This document shows positions 1 through 48,308 of a DNA stretch of 48,308 nucleotides, piece by piece. This stretch comes from Alphaproteobacteria bacterium HGW-Alphaproteobacteria-11. GTDB lineage: Bacteria; Pseudomonadota; Alphaproteobacteria; Parvibaculales; Parvibaculaceae. Position numbers and translations under genes: made by a program. How positions within the stretch are numbered: the first letter of the stretch is position 1; the number at the start of each line of letters is the position of its first letter. The stretch spans positions 1 to 48,308 of the forward strand of contig PHEO01000004.1 in assembly GCA_002841195.1 (NCBI GenBank), given 5' to 3'. The notes beneath the pieces are model-generated. The model did not search any database and was not told where the DNA came from. It saw nothing but the letters and a program-made list of their open reading frames with translations.

Positions 1-1
1 C

Positions 2-46
2 TCGCTCGTCTTCCTGGCTCAGATCGCCTCCCAGTACGCGGCCTGA
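2..46 (+). CDS. C-terminal end of an upstream CDS (…SLVFLAQIASQYAA*), truncated by window start
   Basis: Open frame from the window edge to TGA at 44-46; too short to identify. Confidence 0.35.
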   Translation, partial: SLVFLAQIASQYAA

Positions 47-106
47 GCGGGAACGGCATCCCCATCAAGGGCGGCTCGGCCGCCCGCCATCAGAAAGACC
101 AATGCC

Positions 107-232
107 ATGACGCAGAACCGGAAATTCTTCCCCCTCGTGGAGCGCGTCGCCGCCAAAGCCGTCGCCGCGCTGCTTGTGGCCTACACGTTCGCCCTGATCG
201 TGCAGACCTCGGGCGTCGCCACCATCGTCTGA
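107..232 (+). CDS. Small (41 aa) putative single-pass membrane protein MTQNRKFFPLVERVAAKAVAALLVAYTFALIVQTSGVATIV
   Basis: ATG at 107, stop at 230-232, central hydrophobic segment, followed by hairpins and a poly-T terminator; below the ORF-track length cutoff. Confidence 0.45.
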   Translation: MTQNRKFFPLVERVAAKAVAALLVAYTFALIVQTSGVATIV

Positions 233-311
233 TTTCCCCGTCCGGGCTCCTCCCCCTCCCCCTCAGGGAGCCCGGCGATCCCAGGACCCTTGCCCCCCAA
301 GGGTCTCTTGA

Positions 312-345
312 CCCCGCCGCCTCCCCCGCGGCGGGGTTCTTTTTT
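312..345 (+). terminator. Rho-independent terminator
   Basis: CCCCGCCGC-7nt-GCGGCGGGG followed by TTCTTTTTT. Confidence 0.8.
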
Positions 346-349
346 ACGG

Positions 350-1426
350 TCAGGCCTTTGCGCCGGCGGCAGCGGCCGCAGGATCGAGCGGCCAGCGAGC
401 GCGCGGACCGGCCGAGATCGGGTCGGTGAGGCCGAGCGCCAGCCGCTCGGCGCCCGCCCAGGCGATCATAGCCCCATTGTCGGTGCAGAGCTTCAGCGGC
501 GGCGCGACGATTTCGTAGCCGCAGGCATGGGCCGAAACCTTCAAACGTTCCCGCAGCATCATATTGGCCGCGACGCCGCCCGCCACGACCAGATGGCGGT
601 GACCGGGCGGTATCGTTTCGCTCGCCAGCGCCATCGCATTCTCGGTGCGGTCGGCCAGCACGTCGGCGACGGCGGCCTGAAAGGACGCGGCGATGTCGGC
701 GCGATCCTGTTCGTTCAATTGCCCGAGGCTTTCGGCTGCCTGTCTGACGGCGGTCTTGAGACCGGAGAAGGACAGATCGCAACCCGGACGATTCAGCATC
801 GGCCGAGGCAGGTGAAAACGGGTTGCGTCGCCGCCCAGCGCCGCGCGCTCGACGGCCGGGCCGCCCGGAAAGCCGAGGCCGAGCAGCTTTGCGACCTTGT
901 CGAAGGCCTCGCCGACCGCATCGTCGACCGTGGTGCCGAGGCGGCGATAGCGGCCGACGCCTTCGACAACCAGAAGCTGGCTGTGGCCGCCCGAGACCAA
1001 CAGCAGTAGATAGGGAAAGGGCAATCCGTCGGTCAGCCGCGCTGTCAGCGCATGGCCCTCGAGGTGATTGACCGCCAGCAGCGGCAGCCCGCGCGCCGCA
1101 GCGATACCCTTCGCCGTCATCAGGCCGACAATGACGCCGCCGATCAGGCCGGGTCCGGCGGTGGCCGCCACGCCGTCGAGATCGTTCCAATCGACGCCTG
1201 CCTCGTTCATTGCCCGGGCGATCAGGCCGTCCAGATGTTCGACATGGGCGCGGGCGGCAATTTCAGGCACGACGCCGCCAAAGGGCGCATGTTCGGCGAT
1301 CTGCGAGAAAACGACATTGGAGAGAATTTCGCCCCGGGCGCCCGCGCCCGCGCCACGGCGCACGACCGCGGCGGCCGTCTCGTCGCAGCTTGTCTCGATG
1401 CCGAGCAGGGTGAGCGGTTTCGTCAC
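350..1426 (-). CDS. tsaD: tRNA N6-adenosine threonylcarbamoyltransferase
   Basis: Protein [22 protein letters not shown]…; Kae1/TsaD motifs ([15 protein letters not shown]); GTG start at 1426 chosen over the longer ORF. Confidence 0.95.
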
Positions 1427-1551
1427 GGGTTTCGCATTCCAAAAAGCCCGGCTTTCCTCTCTCGCGGAGCGGACAATCGGGCTATAACGGGCCCCGGGCG
1501 GCCGGCCGCCCGGCAAATCTTCCCGCTGGCATACAACCTTAGAGACCCCGC

Positions 1552-2478
1552 ATGCAACGCCGCTACCGCATCGGCACCAGAGGCTCGAAGCTCGCACTGA
1601 TCCAGGCCCATGAGGTCGCGCGGCGGATTGCACAAGTGCAGCACCTGTCGGTCGAACACGCGGCCGAGATCGTCGTCATCAGCACCGAAGGCGACCGCAC
1701 GCAGGACCGGGCGCTTTCCGAAATCGGCGGCAAGGGCCTCTTCACGCAGGAAATCGAGGACCAGCTTCTCGATGCCTCGATCGACATTGCCGTCCATTCG
1801 ATGAAGGACATGCCGACGCGGCTCCCGGACGGGCTGATTATCGATTGTTTGCTGGAACGCGCCGATCCGCGCGACGCATTCCTTTCGCCCAAGGCCGCGA
1901 CGCTTGCCGCGCTTCCGCAAGGCGCGGTTGTCGGCACCTCGTCGCTTCGTCGCGCCGCGCAGGTGCGGGCGCTCCGGCCCGACATTCGCGTGGTGCCGTT
2001 TCGCGGCAATGTCGACACGCGGATCCGAAAGCTCGCCGATGGTGTCGCCGACGCAACATTGCTCGCGATGGCCGGTCTCATCCGCATGGGACTGCAGGAA
2101 AAGGTAACGGCACCGCTGTCGCCCGAGGAGATGCTGCCCGCCGTCGCTCAGGGCGCGGTCGGCATCGAACGCCGCGCGGGCGACGACGAGGCGGCGCATC
2201 TGCTGGCGAAGATCCATCACGGGGAAACCGGCCTGTGCGTTGCGGCCGAGCGCGCGCTGCTGGCCGTGCTCGACGGTTCGTGCCGGACGCCGATTGCGGC
2301 GCTGGCCGAGATTTCAGGCGAGCGGATGCGGCTTCGCGGCATGATCCTGACGCCGGACGGCGCGGAGGTGCTCGAAACGGCGCGTGAGGGCCTCGCGGCG
2401 GATGCCGATGCCATTGGTCAGGACGCCGGTCTCGAACTGAAGTCCCGCGCCGGCCCGCATTTCTTCAGCGGGGTTTGA
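1552..2478 (+). CDS. hemC: Porphobilinogen deaminase (hydroxymethylbilane synthase)
   Basis: [14 protein letters not shown]…, [22 protein letters not shown] cofactor-Cys motif. Confidence 0.97.
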
Positions 2479-2483
2479 AGCCG

Positions 2484-3197
2484 ATGCGGCTTCTCGTCAT
2501 CCGGCCCGAAGAGGATGCGGCGGAGCTGGCGCGTCTCCTCGCCGCGCGCGGCCATGAGGCGGTCACCGCACCCGTCATGTCCGTGCGCTTTCTCGACGAT
2601 GCCGAATTGCCGGCGCGCGCATGGCAGGCGCTGCTCGTCACCAGCGCCAATGGCGCGCGGGCGCTGGCGCGACATGCGCAGGCGGCGGCATTGAGGGATG
2701 TGCGGGTTCTCGCGGTCGGCCCGGCCAGCGCGCAAGCGATGATCGACGCCGGTTTCCGCTGGGTCGAGGCGGCAGAGGGCGATGTCGACGCGCTGGCGGC
2801 GCTTGTCTGTCTTGAACTCTCGCCGGATGGCGGTCCGCTGCTGCATGTGGCGGGGCGTGTGGTGGCGGGCGACCTCCGGGCGGTGCTGGCGGTTCAAGGT
2901 TTCGCGGTCGAGCGCGCGGTGCTTTACGAGGCGGTGGCGGCGAATCGTCTGCCTGAGGCGGCGCGCACCGCTTTCACCGAAGGCGGCATGGACGGCGTCC
3001 TGATTCATTCGCCGCGCACGGCGCGAATATTCATGTCGCTTGTGCGTGCGGCGGGTCTCGAAGCGGCGCTTTTCCGCATGACGGCCTTCTGTCTGTCGCA
3101 AGCCGTCGCCGAAGCGCTTGGCGATACGAACTTTCTTACGGTGAAAATAGCCGCCCGGCCCGAGCAGGCGGCGCTGCTCGACCTGCTCGGGCCCTGA
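2484..3197 (+). CDS. hemD: Uroporphyrinogen-III synthase
   Basis: MRLLVIRPEEDAAELARLL…, LLVTSANGARAL; directly downstream of hemC; alternative TTG start at 2475 overlaps the hemC stop. Confidence 0.88.
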   Translation: MRLLVIRPEEDAAELARLLAARGHEAVTAPVMSVRFLDDAELPARAWQALLVTSANGARALARHAQAAALRDVRVLAVGPASAQAMIDAGFRWVEAAEGDVDALAALVCLELSPDGGPLLHVAGRVVAGDLRAVLAVQGFAVERAVLYEAVAANRLPEAARTAFTEGGMDGVLIHSPRTARIFMSLVRAAGLEAALFRMTAFCLSQAVAEALGDTNFLTVKIAARPEQAALLDLLGP

Positions 3198-3282
3198 TTT
3201 TCCGCGGAACTTCGTCCTGACCGGCGGCGTTTCAGCCTCTATAGTGACGCCGGCGCGATACAGATCCCCCAGATGGTTGTTC

Positions 3283-4509
3283 ATGTCCGATTCAAACGAT
3301 AGCGACGCAGGCAAAGGGCCTGAGCCGGAATATCTGAAGCCCGAAGCGGAGGCGCGGCAGCGCAATGAGAAGCCGCGCAAGGAGCCGCGTACGCTCGAAG
3401 GCACGGCCGAGGAGGTCAGCGGCGAAGCGGCGGACGATACGCCGGGCAAATCCGCCGCGTCCGCTGCCGGTGGATTCGCCTTGGCCGCTGCCGCCGGTTT
3501 CGGCGGCGCCGCCTTGGCGCTTGCGCTTGCCTGGTTCGCCGGGTTCGGAATGCCCGCACCCGATACGGGCGCCGACGACAGGCTTGCCGAACTCGCGGCG
3601 CGGCTTGAAGCGGTCGAAAGCGGAAGTGGCGAAAGCGCGCGCGGCTTCGACGAACGCGCGCAATTGCTAGGCGCGCGTCTCGATGCGGCGGAGGCAAAAA
3701 TTGCCGCCGCCGAAAGCGCCGCGCCCGACGTGCAAATCGCGCGGCTTGCCGAAGAGCAGCAGGCACTGAAGGACGCACTCAACGACACACGCGGCAGTGC
3801 GCGCGAGACGCGGGACCGGATCGATGCGCTGGCCGCCAGCCTGCCGCCTTCGGGCATTGCCGATCATGTCGGCAGCCTCGACGCGCTGGTGAAGGCGCTC
3901 GGTGCACGGCTCGCGACGCTTGCACCGCAGATCGAGGCGATGGAAGGGCGCGTCGCCGCGCTTGAGGAAAAGAAAGATGATCCCGACGCGGCCGCGCGCG
4001 CGGCGCTCGGGCTGGCGCTCGCCAATCTTGCCCGCGCCGCCGAGACGGCGGGTCCGTTCAAGACGGAGCTCGACGCCGTGGAAAGCTTTTTACCGGGTCA
4101 GGCGGGTCTCGATGCCTTGTTCGGCGTGGCGGCGAACGGCGTTGCGACGCGCGCCGCGCTGAAGGCGCGGTTTCCTTCGGTGGTCGAGAATATCTTCGAT
4201 GCCGAACGCCGCGCCGGCGAGGACGGTCTCTGGTCGCGCTTCGTCACCAATGCGAAATCGCTGGTGACGATCCGGCGCACCGGCGAAATTTCCGGCGATA
4301 CGACCGAGGCTGTCGTCGCGCGCATGGAAGAGCGTCTCGGAACCGGCGATCTCGCGGACGCAGTCGCCGAGGGCGAAGCGCTTCAGGGAGCGGCGGGCGA
4401 GGCGGCGGCGGATTGGCTTGAGGATGCCCGCGCGCGTCTCGAAACCGACATGCTGCTGCGCGATCTTGCGGCGCGGGTCGCGACGCGCCTCTCGCAGAGC
4501 GGGGAGTGA
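3283..4509 (+). CDS. Mitofilin/Mic60-like inner-membrane protein
   Basis: N-terminal acidic/charged region, one TM, coiled coil, C-terminal mitofilin-like helical region; located between hemD and hemY as in other Alphaproteobacteria. Confidence 0.8.
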   Translation: MSDSNDSDAGKGPEPEYLKPEAEARQRNEKPRKEPRTLEGTAEEVSGEAADDTPGKSAASAAGGFALAAAAGFGGAALALALAWFAGFGMPAPDTGADDRLAELAARLEAVESGSGESARGFDERAQLLGARLDAAEAKIAAAESAAPDVQIARLAEEQQALKDALNDTRGSARETRDRIDALAASLPPSGIADHVGSLDALVKALGARLATLAPQIEAMEGRVAALEEKKDDPDAAARAALGLALANLARAAETAGPFKTELDAVESFLPGQAGLDALFGVAANGVATRAALKARFPSVVENIFDAERRAGEDGLWSRFVTNAKSLVTIRRTGEISGDTTEAVVARMEERLGTGDLADAVAEGEALQGAAGEAAADWLEDARARLETDMLLRDLAARVATRLSQSGE

Positions 4510-4517
4510 GATCCTAA

Positions 4518-6047
4518 ATGCTGCGCGCGCTTTTCATCTTCATCGTCGTCGCGCTCCTGAGCGCGCTTGCGATATGGCTTGCCGACAATCCCGGCGACCT
4601 GACGATGCATTGGCGCGGCTACGAAATCCGCACCAGTTTCGTCGTCGGTGTCGGCGTCATGGCGCTGGCGGCTTTTCTGGTGCTTCTCGTATATCGCATC
4701 GTTTCGGGCTTCGTCGATACGCCGGCCAGCGTCGCGGCATTTCTTGAAAAGCGCCGCCAACAAAAAGGTTTTCTGGCGTTGTCGCGCGGCATGGTGGCGG
4801 TCGCGGCCGGAGACGCCCCCGAGGCAAAGCGCTATGCGGCGCAGGCGCACAAGCTTCTCGATGCGCCGCCGCTGACGCTGCTGCTCGCCGCGCAGGCCGC
4901 ACAACTTGAAGGCGACGAAAAATCGGCCACCGGCTATTTCGAACGCATGCTGGAAGCGCCTGAAACGGCGTTTCTCGGCTTGCGCGGGCTCTTCATACAG
5001 GCGCGCCGCGCCGGCGATCGCGAAGAGGCGCTTGCGCATGCGCGGCGGGCTTTCGAGCTTCGGCCGCAAACGCCCTGGGCGGCGCAGGCGGTGTTCGAGA
5101 TCGAGGCGGCGGAAGAAGATTGGGATGCGGCGCTCGCCACGCTCGACCGCGAGGTGTCGGCGAAAGTCATTTCGCGCGACAAGGCGCGCCGCCGCCGTGC
5201 CGTTCTGTTGACCGCCAAGGCGATGACGGCGGCGGAAGCCGCGCATGGGCAGGCGGGTGAGGCGCGAAAGGCGGCGCTTGAAAAAGCCGTTGCGCTGGCG
5301 CTCGATGCCGTTGCGCTCGAAGCGTCATTCGCGCCGACGGTCGCGCTTGCGGCGCGGCTCTGCGGCGAGACCGGACGCGCGCGCAAGGCGGCACGGCTGA
5401 TCGAGGCCGCATGGGACGTCGAGCCGCATCCCGATCTGGCCGATGTCTGGCTCGACATGATCGACGGTGAAAGCGGTTACGATCGCGCGGTTCGCGCGCG
5501 CTCTCTGGCGGGGCGAAATCCCGAGCACATCGAAAGCCGTATTCTGGTTGCGCGCGGCGCCATCGGTGCGCGCGACTGGGCGGCGGCGCGCGAAGCGCTT
5601 GCCGCCTATGCGGGGCCGGACGCCACCGAGATGCCGACGCAGCGCATTTGCGAATTGATGGCGGAGATCGAGGAAGGCGCGTTTGGCGACCGCGGCGCGG
5701 CGCGGGGCTGGCTTGCGCGCGCGCTTCACGCGCCGCAGGACCCGCAATGGACGGGCGAGAATTATCGTTCGCCGCGCTGGTCGCCGATCGATCCGATGAC
5801 CGGCGCTTTCGATGCGCTGGTCTGGACGGCGCCGGCGATCGCGCTCGCCCGCGAGGAACCGCGACCTGATGCTTTCGGGCAGGAGCCTGAGCGGCCTATC
5901 GAAAAAGCCGAAGCGCCGGCCGCGCCTGTCGTTTCGCTGCCGGAGCGGGCGGCGCCAAAGGAGCCGCTTGCCTTTCAGCCGCCGCTGCCCGACGATCCGG
6001 GCCCGGAGGATGCCGACGAAGCGCAGGAGGGGGAACGCAAATGGTGA
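4518..6047 (+). CDS. hemY: HemY N-terminal-domain (TPR) protein, haem-biosynthesis-associated
   Basis: MLRALFIFIVVALLSALAIWLADNPGDLTMHWRGYEIRTS…, TPR-like repeats; hem cluster context. Confidence 0.88.
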   Translation: MLRALFIFIVVALLSALAIWLADNPGDLTMHWRGYEIRTSFVVGVGVMALAAFLVLLVYRIVSGFVDTPASVAAFLEKRRQQKGFLALSRGMVAVAAGDAPEAKRYAAQAHKLLDAPPLTLLLAAQAAQLEGDEKSATGYFERMLEAPETAFLGLRGLFIQARRAGDREEALAHARRAFELRPQTPWAAQAVFEIEAAEEDWDAALATLDREVSAKVISRDKARRRRAVLLTAKAMTAAEAAHGQAGEARKAALEKAVALALDAVALEASFAPTVALAARLCGETGRARKAARLIEAAWDVEPHPDLADVWLDMIDGESGYDRAVRARSLAGRNPEHIESRILVARGAIGARDWAAAREALAAYAGPDATEMPTQRICELMAEIEEGAFGDRGAARGWLARALHAPQDPQWTGENYRSPRWSPIDPMTGAFDALVWTAPAIALAREEPRPDAFGQEPERPIEKAEAPAAPVVSLPERAAPKEPLAFQPPLPDDPGPEDADEAQEGERKW

Positions 6048-7057
6048 AGCGGATATTGGCCGGGACGCTGACGCTGATCGTGCTGGCGTTTGTGGTGGTC
6101 GTCATTTCTGTGATGCGGTTCGACGTGCCGCGCGAGGAACTTGTCGGGAAATATGCCGGCGGCGCATCGCAATTCGCGACGCTGCCATCGGGCGCCAGCG
6201 TGCATTTCCGCGATGAGGGCAATGCGGACGGGCCGGCGCTGGTGCTGGTTCACGGGTCCAACGCCTCGCTGCATACATGGGAACCGTGGGTCGCCGAGCT
6301 TGGCGGCACCTACCGGATCGTCACGATGGATCTGCCCGGACACGGCCTGACCGGCCGTGTGCCCGGCGACGATTACAGCCGCGAAGGCATGGCTGCGTCG
6401 GTGCACGAGCTGACGGAAGCGCTCGGGCTGACGCGCTTTGCGATCGGCGGCAATTCGATGGGTGGCGGCATTTCGGCGCTTTACGCGCTCGAGCATCCCG
6501 AACGCGTCACGGCGCTGATCCTCGTCAACTCCTCCGGCGTGCCGGTCGTGCGCGAGGACACCGACCCGCCGCTCGCCTTCCGGCTGGCGCGGATGCCGGT
6601 GCTCAGCAAGATCATGCGCTATGTGCTGCCGCGTTCGGTGGTCGAGGAGGGCGTGCGCAAGGTTTTCGTCGACCAGTCGAAAGTGACCGATGAAATGGTG
6701 GCGCGCTATTTTGACATGACGCTCCATGAAGGAAATCGCGATGCGACGCGGTTGCGCTTTGCCAGCTATTCGGCGCGCGACGAAGTGGCATTTTCCGAAC
6801 GTCTCGGCGGCATCGAGATGCCGACCCTCATCATCTGGGGCGACAAGGACCTGCTCATTCCGGTGGCGGCGGCCGATACGTTCAAGGAACGCATCCCGCA
6901 TGCCGAGCTTGTGATCTATGAAAATGTCGGCCATGTGCCGATGGAAGAGGTGCCTGTGGAGAGCGCCGGCGCGGTGGCGGCTTTTCTCGGCGCGGCGCTG
7001 GCCGAGCCCGCACCGGCACTGGCCGCCGCGGCGGAAGAACCGGAAGGCGTCGAATAG
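6041..7057 (+). CDS. Alpha/beta hydrolase
   Basis: LVLVHGSNASLHTWEPW, GNSMGG nucleophile elbow, GHVPMEE histidine; 7-bp overlap with hemY. Confidence 0.92.
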   Translation: MVKRILAGTLTLIVLAFVVVVISVMRFDVPREELVGKYAGGASQFATLPSGASVHFRDEGNADGPALVLVHGSNASLHTWEPWVAELGGTYRIVTMDLPGHGLTGRVPGDDYSREGMAASVHELTEALGLTRFAIGGNSMGGGISALYALEHPERVTALILVNSSGVPVVREDTDPPLAFRLARMPVLSKIMRYVLPRSVVEEGVRKVFVDQSKVTDEMVARYFDMTLHEGNRDATRLRFASYSARDEVAFSERLGGIEMPTLIIWGDKDLLIPVAAADTFKERIPHAELVIYENVGHVPMEEVPVESAGAVAAFLGAALAEPAPALAAAAEEPEGVE

Positions 7058-7137
7058 GCCTGTTGCCAAAGGCGGCGGGGCGGGGTATCTGAAGCCCTTG
7101 AGCGGCCGGGCTTTTTCAGGGTCCGCGCCGCTCCGGC

Positions 7138-7213
7138 GCCGCTTTAGCTCAGTTGGTAGAGCACCTCATTCGTAATGAGGGGGTCGGGTGTTCGAGTCAC
7201 CCAAGCGGCACCA
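7138..7213 (+). tRNA. tRNA-Thr (CGT)
   Basis: GCCGCTT/AAGCGGC acceptor stem, [20 protein letters not shown]-arm, anticodon loop TTCGTAA, GGTTCGA-type T-arm, encoded CCA. Confidence 0.97.
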
Positions 7214-7301
7214 CACCCCCCGACTGTCACCGAACTGTCAAAAATCTGTCGTGAATCCGTCACGAACGGAAATCCTGTCCCGGACAAGATTGAGGCAAGG
7301 C

Positions 7302-8720
7302 ATGTCGTCCGACGTCAAACACGCCCGATTCGAAGGCCGCATCGTCATTGTCGGGTTCGGAAGCATCGGGCAGGGCGTGCTGCCGCTGCTGCTCCGGCAT
7401 ATCGATGTCGCGCCGTCGCAAATCTCGATCCTGACCGCCGACGAGGGCGGGCGCGAGGTGGCCGAAAGCCACGGCGTCGGCTTTGCCGTGACGCCGCTGC
7501 GCCGGGGCAACTATCTGTCGGTGCTCGACCCGCTGCTGGCGGAAGGCGACTTCCTGATCAATCTGTCGGTCGATGTGTCGAGCATCGCGCTCATCGAGTT
7601 CTGCCGCGCGAAGGGCGCGCTTTATCTCGACACCTGCATCGAACCCTGGATCGGTCAGTACACGGATGCATCGCAACCGCCGTCGCAACGTTCCAATTAT
7701 GCATTGCGCGAGAAGGCGATGGCGCTGAAGGCGAAGCATGAGGGCGGGCCGACCGCGATCCTGACGCATGGCGCCAATCCGGGCCTTGTGTCGCATTTCG
7801 TGAAACAGGCGCTGCTCGATATCGCGGCGGACACGAAGACGGCGGTCGCGAAACCGCAGACGCGCGAGGACTGGGCGCGGCTTTCGGCGCGGCTCGGCGT
7901 CAAGGTCATTCATATCGCCGAACGGGATACGCAAGTGTCGCCGACACCCAAGCGCATCGGCGAATTCGTCAACACCTGGTCGGTCGACGGTTTCGTCAGC
8001 GAAGGCTGCCAGCCGGCCGAACTTGGCTGGGGCACGCATGAACGGCATTTTCCCGATGACGGCCACCGGCATGCGAGCGGCCCCGCCTGCGCGATCTATC
8101 TGACGCGGCCGGGTGCCTCGACGCGGGTTAGAAGCTGGACACCGAACGAGGGGCCCTATCACGGCTTTCTCATTACGCATGGCGAGGCGATTTCGCTCGC
8201 CGACTATTTCACCGTGCAGCAGAACGGCGAAGCGCAGTACCGGCCGACCGTTCACTATGCCTATCACCCTTGCGACGATGCCGTTTTGTCGGTGCATGAA
8301 TTTGCCGGCAAGAACTGGCAACCGCAAAAGTCGAAACGACTGATGATGGACGAGATCAGCGCCGGCATGGACGAGCTTGGCGTGCTGCTGATGGGTCATG
8401 CGCGCGGCGCCTATTGGTACGGCTCGCAGCTTTCGATCGGGGAGGCGCGCCGTCTCGCGCCGCACAACAATGCGACCAGCCTGCAGGTGACGGTGGCGGT
8501 GCTGGCGGGCGTCGTCTGGGCGATCGAGAATCCGGGGCGCTGGATCGTCGAGCCGGAGGAAATGGATTTCAAGCGCATTCTCGAGATTTGCCGGCCTTAC
8601 CTCGGAAAAATGGCCGGCGCCTATAGCGACTGGACGCCGCTGCTCGACCGGGGCCTTCTTTTCGAGGAAGAACTCGATGAGGCCGATCCCTGGCAATTCC
8701 GGAATTTCCGCGTCGTCTGA
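7302..8720 (+). CDS. hss: Homospermidine synthase
   Basis: IVIVGFGSIGQGVLPLLLRH…, long homology-recognisable protein with NAD-binding Rossmann start; ATG at 7302. Confidence 0.92.
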   Translation: MSSDVKHARFEGRIVIVGFGSIGQGVLPLLLRHIDVAPSQISILTADEGGREVAESHGVGFAVTPLRRGNYLSVLDPLLAEGDFLINLSVDVSSIALIEFCRAKGALYLDTCIEPWIGQYTDASQPPSQRSNYALREKAMALKAKHEGGPTAILTHGANPGLVSHFVKQALLDIAADTKTAVAKPQTREDWARLSARLGVKVIHIAERDTQVSPTPKRIGEFVNTWSVDGFVSEGCQPAELGWGTHERHFPDDGHRHASGPACAIYLTRPGASTRVRSWTPNEGPYHGFLITHGEAISLADYFTVQQNGEAQYRPTVHYAYHPCDDAVLSVHEFAGKNWQPQKSKRLMMDEISAGMDELGVLLMGHARGAYWYGSQLSIGEARRLAPHNNATSLQVTVAVLAGVVWAIENPGRWIVEPEEMDFKRILEICRPYLGKMAGAYSDWTPLLDRGLLFEEELDEADPWQFRNFRVV

Positions 8721-8732
8721 TGGCCGCGAAAC

Positions 8733-8764
8733 GGAAAAGACCGCCCCTTTTGCGAGGGACGGCC
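8733..8764 (-). terminator. Rho-independent terminator for the YRG-protein gene
   Basis: On minus strand GGCCGTCCCT-cgcaa-AAGGGGCGGTC followed by TTTT (pairing includes G-U). Confidence 0.65.
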
Positions 8765-8840
8765 TTGACCTGCGGAACCGCGCGCCGGACGCCTGTCGGG
8801 GACGGCAACCCTCCAACATTTGGCAGGGCGGCGGTTTCCG

Positions 8841-9011
8841 TCAGTCGTGCTGCGGGATGCCCCGGTAGCGGAGACCCACATGGCTCGCCTTCGGCTTGTC
8901 GTGAGGCGTCGCGCGATAGCTGGCGCCGCGATAGCGCAGGGTCGTGCTGCCTGTCGCGCCGGCCGGTTTTTCGCCGTGATGGGCGGCGCCCCGATAGGTG
9001 AGATCGGTCAT
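8841..9011 (-). CDS. 56-aa YRG-motif protein (DUF4278-like), MTDLTYRGAAHHGEKPAGATGSTTLRYRGASYRATPHDKPKASHVGLRYRGIPQHD
   Basis: Translated by hand; perfect AGGAGG Shine-Dalgarno upstream; three YRG motifs; flanked by promoter and terminator; absent from the supplied ORF track (length cutoff). Confidence 0.85.
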   Translation of the reverse strand: MTDLTYRGAAHHGEKPAGATGSTTLRYRGASYRATPHDKPKASHVGLRYRGIPQHD

Positions 9012-9051
9012 GGAAGCCTCCTGCTGGCCTTTCAGTGTCCCTCGTTCCTCA

Positions 9052-9107
9052 TCAATATGAGTAAGATGTGTAAGTTTGTCAATATGCTTAAAACAAACAA
9101 TTACACA
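9052..9107. promoter_or_regulatory. Candidate operator region: direct repeat TCAATATGnnTAA (9052, 9079) and imperfect inverted repeat TGTGTAAGTTTGT / ACAAACAATTACACA
   Basis: AT-rich island in a GC-rich window between two divergent genes. Confidence 0.5.
9054..9082 (-). promoter_or_regulatory. Sigma70-type promoter for the YRG gene: TTGACA-17 bp-CATATT
   Basis: Minus-strand reading TTGACAAACTTACACATCTTACTCATATT; places a start about 36 nt upstream of the ATG. Confidence 0.7.
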
Positions 9108-9227
9108 TTCCTTAGACAGGATGCCGGGCGCCTGCTACAAAAAGGCGGAACAGCTTGAGTTTTCTTGTGTTTTCGGCGCCGCTGGCGGGACTGCCGGGCC
9201 GGTGCCGACCGGAGTACAAAGAAGAAT

Positions 9228-9725
9228 ATGGAAAAACTCGATCAGAGAATCCAGCTCGTCGCCTCGACCGAGTTCAACAATCTCGTCGATCGCTGGCGCC
9301 GGGAACAGGCCGACCTGCCCTCCCGCTCGGAGGCCATCCGCCGGCTTGTCCTTCACGGTCTCGAATATGAAAAGAGCTTCCCGATGCGCATGATCACGGC
9401 GATTATCCGGCCCCATAAATACGAGGAATTGCGCGACGCGCTGATCGCGCTCGGCATCGAGGGGATCACGGTGACCCAGGTTTCGGGCTTCGGCCGGCAG
9501 CGCGGCCAGACCGAAATCTACCGCGGCGCCGAATACAGCGTCGCCGAAGTACCGAAAGTCCGTATCGACGTCGCCGTTTCGGCGGCGCTGGTCGAGAAGG
9601 CGGTGCGCGAAATCGAGCGGGCGGCCAATACCGGCAAGATCGGCGACGGCAAGATTTTCGTGCAGCCGCTCGAACAGGTCGTGCGCATCCGCACCGGCGA
9701 GACCAACGAGACGGCGCTGGGCTGA
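9228..9725 (+). CDS. RHH-P-II fusion: N-terminal ribbon-helix-helix-like domain plus complete P-II (GlnB/GlnK) domain
   Basis: MEKLDQRIQLVASTEFNNLVDRWRREQADLPSRSEAIRRLVLHGLEYEKSFP then MRMITAIIRPHKYEELRDALIALGIEGITVTQVSGFGRQRGQTEIYRGAEYSV…TGKIGDGKIFVQPLEQVVRIRTGE; P-II T-loop and B-loop signatures intact. Confidence 0.88.
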   Translation: MEKLDQRIQLVASTEFNNLVDRWRREQADLPSRSEAIRRLVLHGLEYEKSFPMRMITAIIRPHKYEELRDALIALGIEGITVTQVSGFGRQRGQTEIYRGAEYSVAEVPKVRIDVAVSAALVEKAVREIERAANTGKIGDGKIFVQPLEQVVRIRTGETNETALG

Positions 9726-9847
9726 TCCATCCGGCCGTTTTCCGCAGAAACCGCGGTTTCCGGCCTCTGCCCGTTTACTTCCGGGCAAGGTGGCGGGGCG
9801 TATGCTGAGGGCCGGTCTCTCCCTCGGGCAGGACGCTGAAAACCGCA

Positions 9848-10750
9848 ATGCACGGCCAGAAACATATGCTGTCGGCGCGGCGCAAGTCGCTGCTGGCGGA
9901 TTATTCGACGGACCTCGGACAGCTGATGTCGCGAAGCCGGTCGGAAGCTGCGTTGCGGGCGGCCAAGATCGAGTCCGATGCCGCGAGCCGCACCAAATCC
10001 GAATTCCTCGCCAATATGAGCCATGAGCTCCGGACGCCGCTCAATGCGATCATCGGCTTTTCGGAATTCATCCAGCACATTGCCGCGAGCGGCAAGCCGT
10101 CGGAAAAGACCGGCGAATATGCCGAACACATCGCCGGCGCCGGGCGCCACCTGCTCAATATCATTTCCGACATTCTCGATATTTCGAAAATCGAGAGCGG
10201 CACCTTCACGCTGTCGACGGAGATGTACGGGCTGCGCGAGCTGATTGACGCCTGCACGGTGCTGATCGAGCCGCGCGTGCGCGAAAAAAACCAGATACTC
10301 GAGATCAAGGCCGACCGCGATCTGCCGGAAGTGCCGGTCGATGTCCGCCGCATCAAGCAGGTGCTGATCAATCTTCTGTCGAACGCCCACAAGTTCACGC
10401 CCGAAGGCGGCCGCATCGTGCTGGTGGCGACGCGCGCGCCGGATGGCGGCGCGACGGTCGCGGTCGCCGATACCGGCATCGGCATGTCGGACGAACAGCT
10501 CGCCTATGCGATGACGCCCTTCGGCCAGGTGCAGTCGAGCTATGCGCGTGGCCATGAGGGCACCGGGCTCGGATTGCCGATCGCGGCGGCGCTGGCGCGG
10601 CTTCACGGCGGCGAATTCCATGTTCACAGCGAGCCCGGCAAGGGCACGACGGTTTTCTTCACCTTGCCGCCGCAAGCACCGGACCATGCCGAAGCGCCGG
10701 AATCGGGTTCGTCCGCATCCAGTTCCTCCACACAAGGCCTGTTGCAATGA
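9848..10750 (+). CDS. Soluble histidine kinase (HisKA + HATPase_c) lacking a recognisable sensor domain
   Basis: KSEFLANMSHELRTPLNAIIGFSE H-box, QVLINLLSNAHKFTPEGG N-box, ADTGIGM, GTGLGLPI. Confidence 0.93.
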   Translation: MHGQKHMLSARRKSLLADYSTDLGQLMSRSRSEAALRAAKIESDAASRTKSEFLANMSHELRTPLNAIIGFSEFIQHIAASGKPSEKTGEYAEHIAGAGRHLLNIISDILDISKIESGTFTLSTEMYGLRELIDACTVLIEPRVREKNQILEIKADRDLPEVPVDVRRIKQVLINLLSNAHKFTPEGGRIVLVATRAPDGGATVAVADTGIGMSDEQLAYAMTPFGQVQSSYARGHEGTGLGLPIAAALARLHGGEFHVHSEPGKGTTVFFTLPPQAPDHAEAPESGSSASSSSTQGLLQ

Positions 10751-12471
10751 GTGTCGCCGTTCCTCCGCCCGCTCCGCAGGCCGGCTCGCCGGTCAGGCCC
10801 ACCGAACCGGAAGCGCCGCCCTTCATCGAACGCCGTGGCGTGCCGGCGGCGCCGCCGCGCCGCATCGCGCATATCGTGTCGGTGTCGGGCTCGCAGGCGA
10901 TTGCCGTGCTCGAGCGCGACAAGATGCCGGGCGCCGAGGAAACCCGTGTCGAGATCGGCCAGCTCGTCAAGATACCGACGCCGTCGGCGACGGTTGTGGG
11001 GCTCGTATCGGCTGTCAGCGCGCCTTCGCCGGCCATGGGCGGTGGCGGCGAGGCTCTCGGCCTCATCGAAATCAATCTCGCCGGCGAGGTCGCGCTCAAT
11101 CCGAAGGACGGACGGCTGAGCTTCCGCCGCGGCGTCACGCATCTGCCGACGCTTGGCGACGGGGTGCTGCTTGCCGATCGTCACGACCTGACGCGCGTCT
11201 ATACGCAGCCCAATGTCGCGACCATCGAAGTCGGCAGGCTTTATCAAGATCCGGACGTGCCGGCGCGTTTCCTGACCGACGACCTGCTTGCCAAGCACTT
11301 CATCGTCGTCGGCACGACCGGCTGCGGCAAGTCCTGCGCGCTGACGGCGATCCTGCAACGCGTACTGATGCAGCACGATCATGCGCATGTCGTCGTTCTC
11401 GACGTGCATAACGAGTATCCGACGGCGTTTGGCGACAAGGCGGAACTGATCGACCCGACCAATCTGCATCTGCCGTTCTGGCTTTTGAATTTCCAGGAGC
11501 TTGCCGCGGCGCTGACCAGCGGCGACGCCGACCACGATGCCGAAATCGAGATTCTCAGCGACGCCGTTCTGACCGCGAAGCGGCGCTATTCGGATGCGTC
11601 GTCGAACCGGCAACTGGCGCGCCGTCCGGGCGACCTCAGCGGCATGACGGTCGATGCGCCGACGCCGTTCCGGCTTTCGGATGTGCTCGCCGTTCTCGAC
11701 GAGCAGCTCGGCAAGCTCGAACGCACGCAGAAGACGCTTCCCTACCGGCGGCTCAAGTCGCGCATCGAAACGCTGGCGAGCGACCAGCGCTACAGCTTCA
11801 TGTTCGGCAGCCTGACCGTGCAGGACACGATGACCGACATTCTCGGCCGGTTGTTCCGTGTACCGAATGACGGACGGCCGATCACCGTGATCGATCTTTC
11901 GACGGTGCCGCCGGAAATTCTCGACGTGGTGATTTCGGTGATCGCGCGGCTGGCCTTCGACCTCGCGGTGTGGAGCAAGGGCGGCTTGCCGATGCTGCTG
12001 GTCTGCGAGGAAGCGCATCGCTATGCGCCGGCATCGGTGGGCCAGGGGTTCGAGCCGACGCGCCAGGCGCTGTCGCGCATCGCCAAGGAGGGCCGCAAAT
12101 ACGGGCTGTCGCTGGCGCTCGTGACGCAACGTCCTTCCGAACTCGACACGACGATCCTTTCCCAGTGCAGCACGGCGGTCGCGATGCGGCTGTCGACCGA
12201 ACGCGACCAGCAGGTGATGCGCGCCAACACGCATGACGGCGCGCTCGACCTGCTCGATTTCCTGCCGCTGCTCGGCGACCGCGAGGCGATTGTGCTGGGG
12301 CAGGGCGTCGCCATGCCGATGCGCATTCGCTTCAACGATGTCGGCGATCAGGGCGTGCCGCGCAATCTCAACAGCGCCTTCTCGGACTCCTGGAGCCGCC
12401 CCAATCTCGACCGCGCGGGGCTCGAGGCGATCGTCGCGCGCTGGCGCCATGCGGGACGCGAACGGCCCTGA
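10747..12471 (+). CDS. HerA-like / DUF87 ATPase (DNA-translocase family)
   Basis: N-terminal HAS-barrel-like region, Walker A VVGTTGCGKSCAL, VVVLDVHNEYP, LLVCEEAHRYAP, TQRPSELDTTILSQC; ATGA overlap with upstream kinase. Confidence 0.9.
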   Translation: MSVAVPPPAPQAGSPVRPTEPEAPPFIERRGVPAAPPRRIAHIVSVSGSQAIAVLERDKMPGAEETRVEIGQLVKIPTPSATVVGLVSAVSAPSPAMGGGGEALGLIEINLAGEVALNPKDGRLSFRRGVTHLPTLGDGVLLADRHDLTRVYTQPNVATIEVGRLYQDPDVPARFLTDDLLAKHFIVVGTTGCGKSCALTAILQRVLMQHDHAHVVVLDVHNEYPTAFGDKAELIDPTNLHLPFWLLNFQELAAALTSGDADHDAEIEILSDAVLTAKRRYSDASSNRQLARRPGDLSGMTVDAPTPFRLSDVLAVLDEQLGKLERTQKTLPYRRLKSRIETLASDQRYSFMFGSLTVQDTMTDILGRLFRVPNDGRPITVIDLSTVPPEILDVVISVIARLAFDLAVWSKGGLPMLLVCEEAHRYAPASVGQGFEPTRQALSRIAKEGRKYGLSLALVTQRPSELDTTILSQCSTAVAMRLSTERDQQVMRANTHDGALDLLDFLPLLGDREAIVLGQGVAMPMRIRFNDVGDQGVPRNLNSAFSDSWSRPNLDRAGLEAIVARWRHAGRERP

Positions 12472-12591
12472 GGCGCCGCCGCGCCCCCGCGACCGAATGT
12501 CCATGCCGAATGGCTGTCGGCGCGGGTGCGGCGGCGGCGAAAGGGCGCTAGGATGGCTACGTCCCGAAAGCTCCAGCCGAAAGCTCCACCG

Positions 12592-13050
12592 ATGATGCCG
12601 TCCCTCCTTCGCGCCACCTTCCTCACTCTTGTCCTTGCCGGTTTTGCCGCGCCCGCTACGGCCGGCGAAAACATTGTCGTTTCCGATCCCTGGGCGCGGG
12701 CCAGCGTGACGGCGACGGGGGCGGCCTATCTAACGCTCGAAAACGTCGGCGCCGAGAACGACGCGCTGGTCGAGGTGCGCTCGGATGTGGCGGAAAAGGC
12801 CGAGATTCACGACATGACGATGGACGACATGGTGATGCGGATGCGCAAGCTCGACCGGCTTGCGCTGCCCGCCAGCGAGACCGTGCGCCTCGCGCCGGGG
12901 GGTCTTCACATCATGCTGATCCGGCTCCACGGGCCGCTGGCGGAAGGCGACGCCGTGCCGCTGACGCTGGTCTTCGAGTCGGCCGGTGAGATCGGCATAT
13001 CGGCCACGGTGCGCAAGGCCGGGCATGGCGGCGGTCACGGCGGGCATTGA
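12592..13050 (+). CDS. Copper chaperone PCu(A)C family, secreted
   Basis: Signal peptide; DPWARASVTATGAAYLTLENVG, EIHDMTMDDMVMRMRKL, PGGLHIMLI; His-rich C terminus. Confidence 0.9.
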   Translation: MMPSLLRATFLTLVLAGFAAPATAGENIVVSDPWARASVTATGAAYLTLENVGAENDALVEVRSDVAEKAEIHDMTMDDMVMRMRKLDRLALPASETVRLAPGGLHIMLIRLHGPLAEGDAVPLTLVFESAGEIGISATVRKAGHGGGHGGH

Positions 13051-13084
13051 ACGCTGCCTGCTGTTGACAGCCTTTCCCTCGCTC

Positions 13085-13263
13085 GTCTTTGCCGGACTTG
13101 ATCCGGCAACCCAGAAGGCGCGGAACGCGCCGTCTTGCTTCGCAAGAACCCCTTAACAAAACTCCATCTTTCCGTCGGGCGACTATCGCCTGCGAATTTT
13201 TGCGAAGAGAGACGCCGCCTCTGGCGGCTTCTGGGCCACCGGATCAAGTCCGGGGGAGACGAG
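13085..13263 (+). repeat. Intergenic palindromic repeat family I, copy A
   Basis: TTGCCGGACTTGATCCGGCAACCCAGAAGGCGCG…GCGGCTTCTGGGCCACCGGATCAAGTCCGGGGGAGAC; shared with 15735 and 47045. Confidence 0.85.
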
Positions 13264-13602
13264 CAGAGGGGGCGGGGCAAGCCAGACTCTCACCAAGCAA
13301 CTGATTTGATTCGTTTTCAGTGGAAATGCTGCGCTGCATATAATCAGTGTGCGCCGCAATATATTTTAACACTCTCCCGTATCTCCATTACAGCCGTGTC
13401 ATAATTGCAATAGTGCGCGGCAATGTTGCGCATCGGCGCGCGCCAGGCCCCCGGCAGTCTTGACTCAAACTTTCAATGACTGTCGTCTAGCAGGTGAGGG
13501 ATGCTGACTGGCCGGGGGGACCAGTCGGAATACGTTCCGCACCACCTCCCGATCCAGCCCGCAAAGTTAGTGAAGCCATCGAGGATCGAGGAGGATCGCT
13601 CC

Positions 13603-15639
13603 ATGAGAAAAGGTATTGCCCAGAAGCTACTTTTGGGCGGCGCGACGGGTGCAGCCATGCTGCTGACCGTCGGAACGGCGCAGGCCATCGAATTCAAGTT
13701 CGGGGAAATGTCGCTGGTCATCGACAACACCGCCTCGATCGGCGTTGGTATCCGCACATCGAAGCAAAATTGTCAGAACGTGAATTCGGCAAATGGCGGC
13801 TGCGGTGCGCCCGGTCCAATTCCCGGTACGCCTATCGATTTCGGCGTCAACGACGACGACGGCAATATCAACACCGATCAGTGGGATATCTTTTCGACGC
13901 CGGTCAAGCTGACCACCGACTTCGAAATGAAGTGGCGGAACTACGGCGCGTTTGTCCGTACCAAGCTGTTCTACGATCACTGGGTGTATGAAGAGATCGG
14001 TACGCGCAACAACCGCTTCGGTTCCCGCCCGATCACCGACGCCTTGCGCGGCGATCAGGCCCGGCGCTTCGGCGGTCGCGGCGCCGACGTGCTCGACGCC
14101 TTCGTCTACGGCAATTTCGACGTGGCCGGCAATCCGGTCACGCTGCGCGCCGGCAAGCAGGTCATCAACTTTGGTGAAAGCCTGTTCATTCCGGGCGGCA
14201 TCAGCTCCTACCTGCCGGTCGACCTCTCGGCGCTTCGTACGCCGGGTTCGGAACTCAAGGAAGCCTTCCTGCCGGTGCCGGCGCTTTACGGCTCGATCGG
14301 CTTGCCCGGCAACATACAGGTCGAGGCCTTCTGGCAGTTCGGCTGGGAACGCACCCGCCTCGACGCTTGCGGCACCTTCTTCTCCGGCACCGACGCCGCT
14401 TGCGAAGGCGGCCAGTACGTCATGAACGCCGGCGACTTCCCGACCGGCGCCATCGTCATCCCCCGTCAGGCTTCCGACGAGGGCGACGACACCGGCACGT
14501 TCGGCATTGCTCTCAAGCATTATGCCGAGTGGCTCGGTCAAGGTACCGATCTCGGCTTCTACTATGTCAACCAGAGCCTGACGGCTCCGGTCGGCACCTT
14601 TACCCTGAGCAACCTGGCTGCCGCGGCTTACCCCGTAGGTCACCCGTTCGCGGCCCTGAACGGTCTGTTCCCGGCTTCGGGCGGCAGCGCCGCCGCCTTC
14701 TGTACGTTGGGTGGCGCTCCCGGCGCGGCCTGTCTGGCTCCGAACTTCTTCGGTCCTGCTACGCCGTCGCTCTTCCAAGCGGCCTTCATCGGCGCCGCCA
14801 ACACCAAGAACTACCTGACGCAGTACGTCAATGATGTCGACTCCTTCGGCTTCAGCTTCAACACCTCGATCCCGCTGCTGGGCGGTTCGGCCTTCTCGGG
14901 CGAAATCAACTACACGCCCGACATGCCGTTCGCGCTGAACGACGTCGATATCAACTGTCACGATCTGAACGCCGTCGACTTCGGTGCGATTATCGGTCTC
15001 CCCGGTTTCGCCCACTGCCGTCCCGGCGCCGTCGCTCCCACCGGTCCCGGTGCGACGATCCAGGGCTACGATTTCCGGGAATCGATCACCGGTCAGATCG
15101 GCACCATCAGCACGCTGAGCGGTTCGCAGCCGCTGGTCGGCATGCTCGGTGGCGATATCATGGTCCTGGTGGCCAATGCCGGCTTCCAGTACATCGCGGA
15201 CCTCGATTCGGCGACCAACCGGCTGGCGGTCCCGCGTGCTGCGTCGGCCAATCCGAACCCGCTCACCAACCAGGTGCTCGCCACCGCCGGTTGCGCCGGT
15301 GTTGTTCCTTTCGCCCCGACGCAGTGTACGCCCCAATATGCGGACAACTTCTCCTGGGGTTACCGCCTGTTGACGTCGGTCGACTACAACAACGCGCTTG
15401 GAACGGCGTGGACCTTGTCGCCCAGCGTTGCCTGGTCGCATGACGTCAGCGGTTACTCGGCCGGTCCGGTGGGCCCGGGCTTCGTTCAGGGCAAGAAAGT
15501 CGTGTCGCTCGGTCTGACGGCAAACCTGCGGAGCGTCTGGCGTGCCAACGTCCAGTACACGCACAACATGGGCAATGAATTCCGTAACTTTTCGAAGGAC
15601 AAGGACTTCATGACCATGACGGTTTCCTACGCCTTCTGA
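13603..15639 (+). CDS. DUF1302-family outer-membrane protein
   Basis: Signal peptide MRKGIAQKLLLGGATGAAMLLTVGTAQA, IEFKFGEMSLVIDNTASIGVGIRT, C-terminal beta-barrel end MTVSYAF; SD GAGGAGG upstream. Confidence 0.85.
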   Translation: MRKGIAQKLLLGGATGAAMLLTVGTAQAIEFKFGEMSLVIDNTASIGVGIRTSKQNCQNVNSANGGCGAPGPIPGTPIDFGVNDDDGNINTDQWDIFSTPVKLTTDFEMKWRNYGAFVRTKLFYDHWVYEEIGTRNNRFGSRPITDALRGDQARRFGGRGADVLDAFVYGNFDVAGNPVTLRAGKQVINFGESLFIPGGISSYLPVDLSALRTPGSELKEAFLPVPALYGSIGLPGNIQVEAFWQFGWERTRLDACGTFFSGTDAACEGGQYVMNAGDFPTGAIVIPRQASDEGDDTGTFGIALKHYAEWLGQGTDLGFYYVNQSLTAPVGTFTLSNLAAAAYPVGHPFAALNGLFPASGGSAAAFCTLGGAPGAACLAPNFFGPATPSLFQAAFIGAANTKNYLTQYVNDVDSFGFSFNTSIPLLGGSAFSGEINYTPDMPFALNDVDINCHDLNAVDFGAIIGLPGFAHCRPGAVAPTGPGATIQGYDFRESITGQIGTISTLSGSQPLVGMLGGDIMVLVANAGFQYIADLDSATNRLAVPRAASANPNPLTNQVLATAGCAGVVPFAPTQCTPQYADNFSWGYRLLTSVDYNNALGTAWTLSPSVAWSHDVSGYSAGPVGPGFVQGKKVVSLGLTANLRSVWRANVQYTHNMGNEFRNFSKDKDFMTMTVSYAF

Positions 15640-15664
15640 TCTTCGGATCGCACAACGAAAACGA

Positions 15665-15698
15665 AACCCGGCGGTGGCGACACCGCCGGGTTTTTTCT
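15665..15698 (+). terminator. Rho-independent terminator
   Basis: AACCCGGCGGTG-gcga-CACCGCCGGGTTTTTTC. Confidence 0.92.
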
Positions 15699-15734
15699 TT
15701 TGAGGGTGGATGGTGGCTTCTCCCCCCTTTTTTG

Positions 15735-15882
15735 TTCTTTTCCGGGCTTGACCCGGCAATCCAGGAGCCGCGTAGCGGCGTCTCTCTTCGCGAGAATTCA
15801 CTTCTCCGAGGCGACAAATTTTTTGAAGAGCGACGCTGCCTTCGGCAGCTTCTGGGCCCCTGGATCAAGTCCGGGGGAGACG
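15735..15882 (+). repeat. Intergenic palindromic repeat family I, copy B
   Basis: CCGGGCTTGACCCGGCAATCCAGGAG…GGCAGCTTCTGGGCCCCTGGATCAAGTCCGGGGGAGAC. Confidence 0.85.
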
Positions 15883-16231
15883 CGTGTGGGGAAGGTCGCA
15901 CAAACCTCCCGTGTTGCGCCGCACAAAAGACGGCGCCGCCCGCGAGAATCGTCCGTAGACGGATCGACAGGCTTTTCGCCGCCGCGCGGTCCGCCGCGCC
16001 GCACATTAAAAAGATTTAATGCAACCACGGCGAAAAGGCCGTGAAAACGGGCTGAAAAGCGGCCCGGAAGACACACAATCGCCGGCGCGGCGATTTGCGC
16101 GGGCCAAGCAATTTGGTATCATTCCGCGAGAGTAAGGCGGGGAAACCGGCCTCGGTGCGCAGTCGCAATACACCTTTTCAAGCGCCTGATCATCGAAAGC
16201 CCGATAAGAAATCCAGTGGAGGGAACGTATA

Positions 16232-17587
16232 ATGAAAAGGACGACCATGCTGGTGTCCGCAATTGCGATCAGCGCACTCGCGACGAGCGCGCTGGCCAAG
16301 GTGCCGGATGCCCAAGTGAACCGCCTGGGTCAGGATCTGACCCCGATGGGTTCGGAAAAGGCCGGCGATGGCGACATCCCCGCATGGACCGGCGGCCTGC
16401 CGACCGTGCCGAGCAATGTCACCTACACGCCCGGTCAGAAGCTGCAGAACCCGTTCGCCAGCGACCCGATCAAATACACGGTCACAGGCGCGAATGCCGG
16501 TCAGTACGACGACATCCTGACCGAGGGTTACAAGGCCCTGCTGAAGGCCTATCCGACCTACAAGATGGACGTCTATGAAACGCGCCGCACCTGCGCGTTC
16601 CCGGACCGCTTCTACGAAGCCAACAAGCGCAACGCCGCGGTTGGCGAACTTGTCGGCGGCGGCGCCGGCATCAGCCAGGCGATTTTCGGTTCGCCGTTCC
16701 CGATCCCGAACAGCGCGCTCGAGATCATCTGGAACCACACGCTGCGTTATCGCTCGTTCAAGGTGGTGCGTCAGTTCGCGGCGGCGCCTGTGACGCGCGG
16801 CGGCGACTACACGTTGCAGATCGTCCAGGACGAAGCCATCCTGCAGTGGTCGGATCCTTCGGCGGGCAAGGCCGAGGATCTCGAGAACATCTCGATCTAC
16901 TACATCGCCAACACGATCGCCCCGGCCCGCGCCGCCGGCAGCGTGATCCTGGTGTATGAAGCCCTGAACGCGCAGGCTCAGCCGCGTCAGGCCTGGCAGT
17001 ACAGCCCCGGTACGCGCCGCGTGCGCCGCGCGCCGAACATCGCCTACGACAACCCCGGCACGAACTCGGACGGTCTGTCGACCTCCGACTCGTTCGACGG
17101 TTACAACGGCGCGCCGGACCGCTACGACTGGACCGTGCTCGGCAAGACCAAGAAGCTCGTTTCGGCCAATGCCTATGACGGTGAATCGGTACCCTACAGC
17201 GACTACCTGAAACCGTCGCATATAAACCAGGATCGGGTTCGCTATGAGCTGCGTCGCGTCTGGGAAGTCGAAGCCAAGCTTCGCGCCGATACGCGTCACG
17301 TCTATTCCCGCCGCGTCTATGCGAACGAGGAAGACGCCTACCAGATGTCGACCGTGGCGCTTTACGACGGCCGCGGCCAGCTCTGGCGCGTGCAGGAAAT
17401 GCACCAGATCCAGCGCTACAACGTGCCGCTCTGCGGTTCGGCGGGCGAGATCGTCTATGACCTGCAGGCCGGCCGTTATCTGGCGCTCGCCCTGCAGAAC
17501 GAAGAGCCGCCGGTGAACTACTTCGCCGACGAAATCGACAAGTCGCGTTACACGCCGAACTCGATCCGTCAGCTCGGCGTCCGCTAA
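16232..17587 (+). CDS. DUF1329 domain-containing protein
   Basis: Signal peptide; VNRLGQDLTPMGSEKAGDGDIPAWTGGL, PGTRRVRRAPNIAYDNPG, DRYDWTVLGKTKKLV. Confidence 0.92.
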   Translation: MKRTTMLVSAIAISALATSALAKVPDAQVNRLGQDLTPMGSEKAGDGDIPAWTGGLPTVPSNVTYTPGQKLQNPFASDPIKYTVTGANAGQYDDILTEGYKALLKAYPTYKMDVYETRRTCAFPDRFYEANKRNAAVGELVGGGAGISQAIFGSPFPIPNSALEIIWNHTLRYRSFKVVRQFAAAPVTRGGDYTLQIVQDEAILQWSDPSAGKAEDLENISIYYIANTIAPARAAGSVILVYEALNAQAQPRQAWQYSPGTRRVRRAPNIAYDNPGTNSDGLSTSDSFDGYNGAPDRYDWTVLGKTKKLVSANAYDGESVPYSDYLKPSHINQDRVRYELRRVWEVEAKLRADTRHVYSRRVYANEEDAYQMSTVALYDGRGQLWRVQEMHQIQRYNVPLCGSAGEIVYDLQAGRYLALALQNEEPPVNYFADEIDKSRYTPNSIRQLGVR

Positions 17588-17612
17588 AGCGGCAGTCGTG
17601 AGGATTTGAGGG

Positions 17613-17648
17613 CCGGGCTCCGGGAAACCGGGGCCCGGTTTCTTTTTG
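17613..17648 (+). terminator. Rho-independent terminator
   Basis: CCGGGCTCCGG-gaaa-CCGGGGCCCGG followed by TTTCTTTTT. Confidence 0.85.
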
Positions 17649-17890
17649 GGCGGCGCCCCTTCTCCCGCGATCCGGCCGCAGCCGCCTTAACCCTGTTCGA
17701 AAGGGTTCGCCGCACAGGTTCACGAGGCCCAAGACCGCGCTCGAAAAATGCGCTATAAGGAAAAAAACGCTATAAAAAGACAACCAAACAGGAGGCTCGT
17801 CCGGGGGGAGACCGGTGGATTTCGGCGGATTGCCGGAGCCCCAAGTCTGCCTGCGGCGACCCAAACGCCCGAGTGCAGGAGCCCAAGGTA

Positions 17891-18967
17891 ATGTCACCGT
17901 CGATTATCGAGACCCTTTCCAGCGGCTTGCCGCGCCTTCGCCGCGCCGCCGCCGTGTTTTTCGCACTGGCTTTCGCCGCCGTCGCGCCCGCCGCCGCGCA
18001 GGACATGGAGGGCGGCAGCAAACCGTCCTATGCGATGCAATCGGCGCTGGCGCCAGAATCCCTGCTGCTCGATGCGACCTATGCCAATGGCCGGCTGGTT
18101 GCCGTTGGCGAATATGGACATGTCGTCTATTCCGACGATCGCGGCGTCACCTGGACGCAAGCCGCGTCCGTGCCGACACAGGCGACGCTGACCGGCGTCA
18201 CCTTCGTCGATGCGAAACTCGGCTTCGCTGTCGGCCACGATGCGACGATCATCCGCACACGCGATGGCGGCGAGAACTGGGATCTCGTCTATCACGATGC
18301 CGAATCCGAAATGGCATTCATGGCCGTCTATTTCGAAAATGAAGAGCGCGGATTCGCGCTCGGCGCCTTCGCCTTCATGGTCGAGACACAGGATGGCGGC
18401 GAGCCCGACAGTTGGGAAGAACGTTCGCTCAGCGATGGCTTGCTCGACGACTATCACCTCAACAAGCTTTTCTCGGACAAGGACGGCGATCTCTACATCG
18501 CCGCCGAGTTCGGCATCGTCTATCACTCCAGCGACAAGGGCCGCACCTTCACCAGCATCCAGACGCAGTATGAAGGTTCGTTCTGGGGCGGCTTCGGCAT
18601 GAGCGACGGTTCGGTCATGGTGTTCGGCATGCGCGGCAACGCTTTCCGTTCCTGGGACAAGGGTCAGAGCTGGACGAAAGTCGACACGGGCACCGACAAG
18701 TCGATTGCCGGCGGCGTTCAGCTTGGCGGCGGCAAGATCATCCTGGTCGGCCTACAAGGCTATGTCGGCTACAGCGACGACAACGGGAATAGCTTCGTCG
18801 AGGTCACACGCGCCGATCGCCTCGGCTATGCGGCGGTTTCGGACGGACCGGACGGTCAGATCGTCGTCTTCGGTGAACCCGGCGCCAAGCTGATGCCGGA
18901 CGATCCCGAGAAGGCCCGCGAAGCCGTTGGCGCGCGGATCACCGCCGCCACGGAAGGCGGCAGCTAG
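17891..18967 (+). CDS. Ycf48/BNR-like beta-propeller exported protein
   Basis: Signal peptide then LVAVGEYGHVVYSDDRGVTWTQA, GFAVGHDATIIRTRDGGENW, YVGYSDDNGNSF repeats. Confidence 0.85.
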   Translation: MSPSIIETLSSGLPRLRRAAAVFFALAFAAVAPAAAQDMEGGSKPSYAMQSALAPESLLLDATYANGRLVAVGEYGHVVYSDDRGVTWTQAASVPTQATLTGVTFVDAKLGFAVGHDATIIRTRDGGENWDLVYHDAESEMAFMAVYFENEERGFALGAFAFMVETQDGGEPDSWEERSLSDGLLDDYHLNKLFSDKDGDLYIAAEFGIVYHSSDKGRTFTSIQTQYEGSFWGGFGMSDGSVMVFGMRGNAFRSWDKGQSWTKVDTGTDKSIAGGVQLGGGKIILVGLQGYVGYSDDNGNSFVEVTRADRLGYAAVSDGPDGQIVVFGEPGAKLMPDDPEKAREAVGARITAATEGGS

Positions 18968-18997
18968 ACAGAAGCGGCCATGTGCCCGCACGCGACA

Positions 18998-19027
18998 GAC
19001 CCCGGCCATCGCGGCCGGGGTTTTTCG
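18998..19027 (+). terminator. Rho-independent terminator
   Basis: CCCCGGCC-atcgc-GGCCGGGGTTTTT. Confidence 0.9.
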
Positions 19028-19122
19028 TTTGCCGGTGCGCGCCCCGGCGATTGTCCCCTTTTCATCGCCGGTCGCGCGGGCCACAATCCCGGAAACGAAA
19101 ATAAAACGAGGGAGCGCGAAGC

Positions 19123-19926
19123 ATGACGGACGGCGTCGATTTCAGCCGCTACAAAAGGATCAAGGCGAGCCGTCAGGGCCGCGTGCTGACGCTGGCGCTC
19201 AGCAACCCGGCGCTGATGAACGCGGTTGACGGCGAAATGCATCGTGAGCTTTCAAGCATCTTTCTCGACGCCGCCGACGATCGCGAATCCGATATCGTCG
19301 TCCTCACCGGCGAAGGATCGGCGTTTTCGGCGGGCGGCGACCTCAACTGGATGAAACGCAGTTTCGAAGCCGGCGACAAGGGCCCGGACGCGGCGGAGGC
19401 AAAGCGCATCGTCTTCTCGCTGCTCGATCTCGAAAAGCCGATCATCGCCAAGGTGCGCGGGCCGGCGGTCGGCCTCGGCGCGACCATCGCGCTGATGTGC
19501 GACGTGATTTTTGCCAGCGACAATGCGCGCTTCGCCGATCCGCATGTGCGGGCCGGCATCGTGGCGGGCGATGGCGGCGCGATCATCTGGCCGCAGCTTG
19601 TCGGCTATGCGCGGGCCAAGGAATATCTGATGACGGGCGACGCCGTTTCGGCGGTGGAGGCGGAACGCATCGGCCTCGTCAATCATGTGGTGCCGGATGC
19701 CGAGCTTGACGCTCGCGTCGATGCCTTCGCGGCGAAGCTTGCCAGCGGCGCCATCCAGGCGATCAAATACAGCAAGGTGTCGGTCAATATCGGCCTGAAG
19801 CAACTTGCGCATACGATCCTCGACACCTCGATCGGATACGAGATGCTGACCTTCACGACCGAAGATCACAAGGAAGCGGTCAACGCGTTTCTCGAAAAGC
19901 GCAAACCGGCATTCACGGGGCGGTGA
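19123..19926 (+). CDS. Enoyl-CoA hydratase/isomerase family protein
   Basis: LTGEGSAFSAGGDLNWM, KVRGPAVGLGATIALMCDVIFAS. Confidence 0.92.
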   Translation: MTDGVDFSRYKRIKASRQGRVLTLALSNPALMNAVDGEMHRELSSIFLDAADDRESDIVVLTGEGSAFSAGGDLNWMKRSFEAGDKGPDAAEAKRIVFSLLDLEKPIIAKVRGPAVGLGATIALMCDVIFASDNARFADPHVRAGIVAGDGGAIIWPQLVGYARAKEYLMTGDAVSAVEAERIGLVNHVVPDAELDARVDAFAAKLASGAIQAIKYSKVSVNIGLKQLAHTILDTSIGYEMLTFTTEDHKEAVNAFLEKRKPAFTGR

Positions 19927-19931
19927 CGGCG

Positions 19932-21119
19932 ATGGATGCTGCCATGAGCGACATGCCGCTCAATTTCGACGAGCCGGAGCATGTGCGGATGCTGCGCGAT
20001 GCGACGCGCCGCTTCGTCGAAGCTGAAATGCCGCGGGCGCGGGCGCGCGAATGGGATCGCGGGAATATCTATCCCGCCGAAACGATGAAAAAGCTCGCCG
20101 CGATGGGCATGATGGGCCTGACCGTCGAGGAGAAATATGGCGGGGCCGGCGTCGACATCTACGCGACGATGGCGGTCATCGAGGAAATCGCCAAGCGTTC
20201 GGTTGCGGTCGCCTGCCCTTACATCATGGCGGTCTGTTATGCGGGCATGAATCTCGGTGAAAGCGCCAGCGAGGCACAGAAGCAGGAATTGCTGCCGAAG
20301 GTCGCGGCGGGCAACCTGCTCTTTGCCTATGGATTGTCCGAACCCAATGTCGGCGGCGATCTTGCCACCGTCGAAACGACGGCGCGGCGCGACGGCGACA
20401 CGGTTGTCATCAACGGCGCCAAGCGCTGGTGCACAGGCGCCGATATCGCCGATTACATATTCTGTCTGCTGCGCTCAGGGCCGAAGGAAGACAAGTACAA
20501 GAACCTGTCGATCGTGCTGGTGCCGCCGACGCTGCCCGGCATCACCATCACGCCGCTCGGCCATCTCGGCATTCGCGGCGTTGAAACCAAGGATGTCACC
20601 TTCGACGATGTGCGGGTGCCCGCCGCCAATATTCTCGGCGGCGAGGCGATGTGGAACAAGGGCTGGCAACAGCTTGCCGGGCGGGCGCTCGAGGTCGAGA
20701 AGCTCGAATTGTCGGCCTGCGCGCTCGGGCTTGCCGAGGCCGCCGTCGCCGATGCCTGGACTTACGCGGAAGAGCGGGTGCAGTTCGGCCGCGCCATTGC
20801 CGGTCATCAGGCCATCCGGCACATGCTGGCCGAGGCGCGCACGAAGGTTCGCGCGATGCGCCTGATGCTCTACAGCGCCGCCTGGCTTGCCGATCAGGGG
20901 CGTCCCTGTTCGGTCGAGACGTCGATGGCCAAGCTCTTTTGCTGCGAAGGCGCGGCGGAAGTTACACAGACCTGCATGCGCGTCACCGGCGCCTATGGCC
21001 TCTCCGACGAGATGGACATGGAGCGCTATGTGCGCGACGCGATCAGCCTGCCGATCGTCGGCGGTTCGTCGAACATGCAGAAGAACAATATCGCCAACCG
21101 GCTGAAGCTCGGCGCCTGA
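19932..21119 (+). CDS. Acyl-CoA dehydrogenase
   Basis: AYGLSEPNVGGDLATVET, IVLVP…GIRGVETKDVTFDDVRVPAANILG, MRVTGAYGLSDEMDMERYVRDA; start may be the GTG at 19923 or an internal ATG. Confidence 0.92.
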   Translation: MDAAMSDMPLNFDEPEHVRMLRDATRRFVEAEMPRARAREWDRGNIYPAETMKKLAAMGMMGLTVEEKYGGAGVDIYATMAVIEEIAKRSVAVACPYIMAVCYAGMNLGESASEAQKQELLPKVAAGNLLFAYGLSEPNVGGDLATVETTARRDGDTVVINGAKRWCTGADIADYIFCLLRSGPKEDKYKNLSIVLVPPTLPGITITPLGHLGIRGVETKDVTFDDVRVPAANILGGEAMWNKGWQQLAGRALEVEKLELSACALGLAEAAVADAWTYAEERVQFGRAIAGHQAIRHMLAEARTKVRAMRLMLYSAAWLADQGRPCSVETSMAKLFCCEGAAEVTQTCMRVTGAYGLSDEMDMERYVRDAISLPIVGGSSNMQKNNIANRLKLGA

Positions 21120-21130
21120 AGGAGACCTCG

Positions 21131-22324
21131 ATGAGCGATACGCAGATACGCATGGGCGGCGCGGCCGATCCTGTTGCCGCAGCGGATGGATTTGCAGAGG
21201 AGGTTGCCGCGCGCGCCGCCGAAATCGAGGCCAACCGCTTTTTGCCGCAGGACATCGCGCGGCGTTTCGCCGAGACGGGGCTCTACCGGCTTTGCGTGCC
21301 TGCCGCCTATGGCGGCCGGGAAGCGCATCCCGCCGTTCTCTTCGAGACCGTGGAGCGGCTGGCGCGGGCCGATGGGTCGGCGGCCTGGTGTGTCTTTATC
21401 GGCGCGACGTCGGGACTTGTCGCGGGTTTTCTCGCACCGGAGGAAGCGCAGGCCGTGTTCGGCGATCCGCTGACCATTACGGCCGGCGTCTTCGCGCCGC
21501 GCGGCAAGGCTGTGCATGCGGTCGAAAAGGGCGTGTCCGGCTACCGCGTCAACGGGCGCTGGCAATGGGGATCGGGTTCGCGCAATGCGCATTATATTTC
21601 CGGCGGCTGCATGATCCTCGGCTCCGACGGCAAGCCGGAAATGGCGGCCGAAGACATTCCGCAGAACCGGATGATGATGTTCGACGCCAAGGACGTGACG
21701 CTGCTCGATACCTGGGACGTGTCGGGACTTTGCGGCACCGGCAGCACCGATTTCGAAGTGAGCGATTTGTTCGTGCCGGCCAAGCGCGCGGTCAGCCTTG
21801 TCAGCGACAAGCCGCTCGCCCGGCCGCTCTATTGTTTTCCGACCTTCGGCCTTCTCGGCATCGGCATCGCGGCGGTGGCGCTCGGGCTCGCGCGCGGTTC
21901 GATCGATACGCTGGTCGAGCTTGCGGGCGGCAAGACGCCGCAAGGTTCGTCGAAGCCGCTGGCGCTGCGCGCCAAGGCGCAGCTCGACGTGTCGCAGGCC
22001 GAGGCGCTGACGCGTTCGGCGCGCAGTTGGCTTCTGGAGGCTGTCGACGCGGCCTACACGGCGGCGGAAAAGAACGGCGAGATGACGGTCGCCCATCGCC
22101 GCGATATTCGCCTTGCGACCACACATGCGGTGCAGTCGGCGGCGCGGGCGGTCGATCTGATGTACACGCTCGCCGGCGGCAGCTCGGTCTATCGCGGTTC
22201 GCCCTTGCAACGCCAGTTCCGCGATGTGCATGTCGCGACCCAGCACATGATGGTGTCGGATGCGACCTATGAGCTGACGGGCCGGTTGCTGCTCGGCGTG
22301 CCGACCAACACGGCGATGCTCTAA
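21131..22324 (+). CDS. Acyl-CoA dehydrogenase-fold flavin-dependent monooxygenase/hydroxylase-like protein
   Basis: VNGRWQWGSGSRNAHYISGGCM, DTWDVSGLCGTGSTDFEV, GSSVYRGSPLQRQFRDVHVATQH, typical of the HsaA/DszC-type branch. Confidence 0.82.
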   Translation: MSDTQIRMGGAADPVAAADGFAEEVAARAAEIEANRFLPQDIARRFAETGLYRLCVPAAYGGREAHPAVLFETVERLARADGSAAWCVFIGATSGLVAGFLAPEEAQAVFGDPLTITAGVFAPRGKAVHAVEKGVSGYRVNGRWQWGSGSRNAHYISGGCMILGSDGKPEMAAEDIPQNRMMMFDAKDVTLLDTWDVSGLCGTGSTDFEVSDLFVPAKRAVSLVSDKPLARPLYCFPTFGLLGIGIAAVALGLARGSIDTLVELAGGKTPQGSSKPLALRAKAQLDVSQAEALTRSARSWLLEAVDAAYTAAEKNGEMTVAHRRDIRLATTHAVQSAARAVDLMYTLAGGSSVYRGSPLQRQFRDVHVATQHMMVSDATYELTGRLLLGVPTNTAML

Positions 22325-22363
22325 CACATTGAATCTTTTACTTATTTCTGGAGACAAATCGCG

Positions 22364-23149
22364 ATGAGCGAAGCACGAAAAGGCCGGGTCGCCGGCAAGA
22401 TGGCGTTCGTCACCGGCGGCGCGCAGGGGCTCGGCAAGGCGTCGGCGATCATGCTGGCGCGCGAGGGCGCGAAAGTGACGCTGGCCGATATCAACGAGAA
22501 GGGCGCGCAGGAAGTCGCCGACGAGATCAACGCGGATCGTCCGGGTACGGCCTTTGCCGTCGGGCTCGACGTCACGCGCGAAGACCAGTGGAAGGCCGCG
22601 CTTGCCGAAGCCGACAAGGCGATGGGTGGCATCAATGTGCTTTTCAACAATGCCGGCATCGGCGGCGGCACGACGGTGGAGGAAACCGATTTCGAGACCT
22701 ACAAGAAGGTCATGGCGGTCGATGTCGATTCGGTCTTTCTCGGCTGCAAATATGCGACCTCCTACATGGTGCCTCATGCGCCGGGCTCGATCATCAACAC
22801 ATCGTCGATCGCCGGACTGATCGCCGGTCACAACATGGCGGCCTACAACGCGGCCAAGGCGGCCGTCTGGCTGCTGTCCAAATCGGTGGCGCTGCATTGC
22901 GCCAAGCGCGGCTACCGCATCCGCTCCAACTCGATCCACCCGACCTTCATCGACACGCCAATCCTCGACGGCATGGCGCGCGGCATGTCGAAGGAGGAGC
23001 TGGTGAAGAAGCTCGCCAAGCAGGTGCCGCTCGGCATTGTCGGCGAACCGGACGACGTCGCCTATTGCGTGCTTTATCTGGCGTCCGACGAATCGAAATT
23101 CATTACCGGCGCCGAAATCAAGATCGATGGCGGCATTAGCGCGATGTAA
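22364..23149 (+). CDS. SDR family oxidoreductase
   Basis: KMAFVTGGAQGLGKASAIMLAREGAKV, NNAGIGGG, YNAAKAA. Confidence 0.94.
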   Translation: MSEARKGRVAGKMAFVTGGAQGLGKASAIMLAREGAKVTLADINEKGAQEVADEINADRPGTAFAVGLDVTREDQWKAALAEADKAMGGINVLFNNAGIGGGTTVEETDFETYKKVMAVDVDSVFLGCKYATSYMVPHAPGSIINTSSIAGLIAGHNMAAYNAAKAAVWLLSKSVALHCAKRGYRIRSNSIHPTFIDTPILDGMARGMSKEELVKKLAKQVPLGIVGEPDDVAYCVLYLASDESKFITGAEIKIDGGISAM

Positions 23150-23221
23150 GGGGTTCGCCGTTTAAGCTTTTCCGTCGGGTCTTGCGGGGAGGCGAGGCCG
23201 GTCCCATATCGGTCGGCAACC

Positions 23222-23935
23222 ATGACCCAGCGCATTCTCATCGTGCTCCATCAGGAGCGTTCCAGCCCCGGCCGGGTGGCGCAGGCGCTGCTGCGGCGCG
23301 GCTGCGAACTCGACATCCGTCGCCCGGCGCTGGGCGATCCGTTGCCCGCCGATATGTCGGCGCATGACGCCGCCATTATTTTCGGCGGGCCGATGAGCGC
23401 CAATGACGAGCTTCCTTTCATCAAGGCCGAGACCGACTGGATCGGTGTACCGCTGAGGGAAGAAAAGCCTTATCTCGGCATCTGCCTTGGCGGGCAGATG
23501 CTGGCACGCTATCTCGGGGCCCGCGTCTGGGCGCATCCCGAAGCGCGGGTCGAGGCCGGCTATTATCCGATCCGGCCGACCGCCGAGGGCGGGCATCTCT
23601 TCGACGATCCGCAATATGTCTATCAATGGCACCGCGAGGGCTTCGAGCTGCCTTCGGGCGCGGTGCAGCTTGCCGAAGGGGCCGGCGACTTCCCGGTCCA
23701 GGCGATGCGCTATGGCGACAAGGCCTATGGCCTCCAGTTCCACCCCGAACTGACGACGCCGATGATGGATGCCTGGCTGACACTGGCGGCGGAGCGGCTG
23801 AAGCAGCCCGGCGCCCAGCCGGCGGAGGCGCATCGCGAAGGCCGCAAGGCCCATGACGCGGCACTGCGGGCATGGCTCGGGCGCTTCCTCGACCACTGGC
23901 TGCCGCCGGAGGCCGGCGCGGGCGTCGAGAGCTGA
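23222..23935 (+). CDS. Class I glutamine amidotransferase-like protein
   Basis: AIIFGGPMSAND, YLGICLGGQMLAR, YGLQFHPELT. Confidence 0.92.
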   Translation: MTQRILIVLHQERSSPGRVAQALLRRGCELDIRRPALGDPLPADMSAHDAAIIFGGPMSANDELPFIKAETDWIGVPLREEKPYLGICLGGQMLARYLGARVWAHPEARVEAGYYPIRPTAEGGHLFDDPQYVYQWHREGFELPSGAVQLAEGAGDFPVQAMRYGDKAYGLQFHPELTTPMMDAWLTLAAERLKQPGAQPAEAHREGRKAHDAALRAWLGRFLDHWLPPEAGAGVES

Positions 23936-23961
23936 ATTCGGGGGAAGGGATGCTCCGGGAA

Positions 23962-24037
23962 TGGTGGAGCCGAGCGGGATCGAACCGCTGACCTCCTCAT
24001 TGCGAACGAGGCGCTCTCCCAACTGAGCTACGGCCCC
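23962..24037 (-). tRNA. tRNA-Ala (CGC)
   Basis: Minus strand GGGGCCGTAGCTCAGTTGGGAGAGCGCCTCGTTCGCAATGAGGAGGTCAGCGGTTCGATCCCGCTCGGCTCCACCA. Confidence 0.97.
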
Positions 24038-24259
24038 GGAGCCCTGCGCCTTTTCGGCGCCGGAGGCCACTTCCTAGGCGGCGGCGGGCGAGGTGTCAAG
24101 TGAGCGGCGGGGCCCTCGGAGGCCGCGTGGAAACCCGTCCTTGAACCCCGTGCCGGGCCCGTTTACACCTTGGATAACGGATTCGCCGCGGCACCCTTCG
24201 CGCCGCTCTCCGCGTGGCCGACTGCTGCGGCCGCGAACAATCAACAATGGCGAGGCCCC

Positions 24260-24565
24260 ATGATTGCGCTGCTGAACCTGATCGCCTCGGCCATCACCAT
24301 CTATGTCTGGATCATCGTGATCGGGGTGGTGCTGAGCTGGCTGGTCGCCTTCAACGTCGTCAACACGCATAACCGTTTCGTCTATACCGTCGTCGACACG
24401 ATCAACCGGCTGACGGAGCCGGCGCTGCGGCCGATCCGCAACATCCTGCCCAATCTCGGCGGTATCGACATTTCGCCGGTCATCCTGATCCTGCTGCTTT
24501 TCTTCCTGCGCAACCTGATCGTCTATGACGTGCCGATCTGGCTCGGCTATGGGGTCGGGTACTGA
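24260..24565 (+). CDS. YggT family membrane protein
   Basis: [32 protein letters not shown]…[32 protein letters not shown]. Confidence 0.93.
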
Positions 24566-24575
24566 GCGGGGCGGC

Positions 24576-25487
24576 ATGAGCGAAGCGCGGATCATCGACG
24601 GCAAGACAATCGCCGAGGGCTTGCGCGTCCGCGTCGCCGCCGAAGTGGCGCGGCTCAAGAAAGATCACGGACTCACGCCCGGCCTCGCCGTCGTTCTGGT
24701 CGGCAACGATCCGGCCAGCGAAATCTATGTCCGCAACAAGGGTTTGCAGACCAAGGAGGCGGGCATGAACTCCTTCGAGTTCAAACTGCCCGATACGACG
24801 ACGCAGGATGCGCTGCTCGCCAAGGTCCGCGAGCTCAACGCCGATCCGGCGGTGCACGGCATTCTGGTGCAGTTCCCGGTGCCGGCGCAGATTTCCCAGC
24901 AAGCGGTCATCGAAACCATCGATCCCGACAAGGATGTCGACGGGCTTCATCCGGTCAGCGCCGGACGGCTCGCAAGCGGTTTGCCGGGCCTTGTGCCGGC
25001 GACGCCGACCGGCTGCCTCGTTCTGGCGTGCGAAGCCTTCAAGGCGCGCGGCGAAACGCTGGCCGGCAAGCATGCCGTCGTGGTCGGCCGCTCCAATCTC
25101 GTCGGCAAGCCGGTCGCGCAATTGCTGCTCGGTGAAAACTGCACCGTCACCATCGCGCATAGCCGCACCGCCGACCTGCCGGCGGTCTGCCGCATGGGCG
25201 ACATTCTGGTGGCCGCGACCGGGCGCGCCGAAATGATCCGCGGCAGTTGGGTGAAGCCCGGCGCTGTCGTCATCGATGTCGGCACGACGCGCATTCCGGC
25301 GCCCGAGCGCGGCGAAGGCAAGATGCGGCTCGTCGGCGATGTCGCCTTTGCCGAAGCAAAGACGGTCGCCGGCGACATCACGCCGGTGCCCGGCGGAGTC
25401 GGCCCCATGACCATCGCCTGCCTGCTGCGCAACACGCTTTTCGCCGCCGCGCGCATTCACGGCATCGCGCCACCGCAAGATATTTGA
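24576..25487 (+). CDS. folD: Methylenetetrahydrofolate dehydrogenase/cyclohydrolase
   Basis: [75 protein letters not shown]. Confidence 0.97.
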
Positions 25488-25496
25488 GGCCGCGCC

Positions 25497-26507
25497 ATGG
25501 AAATGCGCCAGCTCGGAAAATTGTGGCCGGTCAGTGCGCTGACACTTGGCGGGGGCGGGCTCGGCCAGATATGGGGCGCGACGACACGCGACGAGGCGGT
25601 CGCCACGGTGCGCGCGGCGGCGGATGCCGGCATCACGCTGTTCGACATGGCGCCGCTTTACGGCCGCGGCGAGGCCGAAGCGGTGATGGGCGCGACCTTC
25701 GAGGGCAAGTGGCCGGACGGCATCCGCGTCACCACCAAATGCATGATCGGCCAGCGGCATTTTCCCGATGTCGCGGCGCGGCTCGGAACCTCGCTGACAC
25801 GCAGTCTCGCGACGATGAAGCGCGAACAGGCCGACATCTTCCTGCTGCATTCCAATATCTGTCCCGACGAATATGTTTACGATCGCGAGCCCGATTTTCC
25901 GAATTTCGGCGCCGTCACGCGCACGCAATTTGTCGAGGTGATCGTCCCCGCGTTCGAGAAGCTGAAGGCGCAAGGGCTGATCGGCGCCTGGGGGGTCACC
26001 GGCACGGGCCTGCCGCGCGCGATCATGGATGTCTTGCGCGAGGGCCCGCGCCCCGCCGTCGTGCAGGCGGTTACCAATCTGCTCGATTCGCCGGGCGGCA
26101 TGCGCCGTTACGAAGAGCCGGCCGAGCCGCGCAATATCATCCGCACCGCGAAGAACAACGATGTCGGCGTCATGGGCATTCGTGCCGTGCAGGCGGGCGC
26201 GCTGACTTCCGCCATCGACCGCAAGATGGACGAGAACGAACCCGAGATGCGGGACTATGCCCGCGCCGCGCCCTTCCGCGCGCTCTGCCGCGACATCGGC
26301 GAAGACCCGGCCATCGTCGCGCATCGCTATGCGCTGTCGATCCCCGGCGTCGACACGCTGGTGCTCGGCGTCAAGAACCGCACCGAGCTTGCCAGCATCG
26401 TCGCTGCTGCGGCGCCGCTTGATGCCGAACTTGTCGGCCGCATAGACGCCTTGCGCCTCAACTTCCAGGTACCGCGCATGCCGATCGACGGGGAGGACAT
26501 GCTCTGA
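25497..26507 (+). CDS. Aldo/keto reductase
   Basis: AADAGITLFDMAPLYGRGEAEAVMG, VTTKCMIG, QADIFLLHSN. Confidence 0.9.
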   Translation: MEMRQLGKLWPVSALTLGGGGLGQIWGATTRDEAVATVRAAADAGITLFDMAPLYGRGEAEAVMGATFEGKWPDGIRVTTKCMIGQRHFPDVAARLGTSLTRSLATMKREQADIFLLHSNICPDEYVYDREPDFPNFGAVTRTQFVEVIVPAFEKLKAQGLIGAWGVTGTGLPRAIMDVLREGPRPAVVQAVTNLLDSPGGMRRYEEPAEPRNIIRTAKNNDVGVMGIRAVQAGALTSAIDRKMDENEPEMRDYARAAPFRALCRDIGEDPAIVAHRYALSIPGVDTLVLGVKNRTELASIVAAAAPLDAELVGRIDALRLNFQVPRMPIDGEDML

Positions 26508-26527
26508 TGCCGCTCCCCGCCGCGCGC

Positions 26528-26785
26528 CTATCTGTTGTCGAGCTGCGCCCGGACCGCGTGCAACCCGTCGCGTGTGATGCGATAGGGGCTGCCGTCGCGC
26601 GAGGCGATCAGGCCGCGTCGACGCAAGCGGCGGAAGGTTGCCAATGAGCAATCGCTCAAAACCCAACCCTCGCGCGTGACGCAGATGACGGTGCGGATTT
26701 TTCCCTTTTCATCTTTTTCGACGCGGATCGTACCGCCGCGCGCCAGCGCATGGAGCGTGCGCTGCTCGAATTTCGAGACGTTCAT
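26528..26785 (-). CDS. YjhX (UPF0386) family protein
   Basis: [75 protein letters not shown]…; ATG at 26785. Confidence 0.92.
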
Positions 26786-27101
26786 CGGAAGATACCTGGA
26801 GAAAAGCCAAAGCGGGACGGGCGGCACGGCCGGCGCAGGCAATCGCGCTGCGCGGGCGGCGGCCCGTCTTTTCAAATGGCCCGTCCGAGAGGGGAAACCC
26901 GTCTCAGCGGCCGCGCTTTTCTCCGGCTACAGACATCAACGCTCCATCGCGCGTGGTGCTTCATCTCTAGCCGACGGACGCGCGCCCCGTCAATCCGCAT
27001 GTCTGGCCGCATGGCCGGCGCTGGCGGCGGCGCTGCTGGTTTTTGCCGCGCTGTTGCCGCCGGGCGACGCCCGCGCGGATAGCCATGCGGTTGAGGGCGG
27101 C

Positions 27102-28478
27102 ATGATCGCATGGCCCGAACACGAGATGGAACGTGCCCTCGACTTCCTGATCGAGCGGCGGATGAGCGATCTCGACGTGCGCGCCGCCGCGGTCGCGGTC
27201 GTCGTCGAAGGCAAGCTCGTCTTCGCGCGCGGCTATGGCGTCGCCGATATCGACGGCGATGTGCCCGTTACCGAGCACACGCTTTTCGAGGCCGCGTCGC
27301 TCGGCAAGCCGATAGCGGCGTTCGGGGCGCTGCTGCTGGCGCGGGAGCGGAAGTTCGCGCTCGACGCGCCCGTCGCCGAAAGTTTCGATGCGCACTGGCT
27401 TGAGGATGCACGTGACCGCGAAACGGTGACGCCGCGCCATCTGCTGACGCACAGGTCCGGTCTTTCCAACAATCTGCGTTTCGGTTCGCGCCGCACCGGC
27501 TTCGAGCCCGGATCGCGGTTTTCCTATTCGGGCGTCGGCTACATGTATCTCGCCGACGCGATGGCCGGGATCGAGGAAACGGGTTTCGACCGGCTGATGC
27601 GCGAGCGCGTGTTCGCGCCGCTCGGCATGCATTCGTCGGGCTACGCTATGGCCGAGGCGCTGGTCGAGACGGTGGCGCGTCCGCATATGCCGCTCTGGCT
27701 GCCGATCGTTGCGCTGCTGGGGCCGGCGCTGTGTTTCCTTGCGATCCTCGGCTTTCTGACGCTTCTCATTGTTCGTTTCGGGTTCGAACGGTTGCGCGTC
27801 CGGCCGGTCGAATTGCTGCCGGCGATCGTGCTGTCGCCCTTGCTGGCGGGCGGCTTCGTTTTTCTGAGCTTCGGCCTCTGGCCGCTGCTTTTCAGCCTCG
27901 GCTATCTGCTTGCATGGCTTGTCGCGCTCGCCGCCGTTGCCGTGTCGCTGCAATATCTTCGCGTCGTTCTGGATCAGGGTCGAAGCGACCGCGTCATTGT
28001 CAGCGGCCGCATGCGCCGTCACGGTCTCGATCCGGCGATGCTCGGTGTCGCCTTTGTCGCCAGCCTTCTCTTCATGTTCTGGCAGGTGCCGGGGCCGATG
28101 CGGAACGGCGACGATCTCAACGCGGCCTCGTCGCTGCGTTCGAGCGCCCACGATCTCGGGCTCTTCATGGCGGGCTTCATCGACGGTGCGGTGATCGGGC
28201 CGGAATGGCGCGCCCGCATGGTGTCGGAGCGCGTTGAGATTGGCACGCGCGACGGCGCCCGCATCGGATGGGGCCTCGGTTTCGGCACACGCGAAACGGC
28301 GACGAGCTTCACCGCCTGGCAATGGGGGTCCAATGTCGGTTCGAAAAGTCTGATGGTGATCGAGCCGTCGCGCCGCGCCGGTGTCGTTATCCTGACCAAT
28401 GCCGAAAGCGGCGATACGCTGACGCAGGAAATCGCCAGTCACGTGCTCGGCATCGACGGGCCGTGGCGGCTGCCCTGA
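27102..28478 (+). CDS. Serine hydrolase (beta-lactamase/PBP-like) with internal transmembrane insertion
   Basis: EAASLGKPIAAF (SxxK), FSYSGVGYMYLAD, AASSLRSSAHDLGLFMAGF, WQWGSNVGSKSLMVIEPSRRAGVVILTN. The only in-frame ATG near the N terminus is 27102, but an in-frame signal-like stretch (LAAWPALAAALLVFAALLPPGDARA) lies upstream, so the true start is unresolved. Confidence 0.85.
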   Translation: MIAWPEHEMERALDFLIERRMSDLDVRAAAVAVVVEGKLVFARGYGVADIDGDVPVTEHTLFEAASLGKPIAAFGALLLARERKFALDAPVAESFDAHWLEDARDRETVTPRHLLTHRSGLSNNLRFGSRRTGFEPGSRFSYSGVGYMYLADAMAGIEETGFDRLMRERVFAPLGMHSSGYAMAEALVETVARPHMPLWLPIVALLGPALCFLAILGFLTLLIVRFGFERLRVRPVELLPAIVLSPLLAGGFVFLSFGLWPLLFSLGYLLAWLVALAAVAVSLQYLRVVLDQGRSDRVIVSGRMRRHGLDPAMLGVAFVASLLFMFWQVPGPMRNGDDLNAASSLRSSAHDLGLFMAGFIDGAVIGPEWRARMVSERVEIGTRDGARIGWGLGFGTRETATSFTAWQWGSNVGSKSLMVIEPSRRAGVVILTNAESGDTLTQEIASHVLGIDGPWRLP

Positions 28479-28514
28479 TCGCGGGCCGGGCTCTGCAACG
28501 CGGGAGTGTGCGTC

Positions 28515-29186
28515 ATGGAAAAATTCGAGAAGGTTTTTGCGCGCGCCGCCAGGCGTCATGGCGGTGCGAAGGCGGTTGAGGCGAACCTCTCCAGACCGAA
28601 AAGCGCGGCGGCACTCAGGAAGATTTCCGACGACCGCTGGCTTTCCGGGATGACGCGCGCCGTCTTTCAGGCCGGTTTCGTCTGGAAGATCATCGAGAAC
28701 AAATGGCCGGGCTTCGAGGAGGCTTTCGACGGCTTCGACCCATACCGCGTCGCCTTCTACACCGATGAGAAGATCGGACGCCTTGCCAGCGACACACGCA
28801 TCGTGCGCAACGGCCAGAAAATAATGGCGACGCGCGACAATGCGCGTTTCGTCGTTGAGCTTGCGAAAGAGCATGGCTCCGTCGGCGCTTTCTTTGCCGG
28901 TTCGAAGCCGGAGCAGTTCGCGGTCCTGCTCGACATTCTGAAAAGGCGCGGCAACCGGCTATCGGGCGCTTCGGCGCAGTTCTTCCTGCGCCAGATGGGT
29001 GTCGATAGCTGGATCCTGTCGCCGTCGGTCGTTGCGGCGCTCGCCCATGCCGGCGTCGTCGGCAAGGCGCCCAGCTCGCGCAAGGCGATGGAGGCGGTGC
29101 AGGCGGCCTTCACGCAGTGGCGGAAGGAAAGCGGCCGCTCGCTGACCGAGATCAGCCGGGTGCTGGCGATGTCGGCGGACGGGTAA
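28515..29186 (+). CDS. DNA-3-methyladenine glycosylase I-like protein
   Basis: SDDRWLSGMTRAVFQAGFVWKIIENKWPGFEEAFDGFDP, RIVRNGQKIMATRDNA; Tag-like HhH region. Confidence 0.85.
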   Translation: MEKFEKVFARAARRHGGAKAVEANLSRPKSAAALRKISDDRWLSGMTRAVFQAGFVWKIIENKWPGFEEAFDGFDPYRVAFYTDEKIGRLASDTRIVRNGQKIMATRDNARFVVELAKEHGSVGAFFAGSKPEQFAVLLDILKRRGNRLSGASAQFFLRQMGVDSWILSPSVVAALAHAGVVGKAPSSRKAMEAVQAAFTQWRKESGRSLTEISRVLAMSADG

Positions 29187-29189
29187 AGC

Positions 29190-29720
29190 CTATTTCGCCT
29201 TCGCCGCCGCGATCGCCTTGACGATCAAGGCACGCGCGACCTCGGGGCCTTCCCAGCCGGCGACCTTCACCCATTTGCCGTCCTCGAGATCCTTGTAGTG
29301 CTCGAAGAAATGGGTGATGCGCTTGATCAGAATGTCCGGCATGTCGGTGTAGCTCTGGACGTTCTTGTAATAGGGATTGAGCTGTTCGACCGGCACGGCG
29401 AGGATCTTTTCATCCTGCCCGGCTTCGTCATGCATCATCAAGACGCCGATGGGCCGCGAGCGGATGACGGCGCCGGGCACCACCGGAATGCGGCTGACGA
29501 CCAGCACGTCCACAGGATCGCCGTCTTCCGACAGCGTGTGCGGCACAAAACCGTAATTGCAGGGATACTGCATCGCCGTGTGCATGAAGCGGTCGACGAA
29601 AAGCGTGCCCGATTCCTTGTCCATCTCGTATTTCACCGGATGGCCGCCATGCGGCACCTCGACGATGACGTTGATGTCGTCGGGCGGGTTCTTGCCGATC
29701 GGAATGGCGTCGATACGCAT
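29190..29720 (-). CDS. ppa: Inorganic pyrophosphatase
   Basis: [51 protein letters not shown]. Confidence 0.97.
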
Positions 29721-30953
<1,233 letters not shown>

Positions 30954-31103
30954 CTCTTCACCCTCAAGCCGGTCGATTTTGCGGCGCATCATAGGGAAAT
31001 CGGATCGGGCGGCAAGGGGCGGCGGATGCGGCGTCTTCGGCGGCGACGGAGGGCGATTTCACTGCCATAATCGCGCCGAATGAGGCCAATTTCGGGGGTT
31101 CCC

Positions 31104-31685
31104 ATGGATTCGTCGCTCATCCTGCTCATCGTGCTGGGGCTTGTTCTCGGCGGCGGCTATGCCTGGTATGTCGCGCTGATCACGCGGCGCAACGAGGTGC
31201 GCGAGGCGATGGGCTCCATCGACGTCCAGCTTCGCAAGCGCTTCGACCTCCTGCCCAACATCGTGGCGCTGGCGCAGAAGTTCATGACCCATGAGAAGGA
31301 GTTGCTGGAGGGGCTGACGGCGCTCAGGGCCAAGGTCGCCGAACCCTATGCAAGGGAGGATCCCGCGGCGGTCGCCGCGCATCTTGATGCCTCGCGGGCG
31401 CTCGAGGCCGGGATGATGCGGCTCTTCGCGGTGGCCGAGAACTATCCCGAGCTGCGCTCCGCCGAGACGATCACCCGCGCGCAGGCGACATTCGAGGAAG
31501 TCGAGGGCAATATTGCGGCGGCGCGGCGCTTCTACAATTCGGCGGTGACGCGGCTCAACAATGCGGTCGAGGTTTTTCCGGGGTCGATCGTCGCCGGTTT
31601 CGCCAAGGTGCAGAGTTTCCCCTTCTATGAGGTCGAGGACGCGGCGGCGCGCCAGCCCGTCGACGTCAACAAGCTGATGTCGTAG
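31104..31685 (+). CDS. LemA family protein
   Basis: One N-terminal TM, RRNEVREAMGSIDVQLRKRFDLLPNIVALAQKF, AARRFYNSAVTRLNNAVEVFPGSIVA. Confidence 0.94.
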   Translation: MDSSLILLIVLGLVLGGGYAWYVALITRRNEVREAMGSIDVQLRKRFDLLPNIVALAQKFMTHEKELLEGLTALRAKVAEPYAREDPAAVAAHLDASRALEAGMMRLFAVAENYPELRSAETITRAQATFEEVEGNIAAARRFYNSAVTRLNNAVEVFPGSIVAGFAKVQSFPFYEVEDAAARQPVDVNKLMS

Positions 31686-31692
31686 CGGCGCA

Positions 31693-32634
31693 ATGCCGGC
31701 CGCCGACGCACCCTCCGGCTTCGACGCGTTCTTTGCGCGCGAGATCGCGCCCTGGATCGCCGAGAAGGAGATCGAGCGCCGAGCCGTCTTCCGCCGCACG
31801 GTGTGGCGCGCCGCTCCCATCATCGGCGCCGGGCTTTTCGCCTTTGTCGTTTCCGCGCAGGCGATCGAGGGCGAGGACATGCGCGGATTTGCGCTTTTCG
31901 CCAGCGTGGCGATTATGGTGGCTGGCGCGGCGATGTTTGGATCGGTGCTGCTCTGGGGGCGCAAGTTCGCCGAGGAGCTGTCGACGAAAATCTTCGGCCA
32001 TTTCGGCTATTCCTATTCGCCGAACGTGCCGGCGGATTTCCTCGCGCCCTTCGAGCGCTGCCACCTGCTACCCTCCTACAGCCGCAAGTCGCTGGAGGAT
32101 CATGTGCGGGGCGAAGCCGGCGGCGTTCCCTTCGAGCTTGCGGAAGCCTTTCTCGAGCGCAAGGTCCGGCGCGACAAACGCGATGAATACGATCTCGTTT
32201 TTCGCGGCATCGTCGCCCGCTACCGGTTTCCGAAGCGTTTTTCAGGTCGCACCATTCTCCGCGCCGACCAGGGGTTGCTGAATGCATTGGGGCATTCGGG
32301 CGTCTCCGGCGAGCGGGTGCGTCTTGAGGATCCGCGCTTCGAAAAGCTGTTCGAAGTCTTCTCGAGCGACCAGGTCGAGGCGCGTTACCTGCTGACGCCG
32401 GCTTTCATGGAACGGATGGCTGCCCTTGCCGAGACAACCGACGCGCCGCTGCAAGCGGCCTTCGAGGGCGGCGAGCTGCTGCTTGCCATCGACGGGCGGC
32501 GGGGCTATTTCGCGCAGCCCTCGCCCTGGCGCGATCTCGGGCGCGGCGATCATATCCGCGCCTTTGTCGACGACATCCAGTTGGTCGGCGACATCGCCGC
32601 CACGCTCAAGCTCGACGCGCGGACGGCGGTGTGA
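31693..32634 (+). CDS. DUF3137 domain-containing membrane protein
   Basis: Two TM segments, adjacent to LemA as in the known pair, LLAIDGRRGYFAQPSPW. Confidence 0.85.
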   Translation: MPAADAPSGFDAFFAREIAPWIAEKEIERRAVFRRTVWRAAPIIGAGLFAFVVSAQAIEGEDMRGFALFASVAIMVAGAAMFGSVLLWGRKFAEELSTKIFGHFGYSYSPNVPADFLAPFERCHLLPSYSRKSLEDHVRGEAGGVPFELAEAFLERKVRRDKRDEYDLVFRGIVARYRFPKRFSGRTILRADQGLLNALGHSGVSGERVRLEDPRFEKLFEVFSSDQVEARYLLTPAFMERMAALAETTDAPLQAAFEGGELLLAIDGRRGYFAQPSPWRDLGRGDHIRAFVDDIQLVGDIAATLKLDARTAV

Positions 32635-32718
32635 GTTTTCGCAAAGGCTCTTGCGCCGGGCCGGCTATCGCCCCACCTGTCACGGGGCAATAATCGCGGC
32701 AGCGCAGAAGAGGGCATC

Positions 32719-33306
32719 ATGCAGGTCGAGTTCTGGTACGAGTTTGCAAGCACCTATTCATATCCGGCGGCCATGCGCGTCGAGCGGGCCGCCGCCGAGG
32801 CCGGCGTCGATCTCGTCTGGCGGCCGTTTCTTCTGGGCCCGATTTTCGGCGCGCAGGGCTGGAACGACAGCCCGTTCAACATCTATCCCGCCAAGGGAAA
32901 ATATATGTGGCGCGACATGGCGCGGCTCTGCGCCGACGCCGGACTGACGCTGAAAGAGCCGGTGCGTTTCCCGCAGAACGGCTTGAAGGCGGCGCGCCTC
33001 GCGCTGCTCGGGCAGCACGAGGGCTGGGGGCCGGAATTCTCGCGCCGCGTCTATCTCGCGAACTTCGCCGAACAGAAAGACATTTCCGACGAAGCCGTTC
33101 TCTCCGGCATTCTTTCCGCGCTCGGTCTCGATGCGGCGGCGCTCACGGCGCGCGCGAACGAGCCCGCCCACAAGGAGCGGCTGAAAGCGCAGACCGAAGC
33201 GGCGATTGCAAAGGGCATTTTCGGTGCGCCGTCATTCGTTGTCGGCGACGAACTCTTCTGGGGCAACGACCGGCTCGAAGCGGCGCTGCAATGGGCGAAG
33301 CGTTGA
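32719..33306 (+). CDS. 2-hydroxychromene-2-carboxylate isomerase (DsbA/kappa-GST fold)
   Basis: MQVEFWYEFASTYSYPAAMRVE, VDLVWRPFLLGPIF, GIFGAPSFVVGDELFWGNDRL. Confidence 0.94.
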   Translation: MQVEFWYEFASTYSYPAAMRVERAAAEAGVDLVWRPFLLGPIFGAQGWNDSPFNIYPAKGKYMWRDMARLCADAGLTLKEPVRFPQNGLKAARLALLGQHEGWGPEFSRRVYLANFAEQKDISDEAVLSGILSALGLDAAALTARANEPAHKERLKAQTEAAIAKGIFGAPSFVVGDELFWGNDRLEAALQWAKR

Positions 33307-33410
33307 CGGGTCCATTTCCTGAAAGCGTTCGGGGCCATACGGCTTTCCCCTTGCCGTGCCGCCGTTCTCTTCCGATTTAAGCGCGAGCCTGTTTTCCGGA
33401 GGAGATTTCC

Positions 33411-34046
33411 ATGACCGATATCGTTTTCCATTCGCAGCCCCTCAGCGTCTATCTCTGGACCGCTTCGCTCGTCGCCGCCGAGAAGGGCGTTTCCTGGTCG
33501 GTCAATCCGGTCGAGCCCGGCAGCGAAGCGCATCTCGCGCTCAATCCGTTCGCCAAGTCGCCGGTGCTGCAACATGGGCAGACCCGCCTCTACGAGACGC
33601 TCGCCATCGCGCATTACATCGACCGCACCTTTGACGGACCCGCATTGCAGCCGGCGGATGTGCCGGGTCAGGCGCAAGTGCTGCGCTGGGCGAGCCTCGT
33701 CAACGCCTACATCTTCCCGACACTGACCAACGGTATCGCAAAGGAACGCCTGCTGGTGCCGATGCAGGGCGGCGTGGCTGACGAGGCGCGTGTCGCACAG
33801 GCGGTGAAGGATGGAGAGATGCAGCTCGGCGTCGTCGCGCGCGATCTCGAAGCGCATGCGTTCCTCGCCGGCGATGAAATCTCGATTGCCGACTGTTTCC
33901 TGCTTCCGCATCTCCATTTCGTTTCGATGACGCCGGAGGGTGCGGCGCTGATCGCGGCGGCGCCGAAAGTTTCCGCCTGGCTCGAAGCGATGCGCGCCCG
34001 GCCGAGTTTCGCCGCGACCGATCAGCTCGCGCGCCGCGCCGCGTAA
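33411..34046 (+). CDS. Glutathione S-transferase family protein
   Basis: NPFAKSPVLQHGQTRLYETLAIAHYID, AGDEISIADCFLLP. Confidence 0.92.
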   Translation: MTDIVFHSQPLSVYLWTASLVAAEKGVSWSVNPVEPGSEAHLALNPFAKSPVLQHGQTRLYETLAIAHYIDRTFDGPALQPADVPGQAQVLRWASLVNAYIFPTLTNGIAKERLLVPMQGGVADEARVAQAVKDGEMQLGVVARDLEAHAFLAGDEISIADCFLLPHLHFVSMTPEGAALIAAAPKVSAWLEAMRARPSFAATDQLARRAA

Positions 34047-34047
34047 A

Positions 34048-34368
34048 CTACCTGAAGCGTTCCGGCAGGTCGGCTTCGGGGATCAGCAGATCGTCCTCGA
34101 TTTCGAGCCAGACTTCCTCGATCAGTTCGGCGCGGCCCTCGCGTTGCGGCGTTGAGCGTTTCGCCGAGTAGTCGGCAAAGGCCTTGTCGCGCGCTTGCCT
34201 GCTGGGCCAGCGCGCATAGGCGACGAAGTCGCCGTTTTCGGTGCGGTGCAGCCGCGAGCCGCCGCCGCCATGATCGCGCATGATGTCGACCGTGATGTCG
34301 TGCCAGCGGCGCCTGAAGTCGTCCTCGTTTTCCGGCGTCACGCGCCAACGATAGATGGCGGCTTTCAT
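34048..34368 (-). CDS. Antibiotic biosynthesis monooxygenase-like (dimeric alpha/beta barrel) protein
   Basis: MKAAIYRWRVTPENEDDFRRRWHDITVDIMRDHGGGGSRLHRTENGDFVAYARWPSRQARDKAF. Confidence 0.75.
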   Translation of the reverse strand: MKAAIYRWRVTPENEDDFRRRWHDITVDIMRDHGGGGSRLHRTENGDFVAYARWPSRQARDKAFADYSAKRSTPQREGRAELIEEVWLEIEDDLLIPEADLPERFR

Positions 34369-34370
34369 CG

Positions 34371-34799
34371 TCAGGTTCCGGCTTTTGGCGTCTTGGTCAA
34401 CCACGTGTGCCGTTTCGCGACGAACCAAAAGACAAGCCCTGCGATTGCCCCGGCTGTAAATGCGATTCCATTGAAATAGAGAAGCGTCGAAGCCGCGCTG
34501 GCCCATGTCGATGGCGAGAGCAACACGTTGCCGACAAGCGGAGCCAGGAACGCACAAAGTGCACCGCCTGCCGCGAACCAGAGCGGATGATCTACTTGCC
34601 TGAACTCAGCGAGGAAGATGAGGCAGAGTGCAACAGGCGTCACACCGAGGAGGATGTTGGGGCTGACCCTCAGGAAGATATCGATCAGCGAAAGACCCTC
34701 GCTGATGGAAATTGAAGCGCCATAAGCAAGAGTGGTGACAATGCAGAGAAACGCACAACTCGAGAGATAGCCCAGAGCAATGCGGAGTGCTGCCTTCAT
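34371..34799 (-). CDS. Four-TM hypothetical membrane protein
   Basis: MKAALRIALGYLSSCAFLCIVTTLAYGASISISEG…; four hydrophobic segments; 2-nt gaps to both neighbours. Confidence 0.8.
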   Translation of the reverse strand: MKAALRIALGYLSSCAFLCIVTTLAYGASISISEGLSLIDIFLRVSPNILLGVTPVALCLIFLAEFRQVDHPLWFAAGGALCAFLAPLVGNVLLSPSTWASAASTLLYFNGIAFTAGAIAGLVFWFVAKRHTWLTKTPKAGT

Positions 34800-34801
34800 G
34801 C

Positions 34802-35992
34802 TCAGGCTTCCGTTCTTGCTTCCTTGATCCGCTCGCTGGCGCGCTGCTTCACCGTCTCGCTCTTCAACTGTCCGCAGGCCGCCATGATGTCGCGGCCGCG
34901 CGGGGTACGGACGGGGCTCGCATAACCGGCGCGATTGACGACGTCGGCGAATTTCTCGATCGTCTCCCAGTCCGAACATTCGTAAGGGCTGCCCGGCCAG
35001 GGATTGAAGGGGATCAGGTTGATCTTCGCCGGGATGTGCTTCAACAGCCGCACCAGGGACTTCGCGTCCTCGATGCTGTCGTTCACGCCTTTCAGCATCA
35101 CATATTCAAAGGTGATCCGCCGCGCGTTGGAGACACCGGGATAATTGCGGCAGGCCTCCAGCAATTCCTCGATCGGATATTTCTTGTTCAAGGGCACCAG
35201 CTTGTTGCGCGTCTCGTCGTTGACGGCGTGCAGCGAGATCGCCAGCATGCAGCCGATTTCGGCGCCCGCCTTTTCGATCATCGGCACGACACCGCTTGTC
35301 GACAGCGTGATGCGCCGCTTCGACAGCGACAGGCCTTCGCCGTCCGAGACGACTTCCAGCGCGTCGCGCACATTGTCGAAATTATAAAGCGGCTCGCCCA
35401 TGCCCATCAGCACGATATTTGTGATCAGGCGGTCTTCCGAATTGCGCCCGCCATCCGGCCATTCGCCCAGCGCGTCGCGCGCAATCAGGATCTGGCCGAC
35501 GATCTCGCCGGCGGTCAGGTTCCGCACCAGCTTCTGCGTGCCGGTGTGGCAGAAGCTGCAGGTCAGCGTGCAGCCGACCTGGCTCGACACGCAGAGCGTG
35601 CCGCGGCCTTCCTCGGGAATGTAGACGGTTTCGATTTCCGGTCCCGGCACGCCCGGCTTCTCGCCCGGCAGGCGCAGCAGCCATTTGCGCGTGCCGTCGA
35701 CCGATTTCTGTTCGGTGACGATTTCAAGCCGCGAGAGATCGAAAGCCGCGTTGAGCCGCCCGCGCAATTCCTTCGACAGCGTCGTCATGCCCTCGAAGCT
35801 TGTCAGCCCGCGATGATAGATGCCGTTCCAGATCTGCCCGGCGCGCATCCGGCACTGATTTTCGGGAATGCCGAAATCCTTCAGCGCCGCGGCGAGCTGC
35901 GGCCGCGTCAGCCCGACAAGCCGCGTCCGCGCGCTGGCCGTTGGTGCCGGCGCGGGTGCCTGCTTTTGATGTGCGATGTCGAGGCTCGTCAT
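34802..35992 (-). CDS. rlmN: 23S rRNA (adenine2503-C2)-methyltransferase
   Basis: [34 protein letters not shown] radical-SAM CxxxCxxC; LALSLHAVND-type and [23 protein letters not shown]. Confidence 0.97.
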
Positions 35993-36066
35993 GGCCGCTT
36001 CATATCACAGACGGCATAACGGGGGCCAATGGCCCCCGTTTTCCTCAGGAATCCGGCGTTTTCAGC

Positions 36067-36633
36067 CTATTTGCAGGTCTCGTCGATCTTCTTCAAGGCG
36101 GCCGAGGAACCCTTCAGCGAATAGGTGTCGGTGGTCAGCGTGTCGCGCGAGGAGGTGCCCTTGATCTCCATCGAGGCGCCAGCCTTCAGCGCCTGCACCA
36201 TCTTGCCCTCTTCGGAGGGGTTTTCCAGCCAGGCCCAATACTGGTGTTCGCCGCCTTCCTTCGTGCCGTTGAACATCTGGAACCGGTCGGTCCCGATGGT
36301 GGCGAAGGGGCGGCTCGTGGTCTTGAAGGGATAGCCGGCGCGCATGCTGACTTCGTTGCGCGCGTTGCGGCCCGGGCGGTGCGTCACCATGAAATAGACG
36401 TCGCCGCGATTGGCGCCCGCCGGGAGCATTCTCGTGGGCGCGCTCATCGCGTAGCACATGCGATCGCTGCCGGAGCCGTAGCTATAGGCCGACCAGTCGT
36501 CGTATTTGCCGAGCAGTTTCGGAGCTTCCTGTGCGGCCGCAATGCCCGATGTGGTGGCCGTCAGCAGGACGGCTCCGAGGGCGAGGGCGGCGGCGCGGGC
36601 GAAGGTCGTGGAAAGGCGCGGGCGTCTTGGCAT
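36067..36633 (-). CDS. Invasion-associated locus B (IalB) family protein
   Basis: Signal peptide; YDDWSAYSYGSGSDRMCYAMSAPTRMLP, FMVTHRPGRNARNEVSMRAGYPFK. Confidence 0.85.
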   Translation of the reverse strand: MPRRPRLSTTFARAAALALGAVLLTATTSGIAAAQEAPKLLGKYDDWSAYSYGSGSDRMCYAMSAPTRMLPAGANRGDVYFMVTHRPGRNARNEVSMRAGYPFKTTSRPFATIGTDRFQMFNGTKEGGEHQYWAWLENPSEEGKMVQALKAGASMEIKGTSSRDTLTTDTYSLKGSSAALKKIDETCK

Positions 36634-36939
36634 GATCTCTTCAACTCGTTGATTGCACTTGTTATCCGGGATCGGGCGGCGATGCGCCTGACCATAACGG
36701 CCCCTCGCCCCGATTTCCAGTTGTGCCACCTGAAAATGGGGCAATTTCCGGTCGGTGGCGCGGGGCGGGCCGGCCGGGAAATTCACCGATTCTTGTGGCG
36801 GAAGCATGGCGGCGACGGGTCTTGCGCGGTTCGGCCGGCGCGGTCTCAATCTGGCGAAAGCCGCCCCGCTCGTGCTAAGTGAGAGGCACCGCCATTTCCG
36901 GAAATCAACCATCCAAAGCAAAATCAGGGGGAGACGACC

Positions 36940-37944
36940 ATGAAAGCCGTTCTGTGCAAGGAATACGGCCCGCCCGAAAGCCTCGTCATCGAGGAGGTGC
37001 CCTCGCCTCAGCCCAAAAAGGGCGAAGTCCTGCTCGAGGTCCATGCGGCGGCCGTCAACTTCCCCGATGTGCTGATCATCGAAAACAAATACCAGTTCAA
37101 GCCGCCGCTGCCCTTTTCGCCGGGCGGCGAGGTCGCGGGCAAGGTCGTCAAGCTCGGCGAGGGCGTTACCAAGGTGAAGGTCGGCGACCGCGTCATCGGC
37201 TCGTGCGGCTGGGGCGGCTTTGCCGAGGAAATCGCGCTCGACGAGGCGCGCGTGACGCCGATCCCCGACGAAATGGATTTCGTCACCGCGTCGGCCTTTC
37301 TGATGACCTATGGCACCTCGCATCACGCGCTGAAAGACCGCGCGGCGATCAAGCCGGGTGAATCGCTGCTGGTGCTCGGCGCGGCGGGCGGCGTTGGGCT
37401 GGCCGCCGTCGAACTTGGCAAGGCGATGGGCGCGCGCGTCATCGCGGCTGCCTCGTCGGAAGACAAGCTCCAGGTCTGCCGCGATCACGGCGCCGACGAG
37501 ACGCTGCTCTATCCGACAGGCGCGCTCGACCGCGACGCGCAGAAGGCGCTGACCGACAGGATCAAGGAACTGACCGGCGGGCAGGGCGCCGATGTCGTCT
37601 ACGACCCGGTCGGCGGCGACTATTCCGAACCGGCGCTCCGCGCCACCAACTGGGAAGGGCGTTTCCTCGTCATCGGTTTTGCCGCCGGCCCGATCCCCAA
37701 AATCCCGCTCAATCTCGCATTGTTGAAAGGCTGCCAGATCGTCGGCGTCTTCTGGGGCGCCTTCACCGGGCGCGAGCCGAAGCGCCATCAGGAAAACCTG
37801 AAAGAGCTGATGGCCTGGTTCAAGGCCGGCAAGCTGAAACCCCATGTCTCGCGGCAATATAAATTCGAGGAAGCGGCCGAAGCGCTCAACGACATGGCGG
37901 CGCGCAAGGTCAAGGGCAAGATCGTCCTTGTGCCCTCGCGTTGA
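36940..37944 (+). CDS. NADPH:quinone oxidoreductase family (zinc-less MDR)
   Basis: MKAVLCKEYGPPESLVIEEVP, LGAAGGVGLAAVELGKAMGARVIA, YDPVGGDYSEPALR. Confidence 0.94.
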   Translation: MKAVLCKEYGPPESLVIEEVPSPQPKKGEVLLEVHAAAVNFPDVLIIENKYQFKPPLPFSPGGEVAGKVVKLGEGVTKVKVGDRVIGSCGWGGFAEEIALDEARVTPIPDEMDFVTASAFLMTYGTSHHALKDRAAIKPGESLLVLGAAGGVGLAAVELGKAMGARVIAAASSEDKLQVCRDHGADETLLYPTGALDRDAQKALTDRIKELTGGQGADVVYDPVGGDYSEPALRATNWEGRFLVIGFAAGPIPKIPLNLALLKGCQIVGVFWGAFTGREPKRHQENLKELMAWFKAGKLKPHVSRQYKFEEAAEALNDMAARKVKGKIVLVPSR

Positions 37945-37978
37945 GCGGTCGATGACCCGATTGCGACACAAACTTAAT

Positions 37979-38070
37979 CGTCATGACCCGCTTTATGCGG
38001 GTCATCCACGTCTTTGCTTTGCGGCACCTGCTCAAGACGTGGATGGCCCGGACAAGCCGGGCCATGACGT
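37979..38070. repeat. Intergenic palindromic repeat family II, long form
   Basis: CGTCATGACCCG…GGTCATCCACGTCTT-loop-AAGACGTGGATGGCCCGG…GGGCCATGACG. Confidence 0.8.
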
Positions 38071-38126
38071 GTTTTTTGTCAGCAACACATGCGCATCGTG
38101 AGGCACATGAGAATCGAGGCGCGCGC

Positions 38127-38849
38127 ATGAGGCGCATGCTGGTCACGCTCGGTGTTTTCGCCAGCATCGGCGTCATCGCGCTGTTCGCGTTTTTGATCTA
38201 TGTGCTGCTCGCCTCCGGCGATCCGAAATACTGGGAAGGCGAAATCGCGGCGTTTGAGCGGCGCGACGTTTCCAATCCGCCGCCGCCCGGCGCGGTGCTT
38301 TTCGTCGGCGGGCGCGATGTCCGGCTCTGGCCGCGTCTTGCCGAGGACATGGCGCCCGTGCCCGTCATCCAGCGCGGCTTCGGCGGCGCGCAGATTTCGC
38401 ATGTCACGTATTACATCCACCGCGTCGTCCTTCCCTATCACCCGCGCGCCGTCGTCGTGATGGCGGGCGATGCCGACCTTGCCGACGTCTATGGGCGGCG
38501 GCCGGAAGATGTGCTCGACGATTTCCGCACGCTGGCGCTGTCGCTGCGCGCCGAAGGGCTTGTCGCCCCGATCTATTTCGTGTCGATCCGTCCGCAACCG
38601 GCGCGCAAGGAGCGCTGGTACGGTGCGCAACGCGCCAATGCGCTTGTCGCCGATTTCGTTGCCGGCCAGCGCGACATGTATTTCATCGACGCCAGTGCCG
38701 CCATGCTCGATGGGCAAGGCAATATCCGCGACGATCTTCATCGCTGGGACGGGTTGACGCTCAACGAACGCGGCTATGCGGTTCTCACTGCCGCCATCCG
38801 CCCGGTGCTGATCGACGCCGGCTATGGCGGGTTGCGCTCGACGCGATAG
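38127..38849 (+). CDS. SGNH/GDSL-hydrolase-fold protein with degenerate catalytic motifs (putative pseudoenzyme)
   Basis: N-terminal TM anchor; VLFVGGRDVRLWPRL, IQRGFGGAQISHVTYYIHRVVLPYHPRAVVVMAGDADLADVYGRRPEDV, WDGLTLNERGYAVL. Confidence 0.82.
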   Translation: MRRMLVTLGVFASIGVIALFAFLIYVLLASGDPKYWEGEIAAFERRDVSNPPPPGAVLFVGGRDVRLWPRLAEDMAPVPVIQRGFGGAQISHVTYYIHRVVLPYHPRAVVVMAGDADLADVYGRRPEDVLDDFRTLALSLRAEGLVAPIYFVSIRPQPARKERWYGAQRANALVADFVAGQRDMYFIDASAAMLDGQGNIRDDLHRWDGLTLNERGYAVLTAAIRPVLIDAGYGGLRSTR

Positions 38850-38882
38850 ATTTGACGACAAACAAAAAACAGGGAGGCCTTC

Positions 38883-40109
38883 ATGGCCGAGACGCTTTCG
38901 AAAGACACAAAGGCCGGCAAGATCGAGGGCACTTACGATCCGAAATTCAAGCCCGTGGTCGATGCCTTCATCGAAAACTGCGAAACGCGCGACGAGGTCG
39001 GCGCCAATGTCGCGATCACGCTCGAAGGCAAGACCGTTGTCGACATCTGGGGCGGACGGAAAGCGCGCGACGGCGCGGCGTGGGAGAAAGACACCGTCTC
39101 CATCGTCTTTTCCTGCACCAAGGGCGCGACCGCGCTTTGTGCGCATATGCTGGCCGATCGGGGCAAGCTCGATCTCGATGCGAAGGTCGGCGCCTACTGG
39201 CCCGAATATGCAAAGAACGGCAAGGAAGAGACGCTGGTCTCGATGATGCTCGACCATTCGGCCGGTCAGCCGCATGTGCGCACGCCGCTGAAGGAAGGCG
39301 GCTATTACGACTACGACTACATGGTGAAGCTTCTTGCGGATGAAGAACCGTTCTGGAAACCCGGCATGCGCAACGGCTATCACGGCGTCACCTTCGCCTG
39401 GACGGTGGGTGAGTTGGTGCATCGCGCCTCGGGCAAGCGCCTCGGCCGTTTCTTTGCTGACGAGGTGGCAAAGCCGCTCGGTCTCGACTTCACCATCGGC
39501 ACACCGGAAGAAACCGAGCCGCGCATCGCGGCGATGATCTTCGCCGAGCCCGATCCCGCCGCCGCGAATTCGAAGTTCACGCAGGCGCTTCTCACCGATC
39601 CTTCGAGCGCGGCGCATCTATTCCTGCTGAACAGCGGCAACACGGATTTCAATTCGCGCGAATGCCACGCCGCCGAAATCGGTTCGGCTAACGGCATCAC
39701 CAACGGGCGCGGCCTTGCGGGCATGTATGCGCCGCTCGCCAATGGTGGCGGGAAGCTTGTCGGCGCGGACACGCTGGCCCGCATGGGCCGCGTTGCGATG
39801 GCGACGCATGAAGATGCGACGCTCCTCATCCCGTCGCGTTTCGCGCTCGGCTACATGAAGTCGATGGACAATCGCAAGGAACCGAACGCGCCCAATTCCT
39901 CCTGCATCATGGGCGACGCGGCTTTCGGCCATGTCGGCATGGGCGGTTCGCTTGGCTTCGCCGATCCGGAATGCCGCATGAGCTTCGGCTACAACATGAA
40001 CCGCATGGGCGCCGGCATCCTGCTCAACACCCGCGGCCAGGCGCTGGTCGACGCGGCCTATAGCGCGCTCGGCTATCGCTCCAACGCGTCGGGCGTCTGG
40101 GCGATGTGA
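38883..40109 (+). CDS. Serine hydrolase (beta-lactamase/EstB-like esterase)
   Basis: SIVFSCTKGATALCAHML (SxxK), GYHGVTFAWTVGELVHRASG, FGHVGMGGSLGFADP. Confidence 0.93.
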   Translation: MAETLSKDTKAGKIEGTYDPKFKPVVDAFIENCETRDEVGANVAITLEGKTVVDIWGGRKARDGAAWEKDTVSIVFSCTKGATALCAHMLADRGKLDLDAKVGAYWPEYAKNGKEETLVSMMLDHSAGQPHVRTPLKEGGYYDYDYMVKLLADEEPFWKPGMRNGYHGVTFAWTVGELVHRASGKRLGRFFADEVAKPLGLDFTIGTPEETEPRIAAMIFAEPDPAAANSKFTQALLTDPSSAAHLFLLNSGNTDFNSRECHAAEIGSANGITNGRGLAGMYAPLANGGGKLVGADTLARMGRVAMATHEDATLLIPSRFALGYMKSMDNRKEPNAPNSSCIMGDAAFGHVGMGGSLGFADPECRMSFGYNMNRMGAGILLNTRGQALVDAAYSALGYRSNASGVWAM

Positions 40110-40112
40110 GGA

Positions 40113-40511
40113 TTACTTCTCCGCGTCCGCCGGCGGCAGGTCGAGCGCGGCGCGCGCGGATTTGCGGTGGCTCGGGCGGATATGGCTCGACACCAGACCG
40201 ATCGCGGCCATCAGCACGGCCGCGTCGTCGGTGAAGCCGAAGGCGGCGACGACGTCGGGAATGAGATCGACCGGCGTCACGAAATAGGCGAGTGCGGCCA
40301 GCAGCGTCGCCTTGACGCGCAGCGGCGTCCGCGGATCGCGGGCGCAATACCAGGCGGCGGCGGCTTCCTCGGCGAAGGGCACCTTGCCGGCGAAGCGCAC
40401 CATTTTCTTCCAGAAGCCGTCCTCGACGGTCTTCTCGTTGCGGGCGATCACGGCCGGCAATTGGTGGGCCGGATCGAGCGGCGCGTCCGGGTGTCCGCTG
40501 GATGTGGTCAT
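40113..40511 (-). CDS. YkvA/DUF1232 family protein
   Basis: ALAYFVTPVDLIPDVVAAFGFTDDAAVLMAAIGLV. Confidence 0.92.
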   Translation of the reverse strand: MTTSSGHPDAPLDPAHQLPAVIARNEKTVEDGFWKKMVRFAGKVPFAEEAAAAWYCARDPRTPLRVKATLLAALAYFVTPVDLIPDVVAAFGFTDDAAVLMAAIGLVSSHIRPSHRKSARAALDLPPADAEK

Positions 40512-40746
40512 GGCCTTGTTCCGTCGTTCTGCCCCCGCCTGCAGTGCTGAAGATGGGCGTTGGGCGCTCCCGGTGCAAGCCGGGCGGACGTAGCGTCAGG
40601 GCGGGGCGCGGCGCAATTGCCCGCCATTCAAGGCATTTCCGGGATTTTTGGCTCGCAAGAGTGCCGACAAATTTGTAAAACCGGCGCCAATCGGGCCTCG
40701 CGCTATGCCGCGTCCCCGCAAGACCGTTCATCAAGGGAGACGACCC

Positions 40747-41529
40747 ATGAAACTCGATTCAGGCATCAGCGCCATCATCACCGGCGGCGCTTCGGGCCTC
40801 GGCGCGGCGACCGCGCGCCGCCTCGCCAAGGAAGGCGTCAAGATCGGCATTTTCGATCTGCAGGAAGACAAGGGCGAAGCACTCGCGAAAGAACTCGGCG
40901 GCGTCTTCGCGAAAGTGAACGTCACCGACGAAGCCAGCGTCGATGCCGGCTTCGAAAAAGTCCGCGCCGCCATCGGCCAGGAGCGCATCCTGGTCAACTG
41001 CGCCGGCACCGGCAATGCGGTCAAGACTGCCAGCCGCAACAAGGAGACGGGCAAGCCCGAGCACTTCCCGCTCGACAAGTTCAACCTCATTATCCAGATC
41101 AATCTCGTCGGCACCTTCCGCTGCATCGCCAAGTCGGCGGCCGGCATGCTGACGCTCGATCCGCTCGAGGGCGGCGACCGCGGCGCCATCGTCAACACCG
41201 GCTCCGTTGCCGCGCAGGACGGCCAGATCGGCCAGGCGGCCTATTCGGCGTCGAAGGCCGGCGTCGTCGGCATGACGCTGCCGATCGCCCGCGACCTCAG
41301 CCGCGATGGCATCCGCGTCAATACGATCCTGCCCGGCATTTTCGACACGCCGCTGCTTGCCGGTGCGCCGGAAAAGGTGCGTCAGGCGCTCGGCGCGCAG
41401 GTGCCGTTCCCGGCCCGTCTCGGCAATCCGGAAGAATACGCCTCGCTCGCGACCGAGATGATCCGCAACGGCTACTTCAATGGCGAAACCGTCCGCCTCG
41501 ACGGTGCGATCCGCATGGCGCCGCGCTAA
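40747..41529 (+). CDS. SDR family oxidoreductase
   Basis: ISAIITGGASGLGAATARRLAKEGVKIGIFDL, NCAGTGNAVKTA, AYSASKAGVVGMTLPIARDL. Confidence 0.94.
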   Translation: MKLDSGISAIITGGASGLGAATARRLAKEGVKIGIFDLQEDKGEALAKELGGVFAKVNVTDEASVDAGFEKVRAAIGQERILVNCAGTGNAVKTASRNKETGKPEHFPLDKFNLIIQINLVGTFRCIAKSAAGMLTLDPLEGGDRGAIVNTGSVAAQDGQIGQAAYSASKAGVVGMTLPIARDLSRDGIRVNTILPGIFDTPLLAGAPEKVRQALGAQVPFPARLGNPEEYASLATEMIRNGYFNGETVRLDGAIRMAPR

Positions 41530-41550
41530 TCTATCAGCGCATCCAAGACG

Positions 41551-41582
41551 AAAGCCCCGGTGGAAACGCCGGGGCTTTTTGT
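41551..41582 (+). terminator. Rho-independent terminator
   Basis: AAAGCCCCGG-tggaaacg-CCGGGGCTTTTTG. Confidence 0.88.
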
Positions 41583-41600
41583 TGGGAAGAAAATCGAATT

Positions 41601-41669
41601 GTCATTGCGAGACTGCGGGAATCGGCTTTGGCGATGTCGAAGACCGGGATGGCGCTCTTCGCAATGACG
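41601..41669. repeat. Intergenic palindromic repeat family III (GTCATTGCGA…TCGCAATGAC)
   Basis: 10-bp inverted ends around a 49-nt interior. Confidence 0.65.
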
Positions 41670-41704
41670 ATGAGAAAAACCGGAAATCCAGACCGAACCC
41701 CGCC

Positions 41705-42970
41705 TCACGGCAGCTTCGTCGATCCGGTGATGAGGCGGACGCCGCCGCGCAGCGTTACATAGGCCCACATCCACTGCATCATGACGATGATCCGGTTGCG
41801 GAAACCGATCAGAAAATAGATATGCGCTGCGCCCCAGATGAGCCATGCGAGAAGCCCCTTCAAGCGCACAGGCCCGAAATCGACGACGGCGCTCTTGCGG
41901 CCGATGGTGGCGAGATTGCCTCGATGACGATAGCTGAACGGCGCCGGTGCGCGTCCCGCGATGTCGGCAAGAACCGCGCGCGCGGCATGGTCGCCCATCT
42001 GTTTGGCGGCCGGTGCGATGCCGGGGACAAGCCGTCCCTTCGTCCACGGAGCGGCGGCAGTGTCGCCAACGACGAAAATGCGGGCATCGTCGATCAGCCG
42101 CAGGTTTTCGTCGACGGCGACGCGGCCCGCGCGATCGCCGGTGACGCCGAGCCATCTTGCGGCGGGGGAGGCTTCGACCCCGGCTGCCCAGATGATGGTG
42201 CGCGCGCCGATGCGTTCCTCGCCGATCTCGACGCCGCCCGGCGCACAATGCGTTACCCTGCAGTCGAGCCGCACCTCGACGCCCATGCGCAGAAGTGTTG
42301 TGCGTGCGAAGGCCGAGAGATCTTCGGGAAAGGTGGGTAGAAGGCGCGGTCCGGCTTCGACGAGCAGGACGCGGGCCGAAGAGGGATCGATGTGACGGAA
42401 GTCGCGCACCAATGCGGTGCGGGCAAGTTCGATGATAGCGCCCGCCATCTCGACGCCGGTCGGGCCGCCACCGACAATGACGAAGTTCAATAGTTCGCGC
42501 CGTCGTTCATCGTCGTCCTCGGTTTCGGCTTTTTCGAAGGCGAGGAGAATGCGGCGGCGAATTTCGGTCGCGTCCTCGATGCGCTTCAGGCCAGGCGCCG
42601 CCGGCTCCCAGTCGTCGCGGCCGAAATAGGCATGGCGCGCGCCGGTGGCGACGATGAGATAGTCGTAGGGAAACCGGCGGTCGTCGTCGAGCGTCACTTC
42701 GCGCCGCGCCCGGTCGATACCGGCGACATTGCCGAGCAGCACGTTCGTGTTCTTCTGATCGCGAAAGGTCGAACGGATCGGCACCGCGATGTCGGCCGGC
42801 GACAGGGTGGCGGTCGCTACTTGATAAAGAAGCGGCTGGAAGACGTGGTAATTCTGGCGATCGATCAGCGTCACGTCGACATCCGCGCGGCCGAGTCTCG
42901 TGGCCGCGCTCAAACCGCCGAAGCCGGCGCCGAGAATGACGACGCGCGGGCGCTTTTCGCGAAAGTTCAT
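41705..42970 (-). CDS. ndh: Type II NADH dehydrogenase-like FAD-dependent oxidoreductase
   Basis: [66 protein letters not shown]. Confidence 0.93.
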
Positions 42971-43278
42971 TCACGCGTCCTTCCGGCCTTGCCGGCGATC
43001 TTGTCGATGAATGTCGCGAGCTCGATGTCGCGCTCCGACAGACCATTCGCATCATGCGTCGTCAAGGTTACGTCGACCCTGTTATAGACATTCGCCCATT
43101 CGGGATGGTGGTCCATCTTCTCGGCCACCAGCGCCACACGGCTCATAAAGCCGAATGCCTCATTGAAATTCTTGAAGCGGAACGTCTTTTCGATGGCGTC
43201 GCGGCCTCTTGCCTTCGTCCAGCCCTTGAGTCCCTTGAGCGCCTTCTCGCGCGCCTTGCCCGTCAATCTATCCGTCAT
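42967..43278 (-). CDS. phhB: 4a-hydroxytetrahydrobiopterin dehydratase
   Basis: [54 protein letters not shown]. Confidence 0.95.
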
Positions 43279-43359
43279 CTTCGCCTCCCCGAATCCGGGT
43301 GAAAATTTGCAGCGTCAGCCTTGCCCGCCTAATCTGCCCGCGCAAGAGGAGAGAAGCCG

Positions 43360-43764
43360 ATGGACTGGAAAGGCGTCAAGGCGCCCACGCTTGAGGAATT
43401 CGAAAAGCTGGCGGATGCGGCCTTTGCGCGGCTGCCGGAAGGCTTTCGCGCGCGCTGCGCGGGGCTCGTCATCCGCGTCGAGGATTTCCCGGACGACGAG
43501 GTCGCCGTCGAAATGGAGCTTGAAAGCCCGTTCGACCTGCTCGGCCTCTATCAGGGCATTTCCCATGTCGACCGCTCGGTGATGGAGCCGGCGCATATGC
43601 CCGACATGGTGTTTCTCTACCGCCGGCCGATGCTCGACTACTGGGCCGAATATGACGAGCCGCTCGATCATTTGATCGCGCATGTGCTGGTGCATGAGAT
43701 CGGCCATCACATGGGGCTGTCCGACGAGGACATGCATGCGATCGAGGAAGCGGCGGGCGACTAA
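43360..43764 (+). CDS. Metallopeptidase (zincin-like) family protein
   Basis: VLVHEIGHHMGLSDEDMHAIE (HExxH). Confidence 0.93.
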   Translation: MDWKGVKAPTLEEFEKLADAAFARLPEGFRARCAGLVIRVEDFPDDEVAVEMELESPFDLLGLYQGISHVDRSVMEPAHMPDMVFLYRRPMLDYWAEYDEPLDHLIAHVLVHEIGHHMGLSDEDMHAIEEAAGD

Positions 43765-44327
43765 CCCTCGCCATCGCGCAGGTTTTCCGGCCACTCATCT
43801 TCGGGATAATGCCGCTCGGCCACATAAGGCCCGCCGCCGGTTCCGCCCCGCGCCGAAAAAAGCGTGAAGCGGCCGACCGTGAAACGCGGCGCGGCGAAGA
43901 GATTGTTGGCCTCGATATAGCGCCCCACATCCTCCGGCGCCGCGCGGCCAAGCCGCGCCACCGTCACATGGGGATGAAACTTCCGCGTCTCGGGCTTGAG
44001 GCCAACGCGGCGCATCGCGCCTTCGTGGCGGCCCTGAAGCACGCGCAAGGGTTCCGACATTTTGACGCCCGCCCAAAGCGCGTTGGGCCGCGCGCCGCCA
44101 AACTCGCCGACGCCCTCAAGCTCGACCTCGAACGGCGTCAGCGGAATTTCGGCCAGTGCCGCGTCGATATCGGCGGCGATATTCTCGGCCACATCGCCGA
44201 TGAAGCGCAGCGTGATGTGAAAATCCTTCCGCTCGATCCAGCGCGCGCCTTCGAGCCCCTGTTGCAGCCGCGCGAGCTTCTCCGCCGCCTCGTCGGGAAT
44301 TTCCAGCGCGGTGAAGAGGCGGATCAT
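43761..44327 (-). CDS. thpR: RNA 2',3'-cyclic phosphodiesterase
   Basis: FHITLRFIGDV and FHPHVTVARLG 2H motifs; stop codon overlaps the convergent metallopeptidase stop. Confidence 0.94.
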   Translation of the reverse strand: MIRLFTALEIPDEAAEKLARLQQGLEGARWIERKDFHITLRFIGDVAENIAADIDAALAEIPLTPFEVELEGVGEFGGARPNALWAGVKMSEPLRVLQGRHEGAMRRVGLKPETRKFHPHVTVARLGRAAPEDVGRYIEANNLFAAPRFTVGRFTLFSARGGTGGGPYVAERHYPEDEWPENLRDGEG

Positions 44328-44334
44328 CGCGCCC

Positions 44335-45375
44335 TCAAGGCGCCGGGTTGGGCTGCATGAGATGCGCGGCCTCGATGTCCTTTTCGAGTTCCTCCGTCCA
44401 TTTCACGTCCACGCTCGTCACCGCGAGCTTCAACTGTTCCATCGTCGTCGCGCCGATGATGTTCGAGGTCACGAAAGGCCGTGTCGTCACGAACTGGTTG
44501 GCCATTTGCGAGGCATCGAGCCCGTGCTTCTTCGCAATGCCGAGATAGGCCTCGATGGCGCGGTCGGTCATCGGCGATTCATAGCGCTGCAAGCGATTGA
44601 ACAGCGCCTTGCGCGAACCTTCGGGCAGTGCGCCGTTCTGGTATTTGCCGGAGAGATAGCCCTGCGCCAGCGGTGAATAGGCGAGCAGCCCTACCTGGTC
44701 GCGATGGGCGATTTCCGAGCCGCCAAGTTCGAAGGTGCGGTTCAGGAGGTTGTAGGCGTTCTGGATCGACTGCATGCGCGGCAGGCCTTTGGTCTCGGCG
44801 TGATGCAGGAATTTCATCGTCCCCCAGGGCGTTTCGTTCGACAGCCCGACATGGCGCACCTTGCCCGCCTTCACCACCTTGTCGAGCGCCGCCAGAATTT
44901 CGTCGATCGGGTTCGTCGTCCCCTCGATATGCTTGTAGCCGAGGCCGCCGAAAAGATTGATCGGCCGGTCGGGCCAGTGAAGCTGGTAGAGATCGATATA
45001 ATCCGTCTGCAGACGTTTCAGGCTCTTGTCGACCGCTTGCGCGATCTGCGCCGCCGTCTGCTCGGTGCCTTCGCCGCCGTCGCGCAGCCAGGTCATCGGG
45101 CTGCGGCCGGCAACCTTGGTGGCGAGGATCACCTTGTCGCGGTTGCCGCGCGCCTTGAACCACGAACCGATGATCCTTTCGGTCGAGCCTTGCGTCTCCG
45201 GCTTCGGCGGCACCGCATACATTTCCGAGGTGTCGAAGAAGTTGATGCCTTCAGCCAGCGCATAATCCATCTGTTCGTGGCCTTCACCTTCAGTGTTCTG
45301 CTGGCCCCATGTCATGGTGCCGAGACAGATCGCGCTGACCTTCAGGTCGGTGCGCCCGAGCGTGCGATATTCCAT
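44335..45375 (-). CDS. NADP(H)-dependent aldo/keto reductase (Tas-like)
   Basis: MEYRTLGRTDLKVSAICLGTMTWGQQNTEGEGHEQMDYALAEGINFFDTSEMYAVPPKPETQGSTERIIG. Confidence 0.94.
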   Translation of the reverse strand: MEYRTLGRTDLKVSAICLGTMTWGQQNTEGEGHEQMDYALAEGINFFDTSEMYAVPPKPETQGSTERIIGSWFKARGNRDKVILATKVAGRSPMTWLRDGGEGTEQTAAQIAQAVDKSLKRLQTDYIDLYQLHWPDRPINLFGGLGYKHIEGTTNPIDEILAALDKVVKAGKVRHVGLSNETPWGTMKFLHHAETKGLPRMQSIQNAYNLLNRTFELGGSEIAHRDQVGLLAYSPLAQGYLSGKYQNGALPEGSRKALFNRLQRYESPMTDRAIEAYLGIAKKHGLDASQMANQFVTTRPFVTSNIIGATTMEQLKLAVTSVDVKWTEELEKDIEAAHLMQPNPAP

Positions 45376-45445
45376 TGCCGTCCCCCCGGTCGATTTTGTG
45401 CTGGTGGTTTATACAAGTGAATTTTGGCGTTGCTATATCAAAAGT

Positions 45446-45476
45446 CGTCATGGCCCGGCTCGTCCGGGCCATGACG
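45446..45476. repeat. Intergenic palindromic repeat family II, short form
   Basis: CGTCATGGCCCG-gctcgtc-CGGGCCATGACG perfect palindrome. Confidence 0.85.
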
Positions 45477-45510
45477 GTAATAAAATAAGTCTGAGGAACC
45501 ATCTCCCCCC

Positions 45511-46209
45511 TCAATTCACCGTCGCATCCTCCGCGCCGACTTCCGCAATCAACGCCTCGACCTTCGGCAGGATCCGCTCGACAATGACGCCGACACCCTC
45601 CGCCGTCGGATGGATACCGTCGCCGAGATTGAGATGACGCTCGGCGGCGACGCCGTCGAGGAAGAAGGGATAGAGGATCAGCCCGTGCTCGGCGGCGAGT
45701 TCGGCATAGATCGGGTTGAAGGCTTCGCCGTATTCGCCGCCGAGATTGGGCGGCGCCAGCATGCCCGCCAGCAGAACGGGAAGCCCGCGCGCTTTCAGCC
45801 GCGTCACGATGGCGTCGAGATTGGCCCGTGTCACCTCGGGGTCGATGGCGCGCAGCGCGTCATTGGCGCCAAGCTCGACGATCACCGCGTCGGCATCCGG
45901 CCCCACTGCCCAGTCGAGCCGCGCCAGGCCGCCGGCCGTCGTGTCGCCCGAGACGCCGGCATTGGCGATCTTCACATTCTCGTGACCGGCGGCGGCCAGC
46001 GCCCGTTCAAGCCGGGTCGCGAAATCCTCGCCGGGACCGAGCAGATAGCCCGCTGTCAGGCTGTCGCCGAGCGCCACGATTGTGATGGCCCGTTCGCCGG
46101 CTTGCGCCATGCCGGGCGCGAAAGCGAGGGCGGCCGCCAGCAGCAACGCCGGTAAAAGCTTGCAATACGCTGTCGAAAAGCCATATCGCCCATATCGTCC
46201 AATGCGCAT
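45511..46209 (-). CDS. tesA: Arylesterase / acyl-CoA thioesterase I-like GDSL hydrolase
   Basis: IVALGDSLTAGYLLGPGEDF, NAGVSGDTTAGG, VELGANDALRAI, GDGIHPTAEG; signal peptide; adjacent to ybbA. Confidence 0.92.
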   Translation of the reverse strand: MRIGRYGRYGFSTAYCKLLPALLLAAALAFAPGMAQAGERAITIVALGDSLTAGYLLGPGEDFATRLERALAAAGHENVKIANAGVSGDTTAGGLARLDWAVGPDADAVIVELGANDALRAIDPEVTRANLDAIVTRLKARGLPVLLAGMLAPPNLGGEYGEAFNPIYAELAAEHGLILYPFFLDGVAAERHLNLGDGIHPTAEGVGVIVERILPKVEALIAEVGAEDATVN

Positions 46210-46299
46210 CGTCGCGTCTCTTTCTTTTCCCGCCGCCATCTGCCGGCCTATGCTGGCCCCCGCCTTCTCGCGAACATACATATAGAGAGCCCCCGCCCC

Positions 46300-46989
46300 T
46301 TGCCCAATATCATCGAGCTTGAAGACGTCCGCCTGACCCTGCCCAGCGCCGCCGGTCCGGTCAACATCCTGCGCGGCATCGGCCTTTCGATCGCCAAGGG
46401 CGAGGCGGCCGGTCTCGTCGGGCCGTCGGGCTCGGGCAAGTCGACGCTGCTGATGGTGCTGGCCGGTCTCGAGCGGCCGAGTTCGGGCCGCATCGTCGCG
46501 GCGGGTGAAGATCTCACGGCGCTTGGCGAGGATGCGCTGGCGCGCTTCCGCCGCGACCGCGTCGGCATCGTCTTCCAGTCCTTCCACCTGATCCCCACCA
46601 TGACGGCGCTTGAAAATGTCGCGATCCCGCTTGAGTTCGCCGGCCGCGCCGACGCCTTCGCGCGCGCGGAAGAAGAGCTTCGCCTTGTCGGCCTTGGCCA
46701 TCGCCTGACGCATTATCCGGGCCAATTGTCGGGCGGCGAGCAGCAGCGTGTGGCGCTGGCGCGCGCGGTCGCCGGCGATCCCGAAATCCTGCTCGCCGAC
46801 GAACCGACCGGCAATCTCGACCAGACAACCGGGGCCGAAATCGTTTCGCTGATGTTCGACCTCCATCGGCGCAAGGGCACGACGCTGATCCTGATCACCC
46901 ATGACGAAGCGCTCGCCGCGCGCTGCGACCGCACCATTCGCCTGCGCGACGGGCTTGTGGAAAGCATCGAAGCGGGCGTGGCCGCATGA
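46300..46989 (+). CDS. ybbA: ABC transporter ATP-binding protein (YbbA-like)
   Basis: [40 protein letters not shown]; start may be a TTG at 46300. Confidence 0.92.
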
Positions 46990-47044
46990 GGATGGGTGGT
47001 TTGTCTGCGGACAGGACTGGAATGTCCATATCTCCCCCCAAACA

Positions 47045-47206
47045 CGTCATTGCCGGGCTTGACCCGGCAATCCAGAAGGCGCGGTACGCGCCGTCTATCT
47101 TCACAAGAATTTCGCGCGTGCCGGCCGAGTTGGCGCGGCTTGTTTTTTTGAAGAGAGACGCCGCTTCGCGGCTTCTGGACCCCCGGATCAAGTCCGGGGG
47201 TGACAA
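47045..47206 (+). repeat. Intergenic palindromic repeat family I, copy C (between ybbA and ybbP)
   Basis: GTCATTGCCGGGCTTGACCCGGCAATCCAGAAG…CTTCTGGACCCCCGGATCAAGTCCGGGGGTGAC. Confidence 0.88.
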
Positions 47207-47224
47207 CTCCGGGGAAATGCGCCC

Positions 47225-48308
47225 ATGAACGCCACCCCCGCTTCCTACCTCCTTGCCGCCCGCCTTGCGCGGCGCGAGTTGCGCGGCGGCCTCAAGGGCT
47301 TTCGCGTTTTCATCGCTTGTCTGGCGCTTGGCGTCGCGGCGATTGCCGGTGTCGGTTCGGTTTCGGCGGCGCTGACGCGCGGCCTGGCCGAAGGTGGTCA
47401 GGAAATTCTCGGCGGCGATGTCGCCATTCGACTGATCCACCGCGCGGCCAGCGCCGAGGAGCTTGCCTGGATTTCGGACGGCAATGCGATTTCCGTGGCC
47501 GCCGAAATGCGCGCAATGGCGCGCCATGTTGAGGACAAGAATGGAGTCGGCGGCGATAGCGGCGGCGCGCGCGGCCAGACGCTGGTCGAGTTGAAAGCCG
47601 TCGACAATCTCTACCCGCTCTACGGCAAAATGGAACTGGCGCCCGCCATGGATTTCGCCGAGGCGTTGGCTTTTCGCGACGGTCACTGGGGGCTTGTCGT
47701 CGAGCCCAATCTGATGTCGCGTCTCGGCGTCGCGGTGGGCGATCTCGTGCGCATCGGCGAGGCCGAACTTGAGCTTCGCGCCGCCATCGCGCGCGAGCCC
47801 GACCGTGTCGCCGACGGTTTTGCGCTCGGGCCCCGCGCGATGATTGCAATGGAGGCGCTCGAATCGACGGCGCTGGTGCAGCCCGGCAGTCTCGTCAACT
47901 TTTTCTACCGGGTGAGATTGCCCGAAGCGTTGCGCTCGTCAGCCGGCATTTCGGGCTGGGTCGCGGCGCTTGGCGAACGTTTTCCGGATGCGGGATGGCG
48001 CATTCAGGACCGCAGCGACAGTGCGCCGGGCGTGCGGCGCTTCGTCCAGCGCGTGGCGCTTTTTCTCTCGCTGGTCGGCCTCACCGCGCTTGTCGTCGGC
48101 GGCGTCGGCGTTGCCAATGCGGTCAAGTCCTATCTCGACGGCAAACGCGTCGTCATCGCCACCTTCAAATGTCTCGGCGCGCCCGGCACATTGATTTTCC
48201 GCCTCTATCTGATGCAGGTGATGGCGCTTGCCGCTGTCGGCATCGCCATCGGCCTTGTCATCGGCGGCGGCGCGCCCTTCATCGTCGAGGCGGTTGCCGG
48301 CGCCGCGA
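47225..48308 (+). CDS. ybbP: ABC transporter permease (YbbP/FtsX-like), truncated by window end
   Basis: LAARLARRELRGGLKGFRVFIACLALGVAAIAGVGSVSAALTRGL, FxxRVALFLSLVGLTALVVGGVGVANAV; no stop before window end. Confidence 0.9.
   Translation, partial: MNATPASYLLAARLARRELRGGLKGFRVFIACLALGVAAIAGVGSVSAALTRGLAEGGQEILGGDVAIRLIHRAASAEELAWISDGNAISVAAEMRAMARHVEDKNGVGGDSGGARGQTLVELKAVDNLYPLYGKMELAPAMDFAEALAFRDGHWGLVVEPNLMSRLGVAVGDLVRIGEAELELRAAIAREPDRVADGFALGPRAMIAMEALESTALVQPGSLVNFFYRVRLPEALRSSAGISGWVAALGERFPDAGWRIQDRSDSAPGVRRFVQRVALFLSLVGLTALVVGGVGVANAVKSYLDGKRVVIATFKCLGAPGTLIFRLYLMQVMALAAVGIAIGLVIGGGAPFIVEAVAGAA

Follow-up and report, generated by a model that had tools for sequence, protein, structure and literature searches.

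A ribbon-helix-helix-like domain fused to P-II in two alphaproteobacterial orders: a probable one-component regulator of a neighbouring DUF4278 gene

To our knowledge, P-II proteins, which are among the most widespread of signalling proteins, are understood to act only via protein contacts, and a P-II gene whose reading frame opens with a domain resembling the ribbon-helix-helix (RHH) DNA readers raises the question of whether such a protein may itself address DNA. The gene considered here lies in a 48,308-nucleotide stretch of DNA (contig PHEO01000004.1, positions 1 to 48,308; hereafter the window) from a genome belonging to the genus Parvibaculum. The initial annotation had proposed a single frame joining an extension of about 52 residues to a complete P-II protein, and this is borne out by translation and by Pfam; the features of the locus are collected in Table 1. 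It had also known of no described RHH-P-II fusion, and none was found in the open-access literature (subscription papers lying outside that search).

Table 1. Features of the fusion gene, its neighbour and the DNA between them, in window positions.
Feature	Position	Strand	Description or basis
RHH-P-II fusion gene	9228..9725	+	165 aa; translation, Pfam, conservation in both orders, alignment
RHH-like domain (residues 1-52)	9228..9383	+	Pfam, alignment, AlphaFold, profile relatives
Canonical P-II domain (residues 53-165)	9384..9722	+	Pfam, nearest solved relatives, alignment
Possible second half-site TTACACAT (inverted ATGTGTAA)	9101..9108	-	Less well conserved; altered in L010 and L019/L020
Predicted DUF4278 promoter	9054..9082	-	TTGACA, 17 nt, CATATT; 10/12 matches
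Proposed operator, tandem 9-bp repeats ATGAGTAAG ATGTGTAAG	9057..9074	+	Inside the DUF4278 promoter
DUF4278 protein gene, proposed regulated partner	8844..9011	-	56 aa; Pfam, co-occurrence, YRG motifs
Terminator-like hairpin after the DUF4278 gene	8737..8766	-	12 pairs; weak, 1.2 such sites expected in shuffles

The C-terminal part is matched by Pfam P-II over residues 53-158 (E=8e-28, 97.2 bits against a cut-off of 25), and its nearest solved relatives are GlnK, GlnZ and GlnB, the closest being A. brasilense GlnZ (3mhy). The T-loop reads EIYRGAEY, and residue 103, the equivalent of Tyr51, is invariant in 13 of 13 aligned fusions together with the equivalents of Q39, K58, G87, K90, R101 and R103, where the match to E. 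coli P-II numbering is by our own alignment. The complete fold, the YRGAEY T-loop and the effector-binding residues are shared with GlnB, GlnK and GlnZ (PF00543); however, the known members are stand-alone trimers that work by protein contacts, whereas the fusion clade bears an RHH-like domain at its N-terminus and a signature of its own, RPHKY. Every sequence feature tested identifies the protein as a P-II, but not as a stand-alone one, a conserved and selected domain of 52 residues preceding P-II residue 1. In NikR, an N-terminal RHH reader is followed by a C-terminal ferredoxin-like (ACT-like) nickel sensor, so that on paper the design is the same, an RHH reader and then a ferredoxin-like ligand sensor; the two differ in that NikR has an ACT tetramer core for nickel, whereas the fusion has a P-II domain (in its family a trimer, for ATP, ADP and 2-oxoglutarate), and the sensors are unrelated in sequence. 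No ACT-like nickel-binding domain of the NikR type was found at the C-terminus of the fusion, which is P-II by Pfam. The genome of the window carries two ordinary P-II genes at other loci. It also has a gene for an SbtA-type membrane protein followed by one for a 107-aa P-II-like protein (L004:494-1794; G000:C266), probably an SbtA/SbtB bicarbonate-transport pair as assigned by eye and by the P-II match. As noted initially, neither glnA nor amtB is present, at least in those other genes of the window that were scanned; DUF1302 and DUF1329 genes occupy 13501-17587 and are followed by a YCF48-like gene (17873-18967).

Of 27 Parvibaculum genomes, 17 carry the fusion, whereas the 13 other genomes of the family all lack it. 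It recurs in a second, distant order of alphaproteobacteria, where 14 of 18 genomes have it and the carriers fall in three genera with genomes of 0.9-1.4 Mb. The idea that it is limited to one assembly was thus rejected, and the extension that had been postulated from a single sequence is real in its orthologues. In a phylogenetic tree the P-II parts of all fusions form one clade (support 98/95) separate from the ordinary P-II proteins that these genomes also encode, which implies that the fusion arose once; the length of the protein is nearly unchanged in all copies. One copy (G020) is split over two contigs, and the L021 entry in the fusion clade is that split copy. A query with the N-terminal part over 399 genomes of the phylum returned no fusion beyond the two known groups, and among 385 genomes of the class a profile search recovered fusions from the two known families only. 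N-terminal extensions in tblastn matches outside both orders (e.g. L089, L112) were discarded as an unrelated upstream reading frame. Viral contigs gave P-II matches, none of which covers the RHH part; phages gave no RHH match, and on plasmids the RHH domain was found only as a stand-alone protein or in other fusions.

Conservation among the 17 Parvibaculum carriers sets in at the ATG of 9228 in every case, with divergent DNA ahead of this codon. Shine-Dalgarno energies in the genus are -4 to -9 kcal/mol at 9228 versus -2 to -4 kcal/mol at the internal ATG of 9384, a weak site that is ordinary for coding sequence. Because the site at 9228 is the stronger one, the short form from 9384 is, on sequence evidence only, not the main product in Parvibaculum; a start at 9384 alone was rejected for this genus on the same comparison and on the conservation of the RHH part, and the full-length product of the initial annotation stands. 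At 0.02-0.17, dN/dS of the RHH codons equals or falls below that of the P-II domain in most pairs, which marks the extension as translated and as held under strong purifying selection. The second-order genus g219 is different: Met53 follows a strong internal Shine-Dalgarno sequence (AGAAGGGGG, -10.8 kcal/mol) and none is present at the first start, which makes a second, free P-II product possible in that genus. In L176 and L182 a TATAAT-like box ends ~6 bases before the fusion start codon, again without a Shine-Dalgarno sequence, so that in g219 the transcript of the fusion may lack a leader.

The kinship of residues 1-52 with RHH proteins, also proposed initially, holds in part. The window sequence itself gives a weak match to Pfam RHH_1 (E 0.012-0.02, 15.9 bits), under the curated cut-off of 20.5, but a profile built on the N-terminal domain picks up about twenty small stand-alone proteins of alphaproteobacteria, three of which exceed that cut-off, and AlphaFold modelling of the domain alone places two helices at the RHH positions (14-25 and 33-50; mean pLDDT 87), the DNA-reading strand forming only in the dimer. 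The predicted elements are a DNA-reading strand, DQRIQLVAS (residues 5-13), helices at ~14-26 and ~33-45, and a linker to P-II of about six residues (~46-52) that is constant in length and variable in sequence. Comparison of the domain profile with NikR, CopG and Arc by hhalign gave P=3e-4 at a probability of only 39%, a likeness that is suggestive. A structure (fold) search with the domain returned no significant PDB match, the top matches being RHH or RHH-like folds at E>1, and a PDB search using the RHH profile returned no match; AlphaFold modelled the full-length protein poorly (pLDDT 63), and that model is uninformative on assembly. The motifs DQRIQLVAS, WRR and P-S-x-S-E-x-IRRLV do not vary among 13 aligned fusions; conservation within the domain is highest in the predicted DNA-reading strand, which is identical across the two orders.

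The helix pair and the signature are shared with RHH_1/CopG (PF01402) and with the small alphaproteobacterial RHH proteins of the form WRR.q.DlPSR.EAiRRLV, which differ in being mostly stand-alone proteins of 60-110 aa, some in a phage or plasmid context and some fused to YfbU-like domains. One of the stand-alone proteins, of 57 aa (L180:8240-8413, in G195), is 60% identical to the N-terminus of the fusion and lies amid tail-like genes; the region is probably a prophage, and the protein is a possible source of the RHH domain. Related RHH domains also stand at the N-terminus of longer proteins, both in G135 (L129/L261) and in plasmid matches annotated as YfbU family (H12-H17), which indicates that this type of RHH has been fused more than once.

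The best evidence for the role of the fusion is its DUF4278 neighbour and the repeat conserved between the two genes. The neighbour, divergent from the fusion at a distance of 216 bp, is matched by Pfam DUF4278 over residues 3-52 (E=8.8e-9, 36.1 bits against a cut-off of 25.3), and every intact copy has exactly three YRG motifs. Among 40 genomes of the order the gene occurs in the same 17 Parvibaculum genomes as the fusion and in none of the 23 others, and it always adjoins the fusion (Fisher p ~1e-7 within the genus, uncorrected for linkage or relatedness, with linkage making the statistics non-independent). Both genes are absent from G032, a close relative nested among the carriers in a HerA-helicase tree, in which window positions 8721-9768 are replaced by ~155 unrelated bp; the flanking match runs to the stop codon of the gene before and picks up again at ~9769. 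By this comparison the two genes were lost together in G032, and the fusion is, as far as gene content indicates, one half of a two-gene module with DUF4278. The histidine kinase at 9848-10750 occurs in at least five module-free genomes and was dropped as a partner for that reason; since it and the HerA-like gene are retained in genomes that lack the module, both lie outside it.

The fusion of the second order is immediately preceded, on its own strand, by small ORFs carrying three YRG motifs; their DUF4278 match is weak (E 6e-5 to 0.6), and most fall under the Pfam cut-off. Three genomes (G211, G087, G426) keep the fusion without an adjacent intact DUF4278 gene or operator, and a fourth (G420) has a remnant only, a short in-frame DUF4278-like sequence, MKELKYRGTKYNDVA, upstream of an intact fusion, the operator being gone (L179). 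Because these genomes retain the fusion without its neighbour or operator, DUF4278 is not its sole job; a further target, or a function of the P-II type, must come in addition. In G306 the DUF4278-like gene is tandemly duplicated upstream of the fusion (L176, ~9000-9400), the second copy having no repeat in its upstream 110 bases. At four loci of this order (L173, L174, L176, L177) a cobalamin riboswitch stands upstream of a divergent gene adjoining the fusion, probably one for a TonB-dependent receptor. DUF4278 proteins with three YRG motifs were also found in a third alphaproteobacterial family, f121 (L220, L221, L222), where the surrounding DNA showed no recognisable P-II or RHH gene.

DUF4278 has a nitrogen-linked history in cyanobacteria, where it makes up the N-terminal moiety of IF17 (gifB), an inactivating factor of glutamine synthetase, and is found in small proteins controlled by glutamine riboswitches and by NtcA (PMC6316151). 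The window protein shares with IF17 the character of a small three-YRG protein, expression of the cyanobacterial one being nitrogen-linked (PMC6316151); it differs in its pairing with an RHH-P-II gene and in that no glutamine riboswitch was found at the DUF4278 gene. Judged from length, a protein of 56 aa in which DUF4278 covers residues 3-52 has no room for an IF7-like inhibitory part. PirA was dropped as a DUF4278 protein, the PirA paper making no mention of the domain.

The DUF4278 promoter is the only promoter-like match in 8700-9860, where 0.2 are expected in shuffles. The intergenic DNA of the carriers is mostly divergent (mean column identity 54%) with the exception of one block at 9066-9082, ATGTGTAAGTTTGTCAA, which has 99% column identity and is preceded by the sister repeat ATGAGTAAG at 9057-9065. 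This 17-mer is found in the divergon of every carrier tested, once per genome, with an extra two-mismatch site in G015; its absence from six non-carrier genomes is partly trivial, the module itself being missing there. When a weight matrix trained on the Parvibaculum repeats alone was run over six second-order loci (~34,000 positions each in five and ~3,900 in L136; the loci are related and not independent trials), the best 9-mer pair at the DUF4278 promoter ranked first in five of the six and third in the remaining one. In L182, three tandem repeats, ATGAGTAAT ATGTATAAT ATGTGTAAG, overlap a TTGAAA-16-TATAAT promoter (11/12) on the DUF4278 strand. The repeat pitch is 9 bp in Parvibaculum versus 18 bp in most second-order loci, and where the intact DUF4278 gene is missing from a second-order locus the repeat is likewise missing at that place. 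By these comparisons the repeat is a recognisable remnant in otherwise unalignable DNA, travelling with the unchanged RHH strand. The possible second half-site (Table 1) directly precedes a weak -35-like element (9112-9118) of the fusion gene.

The fusion is probably a P-II-gated one-component regulator whose RHH domain would bind the repeats, repress DUF4278 locally and probably act on its own gene. The N-terminal RHH domain would bind the tandem 9-bp repeats ATGWGTAAK, which lie over the DUF4278 promoter and upstream of the fusion gene; the C-terminal P-II domain would sense ATP, ADP and 2-oxoglutarate and so gate DNA binding, and uridylylation of the T-loop Tyr might be sensed as well. Repression of DUF4278 through covering of its promoter would be the main action, with autoregulation of the fusion gene a probable addition, and the assembly would reconcile RHH dimers with the P-II trimer, e.g. 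with three RHH dimers linking a pair of P-II trimers. Repression by the ATP/2-oxoglutarate form, with release by the ADP form, is a guess modelled on cyanobacterial gifB, the N-terminal part of which is DUF4278 and which is repressed at high 2-oxoglutarate. The initial annotation had already proposed a one-component RHH-P-II regulator, and the occurrence of the architecture in two orders, its single origin and the adjacent operator-like repeat speak for that proposal, which had however overlooked the divergent DUF4278 partner and the operator. P-II state is likewise turned into transcription by the PII-PipX-NtcA axis of cyanobacteria (PMC6243067), but there an adaptor and a distinct CRP-type factor intervene, whereas here reader and sensor would be one polypeptide.

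It is unlikely that the RHH-like domain is instead an oligomerisation or protein-contact device, the fusion acting as an ordinary P-II and the repeat belonging to another regulator. P-II proteins do normally act via protein contacts (PMC6243067), the Pfam RHH match is weak, and some second-order carriers keep the fusion without the repeat and DUF4278; however, the predicted DNA-reading strand is the very part of the domain that is most conserved and is identical in the two orders, and an unrelated regulator is hard to reconcile with a repeat that occurs once in each carrier genome, is missing from six non-carriers and is shared by both orders along with the fusion. A dual product, in which the RHH-P-II regulator and a free P-II from the residue-53 ATG mix into trimers and so tune the number of RHH domains, would accord with the start sites of g219 and with the invariance of Met53 and Met55 across all fusions; it is decidedly improbable, since Met53 is the normal first residue of P-II and its conservation may be structural inheritance, and since the internal site in Parvibaculum is as weak as is usual for coding sequence. 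Near-constant length, a single origin, spread over two orders and dN/dS of 0.02-0.17 already contradict a chance or decaying read-through fusion, in which a mobile-element RHH antitoxin-like gene became joined to P-II without a selected regulatory role, and this origin is scarcely credible in spite of the 60%-identical stand-alone protein among the tail-like genes of the probable prophage in G195 and the similar domains on plasmids.

The one-component regulator can also be carried further, to a divergon that forms a closed nitrogen-control circuit, and this extension is quite unlikely. An RHH-P-II hexamer of two trimers and three RHH dimers would read 2-oxoglutarate, ATP and ADP and directly repress DUF4278, and DUF4278 would mimic the T-loop tips and compete for AmtB/GlnD-type targets, so that transcription factor and small protein would be sensor and sensor mimic. 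The three YRG(xxY/H) motifs of DUF4278 would imitate the three T-loop tips (Y46-R47-G48-x-x-Y51), a likeness that extends over a short motif only.

If the regulator proposed here is real, a P-II protein that reads DNA itself would constitute a single-gene transcription factor responsive to carbon, nitrogen and energy state, and a metabolite sensor may thus control a gene directly, without partner proteins. It would raise the structural question of how a P-II trimer drives dimeric DNA readers, and the DUF4278 neighbour would offer a handle on a small-protein family that in cyanobacteria is controlled by riboswitches and by NtcA.
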